A DNA stretch of 64,000 nucleotides, from NCBI RefSeq assembly GCF_000711195.1, contig NZ_JOMR01000001.1, positions 1,922,001-1,986,000 of the forward strand, read 5' to 3'. Positions 1 through 64,000 of the stretch are shown here, piece by piece. Source of the stretch: Thiomicrospira pelophila DSM 1534 (GTDB lineage: Bacteria > Pseudomonadota > Gammaproteobacteria > Thiomicrospirales > Thiomicrospiraceae). The notes under the pieces are model-generated. The model saw only the letters and a program-made list of their open reading frames with translations, was not told the DNA's origin and did no database searches. Position numbers and translations under genes: made by a program. Position 1 is the first letter of the stretch; every line of letters starts with the position of its first letter.

Positions 1-1
1 G

Positions 2-400
2 GCCTGGTTGCATACCGATGTTGAGCAAATGCCACATACTCGTTCGGCCTGGGCCTCGTGGAACTATTTAAGTGGCCAAGACCGCCAAGCTAAACAAGCG
101 GTCGCGGTGAGCTATTGGATGAACAAATTGCAACCGCTGGGCATTCAAACCGATGTATTTGTCACACTCAACCCGATTGTTGAGCCGAAAGCCGAATGTG
201 TGATTCAAAAAATTGAATACGAACATCCAGTATTTGACCGAGCGGCCATGCAAGCCCAAACCGAACTCGGGAATTTACAAGGCTACAAAAACTGTTGGTT
301 TGTGGGCGCTTATTGCGGTTACGGTTTTCATGAAGACGGCCTAGCCAGCTCGGCCGAACTCGCACAACGCTGGCAGATTAATTTGCCTTGGGAGTCTTAA
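2..400 (+). CDS. FAD/NAD(P)-dependent amine-oxidase-like oxidoreductase, C-terminal part
   Basis: The frame is already open at the window edge, so this is the last ~132 codons of a longer gene. The visible Leu-His-Thr-Asp stretch followed by Met-Pro and Trp-Ala-Ser-Trp-Asn-Tyr is the C-terminal signature of the FAD-dependent oxidoreductases (often annotated amine oxidase) encoded beside DUF1365 and CFA-type methyltransferases. The tail with Tyr-Cys-Gly-Tyr-Gly-Phe-His-Glu-Asp-Gly is the conserved end of the FAD-binding fold. It stops one base before the next gene, so it is part of the same coupled operon. Related dehydrogenases modify unsaturated fatty acyl chains; the exact substrate here cannot be read from this fragment. 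Confidence 0.85.
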   Translation, partial: AWLHTDVEQMPHTRSAWASWNYLSGQDRQAKQAVAVSYWMNKLQPLGIQTDVFVTLNPIVEPKAECVIQKIEYEHPVFDRAAMQAQTELGNLQGYKNCWFVGAYCGYGFHEDGLASSAELAQRWQINLPWES

Positions 401-401
401 G

Positions 402-1193
402 ATGGCCTCGAACCTGTATGTTGGCCAAGTGATGCACAAACGCATGCAACCAGTGGGGTATGATTTTCAATATGCCACCACCAGCATCAAAGTCGACGTA
501 GATCAAATTCAACAAGAATCAGCCAAATTACGTTGGTTGAGCTTTAACCGCTTCAACCTAGTAAGTTTAAATGAGCGTGACCACGGTGCGCGTGACGGAA
601 CCTCTTGGCGTGAGTGGATTGACGGTTTTTTTGCTGAATACAATCTACCCCGCCCAGCTCGTGTCGAACTACTTTGTTACCCGCGTATTCTAGGTTATGC
701 CTTTAACCCTTTGGCAATGTGGTATGCCTACAATAAGCAAGAGCAACTCATCGCCGTGATTGCCGAAGTCAGCAATACGTTTGGCCAATGGCATCATTAC
801 TTACTTAAACTCAATCCACAAAGCTCTAACAATTCTGCGCCTAGCCATATCAAATCCCAAGCCGATAAGGTATTTCATGTTTCACCCTTTATCGACATGC
901 AAGCACGCTATCACTTTCGTTTACGTCCGCCGACCGAGCAGGTTTATACCTATATTCGTGAAACTCGCGATGGCGAGGCCTTTTTCTTTGCGAGCCAAAC
1001 CGGAACCTATCGTGCCCTAAACGATACTAATCTGCTCAAGTTAGCTGGCTTGGCTCCGCTTCGTATGCTCAAGGTCATCGGTTTAATTCACTGGTGGGCG
1101 CTTAAAATTTGGTTAAAAGGCGGAAAATTTCACCGCACACCCAAACACTTACAGTCCGTTCAATACAGTCATTCGGAGATGTTCTTATGTTAA
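402..1193 (+). CDS. DUF1365 family protein
   Basis: The 263-residue product matches the DUF1365 family: N-terminal Gly-x-Val-x-His-x-Arg-x-x-Pro, the Asn-Pro-Leu-Ala-Met-Trp-Tyr-Ala-Tyr block around residue 110, and a central Glu-Val-x-Asn-Thr-Phe-Gly motif. It is a soluble protein of unknown biochemistry that almost always travels with an FAD oxidoreductase and a CFA-type methyltransferase. Here it lies 1 bp after the oxidoreductase and overlaps the methyltransferase start, so the three are probably co-translated. A role in modifying membrane fatty acids during photo-oxidative stress is inferred from context only. Confidence 0.88.
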   Translation: MASNLYVGQVMHKRMQPVGYDFQYATTSIKVDVDQIQQESAKLRWLSFNRFNLVSLNERDHGARDGTSWREWIDGFFAEYNLPRPARVELLCYPRILGYAFNPLAMWYAYNKQEQLIAVIAEVSNTFGQWHHYLLKLNPQSSNNSAPSHIKSQADKVFHVSPFIDMQARYHFRLRPPTEQVYTYIRETRDGEAFFFASQTGTYRALNDTNLLKLAGLAPLRMLKVIGLIHWWALKIWLKGGKFHRTPKHLQSVQYSHSEMFLC

Positions 1194-2407
1194 GCAAAAC
1201 TCAATCTAACCCGATGCCGGCTAAACGCGCTCCTTTCTACGGTGCGTTTTTATTAAAAAAACTGCCTTTTGATCAACTGGATGTAGGCTCACTAACCGTC
1301 AAAATTGGTGAACACCAACACCGTTTTAATGGCGAACACTCCGGTGTGCATGCTGACCTCGTTTTATTTAAACCTTTAAAGTTTATTTGGCTGTTACTCA
1401 CCCAAGGCGAACTCGGTTTTGCCAAAGCTTATGCTGAGGGTTTGATTGAAACCTCAAATTTACATGCTTTACTGCAACTGGGTGTGGATAACGAAGTCGC
1501 GCTATCACGTGCTTTAAAAGGCCACAGTTGGTTTTATAAACGCATGTTAAAACGCCACCAAGCCAATCATAATTCGATTGAAAACAGTCGCGAAAATATT
1601 TCCGCTCATTACGATCTTGGCAACGATTTTTACCAACTCTGGCTGGACCCCACGATGAGTTATTCGAGTGCCTTATTTATGTCACCAGATCAAGACTTGG
1701 CGGAAGCGCAAGTGGGCAAATATCAGCGCATTTTGCACGAGCTAGGTTTTGAAGAAGGAGAGCATATTTTAGAAATTGGCTGTGGCTGGGGCGGTTTTGC
1801 CGAACAAGCGGCTCGCCAAGGTGCAAAATTATCAGGCATTACCTTGTCACGCGAGCAGCTTGAATTTGCCAAACGTCGCCTACGTGAAGCAGGGCTTGAC
1901 CACCAAGCCTGCTTAAGCCTGACGGACTACCGGCATCAAGACGGCCAGTTCGATCATATCGTCAGTATCGAAATGTTTGAAGCGGTCGGCAAAGAATATT
2001 GGAACGACTACTTTGAACAACTCAAACGCTGTCTAAAACCCGGTGGCAAAGCGGTATTACAGATTATTACCATTGATGAAGACTATGCCGACTCATATCA
2101 AAACGGAGTCGACTTCATTCAAACCTATATTTTCCCGGGCGGTTTATTACCTTCAAAAACTCAATTAAATGGGTTAGCGCACGCCCATGGTTTTAGTGTG
2201 ACCAATGAACTGTCGTTTGGCCAGGATTATGCCGACACCCTATTACACTGGCGTCAACGTTTTGATCAACAGCGTCCTGCGCTTGAAAAACTCGGTTATG
2301 ACGCGCGTTTTCAACGCATCTGGCATTACTACTTGGATTACTGCCGAGTTGGTTTTGAAACCCAACGAACCGATGTGGTTCAAATCACTTTGGAGCATCA
2401 ATTATGA
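1187..2407 (+). CDS. cfa: Cyclopropane-fatty-acid synthase family SAM-dependent methyltransferase
   Basis: The 406-residue product carries the His-Tyr-Asp-Leu-Gly-Asn-Asp-Phe-Tyr block and the SAM-binding Glu-Ile-Gly-Cys-Gly-Trp-Gly-Gly loop of the CFA/mycolic-acid cyclopropane synthase family. I chose the ATG at 1187 because GGAG sits 8 bp upstream and the preceding gene ends at 1193; an in-frame codon at 1109 would run deep into DUF1365. The family methylates double bonds of membrane phospholipid acyl chains. In clusters with an FAD oxidoreductase and DUF1365, some members are instead methyltransferases of furan fatty acid synthesis, so plain cyclopropane synthase activity is likely but not certain. 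Confidence 0.9.
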   Translation: MLSKTQSNPMPAKRAPFYGAFLLKKLPFDQLDVGSLTVKIGEHQHRFNGEHSGVHADLVLFKPLKFIWLLLTQGELGFAKAYAEGLIETSNLHALLQLGVDNEVALSRALKGHSWFYKRMLKRHQANHNSIENSRENISAHYDLGNDFYQLWLDPTMSYSSALFMSPDQDLAEAQVGKYQRILHELGFEEGEHILEIGCGWGGFAEQAARQGAKLSGITLSREQLEFAKRRLREAGLDHQACLSLTDYRHQDGQFDHIVSIEMFEAVGKEYWNDYFEQLKRCLKPGGKAVLQIITIDEDYADSYQNGVDFIQTYIFPGGLLPSKTQLNGLAHAHGFSVTNELSFGQDYADTLLHWRQRFDQQRPALEKLGYDARFQRIWHYYLDYCRVGFETQRTDVVQITLEHQL

Positions 2408-2946
2408 CAAGCAAAATTCTTTTAACCTTCGCTTTAAGTTTTAGCTTACTAACAGGATGTAGCAGTATGAGCCCAAACCAATACGAACACACCGAACCTA
2501 AACTGGACTTATTTGAGTATTTCGAAGGTCAAACCTTGGCTTGGGGACAGTTTCAGTCACGTTCTGGTGAATTACAACGGCGCTTTAAGGTTGATATACA
2601 AGGTACAGTTGAAGGCGACACCTTAGTGTTAGATGAACAGTTTGTCTACGACGACGGTGAAACCGAACAACGTATTTGGACGATTAAAAAAATCGGCCAT
2701 AATCAATATGAAGGTACCGCTGGCGATGTGATTGGTAAAGCGTTTGGTCAGGCTTCCGGCTCGGTTTTCAACTGGCGCTATACGCTTGACCTGCCCTATA
2801 AAAACTCGAGTATTCACGTAAAGTTTGATGACTGGATGTTTTTACAAACCGACCAAGTCATGCTCAACCGTGCCGAAGTTACCAAGTGGGGATTCCGCGT
2901 GGGTGAAGTCACTCTATTCTTCCAAAAACCGGATAAAGCACCATGA
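2404..2946 (+). CDS. DUF3833 family lipoprotein
   Basis: A 180-residue secreted lipoprotein: hydrophobic signal followed by a Leu-Thr-Gly-Cys lipobox with the acylated Cys at residue 19. The mature part (Tyr-Phe-Glu-Gly near residue 40, Trp-Gly-x-Phe-Gln, Trp-x-Trp-Arg-Tyr near 120, Asp-Asp-Trp-Met) matches DUF3833, a lipocalin-like family regularly found in CFA/DUF1365 operons. Start and stop overlap both neighbours by an ATGA, so translation is coupled. A role in handling modified lipids at the outer membrane is an inference from fold and operon. Confidence 0.85.
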   Translation: MTSKILLTFALSFSLLTGCSSMSPNQYEHTEPKLDLFEYFEGQTLAWGQFQSRSGELQRRFKVDIQGTVEGDTLVLDEQFVYDDGETEQRIWTIKKIGHNQYEGTAGDVIGKAFGQASGSVFNWRYTLDLPYKNSSIHVKFDDWMFLQTDQVMLNRAEVTKWGFRVGEVTLFFQKPDKAP

Positions 2947-3458
2947 AACGTAGTTTTTTAATGGTCGCCACCTTGTTATTCGCCCTCACGGCTCAAGCCC
3001 AATCGTTAATAACGATTGGCGAAGCCACGGCGCGCTGGGGCTTTATTAAGCTTTACGATGCAAAGTTAAAGTTGCCCAGTAGCGTTCAGTCCAAAGACGT
3101 GCTCGCCGACCAAGTACCAGCACAACTTGAACTCTGCTACGCCCGCAGCTTAAGCGTAAATAACTTTGTAGATGGCGCAAATCATGCCCTACCAGATCAG
3201 CTAACTGCGGAACATCAGCAAGCCGTGGCGCGTTTACATGCGGCTTATCTACCCGTCAATAAAAACGACTGTTATCTACTAGAGCATACGCCAGAGCTAG
3301 GTACCGCTTTAATACTCAACGGCCAAGAACTGGTTCGCATCAACACCCCCGGGTTTAAAGCGGTATATTTTGGCATTTGGATAGGCGATGAGCCTTTGTC
3401 AGATAAACTCAAAAGCCAACTTTTGGGCCATTTAACAGCCCAGGGCGAAACGTCATGA
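2943..3458 (+). CDS. Chalcone isomerase-like domain protein, secreted
   Basis: A 171-residue product with an N-terminal signal peptide ending Ala-Gln-Ala (residues ~18-20), then a chalcone-isomerase-like fold: an early Gly-Glu-Ala-x-Ala-Arg-Trp-Gly-x-x-Lys-Leu-Tyr-Asp-Ala strand and a late Phe-Lys-Ala-Val-Tyr-Phe-Gly-Ile-Trp-Ile-Gly strand. Bacterial members of this fold are not flavonoid enzymes and probably bind fatty acids. It overlaps the genes on both sides by an ATGA and belongs to the lipid-modification operon. Periplasmic location is inferred from the signal peptide. Confidence 0.83.
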   Translation: MKRSFLMVATLLFALTAQAQSLITIGEATARWGFIKLYDAKLKLPSSVQSKDVLADQVPAQLELCYARSLSVNNFVDGANHALPDQLTAEHQQAVARLHAAYLPVNKNDCYLLEHTPELGTALILNGQELVRINTPGFKAVYFGIWIGDEPLSDKLKSQLLGHLTAQGETS

Positions 3459-4912
3459 CTAGCTTAGTCTGGTTTCAGCGCGACTTACGTCTTAGCGACC
3501 ATGCTCCGCTAATGCACGCACTAAAGCGCAATCAAAAAATGGTGTTCGCTTACTTGCATGATCCCGCGCAGACGATTGGCGAAGCAAATAATGCTTGGCT
3601 GGCTCAGAGTTTAATTGAGTTACAAAAAACGCTTCGCCTAAAAGGCGGTGAGTTATTAATGCTAGAAGGCGATTTCAGTGAAAATTTTGATCAACTTTTA
3701 CGACATTATCAAATTGATGAGGTGTTATATCACTACGAAGTAGGTGAACCTTTTTTAAGCCAACAAAACTTAGTTTTGCAGATTTGCCAGCAATATCAAA
3801 TCCGCCTGCAACCTTTCGACCAGGCCTGGTATCCGGCTGAACAAGTTCTGACGCAAAAAGGCCAAAATTATTCGGTATTTACGCCGTTTTATAAAAAGCT
3901 ACTAACGCTATTAAACCAGGTAGCTTACCCCTTAGAAGCCCCCAAAGATTTAAAGCCATCTAACCCAGAAAAATCGCCTTTAACAACTTGGCTTGATTTA
4001 CCCAGCTCGTTACACAAAATCCGCCAAACGCCTTGGGCGAAACGCATGATATCGCATTGGCAAGTTGGCGAGAACCAGGCCTGGAGTCGGGTAAAAAGCT
4101 TTTGTGATGGATCGTTAAACAACTATCCCACTCAACGTGACTATCCTGCTGAGCCAGCTACCAGCAAGTTATCTGTCCACTTACAATTTGGTGAGCTTTC
4201 GACTCGAGAACTGCTACATCACCTACAACATTTAAAGCGTCTCCCAGATTACGACACTCATGCGATTGATAGCCTTATTCGCCAGCTCGCTTGGCGTGAA
4301 TTTGGACGTTACTTGTTGCACTTTAATCCATTACTAGAACGCGAAAGTTTTCAGTCCAAATTTGTAAATTTTCCGTGGGACGATGACGAAGATAACCTAC
4401 TGGATTGGCAACAAGGACAAACTGGCGTGCCGATTATTGATGCTGGAATGCGAGAGCTATGGCAAACCGGCTGGATGCACAACCGAGTTCGTATGCTGGT
4501 CGCATCCTGGTTAACCAAGAATGCCAACTTAAGCTGGCGCGAAGGCCAGGCCTGGTTTGCCAACACCCTAATCGATGCTGATCCGGCCAACAATGCAATG
4601 GGCTGGCAATGGGTCGCCGGCTGTGGTGTAGATGCCGCTCCCTATTACCGTTTATTTAACCCGGTAGTGCAAAGTGAGCGTTTTGACCCACAAGCTGAAT
4701 ACATTAAACACTGGCTACCTGAGCTTAAACTAATACCCGCAAAATGGGTGCATGCGCCGTGGCAACACCAAAACAAGATACTTTCGTTGGGGTTCGATTT
4801 AATAAAAATTTATCCAATTCCGAAAATTGATTTGGCGCGAAGTCGCCACGATCACTTAGATCGAGTGCAAGCTCAAAAAACTTATACGCAAGCATTACAG
4901 TTGCAAAATTAA
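3455..4912 (+). CDS. phrB: Deoxyribodipyrimidine photolyase (class I CPD type)
   Basis: The 485-residue product has the N-terminal photolyase domain (Leu-Val-Trp-Phe-Gln-Arg-Asp-Leu-Arg-Leu-Ser-Asp-His) and the FAD-binding C-terminal domain, with Gly-Glu-Leu-Ser-Thr-Arg, Leu-Ala-Trp-Arg-Glu-Phe, Gly-Val-Pro-Ile-Ile-Asp-Ala-Gly-Met-Arg-Glu-Leu, Trp-Met-His-Asn-Arg-Val-Arg-Met and Asp-Ala-Asp-Pro-Ala-Asn-Asn. It repairs cyclobutane pyrimidine dimers with blue-light energy. It overlaps the preceding gene by an ATGA and lies 25 bp before the LitR-like regulator. Oddly, the gene holds three copies of CCAGGCCTGG, each read as Gln-Ala-Trp. Confidence 0.95.
   Translation: MTSLVWFQRDLRLSDHAPLMHALKRNQKMVFAYLHDPAQTIGEANNAWLAQSLIELQKTLRLKGGELLMLEGDFSENFDQLLRHYQIDEVLYHYEVGEPFLSQQNLVLQICQQYQIRLQPFDQAWYPAEQVLTQKGQNYSVFTPFYKKLLTLLNQVAYPLEAPKDLKPSNPEKSPLTTWLDLPSSLHKIRQTPWAKRMISHWQVGENQAWSRVKSFCDGSLNNYPTQRDYPAEPATSKLSVHLQFGELSTRELLHHLQHLKRLPDYDTHAIDSLIRQLAWREFGRYLLHFNPLLERESFQSKFVNFPWDDDEDNLLDWQQGQTGVPIIDAGMRELWQTGWMHNRVRMLVASWLTKNANLSWREGQAWFANTLIDADPANNAMGWQWVAGCGVDAAPYYRLFNPVVQSERFDPQAEYIKHWLPELKLIPAKWVHAPWQHQNKILSLGFDLIKIYPIPKIDLARSRHDHLDRVQAQKTYTQALQLQN
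3820..3829. repeat. CCAGGCCTGG in phrB, copy 1
   Basis: Read in frame as Gln-Ala-Trp (context Asp-Gln-Ala-Trp-Tyr), with flanking A and T giving the 12-bp form. Confidence 0.95.
4075..4084. repeat. CCAGGCCTGG in phrB, copy 2
   Basis: Read as Gln-Ala-Trp (Asn-Gln-Ala-Trp-Ser). The right flank is A, so only the decamer is perfect. Confidence 0.95.
4546..4555. repeat. CCAGGCCTGG in phrB, copy 3
   Basis: Read as Gln-Ala-Trp (Gly-Gln-Ala-Trp-Phe). The left flank is G. Confidence 0.95.
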
Positions 4913-4937
4913 CCTTATAGAGTATGATGGCAAAATT

Positions 4938-5801
4938 ATGAATTCAATTGATCAGAACGCCCTCTATCCAATCCGAGAAGTTTCCCGTCTAACTGGCGTG
5001 AAGCCCATTACACTGCGCGCCTGGGAAAGACGCTACGACCTGATCGAACCCGTCAGAACTGAATCAGGCCATCGTCTATACACACAAGAACATATTGATT
5101 TTTTAAATCAGGCGCTCAAATTAATGGACGAAGGTATTCCGGTAAGCCGGGTCAAAGCGGTTTTATCTGAAAGTAGCACACCAGATATAGCGCATAGTGA
5201 CTTATCTGATCCAGTGGAGCAACTTGCGATACTGGATAAGGCTTTGCAAGCGGTTGAACAACTTAATCTCGGTAAGATTCAGCGAGTATTAGATCGTTTA
5301 CTAGCCGATTACAGCCTGTCTCCTTTACTCGAACTCTTAGTCGAACTGGATAACCGCTTTAAAGCTAACAAAACAAACCCACTTGCCACTAAAATTTGGC
5401 ACGGTGCACTGCAAGAGCGCTTGCATGTTCGGCTTCACCACTTTCAAGTTCGTAGCCATCAACCAAGCAAGCGAATCTTTATTCAATCCGCCAGCAAAAG
5501 TCATGACTGGATTACTAAACTTGTCGCCGTATTTTGCTTCGAGCAAGGTTATCAGCCAATTAGTTTAGATGAGATAGTTCCATTTGAAAAACTGGAAGAA
5601 GTGATCAAACCACTCAACATTTATGGTGTGATTTTAATTGATAAAAATGCAACGTCTACAATGGAATGGCAAGTTTGGTTTCAGCACTTTGCTAGCATGC
5701 GCACTTGGGTGATGGGAAGTGACGAGATTGAAGAGCAGCAACCACCCAGTGTTAATTGTGAATTACGCGGCTGGCCAAATTGGTTTTCGCGACTCGCTTA
5801 A
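4938..5801 (+). CDS. MerR-family LitR/CarH/MlrA-like regulator with a degenerate C-terminal domain
   Basis: Residues ~10-80 form a MerR winged helix with Pro-Ile-Arg-Glu-Val-Ser-Arg-Leu-Thr-Gly-Val and Leu-Arg-Ala-Trp-Glu-Arg-Arg-Tyr, the signature of the LitR/CarH/MlrA branch. The remaining ~200 residues should be the cobalamin-binding region of CarH/LitR, but I see no Glu-x-His or Asp-x-His-x-x-Gly motif there, so adenosylcobalamin binding is probably lost, as in the B12-independent LitR classes. It follows the photolyase by 25 bp and converges with a short LOV gene. The likely role is repression of the lipid/photolyase operon in the dark; this is inferred from context and from similar Pseudomonas modules. 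Confidence 0.82.
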   Translation: MNSIDQNALYPIREVSRLTGVKPITLRAWERRYDLIEPVRTESGHRLYTQEHIDFLNQALKLMDEGIPVSRVKAVLSESSTPDIAHSDLSDPVEQLAILDKALQAVEQLNLGKIQRVLDRLLADYSLSPLLELLVELDNRFKANKTNPLATKIWHGALQERLHVRLHHFQVRSHQPSKRIFIQSASKSHDWITKLVAVFCFEQGYQPISLDEIVPFEKLEEVIKPLNIYGVILIDKNATSTMEWQVWFQHFASMRTWVMGSDEIEEQQPPSVNCELRGWPNWFSRLA

Positions 5802-5802
5802 A

Positions 5803-6243
5803 CTATCGCGCTTTAAGTTGCGCAATTTCGGCCTTCGCCGCTTTTAAGTCCAAGGCTAATTCCACTTGTGCGGTTACATCTTTTTGAATTCCGATGTAAT
5901 AAGTAATCTTATCTAGTTCATCATAAAAAGGCGTCACGCTTAATTCATTCCAAAAAGCTGAGCCGTCTTTGCGATAGTTTTTCAAAACGGTTCTACTAGG
6001 TTGAGTTTGCTCAATCGCTTCACGTATACTTTGCACTGCAGCCTGATCGGTATCGTCACCTTGCAAAAAACGACAATCTTGATACAAAATATCTTCCGAA
6101 GAATAACCTGTTAACCTTTCAAATGCCGGGTTCACATAAACCAAAATGGTATCTTCACCTTCTTTCTCAGCCAGTACAATGCCATCTTGCGCATTCTCTA
6201 CCAACTGCAACAACAACTCATTTCGTAAATTAAACTTCTTCAT
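5803..6243 (-). CDS. Short LOV-domain blue-light photoreceptor
   Basis: The 146-residue protein is almost entirely one LOV/PAS domain. It has the photoactive cysteine in Tyr-Gln-Asp-Cys-Arg-Phe-Leu-Gln-Gly-Asp-Asp (Cys57), the FMN-contacting Asn-Tyr-Arg-Lys-Asp-Gly-Ser-x-Phe-Trp-Asn-Glu-Leu block, and Tyr-x-Ile-Gly-Ile-Gln-Lys-Asp-Val at the last strand. A helical, probably coiled-coil tail follows (residues ~120-146). From memory it closely resembles the short LOV protein SB1 of Pseudomonas putida. The residue before the Cys is Asp, where most LOV domains have Asn. I chose the ATG at 6243 because GGGA precedes it and it matches the family length; an ATG at 6255 adds four residues. With no output domain it must act through a partner, most simply the adjacent LitR-like regulator. 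Confidence 0.93.
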   Translation of the reverse strand: MKKFNLRNELLLQLVENAQDGIVLAEKEGEDTILVYVNPAFERLTGYSSEDILYQDCRFLQGDDTDQAAVQSIREAIEQTQPSRTVLKNYRKDGSAFWNELSVTPFYDELDKITYYIGIQKDVTAQVELALDLKAAKAEIAQLKAR

Positions 6244-6255
6244 GCTGCATCCCAT

Positions 6256-6360
6256 TGAGCGATTACTTGCGACATTCTAGCAAGGTTACAAAAGGTTTAA
6301 AACAAATCCGTGTCAATAACTGAGGAAATATAGAAGTCGACGAGCACTAACGATTCCCAG
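6256..6360 (-). promoter_or_regulatory. Presumed promoter region of the LOV gene
   Basis: About 100 bp separate the LOV start from the rpsI terminator. Read on the minus strand it has a TTGACA-like hexamer near 6310-6316 and a TAGAAT hexamer near 6277-6282, but not at ideal spacing from each other. I see no convincing operator dyad. The LOV gene must nevertheless be transcribed from here, because rpsI ends in its own terminator. Confidence 0.3.
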
Positions 6361-6365
6361 AAAGC

Positions 6366-6391
6366 AAAAAACCCGCCGAAGCGGGTTTTTT
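6366..6391 (-). terminator. Rho-independent terminator of rplM-rpsI
   Basis: An ACCCGC / GCGGGT stem with a CGAA tetraloop is flanked by A and T runs, directly after the rpsI stop on the minus strand. It separates the ribosomal operon from the LOV gene. Confidence 0.9.
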
Positions 6392-6412
6392 GTACAGAGT
6401 CCGAATACGTGA

Positions 6413-6805
6413 TTAACGCTTCGAGAACTGTGGACGACGACGCGCTTTGCGTAAGCCGACTTTTTTACGTTCAACTTTACGCGCATCACGTGTCAATAGA
6501 TCACGTGTACGTAGTGCTGAACGGTTACCTTCTTCATAAGCGACCAACGCGCGTGACAAACCATGACGGATTGCACCAGCTTGACCCGTTGTACCACCAC
6601 CAACTACAGTGATGTACGCGTCAAACTTACCTTCGCTTTGTGTTGCTTGTAATGGCTGATTAATCACCATCAAATCTGTTTCACGAGCGAAATATTGATT
6701 CATTTCGCGACCGTTAACCATCATCTTGCCAGAGCCAGCGCGTAAGAATACACGAGCGACTGAGCTTTTACGACGACCTGTTCCGTAATATTGTTCTGCT
6801 GCCAT
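6413..6805 (-). CDS. rpsI: 30S ribosomal protein S9
   Basis: The 130-residue product has [14 protein letters not shown] at the start and the basic tail ending Arg-Arg-Pro-Gln-Phe-Ser-Lys-Arg, whose C-terminal Lys-Arg reaches the P-site tRNA in the small subunit. It lies 10 bp after rplM, the usual bacterial pair, and ends at an intrinsic terminator. Confidence 0.98.
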
Positions 6806-6815
6806 GAAATTCCCC

Positions 6816-7244
6816 TTACAGCTCTAGTGGTTGTGGTTGTTGTGCAGTATGTGGATGCTCAGTACCGGCATACACTTTAAGCTTACGATACATATCGCGA
6901 CCCAACGGACCACGTGGCAACATACCTTTTACGGCTAATTCAAGCACGCGCTCAGGCTTAGACTCAATCATTTTCTCAAATGAAACGGTCTTTAAGTTAC
7001 CAATATAACCAGTATAACGGTGGTACATTTTGTTCGAACGCTTATTACCGGTTACACCGATTTTTTCTGCGTTAACGATCACAATATAATCACCACAATC
7101 AACGTGGGGAGTGTACTCAGGCTTATGCTTGCCGCGCAGACGTAAAGCTACTTCAGCTGCTAAACGACCTAGTGTTTTGCCTTCAGCATCCACAATGAAC
7201 CAGTCGCGTTTTACTTCTGCTGGCTTTGCTACAAATGTTCCCAT
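6816..7244 (-). CDS. rplM: 50S ribosomal protein L13
   Basis: The 142-residue product matches L13 over its full length: [15 protein letters not shown], His-Val-Asp-Cys-Gly-Asp-Tyr and Arg-Ala/Met-Leu-Pro-Arg-Gly-Pro-Leu-Gly-Arg. L13 is an early-assembly protein of the large subunit. It is first in the rplM-rpsI operon, with a strong promoter 119 bp upstream that leaves a leader long enough for the translational autocontrol known for this operon in E. coli. Confidence 0.98.
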
Positions 7245-7362
7245 TTCTAAAATCCTAATCTAGTAAATAATCCTAAACTGCAAACTCAATCTTATTCAGA
7301 TCAACTCCGCATCCTTACTGTTTAACGGGCAATAAGAGGGGGAAGGATTAATAAGAACGGAG

Positions 7363-7391
7363 ATTATAAAGAAGATGTAACTAGGTTTCAA
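7363..7391 (-). promoter_or_regulatory. Sigma-70 promoter of rplM-rpsI
   Basis: On the minus strand TTGAAA (7386-7391) and a perfect TATAAT (7363-7368) are separated by 17 bp. It predicts a ~110-nt leader before rplM. Confidence 0.8.
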
Positions 7392-7481
7392 CTTATATAT
7401 GCATTCAGACTGTATTTAAATGCATTCTTAGGGCGTGAAATAGAATTGGGTAATAAACGCAACCCTATTGCTCCGCCGTTG

Positions 7482-8687
7482 TTATCGATCACTCACCGCA
7501 GAAGGATCTTTCAACATCGCGCTAATACCCTCTCCTCGCTGATCAACAGCGAGGTAACATGAATTACCCGCACCGGTATAGACCTGAGTTGGACGGAAAA
7601 TTTTGTTGTTCTGTAACTGCTCGCGCCAATGTGCCATCCAACCAGCAGATCGTGCGACCGCAAAGATGGAGGTGAACATCTTAGGATCAAAACCCATTTC
7701 TTTATAAAGAATACCTGAATAAAAATCGACATTCGGGTACACGCCTTTATGACCTAAATGTTCTTCGCAGACTTTTTCAACTTCAAGTGCCGTTTGAAAC
7801 ATCAAGCTTAACTCGCCGCTTTGATTTTTCTTTTGCAACAATTTTTCTGATAAGCGCTGCAAGATGGTAGCGCGCGGGTCTTTCGTTTTATACTCACGAT
7901 GCCCCATACCCCAAATAACTTTCTTTTTCGCCAGACGATCTTCAATATAAGCCCGCGCATTTTCTGGCTGGCCTATTTTCTCAAGCATTTCGATCACCAT
8001 TTGGTTGGCGCCACCATGCAACGGCCCAGACAAGGATGCTATCGCTGATGAGATAACAGAACATGGATTAGCTAAGGTTGAACCCGTTACCATCGTAGTA
8101 AAAGTTGAGGCATTAATGGTGTGTTCAGCATGCAAAATCAAACAAGCATCAAGTAAACGTGCCCAATCTGGATCCGGTTCTTCACCCGTCACCATGTATA
8201 AAAAGTTTTCGGCGTAGGTTAAATCTTTACGCGGTTCAATTGGATCATAGCCGTTGCGCATATGTTCCCACTGGGCCACCAAAGTCGCCATGTGAGCAAT
8301 GATTTTTACGGTTACATCGTTGATGTAATCTTGGTTCTCAGTGCCGCCTTTCATGTACTCGGTACTGGGGTAAAAACTCGCTAAACTAGCGACCACCACT
8401 TGCAGCATGTGCATGGGATGGGTGGTTTCCGGCAAGTTTTTCATAATCTCGCGAATGTTGTATTTAACACGGCGATGATTACGCAACTGATCGTCAAAGT
8501 CCGCCAATTCACTGGCGGTGGGTAATTCACCAAACAATAAAAGCAGCGTAGTTTCTTCAAACGACGACTGCTCAGCTAATTCCATAATGTCATACCCACG
8601 ATAAGTGAGCAGTCCCTTTTGCCCATCGATAAATGAAATTTTCGATTCGGTGGCCGGAACGCCCGCCAATCCTGGAATATATTGCAT
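7482..8687 (-). CDS. gltA: Citrate synthase (short type II-like form)
   Basis: The 401-residue product has all family landmarks: Tyr-Arg-Gly-Tyr-Asp-Ile near residue 30, Leu-His-Ala-Glu-His near 185, the catalytic His in Ser-Gly-Pro-Leu-His-Gly-Gly-Ala-Asn near 222, Gly-His-Arg-Glu-Tyr-x-x-x-Asp-Pro-Arg near 260, and the catalytic Asp in Asn-Val-Asp-Phe-Tyr-Ser-Gly near 320. It condenses acetyl-CoA and oxaloacetate. It lacks the ~30-residue N-terminal extension of the E. coli enzyme, which suggests the dimeric, NADH-insensitive type; 2-methylcitrate synthase is a less likely alternative since no prp genes are nearby. A strong AAGGAAG site precedes the ATG, 17 bp after erpA. Confidence 0.93.
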   Translation of the reverse strand: MQYIPGLAGVPATESKISFIDGQKGLLTYRGYDIMELAEQSSFEETTLLLLFGELPTASELADFDDQLRNHRRVKYNIREIMKNLPETTHPMHMLQVVVASLASFYPSTEYMKGGTENQDYINDVTVKIIAHMATLVAQWEHMRNGYDPIEPRKDLTYAENFLYMVTGEEPDPDWARLLDACLILHAEHTINASTFTTMVTGSTLANPCSVISSAIASLSGPLHGGANQMVIEMLEKIGQPENARAYIEDRLAKKKVIWGMGHREYKTKDPRATILQRLSEKLLQKKNQSGELSLMFQTALEVEKVCEEHLGHKGVYPNVDFYSGILYKEMGFDPKMFTSIFAVARSAGWMAHWREQLQNNKIFRPTQVYTGAGNSCYLAVDQRGEGISAMLKDPSAVSDR

Positions 8688-8704
8688 GCTTACTTCCTTA
8701 ACAC

Positions 8705-9046
8705 TTACACACTAAAAGACGAGCCACAACCGCAAGTTGTGGTGGCGTTGGGGTTTTCTATTACAAAACGCGCACCTTGCAAGTCTTCTAAATAATCAAT
8801 TTTTGCACCGACAAGATATTGAAAACTCATTGGGTCAATTAATAAAGTCACGCCATCACGCTCAACGGATGTGTCGTCTTCAGCCTGCTCTTCATCAAAT
8901 GTGAAGCCATACTGAAAACCGGAACAGCCACCGCCGCTAATATATACGCGCAGCTTTAGATCTGGATTTCCTTCATCGGCGATTAAACCACTTACTTTTG
9001 CAGCGGCTTGTTCAGTAAATTTTACTGGGGTTGGCATCTCAGACAT
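8705..9046 (-). CDS. erpA: Iron-sulfur cluster insertion protein ErpA
   Basis: The 113-residue A-type carrier has the three cluster-binding cysteines: Gly-Gly-Gly-Cys-Ser-Gly-Phe-Gln-Tyr near residue 41 and the C-terminal Thr-Cys-Gly-Cys-Gly-Ser-Ser-Phe. The Phe-Thr-Glu-Gln-Ala-Ala N-terminus favours ErpA over IscA/SufA. It hands Fe-S clusters to apo-enzymes such as those of isoprenoid synthesis and respiration. A GGAGACG ribosome site precedes the ATG, and gltA follows closely enough to be co-transcribed. Confidence 0.93.
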
Positions 9047-9162
9047 GGTCGTCTCCTCAATTTATGCTGCCGTGTCGATAAATCAGCACCCAAATAGGTC
9101 ACTCAACTTTATCAACTGGATAGATCATTATAAACCAAAAGCCTATTGGCTGCGAACTCGAA

Positions 9163-10206
9163 CTAAGGCATTAACGCGACTTGCTCTAAGCCACAGGTTT
9201 CTTCTAAACCAAACATTAGGTTCATATTTTGTACCGCCTGACCCGATGCGCCTTTGACAAGGTTGTCGATCACCGAAGTTACGACCACTACATCACCGCC
9301 TGCTGGCCGATAAACCGCCATCCGGCACATATTAGACCCTTTAACCATACGTGTATCCGGCAAGCTACCAGCCGGCATGACATCAACAAATGGTTCTTGT
9401 GCATAATGCTTTTCAAACAATTCTTGCAGCTGCTCTTGTGACCAATCTTGATTCAGCTTGCCATATAAGGTGGCCTCTATGCCACGAATCATCGGCACCA
9501 AATGTGGCACAAAGGTGAGGTTAACACGTGAACCCGCCATATGATTCAGGCCTTCAGCAATCTCAGGTAAATGACGATGACCGTTTATTCCATAGGCCTT
9601 AAAGCCTTCGCTAGTTTCGGCACTTAACGAGCCTACTTTTGCACCACGACCGGCACCACTAACACCCGATTTACCATCTGCGATTAAGTGATCAATATCC
9701 ACCAGGCCAGCTTTTAGTAAAGGCTGAAAACCTAGCTGAACGGCCGTTGGGTAACAGCCAGGGTTGGCGATAACTTTTGCGGTTTTAATTTTTTCACGGT
9801 TAAACTCGGGCAAGCCATAAACCACTTCATCCATAATTTCAGGACAGGTATGCGCCATGCCGTACCAGTTCTCCCAAACCTGCAAATCATTCAAACGAAA
9901 GTCGGCCGCCAAATCTATTACGCGCACACCGGCTTGAACCAATTCAGGCGTTAAACTCATTGCCACACCATGCGGCGTGGCAAAAAACACCAAGTCACAA
10001 GACGTTAAAGTCGACATATCAGGTTCTGAAAACGCCAAATCATAATGACCGCGTAAGTTTGGAAACATCTCGGCGACTTTCATGCCAGCTTCTGATCGAG
10101 AGGTAATAACCTTTACTTCGGCATGCGGGTGATTCGCCAACAAACGCAATAATTCAACACCGGTATAACCCGTGCCACCCACAATTCCTACTTGAATCTT
10201 TTTCAT
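9163..10206 (-). CDS. argC: N-acetyl-gamma-glutamyl-phosphate reductase
   Basis: I start the gene at 10206, where GAGGAG precedes Met-Lys-Lys-Ile-Gln-Val-Gly; this gives 347 residues, the normal ArgC size, whereas the open frame to 10317 adds 37 unrelated residues. The NADP-binding [10 protein letters not shown] motif and the active-site Cys in Ala-Asn-Pro-Gly-Cys-Tyr-Pro-Thr are present, plus Gly-Val-Ser-Gly-Ala-Gly-Arg. It makes N-acetylglutamate semialdehyde in arginine synthesis. argB lies ~45 kb away in this window, so the pathway genes are dispersed. Confidence 0.96.
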
Positions 10207-10338
10207 AACCGGCTCCTCTGTTTTCAACCAAGATAATAGTTCTATTTTATCGAAACCCAGCGCCGTTGCATTAAATTTCACACTAGATTCACGTATTTGC
10301 TTAGAATAAGAAACCAACTAAATAAAAAGGGAACCTGC

Positions 10339-10803
10339 ATGAAAAAACTTGCACTGATATTTCTGACCTTACTACCAGGCCTGGTGCTTGCCGAGTCCAG
10401 CATGCAGGTCAAACATAATCTTTATCAAGTTGGTCAACAAGCTTTGCAAGACAATAAACCTATTGTGGTGTTTTTTAATGCGAGCTATTGTCTGCCCTGC
10501 GAAAAACTTAAAGAACGCGCATTAAATGCCATTATTCGATTTGAACATTACCCTGCCGGCACTCGCTTTATTGAGGTTTTTATTGATAGCCCAGACGCTT
10601 TAACTGATTTTTACAATCAAACCACGAGCCCTGAAGAATTTGCCCTTTTCCACAATATCGTTGAACTACCAAGTTTGTTGTTTTTAGATGGCGAAGGTAA
10701 CCAATTGGCGCGCCCTATTATGAACAGTGGTGCTTATGATTTTTTTGGTCATCTATTGAACAGCCGTCTTGAGGTTGCAATAGAGGAACTAGAAAAGCGC
10801 TAA
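10339..10803 (+). CDS. Periplasmic thioredoxin-like protein (CxxC)
   Basis: A 154-residue protein with a signal peptide (Lys-Lys then a hydrophobic run ending Val-Leu-Ala-Glu, cleavage near residue 18) and a thioredoxin fold with Asn-Ala-Ser-Tyr-Cys-Leu-Pro-Cys-Glu-Lys-Leu near residue 52. The cis-Pro strand follows as Leu-Pro-Ser-Leu-Leu-Phe-Leu-Asp. Such proteins reduce or exchange disulfides in the periplasm; SoxW-like and DsbE-like members look alike and the partner is unknown. The ATG at 10339 has AAGGGAA upstream. The hydrophobic core of the signal peptide is encoded partly by CCAGGCCTGG. Confidence 0.82.
   Translation: MKKLALIFLTLLPGLVLAESSMQVKHNLYQVGQQALQDNKPIVVFFNASYCLPCEKLKERALNAIIRFEHYPAGTRFIEVFIDSPDALTDFYNQTTSPEEFALFHNIVELPSLLFLDGEGNQLARPIMNSGAYDFFGHLLNSRLEVAIEELEKR
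10375..10384. repeat. CCAGGCCTGG in the thioredoxin-like gene
   Basis: Read as Pro-Gly-Leu-Val inside the signal-peptide core. Confidence 0.95.
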
Positions 10804-10832
10804 TTTTTAAAGTGAATCTAATATTTAGATAC

Positions 10833-10868
10833 AAAAAAGCCCCGGCTAACAGCGTTAACCGGGGCTTT
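10833..10868. terminator. Bidirectional terminator between the thioredoxin-like gene and groL
   Basis: A stem of AAGCCCCGG / CCGGGGCTT with further pairing (TTAA) is flanked by A and T runs on both sides, in the gap between two convergent genes. It can serve both transcripts. Confidence 0.92.
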
Positions 10869-10907
10869 TATTTAAACGTAATGAACGTTGATCTAATCTA
10901 AATTAGA

Positions 10908-12551
<1,644 letters not shown>

Positions 12552-12593
12552 TCAATTTAATTCGTTTCGTTATTCGTCTAACAAGATACCGAC

Positions 12594-12881
12594 TTAAGCA
12601 TGAACTGCAATAATGTCGTCTTCGCGCATAACCAATAGCTCCTCACCGTCGACCTTAACTTCCTGGCCAGCGTATTTGCCAAACAATACTTTGTCGCCTG
12701 CTTTCACAGACATTGCAATAACCGTACCGCTATCAGAAGCCTTACCTGGGCCGACTGCGACCACTTCGCCTTCAGCTGGTTTTTCTTTGGCAGAATCTGG
12801 AAGCACGATGCCGCCAGCTGATACTTTTTCTTCTTCTAAACGACGCACAACAACACGATCATGCAAAGGTTTAATGCTCAT
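12594..12881 (-). CDS. groS: Co-chaperonin GroES
   Basis: The 95-residue product has the Pro-Leu-His-Asp-Arg-Val-Val-Val-Arg start, the mobile loop (residues ~17-34, Ser-Ala-Gly-Gly-Ile-Val-Leu-Pro-Asp) and Gly-Asp-x-Val-Leu-Phe-Gly-Lys-Tyr. It caps GroEL. The gene is preceded by TAGGAGAA and by a leader that carries a long palindrome downstream of a sigma-32 promoter. Confidence 0.99.
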
Positions 12882-12926
12882 TGATTTTCTCCTAACTCAA
12901 GTTTGATAGAGGGTTTTTACTAAAAC

Positions 12927-12948
12927 TGATGCTCAAGCTTGAGCATCA
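12927..12948. promoter_or_regulatory. 22-bp perfect palindrome in the groES leader
   Basis: Arms TGATGCTCAAG and CTTGAGCATCA meet with no spacer, about 25-45 nt into the predicted groESL transcript and ~45 bp before the start codon. It is not CIRCE, which has different arms and a 9-bp spacer. It could be an operator or an RNA hairpin. Confidence 0.6.
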
Positions 12949-12979
12949 ATTAAAAATTAATTTTATAAAGACAAGGCTA

Positions 12980-13007
12980 ATATGGGGCTGGTTAAACCAG
13001 TTTCAAG
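12980..13007 (-). promoter_or_regulatory. Sigma-32 heat-shock promoter of groESL
   Basis: On the minus strand CTTGAAA (13001-13007) and CCCCATAT (12980-12987) are separated by 13 bp, an essentially consensus sigma-32 promoter. Confidence 0.9.
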
Positions 13008-13040
13008 AGGGGAAATGAATTTTATTTATTAATTACACAC

Positions 13041-13054
13041 CACCAGGCCTGGTG
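13041..13054. repeat. CCAGGCCTGG palindrome, intergenic copy (14-bp perfect arms)
   Basis: Lies between the end of the EAL gene and the groESL promoter. The decamer is at 13043-13052 and pairing extends two bases on each side. Confidence 0.9.
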
Positions 13055-13068
13055 CCTGTATCTGAATC

Positions 13069-13824
13069 CTACCAATCGTAATTCGGTAAACTTTCAAAAC
13101 CGGGTTTGGCAAAGTAATAACCCTGCATTAATTCGACATCCAAGTGACTAAAAAAATCAACTTCTGCTTGGGTTTCTAGCCCTTCGGCCAAAACTGTTAC
13201 ACCTAACTGTTTACACAGATCTACCAAACTTTTAACAATGATTTGTTTGGTTTTATGGCTATCAACATCACGCACTAATTCCATATCAATTTTCATAATA
13301 TTGGGTACAAAATTTGCCAAGGTATTTAAACCTGCGTGACCCGCGCCAAAATCATCCAAGGCGGTTGTAAATCCTTGCTTTTGATAGTAGTCAAAAATTT
13401 TGGTTAAATGCGCGACATCCTGCACCTGTTCAGACTCCGTTATCTCAAACATGATGCGCTCAATCGGAAAACCAAACTGCTTGGCGGCCTGCAAGGTACT
13501 TTTAATGCAATGTGCGGGCTCATAAACCGCGTTGGGTAAAAAGTTAATACTCAACATACTATCAAGCTTTAACTTACTGGCTAATTGAATCGCCTTTACA
13601 CGACAAGCCTGGTCAAACGCATAACGGTTCTTGTCATTAATTTGGCTCAAAATACGCCAGGCCGACTCACCTTCCGCCCCACGAACGAGCGCTTCATAAC
13701 CAAATATTGTCTGCGATTTAAAATTCACGATAGGTTGGAACGCAAACGTAAACTCAAAACCCAGTTCAGCGTGACACTTTCCGCAACCGGATAAAATTTC
13801 TTCGATGGGAAAAATTGTTGCCAT
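13069..13824 (-). CDS. Stand-alone EAL-domain cyclic-di-GMP phosphodiesterase
   Basis: The 251 residues are one EAL domain with no obvious sensor. The motif series looks intact: Tyr-Glu-Ala-Leu-Val-Arg-Gly, Ser-Ile-Asn-Phe-Leu-Pro-Asn, Phe-Glu-Ile-Thr-Glu-Ser, Leu-Asp-Asp-Phe-Gly-Ala-Gly, Met-Lys-Ile-Asp, Ala-Glu-Gly-Leu-Glu and Gln-Gly-Tyr-Tyr-Phe-Ala-Lys-Pro. It should therefore hydrolyse c-di-GMP. A short N-terminal Cys-Gly-Lys-Cys-His (residues ~14-18) might bind metal. The EAL subgroup resembles the domain that follows BLUF in photoreceptors such as YcgF, but no BLUF domain is present. A GGAGGT site supports the start. Confidence 0.9.
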   Translation of the reverse strand: MATIFPIEEILSGCGKCHAELGFEFTFAFQPIVNFKSQTIFGYEALVRGAEGESAWRILSQINDKNRYAFDQACRVKAIQLASKLKLDSMLSINFLPNAVYEPAHCIKSTLQAAKQFGFPIERIMFEITESEQVQDVAHLTKIFDYYQKQGFTTALDDFGAGHAGLNTLANFVPNIMKIDMELVRDVDSHKTKQIIVKSLVDLCKQLGVTVLAEGLETQAEVDFFSHLDVELMQGYYFAKPGFESLPNYDW

Positions 13825-14007
13825 TTGCTGATACCTCCATAACTAAATAAGCACTTGAACAGCGCCACAACCATTATCGCAAAACAGTTTAGCGTATTTC
13901 GCCATTACAATATAAACAAAAAGCTATAAATGGTACTATGCCAATTATGTACACTTTTCGTGCACTTTCTATTCAGTTTTGCCGCATTAAATGCTAAGGA
14001 TTTTTTT

Positions 14008-15972
14008 ATGACTCAACCTAGCCCGCCCAAAATACTCATTAATCCGCCGGTTTTCTTCAGTTCGGCGATATTAACCCTAACACTGGTTATGTTTGTTATC
14101 GTTTTTAACGACTTAGCCACGCAAATTTTTTCAAACACTTTAAGCTGGATATCAAGCCAACTGGGTTGGTTCTATGTATTGTCTGTAGCTGGTTTTCTGG
14201 TCTTTATTGCGATTCTGACTTTTTCAAGTTATGGCCGAGTCAAGCTAGGCAGTGATCACAGCCAACCCGAATTTACCAACACCGCCTGGTTTGCGATGTT
14301 ATTTTCCGCAGGCATGGGGATTGGTTTAATGTTTTTTGGTGTAGCCGAACCGGTGATGCATTATGTCAGCCCGCCAGTCGGCGACCCTGAAACGGCCGAG
14401 GCCGCACGTCAAGCCATGCGGATTACCTTCTTCCATTGGGGCGTTCATGCCTGGGCTATTTATGCGATAGTCGCCATGTCTCTGGCTTATTTTGCCTTCC
14501 GTCATGGCATGCCAATGACGATTCGCTCGTCACTTTACCCTATCATCGGTGAACGCATTCATGGCCCGATTGGTCATGCCGTTGATACCTTTGCCGTGCT
14601 CGGCACGCTGTTTGGGGTGGCCACGTCTCTAGGTTTTGGTGTGATGCAAATTAACGCTGGCCTAAATTACCTGTTTGACATTCCGGTCGGCGTCACCACA
14701 CAAGTTATCTTAATCGCAGTAATCACCGCCATTGCTACCGGCTCGGTTGCCCTTGGTTTAGATGGTGGGATTCGTCGTTTGTCAATTTTAAATATGATTT
14801 TGGCGGCGGCATTGCTCGCCTTTGTTCTGATCGCGGGTCCCACTGTTTTCCTCCTTCAAACTCTAGTGCAAAACACCGGCATGTATGTGTCTGATTTATT
14901 TAATATGACCTTTAACCTTTACGCCTATGAACCCACTGACTGGATCGGTGGTTGGACGCTGTTTTATTGGGGCTGGTGGATTGCTTGGGCACCTTTTGTT
15001 GGGATGTTTATTGCTCTCGTTTCTAAGGGACGCACTATCCGAGAATTCGTACTGGGCGTGTTATTAGTGCCGGTTGGCTTCACCTTTATGTGGATGACCT
15101 TTTTTGGTGGAACCGCCCTCAATATGATTATGATTCAAGGCATTACCGAACTGTCAGACGCGGTAGCCGCTGACACCTCGGTTGCCTTATTCCAATTCTT
15201 GGAACAACTACCCTTATCGAGCGTCACGGCTTTGCTCGCCACAGTTTTAGTGGTTACCTTTTTTGTAACCAGTGCTGACTCGGGCTCGTTGGTTGTTGAT
15301 CGTTTAACCGCGGGTGGCAAGGAACAGTCACCCACTTGGCAACGCGTTTTTTGGGCGGTTATCCAAGGCGTGCTAGCGGCCTCATTACTCATAGCCGGTG
15401 GACTCGCGGCTTTACAGACGGCGACCATTGCAAGTGCTTTCCCTTTTGCGATTATTATGATCTTAATGGCATGGGGCTTAATGCGCTCTCTACGCATTGA
15501 TGTCGCCAAACACAGCAGTTTGGCCTCACCGCGCTTAACCAATAGCCATATGACGTGGAAAGAACGCTTAAAAACCCTGGTTAGCTTACCCAGCAAAAAG
15601 GAAGTGTTGAGCTTTATTGAAAACACGGTTAAACCGGCATTGACCGAGGTAAGCGAAGAACTTAAAGCACAAGGGGTGGATGCCCGGGTTGAATCTAGCG
15701 AAGACGGCCGCGTCTGGATTGAAGTGAGACACGGTGAGCAAATCGACTTCTTCTACTCTGCCCGCCCTCATGCTTATGAGCCTCCAGCCTTAATCATGCG
15801 TGATACCCAATCGAAGCAAATGGAAGAACATAAATATTATCGGATTGAAGTCCATCTAGGTGAAGGTGGTCAAGACTATGACATTATGGGCTGGACTAAA
15901 GAAACCATCCTGAATGATGTTTTAGAGCAATATTCTCGTCACGTACACTTTCTCAGCCAAGTGTCACAATAA
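14008..15972 (+). CDS. BCCT-family osmolyte transporter (BetT-like)
   Basis: I use the ATG at 14008 (AAGGA upstream), giving 654 residues; a longer frame to 13930 adds a stretch unlike the family. There are about 12 membrane segments, the Gly-Met-Gly-Ile-Gly-Leu-Met-Phe-Phe-Gly-Val-Ala-Glu-Pro motif, and the Trp-Gly-Trp-Trp-Ile-Ala-Trp-Ala-Pro aromatic box of segment 8 that binds quaternary ammonium. The ~120-residue cytosolic C-terminal domain resembles BetT, which uses it for osmotic control. The Met-Gly-Ile-Gly form instead of Gly-x-Gly-x-Gly-Ile points to H+- rather than Na+-coupling, by family analogy. Glycine betaine, choline or ectoine are possible substrates. A porin follows after 18 bp. 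Confidence 0.92.
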   Translation: MTQPSPPKILINPPVFFSSAILTLTLVMFVIVFNDLATQIFSNTLSWISSQLGWFYVLSVAGFLVFIAILTFSSYGRVKLGSDHSQPEFTNTAWFAMLFSAGMGIGLMFFGVAEPVMHYVSPPVGDPETAEAARQAMRITFFHWGVHAWAIYAIVAMSLAYFAFRHGMPMTIRSSLYPIIGERIHGPIGHAVDTFAVLGTLFGVATSLGFGVMQINAGLNYLFDIPVGVTTQVILIAVITAIATGSVALGLDGGIRRLSILNMILAAALLAFVLIAGPTVFLLQTLVQNTGMYVSDLFNMTFNLYAYEPTDWIGGWTLFYWGWWIAWAPFVGMFIALVSKGRTIREFVLGVLLVPVGFTFMWMTFFGGTALNMIMIQGITELSDAVAADTSVALFQFLEQLPLSSVTALLATVLVVTFFVTSADSGSLVVDRLTAGGKEQSPTWQRVFWAVIQGVLAASLLIAGGLAALQTATIASAFPFAIIMILMAWGLMRSLRIDVAKHSSLASPRLTNSHMTWKERLKTLVSLPSKKEVLSFIENTVKPALTEVSEELKAQGVDARVESSEDGRVWIEVRHGEQIDFFYSARPHAYEPPALIMRDTQSKQMEEHKYYRIEVHLGEGGQDYDIMGWTKETILNDVLEQYSRHVHFLSQVSQ

Positions 15973-15990
15973 AAAAATTAGGGGAATTAA

Positions 15991-17010
15991 ATGAAAAACA
16001 ATAGAAGCTTAATACACGGCATTACACTAGCCATCGCAATGGGCGCACCCGCAACTTTGCTGGCGAGCGTCAATATTGACCTGTACGGTTCTGCCCGAAT
16101 GCAAGCGGAAGCGGTGAGTCCAGATAGCGATGCATACTTTCGAACAAGTGGCGACAATGACAGCTTCATCGGCGTACGCGATGCTTATTCTCGTATTGGC
16201 TTAAACGCTAAATGGCAAGCCACTCCTAACCTTGAGCTATTTGGTCAACTCGAAATCCCATTCGATATGGCCAACTTTGCAGTGCAAGACCCTTATGATG
16301 ACCGTCGCGATCTGCGTGTAGCTAAAGTCGGCATCAACACAGATCATGGTTCGTTAGCCTATGGTCAAATGTGGCTGCCGTTTTACAATGCCATTTCTTA
16401 CAAAGTCGATCGTTTCAGCACCTATTACAGCGGCTATGCGACTCTCGCTTATTTCCGCGCCTACAACGCGGTGAGTTATTACAGCCCTAACTATAACGGA
16501 TTGTCGTTTGGAGCCGGTGTTGTCATGAAAGACACATCAGATCAAGCCGACACCTTTGACGATAATCGTTACCAGCTAACAGGTACCTACAATAAAAATG
16601 GCACCGATCTATCAGTCGGTTTGGAGCAAGTCGATAATAATACCGATGAACAATTACTCGGCGTGGCGTTAGGTCAACAAATCGACCAACTATACGTAGG
16701 TGTTAAGTTCGAGCAGTGGAGCGCGACAGGTTCTGATGAAAGCAATGTCATAAACCTGTATGCGGACTACCAGCTAAACAAATATACATTCAAAGGCATG
16801 ATTGCGGAGGTTGATGGCTATGGAGAACAAATCTTGCATCTTGGTGCCGACTATCAATACAGCAAAAACCTGAAAACTTTTATCGAGTTCTACCAGCAGG
16901 AAGAATCAAATGCTATTGCTAACCGTAAAGCAGGCAGTGCAGGTGATTTTGCAGATGGTCTAGTTGGTGGCGGTAATGCGATTGCGGCCGGTTTCCGCTA
17001 CGATTTTTAA
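15991..17010 (+). CDS. Outer-membrane porin (Gram-negative trimeric type)
   Basis: The 339-residue product has a signal peptide ending near Leu-Leu-Ala-Ser (residue ~26) and then alternating beta-strands typical of a 16-stranded porin, starting Val-Asn-Ile-Asp-Leu-Tyr-Gly-Ser-Ala-Arg and ending Gly-Phe-Arg-Tyr-Asp-Phe with the terminal Phe needed for Bam recognition. It follows the BCCT gene by 18 bp with an AGGGGAATT ribosome site, so both are probably one osmolyte-responsive transcript ending at the terminator downstream. Confidence 0.9.
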   Translation: MKNNRSLIHGITLAIAMGAPATLLASVNIDLYGSARMQAEAVSPDSDAYFRTSGDNDSFIGVRDAYSRIGLNAKWQATPNLELFGQLEIPFDMANFAVQDPYDDRRDLRVAKVGINTDHGSLAYGQMWLPFYNAISYKVDRFSTYYSGYATLAYFRAYNAVSYYSPNYNGLSFGAGVVMKDTSDQADTFDDNRYQLTGTYNKNGTDLSVGLEQVDNNTDEQLLGVALGQQIDQLYVGVKFEQWSATGSDESNVINLYADYQLNKYTFKGMIAEVDGYGEQILHLGADYQYSKNLKTFIEFYQQEESNAIANRKAGSAGDFADGLVGGGNAIAAGFRYDF

Positions 17011-17104
17011 TCACTAAATATTCTAAGCTTGTTTAGCAAGTGCTTTAAGTTGCATAAACTTGTGACTTAAAGCCAAAAATGCATAAGAGTGAACAAAACT
17101 TATT

Positions 17105-17137
17105 AGCCGCGTTGGGTTTTCCAAACGCGGCTTTTTT
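17105..17137 (+). terminator. Terminator after the porin
   Basis: AGCCGCGTT pairs with AACGCGGCT around a short loop and is followed by six T. It closes the BCCT-porin transcript. Confidence 0.9.
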
Positions 17138-17158
17138 ATATCATTTTATTAGCCCGCT

Positions 17159-18154
17159 TTAATCAATCGCCTGAAACTGGGTTAAATAAATTGCCGACAC
17201 TAACAATCCTAAAGTAATCGCCCAGATTACAAAGTAAATCACTAATGAGCGCTTAGCATGCCGTTGTTCTAAATCCGTTCTAGGTCGAATACCTTTTAAG
17301 AAAAACACAATTTTAGACGATAAATTGACCGATACAATATTCACCGCAAGCAACAAACCGGCACCCAAGGCTAAATCGAAATGCCCAAGCACCAACATCA
17401 AACCAAACACCACGGCAGGCGGCAATAGCGCCACTGCGACCATTACGCCAACCAATACACTTGCAACCCCAGTTGTCACCGATAAAGCCGCCGCCGCACC
17501 TGAAGCCAAGGCTAACACTACTGCGGGTAATTCAACATTGGTTCTGGACTGTAGTTCGCCTACGTTAATATCTATTGGCACCACTAACGCCATTAACATC
17601 GACAACCCAATCGCCAAGCCCACACCTGTTATGCCGGATACTAATGATTTTTTCATCAACTCTAAATCCGCCAAAGCGGTGGCTAACCCTAACGCTAAGT
17701 TAGGGCCTAAAAGCGGTGCGATGACCATACCGCCAATAATAATCGCGACGTTATCTTCGACCATCCCAATCGCGGCCACAACAGTAGACAAAGCCACTAA
17801 CACCAAATAGTTAACATTTAGGCGCGCGTTTTGCTCAATGGTTTGATAAAGCTGCTCTCGATAGGTAGTCGAGCCATCTTGTTCTGCGCTGTTGTTTTTT
17901 GGTGTTTCCGGCTCGGGTATCACCGATTCAACTTCAAACACCATCACTTGCACTTGATCAGGAAACTCTTGCGTAATTTCTTGAATTTGGTCTAAAACTT
18001 CTTGAACTTGAGAATCGAGTAGTGTGACTTGCAATAGGTGAGTGGTTTCACCTTTCAATACGGCCTGCCGGAACAACCAGGCCTGGTAATTATCCAACAA
18101 TTTTATTAACTTAGGTGAAGCGGCAGGATGACAGGTAATATCAATTAACTTCAT
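17159..18154 (-). CDS. DUF389 / TIGR00341 family membrane protein
   Basis: The 331-residue product has a soluble N-terminal ferredoxin-like domain (residues ~1-85), an acidic linker, then about six hydrophobic segments including Ile-Ile-Ile-Gly-Gly-Met-Val-Ile-Ala-Pro-Leu-Leu-Gly-Pro, the hallmark of DUF389. The function is unknown. It has no close operon partner; the MFS gene upstream ends 25 bp before its start, so co-transcription with it is plausible. A Tyr-Gln-Ala-Trp near residue 28 is encoded by a CCAGGCCTGG copy. Confidence 0.9.
   Translation of the reverse strand: MKLIDITCHPAASPKLIKLLDNYQAWLFRQAVLKGETTHLLQVTLLDSQVQEVLDQIQEITQEFPDQVQVMVFEVESVIPEPETPKNNSAEQDGSTTYREQLYQTIEQNARLNVNYLVLVALSTVVAAIGMVEDNVAIIIGGMVIAPLLGPNLALGLATALADLELMKKSLVSGITGVGLAIGLSMLMALVVPIDINVGELQSRTNVELPAVVLALASGAAAALSVTTGVASVLVGVMVAVALLPPAVVFGLMLVLGHFDLALGAGLLLAVNIVSVNLSSKIVFFLKGIRPRTDLEQRHAKRSLVIYFVIWAITLGLLVSAIYLTQFQAID
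18078..18087. repeat. CCAGGCCTGG in the DUF389 gene
   Basis: Read on the minus strand as Tyr-Gln-Ala-Trp in the soluble N-terminal domain. Confidence 0.95.
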
Positions 18155-18179
18155 AACTCGCTCTCACAATATCCAAGAA

Positions 18180-19457
18180 TTAAGACGGTTTATAATCAGA
18201 GCTTTCGCCGTCAAAATCCGGGCGATGCTCTTCTACCCACTGTTCGTCTTGACGCGGATCCATCTCGGCCAAGGCAGCACCAGATGCGGCCGGCACCGCC
18301 ACAAATACACTCAAATGATCATCGGCTACACGCTCACGCATTAGGGCAAACACGCCCAGTCCAACAGCAAATAAGGCCAGTATGATAAAAAACACCACTA
18401 CCGAATAACCCAGCACAAACCCAAGCAATAACGGCGCTAAAAATGAACCAAAACCGTAGGAGAACAATAGGGTTCGACTGATTTCAACAATATCTTTATT
18501 TTCATCAAAAACATCGTTAGCGCGCGCCACACTTAATGGATAAATGCTAAATAAACTGATACCAATTAAGAAACCTAACCCATAGAGAATCCCTAAGCTG
18601 TTAGGCGCGATTAGCATTAACATAAAAATAACAAAACTAAAGAAGCCGGCCCACGCAATTAACTTACGTCGACCATAGCGATCAGACAGCGTGCCTACCG
18701 GCCATTGGGCCAACAAACCGCCCAAAATACTAATCGCCATAAAAATCGCGACCGCACTGCCATCATCAAATGATTTGAGCACATAAAGTGGCATCATGGT
18801 GTAAAACGCGCCAACAAAAAAACCGCCGACGAAACTACCGACTAAAGCCAAGGGGGCGACCGATAAAAGCCTGGGCATGCTGTAGCGTTCAAATGGCCTC
18901 ATCACCGGTTGAGGAATCTTAGTTATCGCAATCAACACTAATGACCACAACACCAACACAGAACCGATCACAAAAACACTTGCAGGCGTCACATCCAGCA
19001 TCAAAATAAATTGTCCCAAGGCAGTTGCCAAGAAGAAAATAATGGTATAAATCGCCAATACTCGGCCACGCTCTTCGTGTGTGCTTTTTTCATTTAACCA
19101 GCTTTCCAATACAATCAATAAAGCATAAAAAGCAAAGCCTGAAATTAATCTCAACACACCCCAAATATAAGGGTCGAATACTAATACGTGACCCAAAAAT
19201 GAAATCACCATTAAGGCTGAAAAGGCCGAGAAACTTCGGGCATGCCCCACCGTGACGATGAGTTTTTGACTAAAAATTGAGGCTAAGATCGCGCCCAGAA
19301 AAAAAGCCGCGTTGATAATACCGATAATGGATTCTGACAACCCCTCTTGCTTTAAAAACACACCGATGTATGTCATCAACATGCCATAACCGGTTGCGAG
19401 CAATGCGATGGCTAAAAATAAAGATGAAATCGGAAGTAGGGTTTGCCTAAAAAGCAT
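18180..19457 (-). CDS. MFS transporter (YcaD-like)
   Basis: A 425-residue, 12-segment major facilitator protein. The Gly-Tyr-Gly-x-x-x-Thr-Tyr-Ile-Gly-Val segment 1, Gln-Trp-Pro-Val-Gly-Thr-Leu-Ser-Asp-Arg-Tyr-Gly-Arg-Arg in the mid-loop, and Glu-Ser-Trp-Leu-Asn-Glu in segment 4 match the YcaD group, whose substrate is unknown. The last ~45 residues are a hydrophilic cytoplasmic tail. DUF389 follows after 25 bp. Confidence 0.85.
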   Translation of the reverse strand: MLFRQTLLPISSLFLAIALLATGYGMLMTYIGVFLKQEGLSESIIGIINAAFFLGAILASIFSQKLIVTVGHARSFSAFSALMVISFLGHVLVFDPYIWGVLRLISGFAFYALLIVLESWLNEKSTHEERGRVLAIYTIIFFLATALGQFILMLDVTPASVFVIGSVLVLWSLVLIAITKIPQPVMRPFERYSMPRLLSVAPLALVGSFVGGFFVGAFYTMMPLYVLKSFDDGSAVAIFMAISILGGLLAQWPVGTLSDRYGRRKLIAWAGFFSFVIFMLMLIAPNSLGILYGLGFLIGISLFSIYPLSVARANDVFDENKDIVEISRTLLFSYGFGSFLAPLLLGFVLGYSVVVFFIILALFAVGLGVFALMRERVADDHLSVFVAVPAASGAALAEMDPRQDEQWVEEHRPDFDGESSDYKPS

Positions 19458-19522
19458 AGATATGAACTCGATTAAACCTCAAAACACACCGCAACTATAA
19501 AGAGCGGAATTTTTTTTGGCAA

Positions 19523-20248
19523 TTAAAACAAACGGGCGAAGCCAAACCCAATAAAATCGGTATCGCTATTTTCAAGCCCACCACCCATGTAGACATCTAA
19601 TTGGGTATTCGCATCAAACAAGTAAGTCAACCCAGCATTTAGAATCATCACCGCATCTCCAGAATAGGTTAGGGGCACATCCGTAAGCACTTCAACATAA
19701 CTACCAATCTTTTCTGAGTGACTTTGGTTTGTACCAATCGCTGCCTGAAGGTTTAACTCACGCTCATCAACTCGATAATTAGATTCAGCTTGTAGCACAC
19801 CAAACAATCCCCAGTCGGCTTGCAAAGCTTTATCCCAGAGCAAGCCGCCTAATACGCGGGTTTCACTGAAATTATCCGAACCATCACCCGTTGGTAAATC
19901 CAATTGAGCCAGAGCTGATAAATTATAATCCGCACTCATAGTAATGCGTTTTTTTAAAGCCAAAGTAACATCGCTTTGGCTGGATTCACCATCAAACACT
20001 TGGTAACCCGCCCATGCAATACCTAGCTCTAAATCTTCTGCTAAACCGGTACGAAGATTTAATAATGGAGCCGTATGAAGCGTATTTGAATCCCACATGT
20101 CAGCTTGATAACCCATTTCAACATTCAACTGCCCTGGTGCCAAGGTGTGCGTTCCGGTTGAAAAACCAGGTCGATCCGCGACCACGCCTTCAGCCTGCAC
20201 CCAAGCCGGAACTAATAATAGACACATTGCTTTGAAAAAACGATTCAT
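19523..20248 (-). CDS. Outer-membrane beta-barrel of the phenol-degradation MetA-like family
   Basis: I use the ATG at 20248 with AAGGAATG just upstream, giving 241 residues with a signal peptide ending Val-Gln-Ala-Glu. The mature start (Asp-Arg-Pro-Gly-Phe-Ser-Thr-Gly-Thr) and a run of amphipathic strands ending in Phe-Ala-Arg-Leu-Phe match the transporter / meta-pathway phenol degradation family. The substrate is unknown; the family name reflects one historical member. Its start lies 10 bp after the proB stop, so it is probably the last gene of the rplU-rpmA-obgE-proB group or a read-through product of it. Confidence 0.8.
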   Translation of the reverse strand: MNRFFKAMCLLLVPAWVQAEGVVADRPGFSTGTHTLAPGQLNVEMGYQADMWDSNTLHTAPLLNLRTGLAEDLELGIAWAGYQVFDGESSQSDVTLALKKRITMSADYNLSALAQLDLPTGDGSDNFSETRVLGGLLWDKALQADWGLFGVLQAESNYRVDERELNLQAAIGTNQSHSEKIGSYVEVLTDVPLTYSGDAVMILNAGLTYLFDANTQLDVYMGGGLENSDTDFIGFGFARLF

Positions 20249-20258
20249 GCTCATTCCT

Positions 20259-21386
20259 TTAATACTCAACTAAAACCATATTGTCACGATGAATAAGTGA
20301 CTCATCCCCCTCGTAGCCCAACAGCTCCAAAATTTTATGGCTAGGTTGGCGGAGGATTTTATGTGCTTCGTTGTGGTCATAATTTGCTAAACCACGTGCT
20401 ATTTCTCGCCCATTTTCATCCTGACAAATAACCAATTCACCCCGTTTAAATTGACCATCTACCTTAATCACCCCAACGGGTAACAAACTGCGTCCTTGTT
20501 GCATCACTACTTTTACTGCGCCCGCATCCAAGGTTAAATAACCGCGCGCCTGCAAGTGACCCGCTAACCATTGTTTTCGTGCCTTCATCGGCTCTAAGTC
20601 GGGAACCAACAATGTACCTAGATTTTCGGCTGCAAACAACCGAGGCAACACATTCGGCTCACGTCCTGAAGCTATTAAAGTGGCTGTTCCAGAGCGTGCG
20701 GCACGCTTCGCCGCCATCACTTTGGTATACATACCGCCGCGACCTAACGCCCCACCTTCTGGGCTAGCCATGGCTTCAATATCTTTACGACTCACCTGCG
20801 CCTGCTCAATTAATTTAGCTTGTGGATTTTCGCGAGGGTTGGCGTCATATAATCCTTGCTGATCGGTCAAAATCACCAATACCTCAGCTCCAATCAAGTT
20901 CGCCGTCAAAGCCGCTAAGGTGTCGTTATCACCAAACCGAATCTCATCGGTCACCACCGTATCATTTTCGTTAATAATGGGAATAACGCCATGGGATACC
21001 AGAGTTTGAATTGTGTTGCGAGCATTCAAGTAGCGTGCTCGATTGGACAAGTCATCATGCGTCATCAAAATCTGCGCAGTATGTAAACCACTTTTAGCAA
21101 ATTCGGATTCATAAGCCTGAACCAACCCCATCTGACCCACAGCGGCGGCCGCTTGCAATTCATGCAAAGCCGATGGTCGAGCCAACCAACCTAAACGTTT
21201 CATACCTTCAGCTACAGCGCCCGACGAAACAATGATGATTTCGATACCATGCTTACGCAGCTCAACCATCTGCGCAACCCACTTAGCCAATTCAGCTTGA
21301 TTCAAACCCGAGCCATCATTGGTCAGCAAAGCGCTACCAAGTTTAATAACCCAACGTTTAGTCCTCGTTAAAGCTTGACGGTCCAT
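20259..21386 (-). CDS. proB: Glutamate 5-kinase
   Basis: The 375-residue product has the amino-acid kinase domain (Lys-Leu-Gly-Ser-Ala-Leu-Leu-Thr near residue 15, Ser-Ser-Gly-Ala-Val-Ala near 54, Asn-Glu-Asn-Asp-Thr-Val near 140, Phe-Gly-Asp-Asn-Asp-Thr-Leu) and a C-terminal PUA domain from ~275. It phosphorylates glutamate in the first step of proline synthesis. It lies 7 bp after obgE, an order common in Gammaproteobacteria. Confidence 0.97.
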
Positions 21387-21393
21387 GCGACTC

Positions 21394-22431
<1,038 letters not shown>

Positions 22432-22470
22432 TCACCAACCTAAATTAACCGATTATTATTTTTTCAAACA

Positions 22471-22504
22471 AAAACGCCCCGCACAATTGTGTGCGGGGCG
22501 TTTT
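22471..22504 (-). terminator. Terminator after rpmA
   Basis: A perfect inverted repeat AAAACGCCCCGCACA / TGTGCGGGGCGTTTT with an ATTG loop. It lies between rpmA and obgE on the minus strand, so obgE probably depends on read-through or its own promoter. Confidence 0.92.
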
Positions 22505-22531
22505 ATTTTATCACGTGAACGGTCGAAACGA

Positions 22532-22795
22532 TTAAGCAGTCTGCTCAACAATCTCAACGTAGGTACGCATTGGCTTACCCTTGGTCACGAATGCAACTTT
22601 ACCTTCTGCTTTAGCAAACAAAGTATCGTCTTTACCACGACCAACGTTAACACCAGCATGGAACTTAGTACCACGCTGACGAACGATGATGCTACCTGCT
22701 GAAACAGCTTCGCCACCGAAACGCTTAACACCTAAGCGTTTGGCATTAGAATCGCGACCATTTCGTGTACTACCTGCGGCCTTCTTATGTGCCAT
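22532..22795 (-). CDS. rpmA: 50S ribosomal protein L27
   Basis: The 87-residue product starts [16 protein letters not shown], the conserved N-terminus that reaches the peptidyl-transferase centre. It follows rplU by 61 bp; that gap contains one CCAGGCCTGG copy. Confidence 0.98.
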
Positions 22796-22826
22796 GGTTC
22801 TATCTCCTGTAACAGGCCTTTAACTA

Positions 22827-22838
22827 CCAGGCCTGGTT
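22827..22838. repeat. ACCAGGCCTGGT palindrome, intergenic copy between rplU and rpmA
   Basis: The 12-bp form sits inside a transcribed ribosomal operon spacer, where a strong terminator would be harmful. It has no T run and arms no longer than 6 bp, so this copy is unlikely to terminate. Confidence 0.9.
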
Positions 22839-22856
22839 CTAGTCTAAGTTTAAAAC

Positions 22857-23171
22857 TTAAGCTGAAATACCTGTGATTTCAACTTCAGTATAGTTCTGGC
22901 GATGGCCTTGCTTAGAACGAGACTTGTTCTTACGACGACGGAATTTGATGATTGTCACTTTTTTGCCACGACCGTTACCAATAACAGTTGCCGCAACTTT
23001 TGCACCTTCAACAACAGGCGTGCCTAACTTAACAGACGCGCCTTCACCGACCATCAAGACCTCGTCAAATTCAACTTTGTCACCTTCATTAAGACCTAAA
23101 GTCTCAATGCGCAAAGTTTGACCTTGACGTACTCGATATTGCTTACCACCGGTTTTAATTACAGCATACAT
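22857..23171 (-). CDS. rplU: 50S ribosomal protein L21
   Basis: The 104-residue product has [14 protein letters not shown] at the start and [14 protein letters not shown] near the end, which bind 23S rRNA. It is first of rplU-rpmA, with a strong promoter ~85 bp upstream. Confidence 0.98.
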
Positions 23172-23254
23172 TTTTGTACATCTCCCGGATTGAAAATTCT
23201 GTTCATTTGGACGAATCGTATAATAGATCGAGTCATCGCTACAGTAAAGGCGGG

Positions 23255-23283
23255 ATTATATAGAGTTTTATTTGCCAGGTCAA
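23255..23283 (-). promoter_or_regulatory. Sigma-70 promoter of rplU-rpmA
   Basis: On the minus strand TTGACC (23278-23283), 17 bp, then a perfect TATAAT (23255-23260). The rest of the 310-bp gap between rplU and ispB shows one palindrome copy and no clear ispB promoter. Confidence 0.85.
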
Positions 23284-23317
23284 AGCAATTACACAAATAT
23301 TTTATGACCATCCAACC

Positions 23318-23329
23318 ACCAGGCCTGGT
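23318..23329. repeat. ACCAGGCCTGGT palindrome, intergenic copy between rplU and ispB
   Basis: Lies upstream of the rplU -35 element between two divergent genes, so it cannot be a gene-end signal here. This argues that the motif is not only a terminator. Confidence 0.9.
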
Positions 23330-23481
23330 ACTATCCGAATTCAGAACCAATTATATAAAAAAACCCACAAAGTTGTTCAAAACCTTTCCAAAGCCCTCGA
23401 ATCATAATAAACTTCACAATCGTTTATACGCCGATAAATTTGCCAAACTGGCCGACTTCAAAACCTAAGATACTTAATATT

Positions 23482-24447
23482 ATGACGCTGAATGACATTC
23501 GCCAACTGATTCAATCTGACATTGAAGCCACCGATCAATTAATCCTTGAACGCCTAGCGTCCGATGTGATTTTAATTAACCAGATCGGCCATTACATTAT
23601 TAATAACGGCGGCAAACGTCTACGGCCTTTAATTGTTTTATTAAGTGCGCGCGCCTGCCAGTATAGTGGCGAGCAGCATCGCGTGATGGCCGCGGTTATT
23701 GAATTTATTCATACCTCTACTCTACTACACGATGATGTTGTGGACGAGTCCGACACTCGTCGTGGCAAAAAAACGGCCAATGAAGTCTGGGGCAATGCCG
23801 CGAGTGTTTTGGTGGGGGATTTTTTATATTCGCGTTCGTTTGAAATGATGGTGGAACCCGGCATTATGCGCATTATGCAGGTCATGTCCGAAGCAACCAA
23901 TGTGATTGCTGAGGGTGAAGTTTTGCAGTTACTTAACTGTCACGATGCCGATACTGATGAAGCTCGCTATATGGAAGTCATTCATCGCAAAACCGCCAAG
24001 TTATTTGAAGCCGCGGCCCAAATGGGGCCAGTTTTAACTCAGCAGCCTGAGCTGGAAAAAGCATTTGCTCTTTATGGACGCCACCTCGGAGCCGCCTTTC
24101 AGCTGATTGATGATGTATTAGACTACACAGCTAGCAGTGAAGAATTAGGTAAAAGCATTGGGGATGATTTAGCGGAAGGCAAACCAACCTTGCCATTGAT
24201 TTATGCGATGCAACACGGTCAGGACGCGCAAAAACAAATCGTCAAACGTGCGATTGAGACCGACGGCATAGCCTTGCTCACAGAGGTGACCGACATTATC
24301 AAACAAACCGGTGCGATTGAGTTCACGCAACAAAAAGCTAAACAAGAAGCTGAACTGGCTAAACAAGCCTTAGTTAATGTTCCAGATTCGAAATACAAAC
24401 AAGCCTTGATAGCCTTAGCGGATATGGCAGTCAATCGCCGCCATTAA
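23482..24447 (+). CDS. ispB: Octaprenyl diphosphate synthase
   Basis: Starting at 23482 gives 321 residues, the usual IspB length. The two Asp-rich motifs that bind Mg-diphosphate are present: Leu-Leu-His-Asp-Asp-Val-Val-Asp-Glu near residue 82 and Leu-Ile-Asp-Asp-Val-Leu-Asp-Tyr near 210, with Gly-Gly-Lys-Arg-Leu-Arg-Pro near 43. It makes the ubiquinone side chain. It is divergent from rplU, the standard gammaproteobacterial arrangement. Confidence 0.95.
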   Translation: MTLNDIRQLIQSDIEATDQLILERLASDVILINQIGHYIINNGGKRLRPLIVLLSARACQYSGEQHRVMAAVIEFIHTSTLLHDDVVDESDTRRGKKTANEVWGNAASVLVGDFLYSRSFEMMVEPGIMRIMQVMSEATNVIAEGEVLQLLNCHDADTDEARYMEVIHRKTAKLFEAAAQMGPVLTQQPELEKAFALYGRHLGAAFQLIDDVLDYTASSEELGKSIGDDLAEGKPTLPLIYAMQHGQDAQKQIVKRAIETDGIALLTEVTDIIKQTGAIEFTQQKAKQEAELAKQALVNVPDSKYKQALIALADMAVNRRH

Positions 24448-24486
24448 AGACGTTCGATTTAATGGCTGGGCGTCAGCAAGGCTAGG

Positions 24487-25074
24487 TTACTTTGCAGACT
24501 TAGCCTTACTTGAATCCACCATCTCTTCGACCACGCCCTCAATCTGCTCGCGCAACTGCGCTTCATGCTCTTCACGGCGCGCCTCAACGAACTGTTTATA
24601 AAGCTCCAAGTTATTAAGCTTGGTTTTATTCCAGTCAATCCGACGCAACAACCAGCGCGTCATGTAACGCACAATTTTCAGCTGGTCGGCAGACTGATAA
24701 AGTAATTCTGGACGCGGACGCAGGCCATGAATACGCTCGACGACAATCGTCTGATTTTCAACGTCGGTGCGAATACGCAAAAATCCACTTTGAGTATCAT
24801 CAAAACTAATGCTGTAATACACTCGCACAATTTGGTTGAGGTTGAAAATCGCTTTCGCCAAAATCGTTGACTCACGTTTGCCGTTCACCCCCACCGTGTT
24901 GATGAAAATGTTCTGTGCCTTAATGGTCCGGAAAAACTGCTCAACCTCATCAATCGGCACGTCTTGATAGCGAATTTCAGTTAGGCGCTCTGCATTCTTC
25001 AAAGCATCCGAACGCCGCTCTAAAGATTTAAAGAAAAATTTAACCGCAGGGGTGATATCGTTTTGCGTACTCAT
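24487..25074 (-). CDS. Conserved hypothetical protein, soluble
   Basis: I do not recognise this 195-residue protein. It has no signal peptide or membrane segment. The middle is beta-rich (Val-Arg-Val-Tyr-Tyr-Ser-Ile-Ser-Phe-Asp-Asp, then Phe-Leu-Arg-Ile-Arg-Thr-Asp), and the last ~40 residues are charged and helical, probably a coiled coil. A GAGGTAAATT site precedes the ATG, and the codon use resembles its neighbours, so it is a real gene. It stands alone between ispB and a diguanylate cyclase. Confidence 0.7.
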   Translation of the reverse strand: MSTQNDITPAVKFFFKSLERRSDALKNAERLTEIRYQDVPIDEVEQFFRTIKAQNIFINTVGVNGKRESTILAKAIFNLNQIVRVYYSISFDDTQSGFLRIRTDVENQTIVVERIHGLRPRPELLYQSADQLKIVRYMTRWLLRRIDWNKTKLNNLELYKQFVEARREEHEAQLREQIEGVVEEMVDSSKAKSAK

Positions 25075-25183
25075 AATTTACCTCTAACACCTTAACGACC
25101 AATGACGCCAAAGCTTAAACCCCTATACTCTTTTTTGTTCAACCGAGTGTTTCATTTGTTTGGTTCAATTTAATTTGTACCTG

Positions 25184-26359
25184 TCACACGGGCAATGACT
25201 CTTTAACACTCACTCGGTTTCGACCATTTTCTTTACTTTTATAAAGCATGGCATCGGCTTCTGCGATCAGCTCGACATAATCATTCATGTTAAAAGGAGT
25301 ACGCGCACTCACGCCAAAACTCATAGTGATTTTTTGTTCGGATTGACCAACATCAAACGACATCGCCTCTATTTTTTGCCTTAAGTGTTCAGCTAGCTCA
25401 GTCGCCTCAGTTAAACCTGTCTCCGGCAAAATCAGAATAAACTCCTCGCCACCATAACGATGCAAAGCATCACTGTAGCCCACATTCTGAATAATCAACT
25501 GAGTAATATCCACCAACACTTTATCGCCGGACTGATGGCCATACTGATCATTAAAGTCTTTAAAGTCATCTATATCGCACATGATTATGCTGACGGGTTT
25601 TTCATCAATCAAGTGAGTTTTCCATACTCGCTTAATCATCTCATCAAAATGGCGTCGATTATGAATACCCGTTAAAAAATCCGTATTGGAGGCTTTTTTA
25701 AAGCCCAGGTTAGACTCTTTTAGACTTTCAATTAACTGATCATTTTCGAGTCGTTGCATAATGTTTTTTCGATGCGTGAAATTAAGCTGTCGAGCTTGCT
25801 CGTACAACATCAAAGCAAACACCGCCAAAATCACCACCATCAACATGGACTCATAAGTCAGCTTTTCAAAGTGATACAACATGTAACTGCCCAGATAAGG
25901 CACGGAAGACAAATAAAAGGCGGGTAAAAAATAAGCCGCGTAAACCGCTGAACCAGCAGCCAAGCCAAACACCATAATACTGACCGCTAAAGATTCGAAG
26001 GGGAGCGCTTCAAAATCCAAAAAAAACACCGTCATCCCCCATAACACACCATTCACCAATGAGGTGACCAAGGACATTTGCTTCATCCATGATTTCTGAC
26101 GTGTGGTTTCATCCGCCCCTAGCCAATAGCGAATAAACACAAAGCGTACGGAAATATTAATCGCCAAAATACCGCCCCAAACAATTAATCCAAGAGACGG
26201 TACTTTTGAATAAAACAAAAATACAAAAATCAGACCAAAGATAGCGTGGGTATAAACCGTTCCTAAGGCTTTAGAATAAAGATCATAGGCCAGTAAACGC
26301 TCAACCTCCTTTTCTGACACTGTCGGCTTGTTAATTAGAGTTTGTTTTGGTTGCGGCAC
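25184..26359 (-). CDS. Membrane-bound diguanylate cyclase (GGDEF)
   Basis: The first ~190 of 391 residues contain about five or six hydrophobic segments (an unnamed membrane sensor), followed by a GGDEF domain with Asp-Phe-Leu-Thr-Gly-Ile-His-Asn-Arg-Arg and Arg-Tyr-Gly-Gly-Glu-Glu-Phe. The active-site loop is intact, so it should make c-di-GMP. The residue triplet before it reads Gly-Tyr-Ser-Asp, so the RxxD inhibitory site appears absent. The start codon is GTG at 26359. Confidence 0.9.
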   Translation of the reverse strand: MPQPKQTLINKPTVSEKEVERLLAYDLYSKALGTVYTHAIFGLIFVFLFYSKVPSLGLIVWGGILAINISVRFVFIRYWLGADETTRQKSWMKQMSLVTSLVNGVLWGMTVFFLDFEALPFESLAVSIMVFGLAAGSAVYAAYFLPAFYLSSVPYLGSYMLYHFEKLTYESMLMVVILAVFALMLYEQARQLNFTHRKNIMQRLENDQLIESLKESNLGFKKASNTDFLTGIHNRRHFDEMIKRVWKTHLIDEKPVSIIMCDIDDFKDFNDQYGHQSGDKVLVDITQLIIQNVGYSDALHRYGGEEFILILPETGLTEATELAEHLRQKIEAMSFDVGQSEQKITMSFGVSARTPFNMNDYVELIAEADAMLYKSKENGRNRVSVKESLPV

Positions 26360-26485
26360 GGAATATCATCCAGTTATTTTTAATTTATGAATTATGGTAG
26401 CAATATAATCAAATTCGAATCAATAAACCACTTTTTATGAACCTATATTTACCCGCTCAATGCGAATTTTAACTAGTCCAAAAAC

Positions 26486-26510
26486 AAAAAAACCCTGGTA
26501 TACAGGGCTT
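26486..26510 (-). terminator. Terminator after ssb
   Basis: On the minus strand CCCTG / CAGGG around TATAC is followed by a long T run, just after the ssb stop. Confidence 0.8.
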
Positions 26511-26548
26511 TAAAATCTTTTTATCAACAATTTAAATTATTGCAAGAC

Positions 26549-27172
26549 TTAAAATGGAACGTCATCATCATCGAAATCATTCGGTTGATACGCGGGACGA
26601 GCTGGGGCTTGTTGCGGCTGGCCTGCTGGGCGCGGTTGTTGAGCGGGAGCGCCGCCGCCCATTGGAGCTTGTGCATAACCCCCCATTCCACCTTGTGGCG
26701 CGGGACGCGACTGTTGAGCTGGGCGAGCTGGTGCTTGTTGCGCCTGTCCAAACCCACCATCATATGCACCATGGCTTTGATCAAAGGCGACATCACTTGG
26801 ACCGCCAGCTTGCTGCCCACCACGATTACCGCCGCCTAACATTTGCATCACACCGTTAAAATCCAATACCACTTCAGTTGAATAACGATCCTGACCACTA
26901 GTCTGATCTTGCCATTTGCGGGTTTGTAGCTTACCTTCTAAGTAAACCTGTGAGCCTTTAGTCAGATACTGTTGAGCGATTTCGGCTAATTTTCCAAAGA
27001 TCACCACACGATGCCATTCGGTTTTTTCCTGTTTTTCGCCAGTGGCACGATCGTTCCACTGCTCACTAGTAGCCACGTTTAAGTTTGCGATTGCGGTGCC
27101 GTTAGCAGCAAAACGCACTTCTGGATCACGACCCAGGGTACCGACTAAAATTACTTTATTGACTCCACGCAT
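26549..27172 (-). CDS. ssb: Single-stranded DNA-binding protein
   Basis: Residues 1-110 form the OB fold (Val-Asn-Lys-Val-Ile-Leu-Val-Gly-x-Leu-Gly-Arg-Asp-Pro-Glu), residues ~115-195 are a disordered Gly/Pro/Gln-rich linker, and the C-terminus is the partner-binding tip Asp-Phe-Asp-Asp-Asp-Asp-Val-Pro-Phe. It protects ssDNA and recruits repair enzymes. It starts 4 bp after the MFS gene, so the two share a transcript; uvrA lies nearby in the opposite direction, as in many relatives. Confidence 0.97.
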
Positions 27173-27176
27173 AGCT

Positions 27177-28571
27177 CTACTCTCTTACCTTTGCTTCTTG
27201 AAAATATTGAATCAGGGCTTCTTCATCAACGATTTTACGATCAATTTTAAAATACGCTCTTTGCTCTTCGGCGATCACCACCGCTTCGAACACACCATCA
27301 TACGCACACATTTTTTGCTGTATGTCTTCAACCTCATCCGGTTCGATCGAACCAATTGATACCGATGCAATGCTCCAAGGCATGGGTTTTTGCATAGTCA
27401 GAGCCAACACGAACCACAAACTTCCGATCACAACGGTAAATGCGAACACACCATTATAACCATAGCCTTGATACAAATAACCACCAATTGCACCACCCAC
27501 GGCGGCACCTAAAAACTGACTGGTGGAATACACGCCTGAGGCGGTGCCTTTTTTATCCGCTGGGGATAACTTTACCACCAAAGAGGGTAAAGAAGCTTCC
27601 AACACATTAAAGGCGGTAAAAAATAATAGCAACCAAACAAATAACCAGGCATAACTTGTGTGCCATTGGCTCATGCCTAACTGGGCGAGCGTAATCATTA
27701 AAATCGCCCCGGCAAATACCATTTTCATGCGGCCAAAACTTTCAGCCTGAATAATTAACGGAACCATTAATACAAACGACAACAACATAACCGGCAAATA
27801 GACTTCCCAGTGGCTCAACGAATCTAAACCAGCTTGGTCACGCAACATAAACGGCACCACAATAAACATGGCAGTCAATACCGCGTGCAATACAAAAATA
27901 CCCACATCCAAACGCAATAATTGAGTGTTTCTCAACACCTCCATAAACTGCGCTGGTACGGCTTGAGCTTCACGCTGAAACTGTTGGTTTTTGATTTCCG
28001 GTACGGCAAACACAACCAATAAAGCGCCAACAACCGACAAGCCTGCGATCACCCAGAAAATACCGCGTACGCCGACCCATTCCGCCAAAATCGGCCCGGC
28101 CACTAAGGATAAGGTAAACGACAACCCAATCGTAATACCCACAATCGACATGGCACGCAAACGATAAGGTTCGCGCACTAAATCCGCCACACTGGCGGTT
28201 AATACCGCCGCCACCGCGCCCATGCCTTGAATCGCACGCCCGATAATCATCATCTCAATCGAATCCGCCACCGCACACACAATCGAGCCGATAAAAAAGA
28301 CCGCCATACCCAGTAAAATTAACGGTTTACGACCAAACCGATCCGACAACATGCCATATGGAATCTGTAATAAGGCTTGGGTTAAACCATAGGCACCAAT
28401 CGCCAAACCAATTTGTAAGCCGGTAATACCTTGAAACTCTTGCTCGGCAAACAGCGCAAAAACTGGGAAAATCATAAACAAACCCAGCATGCGCGTGGTA
28501 AAAATCCCCGCAATGGAGAAAGTGGCACGTCGCTCATTCGGATTCATGCGACGAGATAACATTTCAGACAT
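27177..28571 (-). CDS. MFS transporter with C-terminal YajR-like domain
   Basis: I start at the ATG at 28571 (AAAGG upstream), giving 464 residues. Twelve segments carry [11 protein letters not shown] (motif A) and Arg-Ala-Ile-Gln-Gly-Met-Gly-Ala-Val (motif B). The last ~70 residues form a small soluble ferredoxin-like domain, as in YajR. The substrate is unknown. It sits directly upstream of ssb, an arrangement seen in other Gammaproteobacteria. Confidence 0.9.
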
Positions 28572-28646
28572 AACTAACCTTTTATTCCTAAAACCAATAG
28601 GCACTATAATAAGTGGGCAGATTATAACACTTAGGAAGCGTAAAAC

Positions 28647-29342
28647 ATGAAAAGCCTCAACGCCTCAAACCCAAGCTTTACAGTTCACTCGTTCATGCTT
28701 TGGGCTTGTTTGACGCTAATACCAGGCCTGGTATTAGCCGACCCGACCCCTCATCGCATTAGTTTTAGTGTGACCGAGCAGCAAACCGTCAAAAATGATC
28801 GCCTGCATGTTGTGTTTGCAGCCCAGTACCAGGCCAGCACGGCTGAGCAAGTGAGTCAACGCGTTAACCAAATCATGCAAACCGCGTTAAGTGAACTGTC
28901 AAATGAATATCGTCAATACGCCCAAACTGGTACATACCACATACGCCCACACTTTCAACGCGATGGCCGCATTAGCGAATGGTCAGGGCAACAAAACTTA
29001 ATCCTTAACCTACCCAAAGATGGGGTGGATATTAGTGGCGTACTGAGTAATCTACAACGCCATTTAATTTATCAATCGGTTCGGGCTGATATCAGCCCAG
29101 ACAAGCGCCAAAAGATCGAACAAGATCTGCAATCTCAAGCCATTAAAAAATACCAACAGCAAGCGCAATTTCTGGCTCAAGCCTTTAATGAAAAACGCTA
29201 CCGCCTAGCCGAAACACATCTGCAGCCCAGTCATGCGATGCAACCCCGCAACCTAATGTCAAGCGAATCGAATGCGCCAAGCATCGAGATGGGATCACAA
29301 ACACTGAGCGTAAAAATTGATGGTGTGTTAGAAATTTACTAA
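28647..29342 (+). CDS. SIMPL-domain (DUF541) periplasmic protein
   Basis: The 231-residue product has a long N-region, a hydrophobic signal core ending Leu-Val-Leu-Ala-Asp (cleavage near residue 32), and a SIMPL-type fold: Ile-Ser-Phe-Ser-Val-Thr-Glu-Gln, Ala-Asn-Gln-Ile-Met-Gln, and the Tyr-His-Ile-Arg-Pro strand. The Gln-rich C-terminal third is predicted helical. The function of SIMPL proteins is unsettled. Its signal-peptide core contains a CCAGGCCTGG copy read as Pro-Gly-Leu. Confidence 0.8.
   Translation: MKSLNASNPSFTVHSFMLWACLTLIPGLVLADPTPHRISFSVTEQQTVKNDRLHVVFAAQYQASTAEQVSQRVNQIMQTALSELSNEYRQYAQTGTYHIRPHFQRDGRISEWSGQQNLILNLPKDGVDISGVLSNLQRHLIYQSVRADISPDKRQKIEQDLQSQAIKKYQQQAQFLAQAFNEKRYRLAETHLQPSHAMQPRNLMSSESNAPSIEMGSQTLSVKIDGVLEIY
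28722..28731. repeat. CCAGGCCTGG in the SIMPL gene
   Basis: Read as Pro-Gly-Leu-Val in the signal-peptide core, just as in the thioredoxin-like gene. Confidence 0.95.
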
Positions 29343-29359
29343 AGGACGGAATAGGTAAC

Positions 29360-29444
29360 GCGTGATAATTTTTGGGTAGCCCGATCAGCTGAGTGTCATA
29401 AACGGCACTCAATGTGAAAGCTTAAGAGCAGCCGTTTATCACGC
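29360..29444. repeat. Nested, mutually exclusive inverted repeats
   Basis: GCGTGATAA (29360-29368) pairs with TTATCACGC (29436-29444), while ATAAACGGC (29398-29406) pairs with GCCGTTTAT (29431-29439). The right arms overlap by 4 bases. A third small hairpin, GAGTG / CACTC, overlaps the inner left arm. It lies between two convergent genes and lacks a T run. Confidence 0.6.
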
Positions 29445-29485
29445 AAGATTTGATGTATCGGTTAGTGGAAATGTCACCGAAGCGA

Positions 29486-29788
29486 TCAATAATTTGAAGC
29501 GGTGATTAGATGCGATTCGATGAGTTCACTGATGAACGATGGATTCACGCCTTGAGCGATCACGTCATCAATCCAAAGCGCTTGTTTTTGACCGGCTTCA
29601 TAATAAGCAAAGCCAACCCGATACTCATCTTCTAAACGCGCTAACATCATGATCATTTTTCGGCCACTGGGTGTATGAATTAAATGGCAGGCCTGGTTGT
29701 CTGCAATATCAACTTTAATATCATCCATCGGCTTTTCCACCATCGCCTGATCCACAACCGCATATAAATCTTTATAAGTTTCTATCAT
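29486..29788 (-). CDS. Small conserved hypothetical protein
   Basis: A 100-residue soluble protein I do not recognise. It is acidic, with Ala-Cys-His-Leu-Ile-His-Thr-Pro-Ser-Gly-Arg-Lys-Met in the middle, and predicted to be mixed alpha/beta. No signal peptide is present. A codon pair in Gln-Ala-Cys comes from a one-mismatch version of the CCAGGCCTGG motif. It is convergent with the SIMPL gene and divergent from uvrA. Confidence 0.65.
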   Translation of the reverse strand: MIETYKDLYAVVDQAMVEKPMDDIKVDIADNQACHLIHTPSGRKMIMMLARLEDEYRVGFAYYEAGQKQALWIDDVIAQGVNPSFISELIESHLITASNY

Positions 29789-30009
29789 TGTTTTTATACC
29801 TTTTTAAAGCGCTCATTAAACCATAATTTTTAACCAAATTAATCTTACTCAGCAAAAATCAATTCGCAACGGCTGCACTCGAATCTTTCATTCTTGCTGT
29901 TTATTGTGTTCGCATAATAAGTCGGACTGATTTTAACACTACTAAGCATCAATTCGGAGTTCATAGCAATCAATCAAACGCCTGATCGTCGGCAAAAAAA
30001 CAAACATGT

Positions 30010-30015
30010 TATAAT
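30010..30015 (+). promoter_or_regulatory. -10 element upstream of uvrA
   Basis: A perfect TATAAT 30 bp before the uvrA ATG. No convincing -35 hexamer or LexA box (CTG-N10-CAG) is visible at the expected place. Confidence 0.5.
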
Positions 30016-30044
30016 TTCTCTTTTGCGCAAATTGTTGGTTGACC

Positions 30045-32852
<2,808 letters not shown>

Positions 32853-32863
32853 ACTAAAATTGG

Positions 32864-32887
32864 CTAGGCACCAGGCCTGGTGCCTAG
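32864..32887 (+). terminator. 24-bp palindrome built on CCAGGCCTGG, probable uvrA terminator
   Basis: The decamer (32871-32880) is extended by CTAGGCA / TGCCTAG to a perfect 24-bp palindrome 11 bp after the uvrA stop, followed by GTTTTT. It lies between convergent genes and has the layout of an intrinsic terminator for uvrA. Confidence 0.7.
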
Positions 32888-32891
32888 GTTT

Positions 32892-33950
32892 TTAACTGGT
32901 TTTTTGACCGACAGGTTGGCTTTCAGCATCAACCGAGGGCGCATCATTGCCTAACATAATCGCTACCCAACGGGTGCCTTCGTATTGCTCTAGGCCGATC
33001 TTGACAATCATGGTCAACGGAATCGACAAGAACATGCCAACCGGGCCAAATAACCAACCCCAAATCAATAAAGACAAAAATACCACCAGTGGCGACAAAC
33101 CTAAGCCTTTACCCATAAATTTGGGTTCAAGCAAGTTCCCCATTACCACGTTAATCGCCAGATAACCCAAGGCCACCAGTGCCGCATCCGCAAATCCAAG
33201 CTGAACCAAAGCCAGCAACACCGCAGGTACTGCCGCAATCAACGAGCCCACATTCGGAATAAAGTTCATCAACATTGCCACCAAACCCCAAAGCACAGGG
33301 AAATCAACGCCCAGCACATACAGCCAAGTGGTAACCAGCGTCCCGGTAATAAAACTGATAATGGTTTTGATCAGCAAATACTTGTTCACACGCGCCATAA
33401 AGCCGTTGGTGGTATCCAGCGTAAATTGCGCATCGGGCATCGCGGCTCTAAATTTTCGGGGAAAACTCGCCTCTTCCATCAAAATAAAGATGACAATAAA
33501 GACCACCAAAAACACATTGGTTAACAAAGAACTCACCGCGGACAAAGCCGCCCCTAAAGAACCGATGACATTAGACGGATTAACATGTTCCATTAACATT
33601 TCACGACTCATCGGAAAGTTCAAACTTTCTAATACTGGCACTAAACCCGACAACATGCTTTGAAAGCGCTGTTGATAATTGGGCATTTGTGCAATAAAAC
33701 TATCAATCGATTGGGTCACGATCAAAACCAAGCCGCCCCCAAACACAATCAATACAAACAACACAATCAGCACCGCCAAAAACGACGGTACACCGCGGGT
33801 GGTCATCATGCGCAAAAACGGCGTACTGATTATCGCCACAAACAAGGCCAACATAATCGGAATCGTAATGGTTTCAGCGGCCTTCAATCCGGCCAAAATC
33901 ACAATCACACTCGCCAGACCGACCAACCAAATCACGCCTCTATTTTCCAT
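32892..33950 (-). CDS. AI-2E family (PerM-like) permease
   Basis: A 352-residue membrane protein with about seven or eight hydrophobic segments, the Pro-x-Val-Gly-Ser-Leu-Ile-Ala-Ala-Val-Pro motif near residue 235, and Gly-x-Gly-Leu-Ser-Pro-Leu-Val-Val-Phe-Leu-Ser-Leu near 285, which define the AI-2E transporter family. Members export various solutes or sodium; autoinducer transport should not be assumed. GGAG lies 9 bp before the ATG. It is divergent from modE. Confidence 0.87.
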   Translation of the reverse strand: MENRGVIWLVGLASVIVILAGLKAAETITIPIMLALFVAIISTPFLRMMTTRGVPSFLAVLIVLFVLIVFGGGLVLIVTQSIDSFIAQMPNYQQRFQSMLSGLVPVLESLNFPMSREMLMEHVNPSNVIGSLGAALSAVSSLLTNVFLVVFIVIFILMEEASFPRKFRAAMPDAQFTLDTTNGFMARVNKYLLIKTIISFITGTLVTTWLYVLGVDFPVLWGLVAMLMNFIPNVGSLIAAVPAVLLALVQLGFADAALVALGYLAINVVMGNLLEPKFMGKGLGLSPLVVFLSLLIWGWLFGPVGMFLSIPLTMIVKIGLEQYEGTRWVAIMLGNDAPSVDAESQPVGQKTS

Positions 33951-33986
33951 CTGAGTTTGCTCCTATTATTTTTGTTACGCCAGTTT

Positions 33987-34004
33987 ACCACCAGGCCTGG
34001 TGGT
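33987..34004. repeat. CCAGGCCTGG palindrome with 18-bp perfect arms, between perM-like gene and modE
   Basis: ACCACC / GGTGGT arms surround the core at 33991-34000. It sits between two divergent gene starts, so it is not a gene-end signal. Confidence 0.9.
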
Positions 34005-34030
34005 GGTGAAAAGAGTTTGACAAGCAAGAA

Positions 34031-34071
34031 TTACTTGAGTATATTTCGCATCGACGATATTTACTTAAGTA
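34031..34071. promoter_or_regulatory. Direct repeats TTACTTrAGTA upstream of modE
   Basis: TTACTTGAGTA (34031-34041) and TTACTTAAGTA (34061-34071) are exactly 30 bp apart, three helical turns, and each is nearly palindromic. The second ends 7 bp before the modE ATG. They do not match the E. coli ModE box, but their place suggests an operator, perhaps for autoregulation. Confidence 0.45.
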
Positions 34072-34078
34072 GTAGTTG

Positions 34079-34879
34079 ATGCCTAATAATCCAAACCAGC
34101 CCGAATTTTTTGCTCCTTGGCATGTGCATCTCGGTAGCGGCGACATTAGCCCGCGCCGTTTGCATTTATTGCAAGCGATCGAAGCGACCGGCAGTGTGTC
34201 GCAAGCCGCCAAGCAAGTCGGCATGACCTATAAAGCGGCCTGGGATGCGGTAGAAATTATGAACAATTTGGCCGGCGTGGCGTTGGTTAACCGTCAACAC
34301 GGTGGCAAAGGCGGTGGCGGCGCAACCTTAACTCAAACTGGCTTGCAAATCGTCACCATGCACGAACGCTTATCGGCGATGCAAGCGATGTGGATGGCGA
34401 CACTCGACCACACCGATGCCGATATTTTGCCTTTAATGCGGAGAATCAAAATGCAAACCAGCGCACGCAATAGCTTCTACGGCACGATTGAAGAGGTGAA
34501 AACCGGTGCAGTAAATGCCGAAGTCACCCTCAAACTGCAAGGCGACGACCGTATTGTTGCCACCGTCACCCGCGATAGCGTGACACGCATGGGCTTAAAA
34601 CCCGGGACCACCGCTTGGGCGTTAGTCAAAGCAAGCTGGGTGGTGTTAGCGAAAGAGCAAGCCAAAGGCCTCATCAGCGCACGCAACTTTTTATGCGGCC
34701 AAGTTACACGCATTACCGAAGGGCCAGTGAATGTCGAAGTGGTGGTCGAACTCAAAGGCGGCAACACCCTATCCTCAATTATTACCCACGGTGCGTTAGA
34801 AGAATTGAAATTAACCGAAGGTCAACCGATTTGCGCTCTAATCAAAGCTTCGCATGTATTGATTGGAGTGGATGAGTAA
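34079..34879 (+). CDS. modE: Molybdate-responsive transcriptional regulator ModE
   Basis: The 266-residue product has an N-terminal LysR-like winged helix (Leu-Leu-Gln-Ala-Ile-Glu-Ala-Thr-Gly-Ser-Val-Ser-Gln-Ala-Ala, residues ~28-60) and two tandem Mop domains starting Ser-Ala-Arg-Asn near 128 and Ser-Ala-Arg-Asn near 199, which bind molybdate. In E. coli, ModE represses modABC and activates molybdoenzyme genes. Here it precedes modA, modB and modC in the same direction. The ATG at 34079 lacks a good ribosome site. Confidence 0.95.
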   Translation: MPNNPNQPEFFAPWHVHLGSGDISPRRLHLLQAIEATGSVSQAAKQVGMTYKAAWDAVEIMNNLAGVALVNRQHGGKGGGGATLTQTGLQIVTMHERLSAMQAMWMATLDHTDADILPLMRRIKMQTSARNSFYGTIEEVKTGAVNAEVTLKLQGDDRIVATVTRDSVTRMGLKPGTTAWALVKASWVVLAKEQAKGLISARNFLCGQVTRITEGPVNVEVVVELKGGNTLSSIITHGALEELKLTEGQPICALIKASHVLIGVDE

Positions 34880-34887
34880 ATATTTTA

Positions 34888-34978
34888 ACCACGAGACTTC
34901 GCCCCCTCCTGAAGGCTAGGGCGAATAGACTGCCTCGCTGGTGAACAAAATCTGTAAGCCCGTGCAAACGGGTTTTTT
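34888..34978 (+). ncRNA. Possible structured leader with terminator between modE and modA
   Basis: ACCACGAG (34888-34895) can pair with CTCG-c-TGGT (34934-34942), enclosing a 7-bp stem TTCGCCC / GGGCGAA (34898-34925). A terminator-like CCCGT / ACGGG hairpin with six T follows (34959-34978). The layout resembles an aptamer plus expression platform ahead of modA. It may equally be just the modE terminator with a chance stem. I could not match it with confidence to the Moco riboswitch. Confidence 0.35.
34956..34978 (+). terminator. Intrinsic terminator between modE and modA
   Basis: CCCGT-GCAA-ACGGG followed by TTTTTT, 77 bp after the modE stop and 62 bp before modA. It would reduce or control read-through from modE into modABC. 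Confidence 0.75.
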
Positions 34979-35040
34979 AACCCCAAGCGATATAGCCCAA
35001 GGTATCTATCGCTTATTTTTTATTCAACAAGGAGATCCAA

Positions 35041-35805
35041 ATGAAACTAAAACATCTACTAGCAGGCCTGGTGCTCACTTTTGCCGCCACAAACGTTGCC
35101 CACGCCGCTCAAGTCACCGCCGCCGTTGCCGCCAATTTCACCAAAACGATTGAAGAAATCGGCACCGAATTTACTAAAGATACTGGGCACACCATCCGCT
35201 TCTCATTCGGTCCCACCGGCAAACTCCTTGCGCAAATTAAAAACGGCGCCCCGTTTGATTTATACTTTGCCGCCAACGAATCGGCCCCCCAAGCGGCCAT
35301 CAACGAAAAATTTGCGGTTAAAGACAGTTACTTTGTTTATGCCCAAGGCGTATTAGTGCTTTATAGCCCCACCCTGCCAGTCTCAAACAATGCCATGCAA
35401 ATATTAAAATCGGCCGACTACCGCCACCTAGCCATAGCCAACCCCAAAACGGCACCTTACGGCACCCAAGCCGAAGTATTTTTAAACAAGCACAATCTTT
35501 ACAAAACCCTGCAGCCAAAACTTGTAAATGGCGAAAGCATTGCGCATGCCTTCCAATATGTCGCCACAAAAAATGCCGAACTAGGCTTTGTCGCTAAATC
35601 CCAAGTGGTAGATCCGTCCAGTCCAGCTTACAATAATGGCGAATACTGGACGTTACCACAAGCCGATTACAACCCAATCAATCAAGCGGCCGTAATCACT
35701 AAACGCGGCGCAAACAACCAAGCCGCCAAAGCGTTTATGCAATACATGAAATCACCCAAAGCGATTGAGATTATCCAACGTTACGGGTATAACCTGCCAA
35801 ACTAA
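35041..35805 (+). CDS. modA: Molybdate ABC transporter substrate-binding protein
   Basis: The 254-residue product has a signal peptide ending Ala-His-Ala-Ala (residue ~23) and a type II periplasmic binding fold. The mature start Val-Thr-Ala-Ala-Val-Ala-Ala-Asn-Phe-Thr and Gly-Pro-Thr-Gly-Lys-Leu resemble the Azotobacter-type ModA, with Asn where E. coli has Ser, and Asn-Pro-Lys-Thr-Ala-Pro-Tyr-Gly later on. It captures molybdate or tungstate in the periplasm. AAGGAGAT lies 8 bp before the ATG. Confidence 0.94.
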   Translation: MKLKHLLAGLVLTFAATNVAHAAQVTAAVAANFTKTIEEIGTEFTKDTGHTIRFSFGPTGKLLAQIKNGAPFDLYFAANESAPQAAINEKFAVKDSYFVYAQGVLVLYSPTLPVSNNAMQILKSADYRHLAIANPKTAPYGTQAEVFLNKHNLYKTLQPKLVNGESIAHAFQYVATKNAELGFVAKSQVVDPSSPAYNNGEYWTLPQADYNPINQAAVITKRGANNQAAKAFMQYMKSPKAIEIIQRYGYNLPN

Positions 35806-35813
35806 TTGAGTTT

Positions 35814-35890
35814 GTCATTCCGAACAACGTGAGGAATCTTTTAACCGGCCATTTAACCGCAAAAGATTCTTCGCTTTCGCTCAGAATGAG
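35814..35890. repeat. Imperfect inverted repeat (MITE/REP-like) between modA and modB
   Basis: Arms of ~29 bp, GTCATTCCGAACAACGTGAG... and its near-complement ending ...CGCTCAGAATGAGC, flank an 18-bp centre. The consensus CATTCCGAACGAAGTGAGGAATCT is a dispersed non-coding element I know from many bacterial genomes. It splits the mod operon and could form a long hairpin in the mRNA. Confidence 0.75.
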
Positions 35891-35907
35891 CGCGACGCTT
35901 TTATGCC

Positions 35908-36618
35908 ATGATGGAATTAAACATGATTGAACTCTTCGGCACCGCCGTCAATTTAGAACCAATTTGGCTGACGCTCGAAATCGCCAGCTACACCACTATC
36001 ATTTTGCTGGTGCTCGGCACTCCGTTAGCCTGGTGGATGTCGCAAATGAAATCCTCCAGCAAAATTGTGCTCGAAGCCTTGGTGGCTTTGCCTCTAGTAT
36101 TACCACCAACCGTGTTAGGGTTTTATTTATTGATCGCGATGAATCCGACCGGGCCGGTGACTGAGTTTTTAAGGTTCTTTGGTTTTGAAGGCCAGCTCAC
36201 TTTTAGCAAAGCAGGCCTGGTGATTGGCTCGGTGTTTTATTCTTTGCCCTTTGCGGTGCAACCTTTAATGCATGCGTTTGAAGGGATTCCGCATCGTTTA
36301 TTGGACGCCGCCGCTACCTTACGCGCCAATGTATTGGATCGGTTTTTTACCATCGTCATGCCACTATCGCAGCGCGGATTTTTAGTCGCCGCCACCCTAA
36401 CCTTCGCGCATACCGTGGGCGAATTTGGCGTGGTGCTGATGGTCGGCGGCAATATTCCCGGCGAAACCCGCATGGTGTCGATTGACATTTTCGATCATGT
36501 TGAAGCCATGGAATACAGCCAAGCCCACATCCTGTCCGGCATGATGCTGGTATTCTCACTGTTTGTATTGATGCTGGTTTACGGTTTAAATCGTCGCTTT
36601 GGCGTCAAGGTAGGGTAA
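35908..36618 (+). CDS. modB: Molybdate ABC transporter permease
   Basis: The 236-residue product has five hydrophobic segments and the ABC permease coupling loop Glu-Gly-Ile-Pro-His-Arg-Leu-Leu-Asp-Ala-Ala-Ala-Thr-Leu-Arg-Ala near residue 125, with Pro-Pro-Thr-Val-Leu-Gly-Phe-Tyr-Leu typical of ModB. It forms the membrane channel with ModC. Two starts are possible: 35908 without a clear ribosome site, or 35923 (Met-Ile-Glu-Leu-Phe) with GGA upstream; the second is shorter by five residues and fits the family better. Confidence 0.94.
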   Translation: MMELNMIELFGTAVNLEPIWLTLEIASYTTIILLVLGTPLAWWMSQMKSSSKIVLEALVALPLVLPPTVLGFYLLIAMNPTGPVTEFLRFFGFEGQLTFSKAGLVIGSVFYSLPFAVQPLMHAFEGIPHRLLDAAATLRANVLDRFFTIVMPLSQRGFLVAATLTFAHTVGEFGVVLMVGGNIPGETRMVSIDIFDHVEAMEYSQAHILSGMMLVFSLFVLMLVYGLNRRFGVKVG

Positions 36619-36622
36619 AAAA

Positions 36623-37711
36623 ATGGACAGAAAGGGGAATATTCAAACCATGAAAGGCCATCTTCAACTCGACCTTGGCGGCTTTAAGCTCAACAGCGGC
36701 GAGTTTGATTTAACGCTCGATGGCGTGACCGTATTATTCGGACGTTCCGGCAGCGGCAAAAGTACACTGCTACGCGCGATGGCTGGGCTGGATAAACGCA
36801 CCCGTGGTCACTTAACACTAAACGACCAAACTTGGCAAAATGGCGAAAAAGCCCTACCGACCCCGCAACGCCATATCGGTTTTGTGTTTCAAGATGCCGC
36901 CTTGTTTCCACACATGACCGTGCGCCAAAATTTAATGTATGGCGTCAAACGCTTACCCAAAAACCATCCGCAAGCGGATTTCGACAAAATCACCCAACGC
37001 GTCGGCATCGCCGACAAACTTGACCGTGACGTTACCTATTTATCCGGCGGCGAAAAACAACGCGTAGCGATTGCGCGCGCGCTGCTGATGTCGCCCAAAC
37101 TACTGTGCATGGACGAACCGCTTTCCGCACTCGATTGGCGCGCCAAAGCCGAACTGCTAACACTGATAGAAGAACTGGTGGCGGAATTTAACTTGCCGGT
37201 GATGTACATTACCCATGCACCGATTGAAGTTGAGCGCTTGGCAAATCAAGTCGTGTTTATGAAAGACGGTCAAATCGACAGCATCGAAACCCTGCAACAA
37301 GCTTTAAAAAGACCCGACTCACCACTATTCGACGAACAAGGCGCGGTATCGGTTTTGATCGGACAACCAGGCCTGGTGCAAGCCGGATTACGAGAAATTA
37401 AAGTCGGTGAAGATACGATTTACCTCAGCCAAACCCTCGACATTCACACACCGCAAGTACGCATTCGTGTGTTAGCGCGAGATGTCAGTTTGGCCTTATC
37501 CGACCCAAAAGATTTAAGCATCGTCAACCACCTGCAAGTCACGATTGATGAACTCATCCCACAAGGCGAACACCGCGTGTTAGCGCGCTTAAAATTAAAA
37601 GACGGCCAACACCTATTCGCCGAAATAACCCAAGCTTCCGCCCAACGCCTCAATCTACAGCCAGGTCTGGTGGTCTATGCGCTGATTAAATCCGTCGCGT
37701 TGGCCGAATGA
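36623..37711 (+). CDS. modC: Molybdate ABC transporter ATP-binding protein
   Basis: The 362-residue product has an ABC domain with Gly-Arg-Ser-Gly-Ser-Gly-Lys-Ser-Thr (Walker A), Leu-Ser-Gly-Gly-Glu-Lys-Gln-Arg (signature), Leu-Leu-Cys-Met-Asp-Glu-Pro-Leu-Ser-Ala-Leu-Asp (Walker B), and a C-terminal Mop domain from ~residue 295 for molybdate feedback. It energises uptake with ModB. The first nine residues from 36623 are not usual for ModC, so the ATG at 36650 may be the true start. The linker to the Mop domain contains one CCAGGCCTGG read as Pro-Gly-Leu. Confidence 0.95.
   Translation: MDRKGNIQTMKGHLQLDLGGFKLNSGEFDLTLDGVTVLFGRSGSGKSTLLRAMAGLDKRTRGHLTLNDQTWQNGEKALPTPQRHIGFVFQDAALFPHMTVRQNLMYGVKRLPKNHPQADFDKITQRVGIADKLDRDVTYLSGGEKQRVAIARALLMSPKLLCMDEPLSALDWRAKAELLTLIEELVAEFNLPVMYITHAPIEVERLANQVVFMKDGQIDSIETLQQALKRPDSPLFDEQGAVSVLIGQPGLVQAGLREIKVGEDTIYLSQTLDIHTPQVRIRVLARDVSLALSDPKDLSIVNHLQVTIDELIPQGEHRVLARLKLKDGQHLFAEITQASAQRLNLQPGLVVYALIKSVALAE
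37368..37377. repeat. CCAGGCCTGG in modC
   Basis: Read as Pro-Gly-Leu-Val in the region joining the ABC and Mop domains. Confidence 0.95.
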
Positions 37712-37741
37712 ATTTATAGAAAATTACAATTAAATCTAGTT

Positions 37742-37764
37742 AAAAAGGGGGAGCCCCCCCTTTT
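37742..37764. terminator. Bidirectional terminator between modC and the Sel1 gene
   Basis: AAAAAGGGGG pairs with CCCCCTTTT around a very short loop, in the gap between convergent genes. Confidence 0.8.
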
Positions 37765-37769
37765 GGCTC

Positions 37770-38885
37770 TTAACGTCTATTAAGCGTAGCGATGTTTGAG
37801 CAGGCTTCAACATTACCACTTTCGCAAGCCTTGCTGAACAGTTCTTTTGCTATCGTTGTACTCTGCCTCACCCCTTGGCCGTTGTAATACTTCACCCCAA
37901 GATTATTTTGCGCACCAATATCTCCTTGCTTCGCAGCACTTTGGTACCACTTTACAGCCTCTGAGTGACTCTGCCTTACTCCTTCTCCCTCGTCATACAT
38001 CAATCCAAGATTGTATTGAGCATCGGAATCCCCTTGTTCGGCCGCCTTGCGATACCATTTCACAGCTTCAACATTATCTTCTGGTACACCCTCTCCCATG
38101 TCATACATCAATCCAAGATTGTATTGGGCGTAAATACTCCCTTGTTCGGCGGCTTTGCGATACCATTTAATTGCTTCAACGTTATCCTCTTCTAGACCCT
38201 CACCTTCGTCATACATAAGCCCAAGGTTGTATTGGGCATCAGAATCCCCTTGTTCGGCCGCCTTGCGATACCATTTAATCGCTTCAACGTTATCTTCCGG
38301 TACACCATTTCCCTCGTCATACATAACACCAAGATTGTATTGGGCGTCAGCATCCCCTTGTTCAGCCGCTTTACGGTACCATTTAATCGCTTCAACATTA
38401 TCTTCCGGTACACCTTCACCCTCCTCATACATCAAAGCAAGATTGTATTGGGCTTTAATATCCCCTTGTTCAGCGGCTTTGCGATACCATTTAATCGCTT
38501 CAACGTTATCTTCCGGTACACCCTCTCCCTCGTCATACATCAAAGCAAGATTGTATTGAGCTTTAAGTCCCCCTTGTTCAGCGGCTTTGCGATACCATTT
38601 GATCGCTTCAAGGTTATCTTCCGGTACACCCTCTCCCATGTCATACATCAAAGCAAGATTGTATTGAGCTTTAATCTCCCCTTGTTCGGCCGCTTTACGA
38701 TACCATTTGATCGCTTCAAGGTTATCTTCCGGTACACCATTTCCCTCGTCATACATAACACCAAGATTGAATTGGGCAGTAGCATTACCTTGTTCGGCCG
38801 CTTCAATAGACTCATCAAGCCCTGCTTGCGCAGGCATATTTAATAGTCCAGCAATTAAGCCAACAGCCATCAATACTTTTTTCAT
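37770..38885 (-). CDS. Secreted Sel1-repeat protein
   Basis: The 371-residue product has a signal peptide ending Ala-Gln-Ala (residue ~21) and nine 36-residue Sel1-like repeats (residues ~35-358) of the form Ala-Gln-Tyr-Asn-Leu-x-x-Met-Tyr-x-x-Gly-x-Gly-Val then Ala-Ile-Lys-Trp-Tyr-Arg-Lys-Ala-Ala-Glu-Gln-Gly. The first seven are almost identical; the last two have diverged and carry Cys near the end. Sel1 solenoids mediate protein contacts, so it is probably a periplasmic or exported adaptor. The near-identity points to recent unit duplication or gene conversion. Confidence 0.93.
   Translation of the reverse strand: MKKVLMAVGLIAGLLNMPAQAGLDESIEAAEQGNATAQFNLGVMYDEGNGVPEDNLEAIKWYRKAAEQGEIKAQYNLALMYDMGEGVPEDNLEAIKWYRKAAEQGGLKAQYNLALMYDEGEGVPEDNVEAIKWYRKAAEQGDIKAQYNLALMYEEGEGVPEDNVEAIKWYRKAAEQGDADAQYNLGVMYDEGNGVPEDNVEAIKWYRKAAEQGDSDAQYNLGLMYDEGEGLEEDNVEAIKWYRKAAEQGSIYAQYNLGLMYDMGEGVPEDNVEAVKWYRKAAEQGDSDAQYNLGLMYDEGEGVRQSHSEAVKWYQSAAKQGDIGAQNNLGVKYYNGQGVRQSTTIAKELFSKACESGNVEACSNIATLNRR
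38028..38783 (-). repeat. Tandem 108-bp repeat array (seven near-identical units) in the Sel1 gene
   Basis: Each unit encodes one 36-residue Sel1 repeat. The units differ mostly at the Val/Leu before Glu-Ala-Ile and in the two residues after Gly at the unit border. Copy number is likely to vary between strains, and short-read assembly could be wrong here. Confidence 0.9.
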
Positions 38886-39337
38886 AAAATACCCCTGGTT
38901 TAAAACACTTAAATAAGTTAACTGAGACGATACTATATTTTTTGACTTTGTGACAAGAAATATAGCGTATTAAGGTTTCAACCTTGAGTGGATTTATTAC
39001 GCCTTGGCTACAAGTTTGAATTAGTAATAAATAATGTTTTTATGCAAAGGTAACGCTACTCGTTTTAACCCTCTAACCAGGCCTTGTGGTATATGTATTG
39101 ATTATGTCCGTAGAGCTGTCGGAGTGAGTTATGGATTTAAATGACAATTAAACTGAACTGAAAATTCGGAAAAACCTTGTATATTAAAGTGTAATATTAA
39201 ATAACTGATTCATTGTTATAAAATGTTTAAAAGTGATTTTAACGGTAAAAAGATGGCGTCTCCTTTTTTCATTTTTTACCACAAAAATTGTTCCACTCCA
39301 CTGGCCCGGTGATTGGGCATAATAAATTTACAAGAGC
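38886..39337. other. AT-rich intergenic region without a recognisable gene
   Basis: This 452-bp stretch separates two divergent genes. It holds the presumed Sel1 promoter on the minus strand (a TATAGT near 38930), a decayed palindrome (ACCAGGCCTTGTGGT near 39077), and otherwise nothing I can name. The base composition is visibly more AT-rich than the surrounding chromosome. Confidence 0.6.
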
Positions 39338-40342
39338 ATGACTACGTACATATATTTTGATCAAAACACTTTATCAGACTTAAGAAAGCGTAAACGCGAA
39401 AGTCTAAAATCGGCTCACCTAGACAGGCTACATTCTGAGCTGGTTGGACGGTCTAATCATGATATAAGGGTTCTGTACTCTGCCACTCATCTTGACGAGA
39501 TTAGACAAATAGATAATCAAGAATATATTGAAGAGCATATTCAACTTTTGTGCGAGTTAGAAGCTCTCTATATCGAGCCATTAACAACAGAGCTAAATGC
39601 AAAATCGCCAAAGCTAGTTTGGAAAAGCTATCTAATGAATGAGAAAGAAAATGCTCCGAATGGAGTAAACAAATCCACAGAAATAGTAGATCAACTTTTG
39701 AGAAAACTTTCAGGCCTTGAAGTAGGCTCCGATTTCTCGCAAATTCATCAAAAACTTTTAGATAGCGCATCTACCAATGTTGCTGATATAAAAAAATTGT
39801 TATCTGAACTGTCTCCTGAAGAATTAAATAGCCACCACGGGCAACAAATGAGTCTTAAGTATAAGCAACTCTTCAAGCAAGCAGAACTGCTAGCAAAATC
39901 TTCACCTATAAATATTACAGAAGAAGAAAAGCTCGGACCTAAGGGTTTTAGAAAACACAATGCAGTATTTGAACTTCATCTTAACGAGCTCAAACAACAT
40001 GATGTTATTCCAGCTATAGATAAACTGTTTGCTAGCGCAAATGGCGATTACAGTTATGAGGACTATTTTGACAATTCAATTCATAACCAAATTTCGCGTT
40101 ATTACACACTGATGAATTGGGTCGGCTATCATCCAGACGACTTCACCAAAGTAAAGAGTGGACGTGATCGATTTAAGGCCTCTTTTAATGATCTTAAACA
40201 CGCTAGCTCATCTGTCGGCGCATCGTATTTAGTCTCAAATGATAATGCTTTTATAAAAAAGGCAAGGGCATGTTACGCTCATCTTAGTGTTCCTACTCAA
40301 GTTCTTAGCTTGGAGGAAGCAATTGAAGAACTAAATTTATAA
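39338..40342 (+). CDS. Orphan PIN-like nuclease-fold protein
   Basis: I cannot place this 334-residue protein in a named family. It starts Tyr-Ile-Tyr-Phe-Asp-Gln-Asn-Thr-Leu-Ser-Asp-Leu and ends with Asp-Leu-Lys-His-Ala-Ser ... Ala-Ser-Tyr-Leu-Val-Ser-Asn-Asp-Asn-Ala-Phe. An early Asp in a beta strand and a late Asp-x-x-His-Ala ... Ser-x-Asp pair is the pattern of PIN-like metal nucleases, with a long helical insert between (residues ~75-260). The gene is AT-richer than its neighbours and has no partner antitoxin. A defence or RNA-processing role is only a guess. Confidence 0.6.
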   Translation: MTTYIYFDQNTLSDLRKRKRESLKSAHLDRLHSELVGRSNHDIRVLYSATHLDEIRQIDNQEYIEEHIQLLCELEALYIEPLTTELNAKSPKLVWKSYLMNEKENAPNGVNKSTEIVDQLLRKLSGLEVGSDFSQIHQKLLDSASTNVADIKKLLSELSPEELNSHHGQQMSLKYKQLFKQAELLAKSSPINITEEEKLGPKGFRKHNAVFELHLNELKQHDVIPAIDKLFASANGDYSYEDYFDNSIHNQISRYYTLMNWVGYHPDDFTKVKSGRDRFKASFNDLKHASSSVGASYLVSNDNAFIKKARACYAHLSVPTQVLSLEEAIEELNL

Positions 40343-40711
40343 CATTGGCATGGTGTGGGACTATCAACTTTTAATAAATAGGGGCAGAGTAAAATGAAAT
40401 AGCGTTATTCCTGACTCCATTTAAACCTTTAAGATGCTAACTTAAACGCAAACCCTTTGCCGAAACCACCTTAATACGGTTTCAAACCGTGGGTGTTCAC
40501 CTTCACCAAACTACTTATAAAGCTTTGATAAGCTAGCCCTGTTTTTTCCGATAAGGTTTTCTAATTTTAGATGCGGCTTTTGATTAATGAGATATCATGA
40601 TCTATTAGGTTTATAGGTTTTTTTAAATATAAAAAACAGCGGATTCAGTTCAAACCAATAATGGTTTTATTTATAGTCAATGCGCAGCTTGCGAAAGAGT
40701 GGAGTTAAAAA
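40343..40711. other. Intergenic region with hairpins and a possible mobile-element remnant
   Basis: I see no gene in these 369 bp. A GGGGCAGAGTAAAAT / GTTATTCCTGACTCC imperfect inverted repeat (40381-40418) resembles the borders of REP-associated transposase elements, and ACGGTTT-c-AAACCGT (40476-40490) is a small perfect hairpin. The rest is AT-rich. Confidence 0.5.
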
Positions 40712-40927
40712 ATGGCCTTAGATCAAATGGAAGCCTTCATTATGAAAATGCAGTCTGATCCGGCGCTTAAAACTGAAGTCACAGCCGCGTCCACAGCGGA
40801 TGATGTGGCGCGTATTGCGTTCAAGTTGGGTTATGAGTTTTCGGGTGATGAATTATTGCGCATGTCCGGCAAAAAAGTGGGGCAAGCTACCATGTACAAG
40901 AAAGGCCTACCGGGTGAATACCATTAA
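40712..40927 (+). CDS. Nif11-like peptide
   Basis: The 71-residue product matches the Nif11 / Nif11-like leader family: Met-Glu-Ala-Phe-Ile-Met-Lys-Met-Gln-Ser-Asp-Pro-Ala-Leu-Lys near the start, then Ala-Arg-Ile-Ala-Phe-Lys-Leu-Gly-Tyr-Glu-Phe-Ser-Gly-Asp-Glu-Leu. These are either small proteins of nitrogen-fixation loci or leaders of modified peptides. There is no double-Gly cleavage site or Cys-rich core: the tail just ends Lys-Lys-Gly-Leu-Pro-Gly-Glu-Tyr-His. No modification enzyme or nif gene lies nearby, so the role is open. GTGGAG lies upstream of the ATG. Confidence 0.8.
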   Translation: MALDQMEAFIMKMQSDPALKTEVTAASTADDVARIAFKLGYEFSGDELLRMSGKKVGQATMYKKGLPGEYH

Positions 40928-40934
40928 TAATCCA

Positions 40935-40952
40935 ACCACCAGGCCTGGTGGT
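40935..40952. repeat. CCAGGCCTGG palindrome with 18-bp arms after the Nif11 gene
   Basis: ACCACC / GGTGGT extends the core (40939-40948), 7 bp past the Nif11 stop, between convergent genes. No T run follows. Confidence 0.9.
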
Positions 40953-41018
40953 GTTCGCATTAATTAAAGCAGTCTCGGATTGAAGATTAAATAAGTTACC
41001 TATCGAAACCCTCTAGCC

Positions 41019-43289
41019 TTATAACCGCTTTTTTCGGCTTATTTTTACTTGAGCGTATTCCGCTAAGATTTCGGCATAAGTTTGGTGCACGCTTGCCGCG
41101 TAGGGTTCAATGTCGAATTCCTTGGCGAACGCTTGCGCGGCCTCGCTCATACGCTGGCGTTGGTTATTGTCTTCGAGTAGGGTTTGTACGGCTTTGGACC
41201 AGGCCTGGTAGTTCTCTGGAGTTTTGATGCCAGTTTGGTTTTGTTCAATCACGTCATCAATGCCGCTGGCTCGAACAGCGACGACCGGTAATCCGCCCGC
41301 CATGGCTTCAAGAATCACCATGCCTTGGGTTTCTGAGCGCGACGCAAATACAAAAATGTCGCCCAATTGATATAAAGATGGCATTTGATCCGGTGGCACT
41401 TTCCCGACCAACAAGACCCTATCAGTTAAACCTAGAGTATCAATTTGCGCTTGCAAGGTTTCGCGTGATTCGCCCTCCCCCACAATTAAACATTTAAACG
41501 GTTTGTCTGTCTTCGCTTTTAGGCTGGCTAAAGCTTGCAGCATAAATTCAAAGTTTTTTTCCTGGCTTAACCGCGCCACGGACACAAGTACGATTTGCTC
41601 TGGTTCAATCCCCCAGCGCTGTTTGAGTGTTGATATATTTTGCGTGTCGGCTTGCTGAAACGCTGAATATTCAATCCCGGTTGGATGCACATAAATTGGG
41701 CGTTTAACGCCGATTAATCGCAGGTATTCTTCCGCCGAAGCGGTAGGCACAATCACCGCATCGCAACGATTAGAAAAACGCCGCACCGCGCCATGAACAA
41801 TCACATTACGGAACAGTGGACTGGGCAGCGGCACAAAATGCGCGTAATGCTCTAGTCGTGTGTGGTAAGTCAGCACCACCGGCACACCAAGTCGCCGCCC
41901 CCAGATAAGCCCGAGGCGGCCTAGCCAAAAGGGATGATGCACGTGTATAAGATCGGGCGAAAAGGCTTGAAAGGCTTTTTTGACGCGCGAGGAAAATAAA
42001 CTCGCCAACCGGAACGGTTGACCGGCGCCAAGCTTGAGCCATGACGGCAATCGAACCACCTCAAATCCATCCGCCAAGGATTGGTCTTGTTGAGCCTGGT
42101 CCTTTGCCTGATAATCAGGCGCGACCACTAATACTGAATGGCCTTTTGCCACCAGCCCCCTCGCCAAACGTGCAATTGAAATGGGCACGCCGCCGACAAA
42201 CGGCAGGTAATTATTAGTCATCATCGCAATGCGCAAAGGACGTTTTAGAAACGGGCTCAGGTCGAGATCGTAATTTGGGTAGTAGTCTTTTTCTTCAAAC
42301 ACCGCGCCATAAAGTTTGACAGCGATAATGATCAGCAGCGCCATAATCAATAGAAAATTAAGGTGCCCCACATAAAACAGCGAATGCACAAAAAACCACA
42401 GGCTTTCGAGATGTTTCATCACCGGGTGCTGGCCGATGTCGAGTTTGTGTTCATGTATGTTTATTTGATCGCCATCCACATCGACCGCGACATAATGGTA
42501 ATAACTGATGTCATCATTTATCACCAAACCGCCTGCTCCACCGGTAGTGACATAACGCACGCCGTTTTTCTCGCGCTGATCAAATAGGTGCAGATTAGCT
42601 GAAAAAACCACGTCGACTTGATAACGTTCAAACAGGGCCATTAAACCCTCCCGAAAATCCTCAGAAGCGGCATCTTGTGCTAGATATTGGCTATCGAAGT
42701 CTACCGCTGGTTCTTCACCGACATCCCACAAGGGCTGGGCGATAAATACAAAACGATTTTGGGCTTGGGTTTGTTTTAGCCGTTTTTCCAGCCATTGCAA
42801 TTGAAAACGGTAGGTTTCTTCACTGGTGCCATCTAAAAACGCAAAAAACTGATTGCCCTGACTAAGCGTGTAAAAAAATGGTCCAAAATGACGGTAAAAA
42901 TGTACCGCCCCCAGTGCATCGGTTTCATTAGGTCCAACCGTGAGTAAATAAGGTTTTTCTAAATGTTGCAGTGTGCGATATAAAGCACGATATTTATCTT
43001 CACCACCGCCACTAACCGCATTGCCCGCCGAGATAACAAACGCCGCTTCATCGCGATTTAGCAAAGGGATCATATTACGCTCAAACAAACCGACTGAATT
43101 ATTGATGTTACCTACTACAGCAAAGCGGTAAGCTTGATCCTTTAACGGTTGTTCAATCGCGCCCAGTTGATGTCCATGCACGGATTGAAAGTCGGTTTCG
43201 ATGAAGAACAGGTAAAGCCGATAACCTAAAATGGCGACAATCATCGCAATCAATCCAAACACCACTCGCTTACGTACCGTTCGACGCAT
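41019..43289 (-). CDS. Membrane fusion: degenerate calcineurin-like phosphoesterase domain plus GT4 glycosyltransferase
   Basis: The 756-residue protein has a membrane anchor (residues ~8-30), a phosphoesterase-like domain (~50-290), a second hydrophobic stretch (~300-335), then a family 4 glycosyltransferase (~355-745) with Tyr-Leu-Pro-Phe-Val-Gly-Gly-Val, His-Val-His-His-Pro-Phe, and Ser-Arg-Ser-Glu-Thr-Gln-Gly-Met-Val-Ile-Leu-Glu-Ala-Met-Ala. Metal ligands of the first domain are mostly replaced: Asp to Asn in Val-Val-Gly-Asn, Gly-Asp to Gly-Asn, Gly-Asn-His-Glu to Gly-Pro-Asn-Glu. The GT4 half looks active, probably as an alpha-mannosyl- or glucosyl-transferase making a glycolipid. The flippase-like gene lies 1 bp upstream. 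Confidence 0.85.
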   Translation of the reverse strand: MRRTVRKRVVFGLIAMIVAILGYRLYLFFIETDFQSVHGHQLGAIEQPLKDQAYRFAVVGNINNSVGLFERNMIPLLNRDEAAFVISAGNAVSGGGEDKYRALYRTLQHLEKPYLLTVGPNETDALGAVHFYRHFGPFFYTLSQGNQFFAFLDGTSEETYRFQLQWLEKRLKQTQAQNRFVFIAQPLWDVGEEPAVDFDSQYLAQDAASEDFREGLMALFERYQVDVVFSANLHLFDQREKNGVRYVTTGGAGGLVINDDISYYHYVAVDVDGDQINIHEHKLDIGQHPVMKHLESLWFFVHSLFYVGHLNFLLIMALLIIIAVKLYGAVFEEKDYYPNYDLDLSPFLKRPLRIAMMTNNYLPFVGGVPISIARLARGLVAKGHSVLVVAPDYQAKDQAQQDQSLADGFEVVRLPSWLKLGAGQPFRLASLFSSRVKKAFQAFSPDLIHVHHPFWLGRLGLIWGRRLGVPVVLTYHTRLEHYAHFVPLPSPLFRNVIVHGAVRRFSNRCDAVIVPTASAEEYLRLIGVKRPIYVHPTGIEYSAFQQADTQNISTLKQRWGIEPEQIVLVSVARLSQEKNFEFMLQALASLKAKTDKPFKCLIVGEGESRETLQAQIDTLGLTDRVLLVGKVPPDQMPSLYQLGDIFVFASRSETQGMVILEAMAGGLPVVAVRASGIDDVIEQNQTGIKTPENYQAWSKAVQTLLEDNNQRQRMSEAAQAFAKEFDIEPYAASVHQTYAEILAEYAQVKISRKKRL
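41199..41208. repeat. CCAGGCCTGG in the GT4 fusion gene
   Basis: Read on the minus strand as Tyr-Gln-Ala-Trp near the C-terminus. Confidence 0.95.
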
Positions 43290-43290
43290 C

Positions 43291-44370
43291 TTACGCTCCT
43301 ATTTTTTCGCTGGCTGGTTTAGGTCGCAACCAGTGAAAGGTGACCGCCAGTCCGATCAACATGCCAAAATAAATGGTTAAGGCTCGCCAGACCACCACCG
43401 CTAATACCAAATGCGTGGTTAGCAAATCAGCTGAAAAGAATCTGCCAAACACCCCTTCCGCAATACCCGACCCGCCCGGCGTGGGTGAAAAATACATAAT
43501 AAAGGTGGTTACCACCATTTTGGCGAGGGCTATCCAGTAGGAAAAATCATAACCCAGTGCCCAGAAAATTAGCGCTGGAAACGAAAACAGGGCGATCAAA
43601 AACACCGCTGTACTTAATACCGATGCACTGACCCAAAACCATCCACCCGCAAAATAAAGTCGAAAACCGCGGCTGAAGCGACGCATCTCGCGAATCCAAT
43701 GACGCTTAATGGTGACAAAACGTGAATAGGACAAAAAATTGATCCGACAAAGACCTGCCATAAGGGCGAGCAGTAGCCGTATTAGCCAATCCGTTTTAAA
43801 CAACACGAGAAAAAAGCCTAAAGCATACCCGCCTATCGCCAGCCAAAACCCAGTTTGAATAATGCCGCGCGCACTACCACCTAATTCAGGCAACCAAGTC
43901 CATAGAATGGGGGCGGCACTAAAGATCATTAGAATCGCTAAAACGGTGCGAATCGTTGTCGCGCTCATTGCCACCCCGACCGGCACCGCATGGCGGCGTA
44001 AAAACCAAACTTGTGCCACCCCACCGCCAGTAGCAAGCGGTGTAATATTGGATACAAAAATATTTAAAAACACCAACTGTGCCATGTCTTGCAAACGTAT
44101 CGGATAGCCTAAAGCTTTAAGCGTGAACCAAAGCCGCAGACCATCCGCGGCAAAATACACCAACAACAACCCAAAAGCTGATAATAAAAACACGGGGTTT
44201 AAAAGTGCATTATCCCATTGCCAGCGGGCACCTTCGACTTGAAGGTAAACAGACAAAATGCCAAGTGCGGTCAACCCAATAAATAAAACAGCCATCCACG
44301 CCCATTGAGTGGCACTGAATCGGATAGGCAAACGGGAAGATATTGGAGAAGTGTGATTAGGTGCGTTCAA
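43291..44370 (-). CDS. Lysylphosphatidylglycerol synthase-type (UPF0104) flippase-like membrane protein
   Basis: A 359-residue protein with about eight membrane segments and the family motifs Thr-Pro-Leu-Ala-Thr-Gly-Gly-Gly-Val-Ala-Gln near residue 115 and Ser-Pro-Thr-Pro-Gly-Gly-Ser-Gly-Ile-Ala-Glu near 290. It corresponds to the membrane part of MprF without the aminoacyl-transferase domain. Such stand-alone proteins occur beside glycosyltransferases and may move a glycolipid across the inner membrane. The start codon is TTG with AAAGGA upstream. It is 1 bp from the GT4 fusion gene, so the two are surely one operon. Confidence 0.87.
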   Translation of the reverse strand: MNAPNHTSPISSRLPIRFSATQWAWMAVLFIGLTALGILSVYLQVEGARWQWDNALLNPVFLLSAFGLLLVYFAADGLRLWFTLKALGYPIRLQDMAQLVFLNIFVSNITPLATGGGVAQVWFLRRHAVPVGVAMSATTIRTVLAILMIFSAAPILWTWLPELGGSARGIIQTGFWLAIGGYALGFFLVLFKTDWLIRLLLALMAGLCRINFLSYSRFVTIKRHWIREMRRFSRGFRLYFAGGWFWVSASVLSTAVFLIALFSFPALIFWALGYDFSYWIALAKMVVTTFIMYFSPTPGGSGIAEGVFGRFFSADLLTTHLVLAVVVWRALTIYFGMLIGLAVTFHWLRPKPASEKIGA

Positions 44371-44516
44371 AGCATTCCTTTACAAGAGGAAACAAATAGA
44401 AATGATTTTATCACGCAGACCCAAAGCTGTGACTCGTGATTCCGATTGCCGCTTTTAAAAATGGGCTCACCCTATAAACTCGTTGCCAAACATGAATGAT
44501 TTTGTGTACAACAAGA

Positions 44517-44544
44517 TTGACAGCAAGACATAAAATGATAATAC
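44517..44544 (+). promoter_or_regulatory. Promoter of feoABC
   Basis: TTGACA (44517-44522), 16 bp, TAATAC (44539-44544). The -10 lies inside the Fur box, so bound Fur would block RNA polymerase. Confidence 0.7.
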
Positions 44545-44561
44545 TAGTAATCATTATCATT
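44534..44561. promoter_or_regulatory. Fur box upstream of feoA
   Basis: AATGATAAT and ATCATTATCATT form an inverted pair of GATAAT-type hexamers close to the Fur consensus. Iron-bound Fur should repress feoABC. Confidence 0.85.
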
Positions 44562-44584
44562 AACATTAACAACCAAGTCATTTT

Positions 44585-44821
44585 ATGCCACTGTCCCCCA
44601 TTTACTTAGACTCCTGCCTTCAAGATCAAACCTGCACGGTCATTTCATTGCATGGCGAGCTAGATGCTAAGTTGCAACTGGTGAACCTAGGTTTTCACCG
44701 CCATAGCCACATTAAGGTTATCTTATGTCGTGGAGACAGTCTTATTTTAAATATTGATGGCAGCCGTTTTGCGATTGACCGGGAACTGGCTAAAAAAATT
44801 GAAGTAGAACTCTTATCATGA
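44585..44821 (+). CDS. feoA: Ferrous iron transport protein FeoA
   Basis: A 78-residue SH3-like protein with Leu-x-Leu-Val-Asn-Leu-Gly-Phe and a final Leu-Asn-Ile-Asp-Gly-Ser-Arg-Phe-Ala-Ile-Asp-Arg-Glu-Leu-Ala, the usual FeoA pattern. It helps FeoB import Fe2+. It overlaps feoB by an ATGA and sits behind a Fur box. Confidence 0.92.
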   Translation: MPLSPIYLDSCLQDQTCTVISLHGELDAKLQLVNLGFHRHSHIKVILCRGDSLILNIDGSRFAIDRELAKKIEVELLS

Positions 44822-47130
44822 CCATTCCTGTAACTAGTCAAAGCCTCAAGTTTCACCACCAAGTCGCACTGATTGGCAACCCAAACTGTGGGAAGTCAAC
44901 CTTATTTAACCGATTAACGGGATCTCAACAAACCACCGGTAACTGGCCTGGAGTAACGGTTGAACAAAAAACCGGACAAATGCACATTGCCGGCCAGCCT
45001 TACCGAGTAATTGACTTACCCGGCGTTTACAGTTTAGAAACGGCTTCACGATCCGGTTTAGATGAAAAGGTCGCGCGTGATTTTTTAACTTGTCAGCCGC
45101 CTGAGCTTGTTATTAACGTTGTTGATGCCACCAGTCTCGAACGTCAGTTATTTTTAACCGCTCAACTGCTGCACATGGGATTACCTGTGGTGTTGGTGCT
45201 TAATCGAATGGACCTATTGGCTGAGCACAATCTAACGATTGATCTCGACAAGTTAAGCGAAAAACTTGGCTGTCCAGTCATTCCTATTTCGGCTTATTAC
45301 AACCAAGGGGTTGATGAGCTAAAAGAACAATTGCCCGCTCTATTAAATAAGCGCGCCAACTTACACTTAGATTTACCGGATACCTTGCATCAGTCGGTTC
45401 ACACCTTGCGAGATTTGCAGCCCATGTCTAACGACTCATGTTGGGGCACCCTGCAAATGCTCATTAAACCCGAAACGGCGCCCTTAGAAATTCGTAGCTT
45501 TGCCCAAGCAGAAAAAATCAAGCTAGAAAATCATTATAAAGAAGACCTCGCGTTAATTGCGGCCGACTTATATTTCCAATTTGCCCACGATGCCGCGCAT
45601 ATTAGTGAAGAACACACTAATAAGTTCAGTCGAAACATGACCGACCAAATTGATAAGTGGGTTTTGCATCCGTTATGGGGGTTGCCGATTTTCTTTGCGG
45701 TCATGTATTTGGTTTTTGCCCTATCCATTACAATAGGCAATGCGTTTTTAGATGTGTTCGATTTGACGGCGCAGGCCATTTTTGTTGATGGCTTTGGTGC
45801 TTTGCTTCAGGGTCTATATGCACCTGACTGGGTCACCATGCTTCTCGCCGACGGTTTAGGAGGCGGTATTCAAGTAGTCGCCTCCTTTATTCCGATCATC
45901 GGTGCCTTGTTCTTATTGCTATCGATTCTGGAAGAATCGGGTTACATGCAACGAGCTGCGCTCAACATGGATAAATTTATGCGCCGAATTGGGCTGTCAG
46001 GGCAGGCTTTTATTCCGCTCGTGGTTGGGTTTGGCTGTAATATTCCGGCTGTAATGGCGACCCGAACCTTGCCAGATGCACGCGATCGAATCATGACGGT
46101 AATGATGACGCCGTTTATGTCGTGCAGTGCGCGGTTAACTGTCTATGTATTGTTTGCCAGCGCCTTTTTTGTTGATCACGCCGCTCTGATTGTTTTTTCA
46201 CTTTATATGGTCGGAATATTGGCGGCGATTCTTACGGCTTATATTCTTAAAAACACCCTATTACCGGGCGAAGCACCGCCATTGTTACTCGAACTGCCGA
46301 ACTATCACAAACCCGCTTTCATTAATGTTTTGCTCAATACCCGCAACCGTTTAAAAAGCTTTATTGTAAATGCCGGCAAGGTGATTGTAGTAGTGGTGTT
46401 GTTGATCAACTTTTTTAACAGCTTGGGAACCGACGGTTCGTTTGGCAACGAAAACCAAAACAACTCCGTTTTAAGTGTCGCCGCCAAGCAAGTCACCCCG
46501 CTATTTTCGCCTATGGGTCTAACCGAAGAAAATTGGCCCGCCACGGTAGGCTTAGTGACCGGCGTATTAGCCAAGGAAGTGGTCGTAGGCTCATTGGATG
46601 CGTTGTATCAAACCATGGAGCAAACACCCTCTCAACCTATGAGAGCTGAAGATTTTGACTTTTTTAGCGCTCTCGCAGAGGCTTTTGCCACGGTTCCTAA
46701 TAATATTGGCGGCATTATCAGCAATCTTAGTGATCCATTAGGCTTAGCCTCACTTCAGTCAATCTCAAACCAAGAGGCCGCCGTAGAAACGTTGGATATT
46801 CAACCAAATACTTTAGAAAAAATGGCCGCCTATTTTGGCGGACCCATCGCGGCCTATGCTTATTTACTGTTGATTTTGTTGTACTTCCCCTGCGTTGCTA
46901 CGCTAGGGGCCATCAAAAATGAACTGGGAACTCGCTGGGCCGTTTATAGTGCGTCCTGGAGTTTGTTTTTAGGTTACAGCGTAGCGGTCGGATTTTATCA
47001 AGCTATGCACTTTAACCTACAACCTCAAACCGCCACAATGTGGTTAACCGCGATTCTATTAAGTTATTTTGTGCTCTACAACTGGCTCAAACACCTGGGT
47101 AAAAAACCAGCGAGACGGCATTTAAAATGA
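44818..47130 (+). CDS. feoB: Ferrous iron transporter FeoB
   Basis: The 770-residue product has an N-terminal G domain (Gly-Asn-Pro-Asn-Cys-Gly-Lys-Ser-Thr near residue 20, Asp-Leu-Pro-Gly-Val-Tyr-Ser-Leu near 66, Asn-Arg-Met-Asp near 131), a helical spacer, and two Gate domains; the first has Val-Gly-Phe-Gly-Cys-Asn-Ile-Pro-Ala near 405. It imports Fe2+ across the inner membrane. It overlaps feoA and feoC by ATGA. Confidence 0.97.
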   Translation: MTIPVTSQSLKFHHQVALIGNPNCGKSTLFNRLTGSQQTTGNWPGVTVEQKTGQMHIAGQPYRVIDLPGVYSLETASRSGLDEKVARDFLTCQPPELVINVVDATSLERQLFLTAQLLHMGLPVVLVLNRMDLLAEHNLTIDLDKLSEKLGCPVIPISAYYNQGVDELKEQLPALLNKRANLHLDLPDTLHQSVHTLRDLQPMSNDSCWGTLQMLIKPETAPLEIRSFAQAEKIKLENHYKEDLALIAADLYFQFAHDAAHISEEHTNKFSRNMTDQIDKWVLHPLWGLPIFFAVMYLVFALSITIGNAFLDVFDLTAQAIFVDGFGALLQGLYAPDWVTMLLADGLGGGIQVVASFIPIIGALFLLLSILEESGYMQRAALNMDKFMRRIGLSGQAFIPLVVGFGCNIPAVMATRTLPDARDRIMTVMMTPFMSCSARLTVYVLFASAFFVDHAALIVFSLYMVGILAAILTAYILKNTLLPGEAPPLLLELPNYHKPAFINVLLNTRNRLKSFIVNAGKVIVVVVLLINFFNSLGTDGSFGNENQNNSVLSVAAKQVTPLFSPMGLTEENWPATVGLVTGVLAKEVVVGSLDALYQTMEQTPSQPMRAEDFDFFSALAEAFATVPNNIGGIISNLSDPLGLASLQSISNQEAAVETLDIQPNTLEKMAAYFGGPIAAYAYLLLILLYFPCVATLGAIKNELGTRWAVYSASWSLFLGYSVAVGFYQAMHFNLQPQTATMWLTAILLSYFVLYNWLKHLGKKPARRHLK

Positions 47131-47393
47131 TTTTGCTAGAACTGAAACAGTACATCCGCAAACACGGACAAGTATCCTCAGACAGTCTAACGCGGCATTT
47201 TGATCTATCTAAAGACGCACTCGACGGCTTAATGGCGCCTCTTTTACAGCAAGGTTTTATTTACCGCCAAACGCTAACCAATAAAGTGTGCACGACGGGT
47301 TGCCAAACTAGTTGCCAAGTCAATTCCGACTACTTTTATTGGAGTCCTCACCCACTCAAACCTCTGGCCATTAACGTTAAAGTAAACCAATAA
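47127..47393 (+). CDS. feoC: FeoC-like iron-sulfur regulator
   Basis: An 88-residue winged-helix protein (Tyr-Ile-Arg-Lys-His-Gly-Gln-Val-Ser ... Leu-Ser-Lys-Asp-Ala-Leu) with a Cys-x3-Cys-x3-Cys cluster near residues 54-62, as in FeoC proteins that bind an oxygen-sensitive Fe-S cluster and protect FeoB from proteolysis. It is the last gene of the operon. Confidence 0.88.
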   Translation: MILLELKQYIRKHGQVSSDSLTRHFDLSKDALDGLMAPLLQQGFIYRQTLTNKVCTTGCQTSCQVNSDYFYWSPHPLKPLAINVKVNQ

Positions 47394-47397
47394 ACTT

Positions 47398-47425
47398 AAA
47401 GCACCAGGCCTGGTGCTTTGTTTTT
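47398..47425 (+). terminator. 22-bp palindrome built on CCAGGCCTGG plus T run, probable feoABC terminator
   Basis: AAAGCA / TGCTTT extends the decamer (47404-47413) to a perfect 22-bp palindrome, followed by G and TTTTT, 5 bp after the feoC stop. Confidence 0.75.
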
Positions 47426-47522
47426 AACAATGTTAATTCATTAAACCGTCATGCCAAACCAAGCTGTTTGGGCTAAAATAGAAGGAATTACGCACACACT
47501 TTCACTCATCAAGGTTTGAAGA

Positions 47523-49661
47523 ATGAACACGACCCCTGAACAACCCGAACAAACCGTTCAACCGGTTTACTTTAATCGCGAACGCAGCTTATTAGAATTT
47601 AATCGTCGCGTGTTGGCACAGGCCAAAAATCCAGAAATTCCATTACTCGAACGTTTGAAGTTTTTATGTATTTCTAGTAGCAACATGGATGAGTTTTTTG
47701 AAGTGCGTTTAGCCAGCCTAATGGAGTTATCCAAAGACCCGGGCGCACGTACTCAGCCTGACAATATGGCACCGAAGGAAGCCATAACCATGCTCACTGA
47801 AGTGGCGCATGAAGTCGTAAAAGATCAGTACAACACGCTCAACCATATTTTGATTCCAGCCTTGGAAAAAGAGAATATTCGATTTGTGCGTCGTAATCAT
47901 TGGAACGATAAGCAAAAAGAATGGATTCGTAATTACTTTTTGGATTCACTCAAGCCGGTTTTAAGCCCGATGGGGCTTGACCCGTCACATCCTTTCCCAA
48001 AAATTCTAAACAAGAGTTTGAATTTTATTGTATCACTGGAAGGTAAAGATGCCTTTGGGCGTTCGAATGGTTTGGCGATTGTGCAGGTGCCACGCTCATT
48101 ACCGCGCCTGATTAAATTGCCCCCCGAAGCCACGGACGGAGAAAACGATTTTGTGTTTTTATCTTCGGTTTTACACTCGAATGTAGCCAACTTATTCCCC
48201 GGCATGACGGTGACCGGCTGCTATCAGTTCCGTGTCACCCGTAACACTAACTTGTTTATAGACGAAGAAGAAGTCGACGACATTATGAGTGCACTGCAAG
48301 GCGAACTTTACGGCCGACAGTTTGGTGATGCGATTCGTTTAGAGGTAGCCGATAACTGCCCGCCCGCGATGGTGGAATATTTGATGAACCGCTTTAAGCT
48401 CGATGAAAGCGCCTTGTATCAAGTACGCGGCCCGGTCAACTTACACCGTCTGGATGCGGTGCCGAATATGGTAAATCGACCGGATTTGTTGTTCCAACCG
48501 TTTTCGGCGCGCCAATTAACACCGCCTAAAAACAGCAAAACCGCATTCCGTTTGTTTACCCGTAAAAAGGAAGCTGACAACCTATTTGAACAAATTCGTG
48601 ACAAAGACATTTTGCTACATCACCCATACGATGCCTTTGCGCCGGTGATTGATTTCTTAAATCAAGCCGCCAAAGATCCGGACACCTTGGCAATTCGCAT
48701 GACGTTATATCGCACGGGTGATAAGTCCGCGATTATTGATGCGCTGGTGCGTGCCGCCAAAAACGGCAAGGAAGTCACCGCCGTGGTGGAGTTGCGCGCA
48801 CGTTTTGATGAAGATAACAATATTCAACAAGCGACCCGCTTACAGGATGCAGGCGTGCATGTGGTATATGGCGTGGTGGGCTATAAAACCCATGCCAAAA
48901 TGATTTTGGTGGTACGACGTGAAGATCAAAAGTTGCGCCATTATGTGCATTTAGGCACCGGCAACTATCATCATATCACCAGCCGTTTTTATACCGATTT
49001 TGGTTTGTTTACTTGTCGTCCAGCGATTGGCCGCGACGTCACCAAAATATTCCAACAACTGACTAGCTTGGGCAATACGAATGACTTGGAAGTGGTATTG
49101 CAATCACCGTTTACTTTGCATAGTGGTATGTTGGAACGCATTGCACGCGAAGCCGAAAACGCGCGCCAAGGCAAGCCAGCTAGAATCATCGCCAAGATGA
49201 ACGGTTTACAAGAAAAGCAGATTATCGATGCGCTGTATGCGGCCTCGCAAGCAGGCGTTCAAATCGACTTAATTGTGCGCGGCATTTGCAGCTTGGCTCC
49301 TGGGGTTCCCGGCCTATCGGACAATATTCGGGTGCGTTCGATCATTGGGCGTTTCTTAGAACATCACCGCGTATATTACTTTGAAAATACAGGTCAAGAA
49401 CCGCAACTTTATTGCTCCAGTGCGGACTGGATGAGTCGGAACCTATTAGCGCGCGTTGAAACCTGTTTCCCTATTTTAGACGCGGATTGTTTTCAACAAG
49501 TCTTTACCGAAGGCTTGGCGATTTATCTGGAAGATACCACCTCGTCCTGGGAACTTCAGCCGGATGGCTCTTACAAACTGCATGAACTCGCGCCGGACGA
49601 AGTGGCGTTTAACGCACAACTTTCCTTGGTCGAAAAATACAGTGGCCAACTGGAATCTTGA
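47523..49661 (+). CDS. ppk: Polyphosphate kinase 1
   Basis: The 712-residue product shows the four PPK1 domains: N-terminal Phe-Asn-Arg-Glu-Arg-Ser-Leu-Leu-Glu-Phe-Asn-Arg-Arg-Val, the phosphate-binding His-Ala-Lys-Met near residue 457, and the second His in Glu-His-His-Arg-Val-Tyr-Tyr-Phe near 615. It polymerises ATP phosphate into polyphosphate reversibly. ppx follows 74 bp downstream, so synthesis and breakdown are coupled in one locus. Confidence 0.97.
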   Translation: MNTTPEQPEQTVQPVYFNRERSLLEFNRRVLAQAKNPEIPLLERLKFLCISSSNMDEFFEVRLASLMELSKDPGARTQPDNMAPKEAITMLTEVAHEVVKDQYNTLNHILIPALEKENIRFVRRNHWNDKQKEWIRNYFLDSLKPVLSPMGLDPSHPFPKILNKSLNFIVSLEGKDAFGRSNGLAIVQVPRSLPRLIKLPPEATDGENDFVFLSSVLHSNVANLFPGMTVTGCYQFRVTRNTNLFIDEEEVDDIMSALQGELYGRQFGDAIRLEVADNCPPAMVEYLMNRFKLDESALYQVRGPVNLHRLDAVPNMVNRPDLLFQPFSARQLTPPKNSKTAFRLFTRKKEADNLFEQIRDKDILLHHPYDAFAPVIDFLNQAAKDPDTLAIRMTLYRTGDKSAIIDALVRAAKNGKEVTAVVELRARFDEDNNIQQATRLQDAGVHVVYGVVGYKTHAKMILVVRREDQKLRHYVHLGTGNYHHITSRFYTDFGLFTCRPAIGRDVTKIFQQLTSLGNTNDLEVVLQSPFTLHSGMLERIAREAENARQGKPARIIAKMNGLQEKQIIDALYAASQAGVQIDLIVRGICSLAPGVPGLSDNIRVRSIIGRFLEHHRVYYFENTGQEPQLYCSSADWMSRNLLARVETCFPILDADCFQQVFTEGLAIYLEDTTSSWELQPDGSYKLHELAPDEVAFNAQLSLVEKYSGQLES

Positions 49662-49735
49662 AGCTTGGTTCAATCAAATTTGGTTTGATGACACAAACCG
49701 AGTAAACTACGCGCAAATTAGTTAGATGTGACCTT

Positions 49736-51241
49736 ATGACGACTTCATCCGATAATGACCTTTATGCCGCGATAGACTTGGGATCAAACAGTTTCCACAT
49801 GATTGTCGCGCGCGAAGTCCACGGCCAATTACAAGTGGTGGATAAACACAAAGAAATGGTTCGCTTACGCTCCGGCTTAGACGAACTCAATAACTTAAGT
49901 GAAAGCGCGGTTACCAATGCGCTAGAGTGTTTAGAACGCTTCGGCCAATTGATCAAAAATATCCCCAGCCAAAATGTCCGCGCCGTCGGCACCAATACCT
50001 TGCGCAACGCCAATAACAGCCGTGCGTTTTTAATCGCGGCCCGTAAAGCGCTCGGCCATCATATTGAAATTATTTCCGGTCAAGAAGAAGCTCGCCTGAT
50101 CTTTTTAGGCGTGGTGCATGGCTTGCCTAGTAGTGATGAGCAACGCTTAATTATGGATATTGGTGGAGGCAGCACCGAATATATTATTGGACGCGGTTTC
50201 AGTAACAATCACCTAACCAGCACTGAAATGGGCTGCGTAAGTTTCAGCTCGCCGTATTTTGATGAAGATATCGTGACCTCTGAGCGCATGAATAAGGCGA
50301 TTTCCAGTGCTCGGCAAATATTACGCCCGCATCGCCGCATTCTGACCAACTTAGGTTGGGATGTGGCTTATGGTGCCTCCGGCACAATTAAATCCATCGG
50401 CATTATATTGCAAGAAAACGGCTGGACAGATGGCCACATTACGCTCGATGGTCTACAAGCATTGCGCGGCGAAATGATTAAAGCCGGCAGTGTACAAGAG
50501 TTAAAACTAAATGGACTCAAAGACGATCGACGCCCAGTATTAGCGGCCGGCTTGGCGATCTTAATTGCTACCTTTGAAGAATTAAACATTCAACAAATGC
50601 AAGTAAGTTCCAACGCGTTACGTGAAGGTTTGGTGTTTGATACGTTAGGTCGTATGTTTGCCGAAGATTCGCGTGAAGCCAGTGTTCGCAGCATGCAAAA
50701 CTGGATGAAAGTCGATGCTCAGCAAGCGCTTCATGTGGCCCAATCGGCCCGCAAGTTCTTTAATCAAGCACACAACATTTGGCATTTGCACGATAGCGAA
50801 TACAATTATCCAAAGCTGTTAGATTGGGCTTGCCAATTGCACGAATGTGGCATGGCTTTGAGTTATAAACGCTATCGCCATCATTCGGCGTATTTAATTG
50901 AACAGTCGGACATGGCTGGTTTTACCAACCAAGAAAAACAAATGTTGGCGGCGATGTTGCTCAATCATCGCGGTAAATTTGTGGTGGAAGCTTTTGAAAA
51001 CCTGCTGGAACCGCATAACCAAAAATTAATTTTCTTGACGGTATTACTGCGTTTAGCCGTGCGTATTCATCGTGGGCGGGATTTAGAAGTCCCAGAAATT
51101 TTATTGGTGATTCAAGAGGACAACGCGATACATCTTAAATTTGAGGACGATTGGCTTAAAACCCACCCACTATCTTTGCTGGATTTGGAGATCGAAGCCA
51201 AACGTCTTGAAGCGGCGGGTTTTAGTTTAAGTTTCGCTTAA
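49736..51241 (+). CDS. ppx: Exopolyphosphatase (Ppx/GppA)
   Basis: The 501-residue product has the ASKHA fold with Ala-Ala-Ile-Asp-Leu-Gly-Ser-Asn-Ser-Phe-His near residue 12 and Met-Asp-Ile-Gly-Gly-Gly-Ser-Thr-Glu near 140, and the C-terminal HD-like domain (His-Glu-Cys-Gly-Met near 380). It removes terminal phosphates from polyphosphate; pppGpp hydrolysis is also possible in this family. Confidence 0.94.
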   Translation: MTTSSDNDLYAAIDLGSNSFHMIVAREVHGQLQVVDKHKEMVRLRSGLDELNNLSESAVTNALECLERFGQLIKNIPSQNVRAVGTNTLRNANNSRAFLIAARKALGHHIEIISGQEEARLIFLGVVHGLPSSDEQRLIMDIGGGSTEYIIGRGFSNNHLTSTEMGCVSFSSPYFDEDIVTSERMNKAISSARQILRPHRRILTNLGWDVAYGASGTIKSIGIILQENGWTDGHITLDGLQALRGEMIKAGSVQELKLNGLKDDRRPVLAAGLAILIATFEELNIQQMQVSSNALREGLVFDTLGRMFAEDSREASVRSMQNWMKVDAQQALHVAQSARKFFNQAHNIWHLHDSEYNYPKLLDWACQLHECGMALSYKRYRHHSAYLIEQSDMAGFTNQEKQMLAAMLLNHRGKFVVEAFENLLEPHNQKLIFLTVLLRLAVRIHRGRDLEVPEILLVIQEDNAIHLKFEDDWLKTHPLSLLDLEIEAKRLEAAGFSLSFA

Positions 51242-51247
51242 TAAATC

Positions 51248-51267
51248 AACCACCAGGCCTGGTGGTT
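51248..51267. repeat. CCAGGCCTGG palindrome with 20-bp perfect arms between ppx and the flavoprotein gene
   Basis: AACCA / TGGTT extends the core (51253-51262). It lies between convergent genes and its last two bases are part of the stop codon of the flavoprotein gene. Confidence 0.9.
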
Positions 51268-52339
51268 AATAAACATCTAACTGAATACGCTGTTGTTTTT
51301 TTGCGTCCAGCCAAGCCTGCTGTGCCTGCTCTTCTGTCCAACCCAATTCTTTTTCCCAAACATATTTAATTGTTTGCTCTACCCCTTTTGCCAAGCCGGT
51401 CTTATCCCCACAAACATAAATATTCGCCCCCTGCTGCCAGAGCGACAACCAGGCCTGGTGGTTAGCTAATAACGCATCCTGCACATAATGTTTTTCGGCT
51501 TGATCGCGCGAAAACACCGTGTGCAAATCTAATTGCCCTGCTTGCTGCCATGCTTGCAAACTGGATTTGGCTAAAAACCGTGAGGCTTGGTGGGTTTCGC
51601 CAAAAAACAATTGATTTTGCTTAGCGCCCGCTTCAATCCGGGCTTGCATAAAACCAAGGAACGGGGCTAAACCTGTGCCGGCGGCAATCATAATAATCGG
51701 CTGCTCCGGCTCGGTGGGCAATTTAAAGTGTGCATTGGGTTTAATCTCGCCTTCAAGCGTTTCACCCACTTGCGATTGTTGCATCCAGTTTGAGGTCACA
51801 CCCTGGCGTAGTCGATCATCTCTTTGGTATTGAACCGATTTATATAAAACATGAACTTGATTTGGGTAACACCTAGGATCGCTGGCAATCGAGTAATAAC
51901 GCGGGGCGAGCGGACTTAATAAATTTAAGAAGTCGACACCCAATTCAGTCAGCTCAGGAAAAGCATTCAATAAATCCAATACATCTCGGCCTTGAGCGTA
52001 AATTTGCATCTCCGCACGCGACGACCAGGCCTGGTATTGATGCTGACGCACCAGTTTATTCAAAATAGCCGGATCAAGTAAGGTTAATTCAAGATAATGC
52101 GTGAGCGCATAGTCAACTGAGCAAGGCTCGTAACGACGGAGCTGAATGATTTGATTTGGATCGAGCTGGAGCTTATGAATGATTTGTTGAACTAGGTCAG
52201 ATGAATTTTGACCTTTAATCGTGACCCAGTCGCCAGGCGCGTATTCAAGCGCTGAGTCGGCTGACAATTTAAGCAAATAAGCGTGCGGTTCGTGATCGTC
52301 AGGGGTTAAGTCGACTTGTTCTTCTACGCGCAATTGCAT
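51266..52339 (-). CDS. CysJ-like FAD/NADPH oxidoreductase without flavodoxin domain
   Basis: Starting at the ATG at 52339 gives 357 residues; a TTG at 52363 would add eight. It has the FAD-binding Arg-Tyr-Tyr-Ser-Ile-Ala-Ser near residue 148 and NADPH-binding Gly-Thr-Gly-Leu-Ala-Pro-Phe-Leu-Gly-Phe near 220, then Tyr-Val-Cys-Gly-Asp-Lys, like the reductase half of CysJ or cytochrome P450 reductase. No hemoprotein partner is near, so the electron acceptor is unknown. It carries two CCAGGCCTGG copies, both read as Gln-Ala-Trp. It follows the coiled-coil gene closely. Confidence 0.85.
   Translation of the reverse strand: MQLRVEEQVDLTPDDHEPHAYLLKLSADSALEYAPGDWVTIKGQNSSDLVQQIIHKLQLDPNQIIQLRRYEPCSVDYALTHYLELTLLDPAILNKLVRQHQYQAWSSRAEMQIYAQGRDVLDLLNAFPELTELGVDFLNLLSPLAPRYYSIASDPRCYPNQVHVLYKSVQYQRDDRLRQGVTSNWMQQSQVGETLEGEIKPNAHFKLPTEPEQPIIMIAAGTGLAPFLGFMQARIEAGAKQNQLFFGETHQASRFLAKSSLQAWQQAGQLDLHTVFSRDQAEKHYVQDALLANHQAWLSLWQQGANIYVCGDKTGLAKGVEQTIKYVWEKELGWTEEQAQQAWLDAKKQQRIQLDVY
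51450..51459. repeat. CCAGGCCTGG in the CysJ-like gene, copy near the end
   Basis: Read on the minus strand as His-Gln-Ala-Trp-Leu. Confidence 0.95.
52025..52034. repeat. CCAGGCCTGG in the CysJ-like gene, upstream copy
   Basis: Read on the minus strand as Tyr-Gln-Ala-Trp-Ser. Confidence 0.95.
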
Positions 52340-52343
52340 CGGA

Positions 52344-52871
52344 TTACGCGCGTAAATACTCAATTAATACCATTAACCAAGGTGCACTTACCAAAATGGT
52401 GACCGCCGACATCAAACCAGCAATCAGGCCAATACCCATTTGCGGAATGAAGTTATTTTGCTTGATTTCGATGTCGCTGATTTGACGCTCAACGTGGGTT
52501 AAGACTTCCACTTGACGCTTTAATAAACCATTAAGGGTTTGAATTTGTTTGAACAGTAGCTTCTGTTCGTCTTCAAACTGGGTTTTGGTGCGGCGGGTAA
52601 ACTGGTCGATATGACGGGTTTGCTGACCCATTTCACGCATTTGCTCAGAAAGCTGACCAATTGAGGCATCCATTTGTTGAACTAGGTTTTGGATCGCGGT
52701 TTTATCTTCGTTTAACCATTCGTAATCCGGGTTCAACATGTCCGATAGATCAAGATCTTGCAGGTAACTTTCGCCACTGGGTTTGTTACGGCCTTTATGT
52801 TTGCGAATCGCCTGTTCAAGCAAAACACTTTTCGAGCCTAGTGGTTCTACAGATCTTAAATCAATCGCCAT
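52344..52871 (-). CDS. Coiled-coil protein with C-terminal membrane anchor
   Basis: I do not recognise this 175-residue protein. Residues ~55-135 are a long Gln/Glu/Lys-rich coiled coil and residues ~145-170 form one membrane segment (Gly-Ile-Gly-Leu-Ile-Ala-Gly-Leu-Met-Ser-Ala-Val-Thr), so it is probably tail-anchored in the inner membrane with its coil in the cytoplasm. It ends 5 bp before the flavoprotein ATG, so it may position that enzyme at the membrane; this is a guess from spacing only. Confidence 0.7.
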   Translation of the reverse strand: MAIDLRSVEPLGSKSVLLEQAIRKHKGRNKPSGESYLQDLDLSDMLNPDYEWLNEDKTAIQNLVQQMDASIGQLSEQMREMGQQTRHIDQFTRRTKTQFEDEQKLLFKQIQTLNGLLKRQVEVLTHVERQISDIEIKQNNFIPQMGIGLIAGLMSAVTILVSAPWLMVLIEYLRA

Positions 52872-53241
52872 GGTTGCTTTCCTTCTTGTGCGGACATCTG
52901 TCCTATTTCTGGTTAATACGGCTTGGGTTTTGTTTTATTTTTTATAGATACAATCTGTATCAAACTATCAAACCTTTAAGCAAACCCCATACCAAATCCT
53001 TAAACACGCATGCAACCTCGCATCGAATTTCAGCAATCAGGATAAAGTGATTAGGGCGAAGTTATTTTAGCAAAATTTTTGACATAGGGAGCATTTCCTT
53101 GCGTTATTTTATGCTTATTTTTATCCGATTTTTGCGCCAAGAATTCACTTAGTTCAAATTTACAAAATCCAACGAAAAACAGCTTGCACCCACCCCTTCG
53201 GCCCACTATGATTGTGGTTTATTTCATAACCATGAAGACCC
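52872..53241. other. Intergenic region holding the pyrE promoter
   Basis: These 370 bp lie between divergent genes. They contain a small palindrome GATACA-ATC-TGTATC near 52943 and, close to pyrE, its promoter. I see no further gene. Confidence 0.6.
53184..53212 (+). promoter_or_regulatory. Sigma-70 promoter of pyrE-sixA
   Basis: TTGCAC (53184-53189), 17 bp, TATGAT (53207-53212), 30 bp before the pyrE ATG. Confidence 0.7.
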
Positions 53242-53889
53242 ATGCAAAAGACTAATTTTATTGAATTCATCCGCGAAACCGGCGTACTCAAACTGGGCGA
53301 ATTCACGCTTAAATCTGGGCGTACCAGTCCGTACTTCTTTAATGCCGGCTTGTTTAATACTGGTGGTCAACTTGATCAACTTTCTCAGGCTTATGCGGCC
53401 ACCATTGCCAACTCGGGCATTGAGTTTGATGTGTTATTTGGCCCAGCCTACAAAGGCATTCCGCTTGCAGCGACTACAAGCGTGGCTTTAGCGCGGGATC
53501 ACAAACTAGACAAGCCGTATGCGTTTAACCGCAAAGAAGTCAAAGATCACGGCGAAGGCGGCCAAATTGTCGGTCACCCGCTTGAAGGGCGTATTTTGAT
53601 TATTGATGATGTGATTACTGCCGGCACGGCGATTCGTGAGTCGATTGACCTGATTCACGACCACGGAGCACAACCCGCTGGCGTGGTGGTGGCATTAGAT
53701 CGGATGGAACGCGGACAGGGTTCGTTATCGGCTATTCAAGAGGTGGAACAACAATATGGTTTGCCGGTAGTGAGCATTTTGAACTTAAATGATTTGATTG
53801 ATTATTTAAGCACCCAAACTGATAACGCTGAAGCCTTAGAGGCCATGCGCTTATATCGTCAAACTTATGGCATAGAAGATGGCCGATAA
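53242..53889 (+). CDS. pyrE: Orotate phosphoribosyltransferase
   Basis: The 215-residue product has the PRPP motif [11 protein letters not shown] near residue 125, with Phe-Thr-Leu-Lys-Ser-Gly-Arg-x-Ser-Pro-Tyr-Phe at the start. It makes OMP in pyrimidine synthesis. Its end overlaps the next gene by 11 bp. Confidence 0.97.
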
Positions 53890-54397
53890 ACTCCGCGAGC
53901 TGCTTATTTGGCGTCACGCCAAATCAGACTGGTCGAATGAAGATATCAGCGACAAAGAACGGGCTTTATCTGAACGTGGTCGGCGTAATGCTAAAAAAAT
54001 GGCCGATTGGTTGGCCGCACAAGATTTGTTGCCCGATGTGATTTTGTGTTCAACGGCCAAACGTGCGCAACAAACCTTAAATCGGCTTTGTAAAGACTGT
54101 GATGTTCAAGTATTCAACTTGGATTCACTTTATTTGGCAAATTTGTCTACTTTATTAGCTGAGCTGACGAAGATTGAAGGCAAGCGTATATTATTAATCG
54201 GCCACAACCCCGGTTTACAAAAGCTAATAGATTACCTGCGAGACCTGCCAGTTGAGCAATCTAGCCAAGTTAAGTTGCTACCGACCGCCGCTATCGCACA
54301 ATTTATTATGCCGGCTGATTGGTCACAATTAGAACGTGGTGATGGCAAACTTGTCGGTATTACTCGTCCTAAAGATCTGCAAAACCAATCCAATTAA
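53879..54397 (+). CDS. sixA: SixA-like histidine phosphatase
   Basis: The 172-residue product has the active-site Leu-Ile-Trp-Arg-His-Ala-Lys-Ser near residue 8 and the second His in Leu-Ile-Gly-His-Asn-Pro-Gly near 103, the pattern of the small phosphohistidine phosphatases. E. coli SixA acts on phosphotransferase-system proteins; the target here is unknown. It is coupled to pyrE by an 11-bp overlap. Confidence 0.85.
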
Positions 54398-54402
54398 TCC
54401 GA

Positions 54403-55158
54403 TCACCAGGCCTGCATAATCAAAGCTAAACCGACTAAAACTGTCAATGTTTCAAATGCCCGCTTAACCAATTTATTGCCTTTTACAATGGCCAGGTGTG
54501 CGCCTAAATAACCACCCAACAACGATCCTAAAATCAGCGCAGGCAGCCAATCCCACTGAATTTCACTTAATAGGCCAAGCGTAATGGCTCCGCTACCATT
54601 CCAGAAAATACCCACCAGAATTAAAGTGTAAGTCACGGCGGTTTTGTAATCCAACCCAAACCAACGCACAAGCCATAAGGTTACAAACAAGCCGGTGCCA
54701 GAAGTTAATGAGCCATTTAAAGCCCCTATCGACATAATCACCAACCCGCCAATAACATAACCCAGAGTGGAGCGATTTTGTATCGCTTCAATTTGACCAA
54801 GTTGAGGTTTTAGCCAGGAATAGATGCCTAAACCCAGCGTCAAAATCCCCAAAGCTAATTGCGCTAACCGATCATCCACCTGCAAAATAAAACTCGCGCC
54901 CAGAGTCACGCCCGGCACACCAGTGATTAAAATGAACAAAGCAAAACGCCAATCCAAGGTCGACGTTCGCCAGTGGCGAGCCGTCGCCCCTAAACCTAAA
55001 AATACACTGGCGACTTTATGTGTGGCGAGCGCAACCCCAAACGGCAAGCCTAAAAACAATAAAGCGGGTAGCTGCAATAAGCCTGCCCCACCACCGGCTA
55101 GTGCTGACAGTAAGTTGGCCATTAATGAAATAATGAACAGTAGAATTTGATCAATCAC
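54403..55158 (-). CDS. TauE/SafE (TSUP) family anion exporter
   Basis: A 251-residue protein with eight hydrophobic segments and the TSUP repeat motif Gly-Gly-Gly-Ala-Gly-Leu-Leu-Gln-Leu-Pro-Ala near residue 22 and Gly-Ser-Leu-Leu-Gly-Gly-Tyr-Leu-Gly-Ala near 212. Members move sulfite, sulfoacetate or other organosulfur anions; in a sulfur oxidiser sulfite export is plausible but not shown. The start is GTG. A one-mismatch CCAGGCCTGG supplies the last codons and the stop (Gln-Ala-Trp-TGA). Confidence 0.87.
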   Translation of the reverse strand: MIDQILLFIISLMANLLSALAGGGAGLLQLPALLFLGLPFGVALATHKVASVFLGLGATARHWRTSTLDWRFALFILITGVPGVTLGASFILQVDDRLAQLALGILTLGLGIYSWLKPQLGQIEAIQNRSTLGYVIGGLVIMSIGALNGSLTSGTGLFVTLWLVRWFGLDYKTAVTYTLILVGIFWNGSGAITLGLLSEIQWDWLPALILGSLLGGYLGAHLAIVKGNKLVKRAFETLTVLVGLALIMQAW

Positions 55159-55173
55159 ATGAAAACTCTAGCA

Positions 55174-55206
55174 ATAAAAAAAGCGAAGCTTAGGCTTCGC
55201 TTTTTG
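55174..55206. terminator. Bidirectional terminator downstream of argB
   Basis: AAAAAAGCGAAGC pairs with GCTTCGCTTTTT around CTTAG, between the argB end and the TSUP gene. It terminates argB (minus strand). Confidence 0.9.
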
Positions 55207-55231
55207 GATGATATCGCACGCAATGTAATAT

Positions 55232-56185
<954 letters not shown>

Positions 56186-56221
56186 TTACCCGCATCGTTA
56201 AAAAAATACAGGAATCTATCC

Positions 56222-56734
56222 ATGCGTTTTATTGTTAGTTTATTTGTTTTACTGATGTTATCTGGCTGCGCCTTGACTCAAACTGGTTCGAATAGCTGGA
56301 TAAAGTTTAATGATCAAACTCCGCCCCCTCAAGTATTGGCAGACGCGCTCGAAAAGCAGGGTTATATCACGAATGTTTTAAATGAACGTCAAATTGAAGT
56401 CTTATACGGCAATGGGCGCTACATTATGGAGCCGCGTGTTCAGCTGGGTGGTTTAAGTCGTGTAGTGGTGAGTCAGGTTTACCCAATCAAGTCTGAATAC
56501 CGTAATAATCCGGAAATTTTTGTCACCCTATCGCATTTAAACAGCCGTTTAAACTGTGCTAAATATATTGTGCAACCGGGTAATAAGGCCGCGGAAGTGC
56601 AGTCGTCTATTACCTTTATTGATGACCGCTTAAGCATGCGCGAAGTCGAATTATTTATGGGTTGGATGCAAAAACGTATTCGCCAAGCCAGCTCACTGGT
56701 GCCGAACGATACCTTACGTATGTTTGAGTTTTAG
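56222..56734 (+). CDS. Hypothetical outer-membrane lipoprotein
   Basis: The 170-residue product (ATG at 56222) has a short signal with Leu-Ser-Gly-Cys as lipobox (Cys at ~16). I do not recognise the mature domain, which looks alpha/beta, has one further Cys (in Leu-Asn-Cys-Ala-Lys) and ends with helical Met-Gln-Lys-Arg-Ile-Arg. The residue after Cys is Ala, so sorting to the outer membrane is expected. Confidence 0.75.
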   Translation: MRFIVSLFVLLMLSGCALTQTGSNSWIKFNDQTPPPQVLADALEKQGYITNVLNERQIEVLYGNGRYIMEPRVQLGGLSRVVVSQVYPIKSEYRNNPEIFVTLSHLNSRLNCAKYIVQPGNKAAEVQSSITFIDDRLSMREVELFMGWMQKRIRQASSLVPNDTLRMFEF

Positions 56735-56754
56735 GCTGAATTGAATTAGTCGGC

Positions 56755-56782
56755 CAGAAAGCACCAGGCCTGGTGCTTTCTG
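56755..56782. terminator. 28-bp palindrome built on CCAGGCCTGG between convergent genes
   Basis: CAGAAAGCA / TGCTTTCTG extends the decamer (56764-56773) to a perfect 28-bp palindrome, the longest in the window. It can form the same hairpin in both transcripts, 20 bp after the lipoprotein stop and 24 bp after the yajQ end. Confidence 0.65.
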
Positions 56783-56806
56783 ATTTAATTAGGTTGAGTT
56801 GATGTG

Positions 56807-57292
56807 TTAATCGCGGAAGTTTTCAAACTGTAATGGTCGTTCGAACTCCTCTTGCGCTTTCAGTAACGCAATCGCTTCTTGTAAGTCATCGCGTTTTTTG
56901 CCGGTTACACGCACACTTTCGCCTTGAATTTGTGCTTGTACTTTCAACTTGGCATCTTTCAAAATCTTAACCACTTTTTTTGCAATCGGTGTATCTAAAC
57001 CCTGGTGCACAATGACGGTTTGTTTGGCGGTTTTAAGTTGAACATCCGGGTCTTTTAACTCGATGGCGCGCAAATCAATTCCGCGTTTGCTTAGCTTTGA
57101 GGTTAAGACGTTATACATTTGATCCAACTGAAACTCAGACTCTGTACTCATTTTAATTTCTAAGTCTTTTAATTCAAAACTCGAGTCGGTCCCTTTAAAA
57201 TCAAAACGAGTGACCACTTCCTTATTAGCTTGGTCGATCGCGTTGGTCAATTCATGTTTATCGACTTCTGAAACCACATCAAATGAAGGCAT
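56807..57292 (-). CDS. yajQ: YajQ family nucleotide-binding protein
   Basis: The 161-residue product starts Met-Pro-Ser-Phe-Asp-Val-Val-Ser-Glu-Val-Asp and has Val-Thr-Arg-Phe-Asp-Phe-Lys-Gly near residue 33 and the final Phe-Glu-Arg-Pro-Leu-Gln-Phe-Glu-Asn-Phe-Arg-Asp, the YajQ signature. Members bind RNA or c-di-GMP; in Xanthomonas a relative is a c-di-GMP effector. Several c-di-GMP genes lie in this window. Confidence 0.95.
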   Translation of the reverse strand: MPSFDVVSEVDKHELTNAIDQANKEVVTRFDFKGTDSSFELKDLEIKMSTESEFQLDQMYNVLTSKLSKRGIDLRAIELKDPDVQLKTAKQTVIVHQGLDTPIAKKVVKILKDAKLKVQAQIQGESVRVTGKKRDDLQEAIALLKAQEEFERPLQFENFRD

Positions 57293-57331
57293 ACATCCAC
57301 TCCTTAAAAGCGTTAAATAAGCTGAATTTTA

Positions 57332-58393
57332 TCATAACCAGCTGTTTAACTGCACGCCTATGCCAATCGAGTTATTTAAGTGATTATAGTCAATTAGGCT
57401 TTCACCATAACCATAAAACCACTGCACATGGCCTTGCAAATTACGGTGAATTCGGTAACTGTAATTCAGCTCAAACGCGCCATAATTATCATCGGCATCA
57501 AAGTTATTTCGAAACATCATATTAACGTGATTATTACCCAGCTTGGTCGCAAAGTGGAGTTCACCCGCCCCCATATATTCCAAAATATTTGGATTATCGT
57601 CTTTGCTATCTTGCTCTGGCAAACGCCACCAGGGTTTCACCGTTATGACGTTATTACCACGCTCAAAAATAAAGCGAGCGTACGCTCGGTTCCATGAACG
57701 CGAAATTGGATCGCCACGCCCATTAGATTGATGCGACAAACCAAAATCAATTAGCCGGTTCCGCCAACCGAGAAACTCAATATTTTGATCATAGGTTACC
57801 CATAACTCGGGCTCATGATTGGTTTCGCGGAACGGCCTAGAAAGTCCGGTATTGTAAGCCTGCCAAAACGAGCGATTGGTATAAGCTACAAACCAACGAC
57901 CACCCAGCATGTTATCCGCTATAGGTATTTTCAAACTGACTTGAAACTTGGTTTCAACCCGCTGCAAATCACCTTCAATGGTCTCAACGTAATTCGCTCC
58001 TTCATATGGCTGCTCATTGGGTTCAGCGAAGTTATACGCACCAATCAAAATATAGTTTGGACGATAGGGTAGCATAATATAAGGCTCAAACTTATTACGC
58101 CTTTCCGCTTGAATACGTTCTTCAAGCGCGGTGGGGCTTTTAGTAGTTTCGAAAACCTGATCGAGTTCGACTGGCTTAGGTTCGACTTCTAAACAACGCT
58201 CACGCAACGTTTTTAAAGTCATATCGTCCGGGGCATATTTTAAACCCTCTTGTAGACAGTCGGAATTCAACCCTTCTAACGCAGTCGAGTTCTTAACGAC
58301 GGGCTGTGCCCATAAAACTAGACTATTTAAGCTTAACACCAGGCCAGCTAATAAACGCACTCGCTCCACTCGGCCAACATTAGGTGTTTTCAT
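57332..58393 (-). CDS. pldA: Outer-membrane phospholipase A
   Basis: The 353-residue product has a signal peptide (cleavage near residue 30), an N-terminal helical part, and a 12-stranded barrel containing the catalytic His and Ser in Gly-Leu-Ser-His-Gln-Ser-Asn-Gly near residue 220, with Trp-Asn-Arg. It hydrolyses phospholipids misplaced in the outer leaflet and so guards the asymmetry of the outer membrane. Confidence 0.93.
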   Translation of the reverse strand: MKTPNVGRVERVRLLAGLVLSLNSLVLWAQPVVKNSTALEGLNSDCLQEGLKYAPDDMTLKTLRERCLEVEPKPVELDQVFETTKSPTALEERIQAERRNKFEPYIMLPYRPNYILIGAYNFAEPNEQPYEGANYVETIEGDLQRVETKFQVSLKIPIADNMLGGRWFVAYTNRSFWQAYNTGLSRPFRETNHEPELWVTYDQNIEFLGWRNRLIDFGLSHQSNGRGDPISRSWNRAYARFIFERGNNVITVKPWWRLPEQDSKDDNPNILEYMGAGELHFATKLGNNHVNMMFRNNFDADDNYGAFELNYSYRIHRNLQGHVQWFYGYGESLIDYNHLNNSIGIGVQLNSWL

Positions 58394-58429
58394 TTCTTGC
58401 CCTTTTAACGATTATTCGCCGGATTAAAT

Positions 58430-58891
58430 TTAATGCGTTCCCGTATGACCAAAACCACCCATACCACGTTCACTTGACTCGCCAAATTCCTCCACCTTTG
58501 TAAAAACTGGTTGCAAGACAGGAACGATCACCATTTGTGCAATTCGTTCACCGACCTGCACAATATAAGGTGTATCACTGCGATTCCAGCAGGAGACTTT
58601 TAACTCCCCTTGATAATCTGAATCAATCAAACCCACCAAGTTGCCTAATACAATCCCATGTTTATGACCTAAACCCGAACGCGGTAATAACATCGCCGCC
58701 AAACCGACATCGTCTAAGTGAATCGCTAAGCCGGTGGGAATTAATTGAGTTTCTCCCGCTGCAATCGTAAGCGGCTCATCAATACATGCTCGCAAATCAA
58801 GCCCCGCTGAACCTTGAGTCGCATAATGCGGCATTTCAATTTCGTTACCCAAGCGCGGGTCTAGAATTTTGTATTCCACCTGTATGGTCAT
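58430..58891 (-). CDS. dut: Deoxyuridine 5'-triphosphate nucleotidohydrolase
   Basis: The 153-residue product has the trimeric dUTPase motifs: Ala-Gly-Leu-Asp-Leu-Arg-Ala near residue 31, [10 protein letters not shown] near 72, Gly-Leu-Ile-Asp-Ser-Asp-Tyr near 88 and the C-terminal [10 protein letters not shown]. It keeps uracil out of DNA. In many relatives dut is next to coaBC; here they are ~3.4 kb apart. Confidence 0.97.
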
Positions 58892-59046
58892 GCAGTTTCC
58901 TTTTAAGCTGGCGTTTTATATCGATTTATAAATTAAATTTGTGATGTATTTTACACGATTCATGACTTGCCGATTCAATCGGCATCGTTCACATTGCTTT
59001 AGTTGTTAAAATGCCTGATCTCATTAGAAAACCAAGTTTAAACTCT

Positions 59047-59466
59047 ATGATCTACATCAACCATCACATTCAGATTGATGAGTCCGAAATCGAGCTTAAA
59101 GCGATTCGATCACAAGGCGCGGGCGGTCAGAATGTCAATAAAGTCTCTTCAGCGGTGCATCTACGTTTTGATATTCGCGCCTCCAGTTTGCCGGATGAAG
59201 CCAAGCAAAAACTCTTAAAGCAACGTGATCATCGGATTACCAAAGACGGGCTGATTGTGATTAAAGCCCAACAGTTTCGCACCCAGGAACAAAACCGCGA
59301 AGCCGCGATTAAACGTTTAATTGAATTGATTCAACAATCCTTACGCGTCGAAAAGCCCCGCCGCGCCACAAAACCGACCCGGGGCTCACGCGAACGCCGT
59401 TTAAAATCCAAAGCTCAAAAAGGTCGCACCAAAAGTCTTCGGGGTCGTGTAAAGGATCTCGACTAA
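59047..59466 (+). CDS. arfB: Alternative ribosome-rescue factor ArfB
   Basis: Starting at the ATG at 59047 gives 139 residues, the usual ArfB length. It has the catalytic Gly-Gly-Gln in Ser-Gln-Gly-Ala-Gly-Gly-Gln-Asn-Val-Asn-Lys-Val near residue 27 and the basic tail (Arg-Lys rich, residues ~105-139) that probes an empty mRNA channel. It frees stalled ribosomes by hydrolysing peptidyl-tRNA. Confidence 0.95.
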   Translation: MIYINHHIQIDESEIELKAIRSQGAGGQNVNKVSSAVHLRFDIRASSLPDEAKQKLLKQRDHRITKDGLIVIKAQQFRTQEQNREAAIKRLIELIQQSLRVEKPRRATKPTRGSRERRLKSKAQKGRTKSLRGRVKDLD

Positions 59467-59525
59467 ATTCATTTATTTAGTCATATCGCCTCATTAAGTT
59501 TTTCTATTGGCTTTTGTAGCTAGCA

Positions 59526-59584
59526 AGGTCGTAATATTATGAAACGTTAATATTATAAAAATACGACCTACTTTATTCAGTAGG
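59526..59584. promoter_or_regulatory. Complex dyad upstream of the DUF4395 gene
   Basis: AGGTCGTA (59526-59533) and TACGACCT (59562-59569) enclose two copies of TAATATTAT 16 bp apart (59532-59540, 59548-59556). A CCTACT / AGTAGG hairpin (59567-59584) follows, 18 bp before the start codon. It looks like an operator region. Confidence 0.45.
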
Positions 59585-59602
59585 CTGATAGGAGCATATT
59601 TA

Positions 59603-60346
59603 ATGTGGCAAGCATACTTAAACGCGATTAAAAACCTCTGGTTTCGTGACCCTACCGAATCCCCTCTTTACATTAACGATACGGCTGTGCGTATTCGCGC
59701 GGGTATTTTGTTAATTATTCCACTCTATATGGGCTTAACCCTCTATGATGCGATTTATGTTTCAAACTGGGTCGTGGATGGTAATACCTCCGTTGATACT
59801 TATGAGCTTGATTGGGATGGCCATATTATTTACCAAGTCGAAGCGATCCGCCGAACCTTTGACTGGACGGTGCAAACTTGGGTGTTATTTTATGCCTTGT
59901 TCGATATGTTGTCTGGCATGTCAAAGTGGACATCACGTTTATCACCAACCATCTTAATTGCCAGCTTATTAGCCGCTGACAAACCACCGGTGTGGAAGCC
60001 TTTGGTACCTAAACGTTTTGCTTGGGCTTTGGGCAGCAGCTTTATTGTGGTGTGTATCGTGTTTTTTAACCCTGATACTACTGCACGCATAATCAACTCA
60101 ATCCTAAGCACTGAAATTCCAACACATATTAACTATATGCCTTTTTGGATACCGCTAGTATTGGTCTGGGTGTGCCTTGGTTTCATGTGGATGGAAGCGA
60201 TTTTGGGCTTCTGTGTGGGTTGCAAAATCCACTCAATGTTAGTCTGGATGGGTATTCTTAAAGAAGAATGTGAAACTTGTAACAATATAGATTGGGATGA
60301 AATTGCGCGCCGTCATCAAGAGCGCCAACAACAAAAAAGCGACTAA
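59603..60346 (+). CDS. DUF4395 family membrane protein
   Basis: The 247-residue product has about five membrane segments and ends with the DUF4395-like Glu-Ala-Ile-Leu-Gly-Phe-Cys-Val-Gly-Cys-Lys followed by Glu-Glu-Cys-Glu-Thr-Cys, so two Cys pairs face the cytoplasm. The family may handle redox or sulfur species; nothing more specific is known. GGAGCATATTTA precedes the ATG. A DUF302 gene follows after 20 bp. Confidence 0.78.
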   Translation: MWQAYLNAIKNLWFRDPTESPLYINDTAVRIRAGILLIIPLYMGLTLYDAIYVSNWVVDGNTSVDTYELDWDGHIIYQVEAIRRTFDWTVQTWVLFYALFDMLSGMSKWTSRLSPTILIASLLAADKPPVWKPLVPKRFAWALGSSFIVVCIVFFNPDTTARIINSILSTEIPTHINYMPFWIPLVLVWVCLGFMWMEAILGFCVGCKIHSMLVWMGILKEECETCNNIDWDEIARRHQERQQQKSD

Positions 60347-60366
60347 AACCCGCAAAGGAATTTGTT

Positions 60367-60750
60367 ATGTACTATGTAGTTGAAACCTCAAAATCGTTTG
60401 AACAAGCCAGCCAAGACCTAGAAGTGGCGGTAAAAGCCAATCAGTTTGGCGTGTTGCATATTCACGATTTAGGCCAAACGCTCCGCAGCAAGGGTTTTGA
60501 TTTCTACAACCAATGCCGTGTGTTTGAAGTCTGTAGCCCAGCTCAAGCCTCAAAGGTTCTAGCCGTCGATATGAACTTGAATATGGCGCTACCTTGTCGA
60601 ATTTCGGTCTTTACCGAGCAAGGCGTGACAAAAATCGGCATGATCCGACCTGAACCCATGCTGGCGATGTTGTCGGACAACGCAGACCTACATAAGATTG
60701 CCCAGGAAGTAGAGTCAGCAACCCAAAAAATGATTGATCAAGCCAAATAG
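60367..60750 (+). CDS. DUF302 family protein
   Basis: The 127-residue product has Phe-Gly-Val-Leu-His-Ile-His-Asp-Leu near residue 28, Cys-Arg-Val-Phe-Glu-Val-Cys-Ser-Pro near 52, and Leu-Pro-Cys-Arg-Ile-Ser-Val-Phe near 80, the DUF302 core. Single-domain DUF302 proteins are common in sulfur oxidisers and may scavenge reactive species; the role is unknown. AAAGGAATT precedes the start and it shares the DUF4395 transcript. Confidence 0.85.
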   Translation: MYYVVETSKSFEQASQDLEVAVKANQFGVLHIHDLGQTLRSKGFDFYNQCRVFEVCSPAQASKVLAVDMNLNMALPCRISVFTEQGVTKIGMIRPEPMLAMLSDNADLHKIAQEVESATQKMIDQAK

Positions 60751-60875
60751 TTACAAAGAACCATTGTTCATTCTGTTCGATTTATAGAGGTAGATCATTT
60801 TTAGCGAATAAACTTGTTCTATCTCGCCTAGGTCTATATGATTACGGATTATTTATAGCACACCAAACAATTCGT

Positions 60876-62231
60876 ATGAATATCCTTATCGTTGATCCCT
60901 CAGTAAGTTATCGCACCCTAATTAACAAAACCCTCACGAATGCTGACACCCGAGTTATCGAAGCCGCCAAGGGGCAAGATGCGCTGAAGCTTTTAAAGAA
61001 GCAACCTCCGGCGGCCATTTGCATAGCTCACGAGCTTGGCGATATGGATAGTTTTAAATTTTTAAAAAAAATTAATCTCAATTCTTTTTTAAGTAATATT
61101 CCTAAATTTCTACTGACCTCTAACGCGAGCCAAGATTTTAAGCGCCTAGCTTATGATGCAGGCTTTACTGAAATTTTCATAAAATCCGATTTTCCATCTC
61201 TCAAGCGTGCGTTGCACAGCTTATTACTCTACACCACCTTAAATATTCCGGCTCGGGTGCTGTATGTCGAAGACGCGCAAAGTACCGCCGACTATACCAG
61301 TCATATTATGAAAAGCGCGGGCTGGCAAGTGTTGCATGTTAAAAGTGGCGAAGCCGCCGCTGAACTGCTAGACACTAGTAAAAAACCTTTTGACTTAGTC
61401 GTCACCGACCTAGTACTTGAAGGCCAAGTGAGTGGTATGGGATTAATCAACCTAATCCGTCATGGTAATGAAAAAATACGGGATATTCCGATTCTGGCCG
61501 TGTCAGGCTGGAATGATTTATTGCGCCAAGTTTATGTACTGAAACACGGTGCGGGTGATTTCATTGCCAAACCCTTTCACGAAACGGATTTTTTAGCACG
61601 CGCGATTAATTTAATCGTGACTAAACGCGCGTTGGATGAATCGGTCGCGGCGCAAACCGCCTTGTATGAAAAAGCCAATCTAGACATGGTTACTGGCTTA
61701 AATAACCGTCACTTTTTAGAAGAGTTTGGCGATAAATTAATTCAAGCAGCGATTGAAAAAAATGAAGGCGTGGCACTGATGTTGATCGATATCGACCACT
61801 TTAAAGAAATTAACGATACTCATGGTCACCAGGTCGGCGATAATATTTTACGTCAGGTCGCTTCAGTCACCAAAAGCCTCAGTCATAGCCAAGATATTGT
61901 GGCGCGCTTTGGGGGAGATGAGTTGATTGTGATTATGAAAAACACGCATCATCAACAGGCTCTAGACCGAGCTGAAGCGTTACGCGAGCAGATCTCACAA
62001 TTACAGCCTGGCTCAATTAACGTCACTTGCACATTCGGCTTAGCTTGCCACGATAAAAAGTTAGCGCCGCAACTAGCCGCTTTACTTAAAGACTTAAACC
62101 AGCTTGATGAAGGTCACGTGGTAATTGATTTTGATAAGCTATTTAAAGCGGCCGATCATTCGCTCTACCAAGCTAAACAAGCGGGCCGAAACAAAGTTTG
62201 TATGAATAACCTGCTCGATCAAGCCGAGTAA
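60876..62231 (+). CDS. Response regulator with two receiver domains and GGDEF output
   Basis: The 451-residue product is REC (~1-115), REC (~125-250), GGDEF (~265-450). The second receiver has the acceptor Asp in Val-Val-Thr-Asp-Leu and the Lys in Ala-Lys-Pro-Phe. The first looks degenerate: Ile-Cys-Ile-Ala-His-Glu-Leu stands where the acceptor Asp should be. The output loop is Arg-Phe-Gly-Gly-Asp-Glu-Leu, compatible with diguanylate cyclase activity. No cognate kinase is nearby. Confidence 0.9.
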   Translation: MNILIVDPSVSYRTLINKTLTNADTRVIEAAKGQDALKLLKKQPPAAICIAHELGDMDSFKFLKKINLNSFLSNIPKFLLTSNASQDFKRLAYDAGFTEIFIKSDFPSLKRALHSLLLYTTLNIPARVLYVEDAQSTADYTSHIMKSAGWQVLHVKSGEAAAELLDTSKKPFDLVVTDLVLEGQVSGMGLINLIRHGNEKIRDIPILAVSGWNDLLRQVYVLKHGAGDFIAKPFHETDFLARAINLIVTKRALDESVAAQTALYEKANLDMVTGLNNRHFLEEFGDKLIQAAIEKNEGVALMLIDIDHFKEINDTHGHQVGDNILRQVASVTKSLSHSQDIVARFGGDELIVIMKNTHHQQALDRAEALREQISQLQPGSINVTCTFGLACHDKKLAPQLAALLKDLNQLDEGHVVIDFDKLFKAADHSLYQAKQAGRNKVCMNNLLDQAE

Positions 62232-62241
62232 ATGCACTAAT

Positions 62242-63498
62242 TTAGCGCGTATTTTCCGCTTGATTCTGTTGGATAAAGCTCAGCAAAAGTTTCGCTTGTT
62301 GGATTTTAGATGACGGCGAAAGCGGCCATTCTTGATCTTGGGTGATCAACGTTAAAGCATTGTCATCGGTATCAAATCCGCGCCCGTCGCCCACTTGATT
62401 GGCGCAAATCATATCCAAACTTTTACGCTGCAACTTGGCTTTGGCATGTTCCATCAACTGCTGAGTTTCAGCCGCGAAACCCACCACATAAGGTTTATCC
62501 TTTTGCACCGTGACCCAGGCGATAATATCTGGGTTTTTAACCAGCTTGAGCTCTAACTCGTCTTGATTGGAGTCTTTTTTGATTTTGTGAGTGGCAGGAT
62601 TGGCCACTCTAAAATCGGCTACCGCCGCCGCGCCAATCATGATATCGGCTTGTGCATAATTTTGTTTTACGGCTTCAAACATCTGCATGGCTGAACGTAC
62701 GTCGATTCGCGTCACGCTTGGTGGCGTGGCCAGATTAACCGGTCCACTGATCAAAATTACTTTTGCACCCCATTCAGCCGCCGCCGCGGCGATCGCAAAC
62801 CCCATTTTGCCAGAGCTGCGATTACCAATAAAACGTACCGGGTCTAGATCTTCATAGGTTGGCCCAGCGGTAATTAGTAGCGTTTTATCCGACCACCAGG
62901 CCTGGTACTTATTCTTCACCAGGCCTGGTGCTTTGTCTGTATGAGCTGTCGTAACGGTTAGCTTGTCGATTTGCTGAACAATGTATTCAAAAATAGTGGC
63001 TGGCTCAGCTAAACGCCCCGCCCCCACTTCTCCACATGCCTGTTCACCCGACGCCGGCTCTATCATTTGCCAACCGCGTGCTTGTAAAGCCGTGACATTG
63101 TCCTGGGTGGCGGCATTCGTCCACATCAAACGATTCATCGCTGGTGCAAACAAAATCGGGCGGTCAGTGGCTAAACACAAAGTAGTTAACAAATCATTCG
63201 CCATGCCGGCGCGCAAACGTGCCAACACATCCGCTGAGGCGGGCGCAATAACGATCACATCCGCCCAGCGTGCTAGTTCAATATGCCCCATGCCGGCTTC
63301 TTGCTCGAGATCAAACAAGCTGTCGCGCACTTTATGACCGCACAAGGCTTGAAAGGATAAGGGTTGAATAAACTGCTTTGCGCCTTCCGTCATCACCACC
63401 TGCACTTGGTAGCCGGCTTTGACACATAAGCGCACCAATTCCAAGGCTTTATAGGCGGCGATTCCGCCTGACACACCGACCAACACTTTCATATTCAT
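62242..63498 (-). CDS. coaBC: Bifunctional phosphopantothenoylcysteine decarboxylase / phosphopantothenate-cysteine ligase
   Basis: The 418-residue product has CoaC (residues ~1-185) with Gly-His-Ile-Glu-Leu-Ala near 75, Ala-Pro-Ala-Met-Asn near 120 and the Cys in Glu-Gln-Ala-Cys-Gly-Glu near 155, then CoaB (~205-418) with Asn-Arg-Ser-Ser-Gly-Lys-Met-Gly near 230. It makes 4'-phosphopantetheine for coenzyme A. The linker between the domains carries two CCAGGCCTGG copies 23 bp apart, read as Gln-Ala-Trp and Pro-Gly-Leu. The start may be 63498 or 63492. Confidence 0.95.
   Translation of the reverse strand: MNMKVLVGVSGGIAAYKALELVRLCVKAGYQVQVVMTEGAKQFIQPLSFQALCGHKVRDSLFDLEQEAGMGHIELARWADVIVIAPASADVLARLRAGMANDLLTTLCLATDRPILFAPAMNRLMWTNAATQDNVTALQARGWQMIEPASGEQACGEVGAGRLAEPATIFEYIVQQIDKLTVTTAHTDKAPGLVKNKYQAWWSDKTLLITAGPTYEDLDPVRFIGNRSSGKMGFAIAAAAAEWGAKVILISGPVNLATPPSVTRIDVRSAMQMFEAVKQNYAQADIMIGAAAVADFRVANPATHKIKKDSNQDELELKLVKNPDIIAWVTVQKDKPYVVGFAAETQQLMEHAKAKLQRKSLDMICANQVGDGRGFDTDDNALTLITQDQEWPLSPSSKIQQAKLLLSFIQQNQAENTR
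62896..62928. repeat. Pair of CCAGGCCTGG copies in coaBC
   Basis: Copies at 62896-62905 and 62919-62928, 23 bp from start to start, in the interdomain linker. The first is read Gln-Ala-Trp and the second Pro-Gly-Leu. Confidence 0.95.
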
Positions 63499-63501
63499 TA
63501 C

Positions 63502-63900
63502 CTAATCATTTTGCGGTGTAAATAGACTGTCCAGCTCGGGCGGAATTTCTGGCCGACCGCGTGCATTCAAACCCGTTCCGATGACTCTGGCTTGCATAAC
63601 TAATTTATCATCATTTGAACGGTAGATATGTTGAATAAAGGCAAACTTGAGGCGCGATTCGCGAATACATTCGACCGTAATGTAAAAGTCGTCCTGTGGG
63701 CGTAACGAGGCTTTGTAATCTAACTCGGTTCTAGTAACGACGAGATTAATGCCTTGTGCGCTTAAATTGGCAAAATTGACGTTATTGGCGAGTAGGAATT
63801 CATGGCGGGCGTGTTCAAGATAATTTTGATACACACTGTTATTCACCACTCCTTGAATATCACATTCATAGTCGCGCACGCGCATAGTTAGAATAAACAT
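63502..63900 (-). CDS. Hotdog-fold acyl-CoA thioesterase (4HBT family)
   Basis: The 132-residue product has the YbgC/4HBT pattern Arg-Asp-Tyr-Glu-Cys-Asp-Ile-Gln-Gly-Val-Val-Asn-Asn-Ser-Val-Tyr near residue 12 and Tyr-Leu-Glu-His-Ala-Arg near 30. The usual catalytic Asp sits in Asp-Ile-Gln-Gly-Val-Val. It probably hydrolyses acyl-CoA. Its ATG overlaps the stop of the gene before it (TAATG) and coaBC follows after 3 bp. Confidence 0.88.
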   Translation of the reverse strand: MFILTMRVRDYECDIQGVVNNSVYQNYLEHARHEFLLANNVNFANLSAQGINLVVTRTELDYKASLRPQDDFYITVECIRESRLKFAFIQHIYRSNDDKLVMQARVIGTGLNARGRPEIPPELDSLFTPQND

Positions 63901-64000
63901 TAGCGGTTTCCTTGCAATAATTGCTGGCTTAACCAGTTTCCGATATATTCAACCTCTTCTAAACAGAGTTGGTGCTGCATATCGTAAACTTGCCAATCTA
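63900..64000 (-). CDS. Carboxylesterase/phospholipase-type alpha/beta hydrolase, C-terminal end only
   Basis: The last 33 codons of a minus-strand gene that enters from beyond the window. The peptide has Tyr-Asp-Met-Gln-His-Gln-Leu-Cys-Leu-Glu-Glu-Val and Ile-Gly-Asn-Trp-Leu, the terminal helix of the carboxylesterase (Abhydrolase_2) family, with the catalytic His in Met-Gln-His. Its TAA overlaps the thioesterase start as TAATG, so translation is coupled. Confidence 0.65.
   Translation of the reverse strand, partial: DWQVYDMQHQLCLEEVEYIGNWLSQQLLQGNR

Follow-up and report, generated by a model that had tools for sequence, protein, structure and literature searches.

Organization of the locus

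The locus lies at the start of a stretch of 64,000 nucleotides of Thiomicrospira pelophila DSM 1534 (contig NZ_JOMR01000001.1, positions 1,922,001 to 1,986,000), hereafter called the window; the genome comprises 2.1 Mb in a single contig. An operon on the forward strand enters the window with the 3' part of its first gene, which codes for an FAD oxidoreductase (1..400, +) and has its start outside, 881 bp before the first base (L066:7121). It continues with genes for a DUF1365 protein (402..1193, +; PF07103), a Cfa/UfaM-like fatty-acid methyltransferase (1187..2407, +; PF02353, CMAS/Cfa-type), a DUF3833 protein (2404..2946, +; PF12915), a chalcone-isomerase-like protein (2943..3458, +; PF16036) and a PhrB-type DNA photolyase (phrB; 3455..4912, +). 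The methyltransferase scored below the NCBIfam cut-offs for true Cfa and is compatible with UfaM of the Pseudomonas mendocina cluster. The genes for the DUF3833 protein, the chalcone-isomerase-like protein and the photolyase each overlap the preceding gene by 4 bp (2404/2407, 2943/2946 and 3455/3458), and only 25 bp separate phrB from the gene of the MerR-type regulator LitR on the same strand (4938-5801, +; 287 aa). Because of these overlaps and the short spacing LitR looks like the terminal gene of the operon, more than a mere neighbour. This agrees with a preliminary description of the window, which had placed the regulator directly after a photolyase/CFA-type operon. At its other end the FAD-oxidoreductase operon is faced by a divergent SDR/SnoaL/MFS operon across a shared intergenic region.

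Downstream, LitR converges with the gene of a short LOV blue-light sensor (5803-6243, -; 146 aa). The stop codons are 1 bp apart, as had been described. No terminator was recognised at position 5802 or around the two convergent stops, and read-through of the induced operon into an antisense transcript of the LOV gene is conceivable.

The short LOV protein

The open reading frame of the LOV gene spans 5803-6255 (-; 150 aa), yet the ATG at 6243 fits the N-terminus that is conserved among the LOV relatives. The preliminary description of a LOV protein with the photoactive cysteine motif and no output domain held: the motif reads DCRFLQ with Cys57, and within the 146 amino acids only PAS/LOV domains were matched. 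Cys57, N89, N99 and Q120 were invariant in an alignment of 19 sequences; the latter three are the positions matching flavin-contacting residues of PpSB1-LOV from P. putida. The nearest solved structures were short LOV proteins of the Pseudomonas type (E 7e-54). No other short LOV gene is present in the genome, where the remaining PAS matches sit in large open frames. Arg61 and Arg66, which mark the slow dark recovery of PpSB1-LOV, correspond to Thr65 and Val70 in the Thiomicrospira protein. Mutation of these arginines in PpSB1-LOV accelerated dark recovery 280-fold (PMC5314338), so a faster dark recovery than that of PpSB1-LOV is predicted here.

The regulator LitR

LitR carries a MerR_1 domain (Pfam), and its HTH is nearly identical to that of Pseudomonas LitR proteins from LOV loci. 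With its alignment profile, LitR could be matched to Thermus thermophilus CarH (E 1.6e-29) along the HTH and a large part of the C-terminal half, which is degenerate in LitR. An AlphaFold2 model (mean pLDDT 86, pTM 0.65) displayed a four-helix bundle and a Rossmann-like domain, and its top PDB matches were CarH structures. Thus, the MerR/LitR-like regulator of the preliminary description was confirmed by its domain match and its CarH-like C-terminal half. The genome encodes no other protein of this kind; the second match was a weak and distant MerR.

In the CarH structure W131, E141, H142 and H177 contact B12. The corresponding columns of LitR contain a gap, T, K and D, respectively, i.e. none is conserved, and a domain search of LitR yielded no B12-binding Pfam match. 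The loss of these residues makes light sensing via B12 unlikely, and LitR appears to be a CarH descendant that is seemingly unable to hold B12. The combination of a LitR/CarH-type MerR HTH with a CarH-related C-terminal half lacking the B12-contact residues would place it in class II of the LitR proteins. In a profile comparison the C-terminus matched the C-termini of Pseudomonas LitR with a probability of 96% at about 13% identity. With a C-terminal half that divergent, the contact to LOV could have changed compared with Pseudomonas.

Linkage of LOV and LitR in Thiomicrospiraceae

We surveyed 63 genomes of the family, 37 with a LOV gene and 39 with a LitR match. LOV was adjacent to and convergent with LitR in 37/37 LOV-bearing genomes, which argues that the adjacency is more than chance. 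Regarding a frequent separation of the two genes in relatives, which had been raised as an argument against a functional pair, LOV without LitR never occurred, and LitR without LOV was seen in two of the 39 LitR genomes. One of them (G001) has a weak, degenerate LitR match with an internal stop; in the other (G048; L283) LitR and phrB are intact while LOV is gone. This natural loss of LOV may serve as a test case for the dependence of the regulon on LOV. Three loci from MAGs (L004-L006) have LitR and the other operon genes without a photolyase in between, so the link of LOV to LitR is tighter than that to the photolyase. Outside the family, most Pseudomonas and Oceanospirillales loci likewise had LitR no more than a few kb away from LOV.

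A predicted CarH-type operator

PmlR2, a LitR of P. mendocina, binds TGTACA-N12-TGTACA (PMC9758184). As TGTACA-N11-13-TGTACA had no match anywhere in the host genome, the search was moved to an 11-bp repeat. The intergenic region shared by the FAD-oxidoreductase operon and the divergent SDR operon contains TGTATA-N5-TGTATA as a putative operator (G000:C1:1921060-1921085, about 0.9 kb before base 1 of the window). For the family we used the pattern TGTAYA-N5-TGTAYA, an 11-bp direct repeat, with the reversed pattern as a control. In one related genome (L009) three such repeats follow each other in steps of exactly 11 bp. The operators of CarH consist of a tandem 11-bp TnnACA repeat (PMC9304148), and the pattern fits a predicted operator of the CarH type.

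The host genome contains the pattern at seven places, the operon promoter and six others. Among the 63 family genomes there were 3.86 matches per genome with LOV compared to 0.46 without LOV, while the reversed pattern gave 0.32 and 0.31, respectively; the motif had been chosen from the host genome's own operon promoter. Each LOV-bearing genome had at least one match. The Mann-Whitney p of 2.5e-10 for this difference is only a guide, because of this choice of the motif, the shared ancestry of the genomes and the counting of palindromic places on both strands. In the LOV-bearing relatives 51/123 places were at most 25 kb from LitR. The genome that had lost LOV beside an intact LitR was devoid of the repeat genome-wide, and a version with one mismatch was absent around its LitR.

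We also considered a new operator type specific to the family. This was dropped, as the 11-bp spacing is common to Pseudomonas LOV loci: these contained 30 pairs at this spacing, against none in the reversed control.

Since LitR resembles CarH in fold as well as in operator, it might itself be the photosensor, using adenosyl-B12 as CarH does, with LOV being unrelated. We give this hardly any credence. The residues of the B12 site are missing from LitR, and an unrelated LOV gene is at odds with its unbroken linkage to LitR. B12 photosensing by LitR is thus unsupported.

Predicted regulon

The gene context was studied at 72 places of LOV-bearing relatives far from LitR, about 62 of which are intergenic by crude ORF calls. 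Two gene families recurred beside them, ovoA for the synthesis of the antioxidant ovothiol (TIGR04344/TIGR04345) and hemH for ferrochelatase of haem synthesis (TIGR00109). We then compared the upstream regions of both genes, allowing at most one mismatch in the repeat and counting only family genomes that possess the gene. The repeat preceded ovoA in 24/35 genomes with LOV and in 0/10 without (Fisher p 1e-4). For hemH the numbers were 32/42 copies in genomes with LOV and 1/21 in genomes without (Fisher p 5e-8). The reversed pattern scored 0 in every group. Within a single sister genus (g3) the repeat preceded hemH in 7/7 cases with LOV and 0/5 without, and in four genomes with two hemH copies only the copy inside the LitR cluster carried it. 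Some LOV-bearing genomes had no recognisable site at ovoA or hemH.

In the host genome the repeat is located at L068:3095 (G000:C1:219094), 55 bp upstream of ovoA, which is followed by a gene for a PatB-type C-S lyase (L068:3166-6505); the latter would suit OvoB. A second repeat (L071:3160; G000:C1:1850159) precedes hemH (L071:3211-4329). Repeat-type sites also occur in this genome before redox genes, namely those of a PrxQ-type peroxiredoxin (L070:3644) and of SCO1/SenC (L067:3457). Two further sites (L069:6856 and L068:8820) precede PAS-domain chemoreceptor genes, with similar ones in some relatives; whether sites near this type of gene (a cluster of 10 proteins) have a meaning is uncertain, as genes of this kind are abundant and the sites may be due to chance. 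A palindromic site at G000:224819 is possibly that of a different regulator.

Besides those at the peroxiredoxin and SCO1 genes, additional places lie before photolyases and RudS (desulfidase-DUF1722), the latter having been linked to light operons (PMC11417400). In a second genome of the same genus (G055) a repeat at L284:5594 lies some 60 bp ahead of an operon (L284:1-5534) that begins with a rhodopsin gene of the bacteriorhodopsin family (PF01036), followed by crtE-, crtI-, crtB- and crtY-like genes and a possible gene for retinal cleavage. This may be a light-gated operon for the use of light energy. Furthermore, hemH is found within the LitR/LOV neighbourhood of some Pseudomonadaceae and of Paenalcaligenes; its association with light control may therefore be of long standing.

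A regulon of this composition is reminiscent of the singlet-oxygen response. The targets of RpoE2-ChrR in Shewanella oneidensis include a phrB-cfa operon and the ferrochelatase paralogue hemH2 (PMC4336711), and an ECF sigma factor RpoE with its anti-sigma factor ChrR could run the Thiomicrospira operon, the LOV-LitR neighbours being incidental. This is very improbable. In contrast to S. oneidensis with its sigma/anti-sigma pair, 0/63 family genomes contained a ChrR over the cut-off, the weak partial matches reaching 20-39 bits against 124.5, and the operon promoter has the CarH/LitR-type repeat instead. Control by ChrR was thus left unsupported.

A probable two-protein switch

We consider it very probable that the locus is a two-protein blue-light anti-repressor switch over photoprotection genes. 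In P. mendocina PmSB-LOV, once illuminated, binds to PmlR2 and takes it off its DNA sites (PMC9758184). By analogy, LitR would occupy the TGTAYA-N5-TGTAYA repeats over its promoters in the dark and repress them. In blue light, Cys57 of LOV, a protein separate from LitR, would form an adduct with the flavin, and the lit LOV would bind LitR, possibly via the HTH as in P. mendocina, and take it off the DNA. Release of LitR would de-repress the FAD-oxidoreductase/UfaM-like/photolyase/LitR operon and the divergent SDR/SnoaL/MFS operon, as well as ovoA with the PatB-type gene, hemH and probably a few others. As the last gene of the induced operon LitR would exert negative feedback, and dark decay of the adduct would reset the switch. 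The light-dependent contact of LOV and LitR, the direction of control and repression as such are inferred from P. mendocina.

The preliminary description had already proposed that LOV releases LitR from the operon. Homology, the unbroken linkage, the LOV and CarH-type architectures, the loss of the B12 residues and the LOV-dependent abundance of operators, all obtained by computation, support this as a prediction. P. putida had been named as the precedent. Genetic evidence for LOV/LitR control in this species is indeed cited, yet the experimental precedent is P. mendocina (PMC9758184). Beyond the reach of the earlier proposal were the predicted operator, the divergent operon and the broader predicted regulon with ovoA and hemH.

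Alternatively, LOV and LitR may be linked but no longer interact, with LitR answering another signal or LOV having another partner. The strong divergence of the C-terminal half from Pseudomonas LitR would suit such an uncoupling, as would the genome that keeps an intact LitR beside phrB without LOV. On the other hand, LOV and the HTH of LitR are strongly conserved, and the HTH is the LOV-binding part of the P. mendocina LitR (PMC9758184). The lack of any LOV without LitR in the family, the concomitant loss of the operator repeats in the genome without LOV and the photoprotective nature of the predicted targets also argue for a working pair. An uncoupled pair is therefore unlikely, and we favor the anti-repressor switch.

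Comparison with known systems

In Escherichia coli a separate blue-light receptor, BluF, counteracts the MerR-type repressor BluR; its flavin domain is of the BLUF class, not LOV. BluF/BluR has been named as the second light system with a MerR regulator (PMC9758184). T. thermophilus CarH, a class I member of the LitR/CarH proteins, shares the fold and the 11-bp TnnACA direct-repeat operator, but senses light itself with adenosyl-B12, whereas LitR of Thiomicrospira is without the B12-contact residues.

The closest likeness is to the class II LitR system PmSB-LOV/PmlR2: a short LOV beside a B12-independent LitR, light-induced genes for photolyase, a UfaM-type enzyme, FAD oxidoreductase and SDR (here predicted from gene content) and TGTACA-like operator elements, with TGTATA-N5-TGTATA as the Thiomicrospira version. 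Yet P. mendocina has two LitR proteins; its LOV lies beside pmlR2 and fol genes, while a phrB-ufaM operon is located elsewhere with pmlR1, and the mapped operator spacing is N12 instead of N5. In Thiomicrospira there is just one pair, its two genes converging at a distance of 1 bp; LitR ends the phrB/UfaM-like operon, and ovoA and hemH are predicted targets. P. putida KT2440 possesses the same sensor and regulator families with light-inducible phrB and ufaM (PMC9758184), but three regulators (PplR1-3) and two LOV proteins (PpSB1- and PpSB2-LOV).

The LOV/LitR switch itself has already been published and the Thiomicrospira pair is a further case. What is new is the compact one-pair form of the switch in a family of sulfur oxidisers, the unbroken linkage of the pair there and a predicted regulon extended by ovothiol and, in a single species, by an operon for rhodopsin and carotenoids. 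In the literature searched there was no report of LOV proteins or of control by light in Thiomicrospira, nor of photoreceptor control of bacterial ovothiol synthesis.

A bacterial light switch recently described in pseudomonads, which are heterotrophs, is hereby extended to a lineage of sulfur oxidisers. LitR represents a CarH-type protein that kept fold and operator, while light sensing apparently resides in a partner protein. With one sensor and one repressor this form should lend itself more readily to dissection than the Pseudomonas version with its several paralogues, and the predicted targets ovoA and hemH would widen the known role of the switch. We see about an even chance that in Thiomicrospiraceae one LOV-LitR switch puts ovoA, hemH, photolyase and the UfaM-like enzyme under blue-light control, and in at least one species the rhodopsin-carotenoid operon too, such that a chemolithoautotroph lineage would shield itself from light and use it on one and the same signal.
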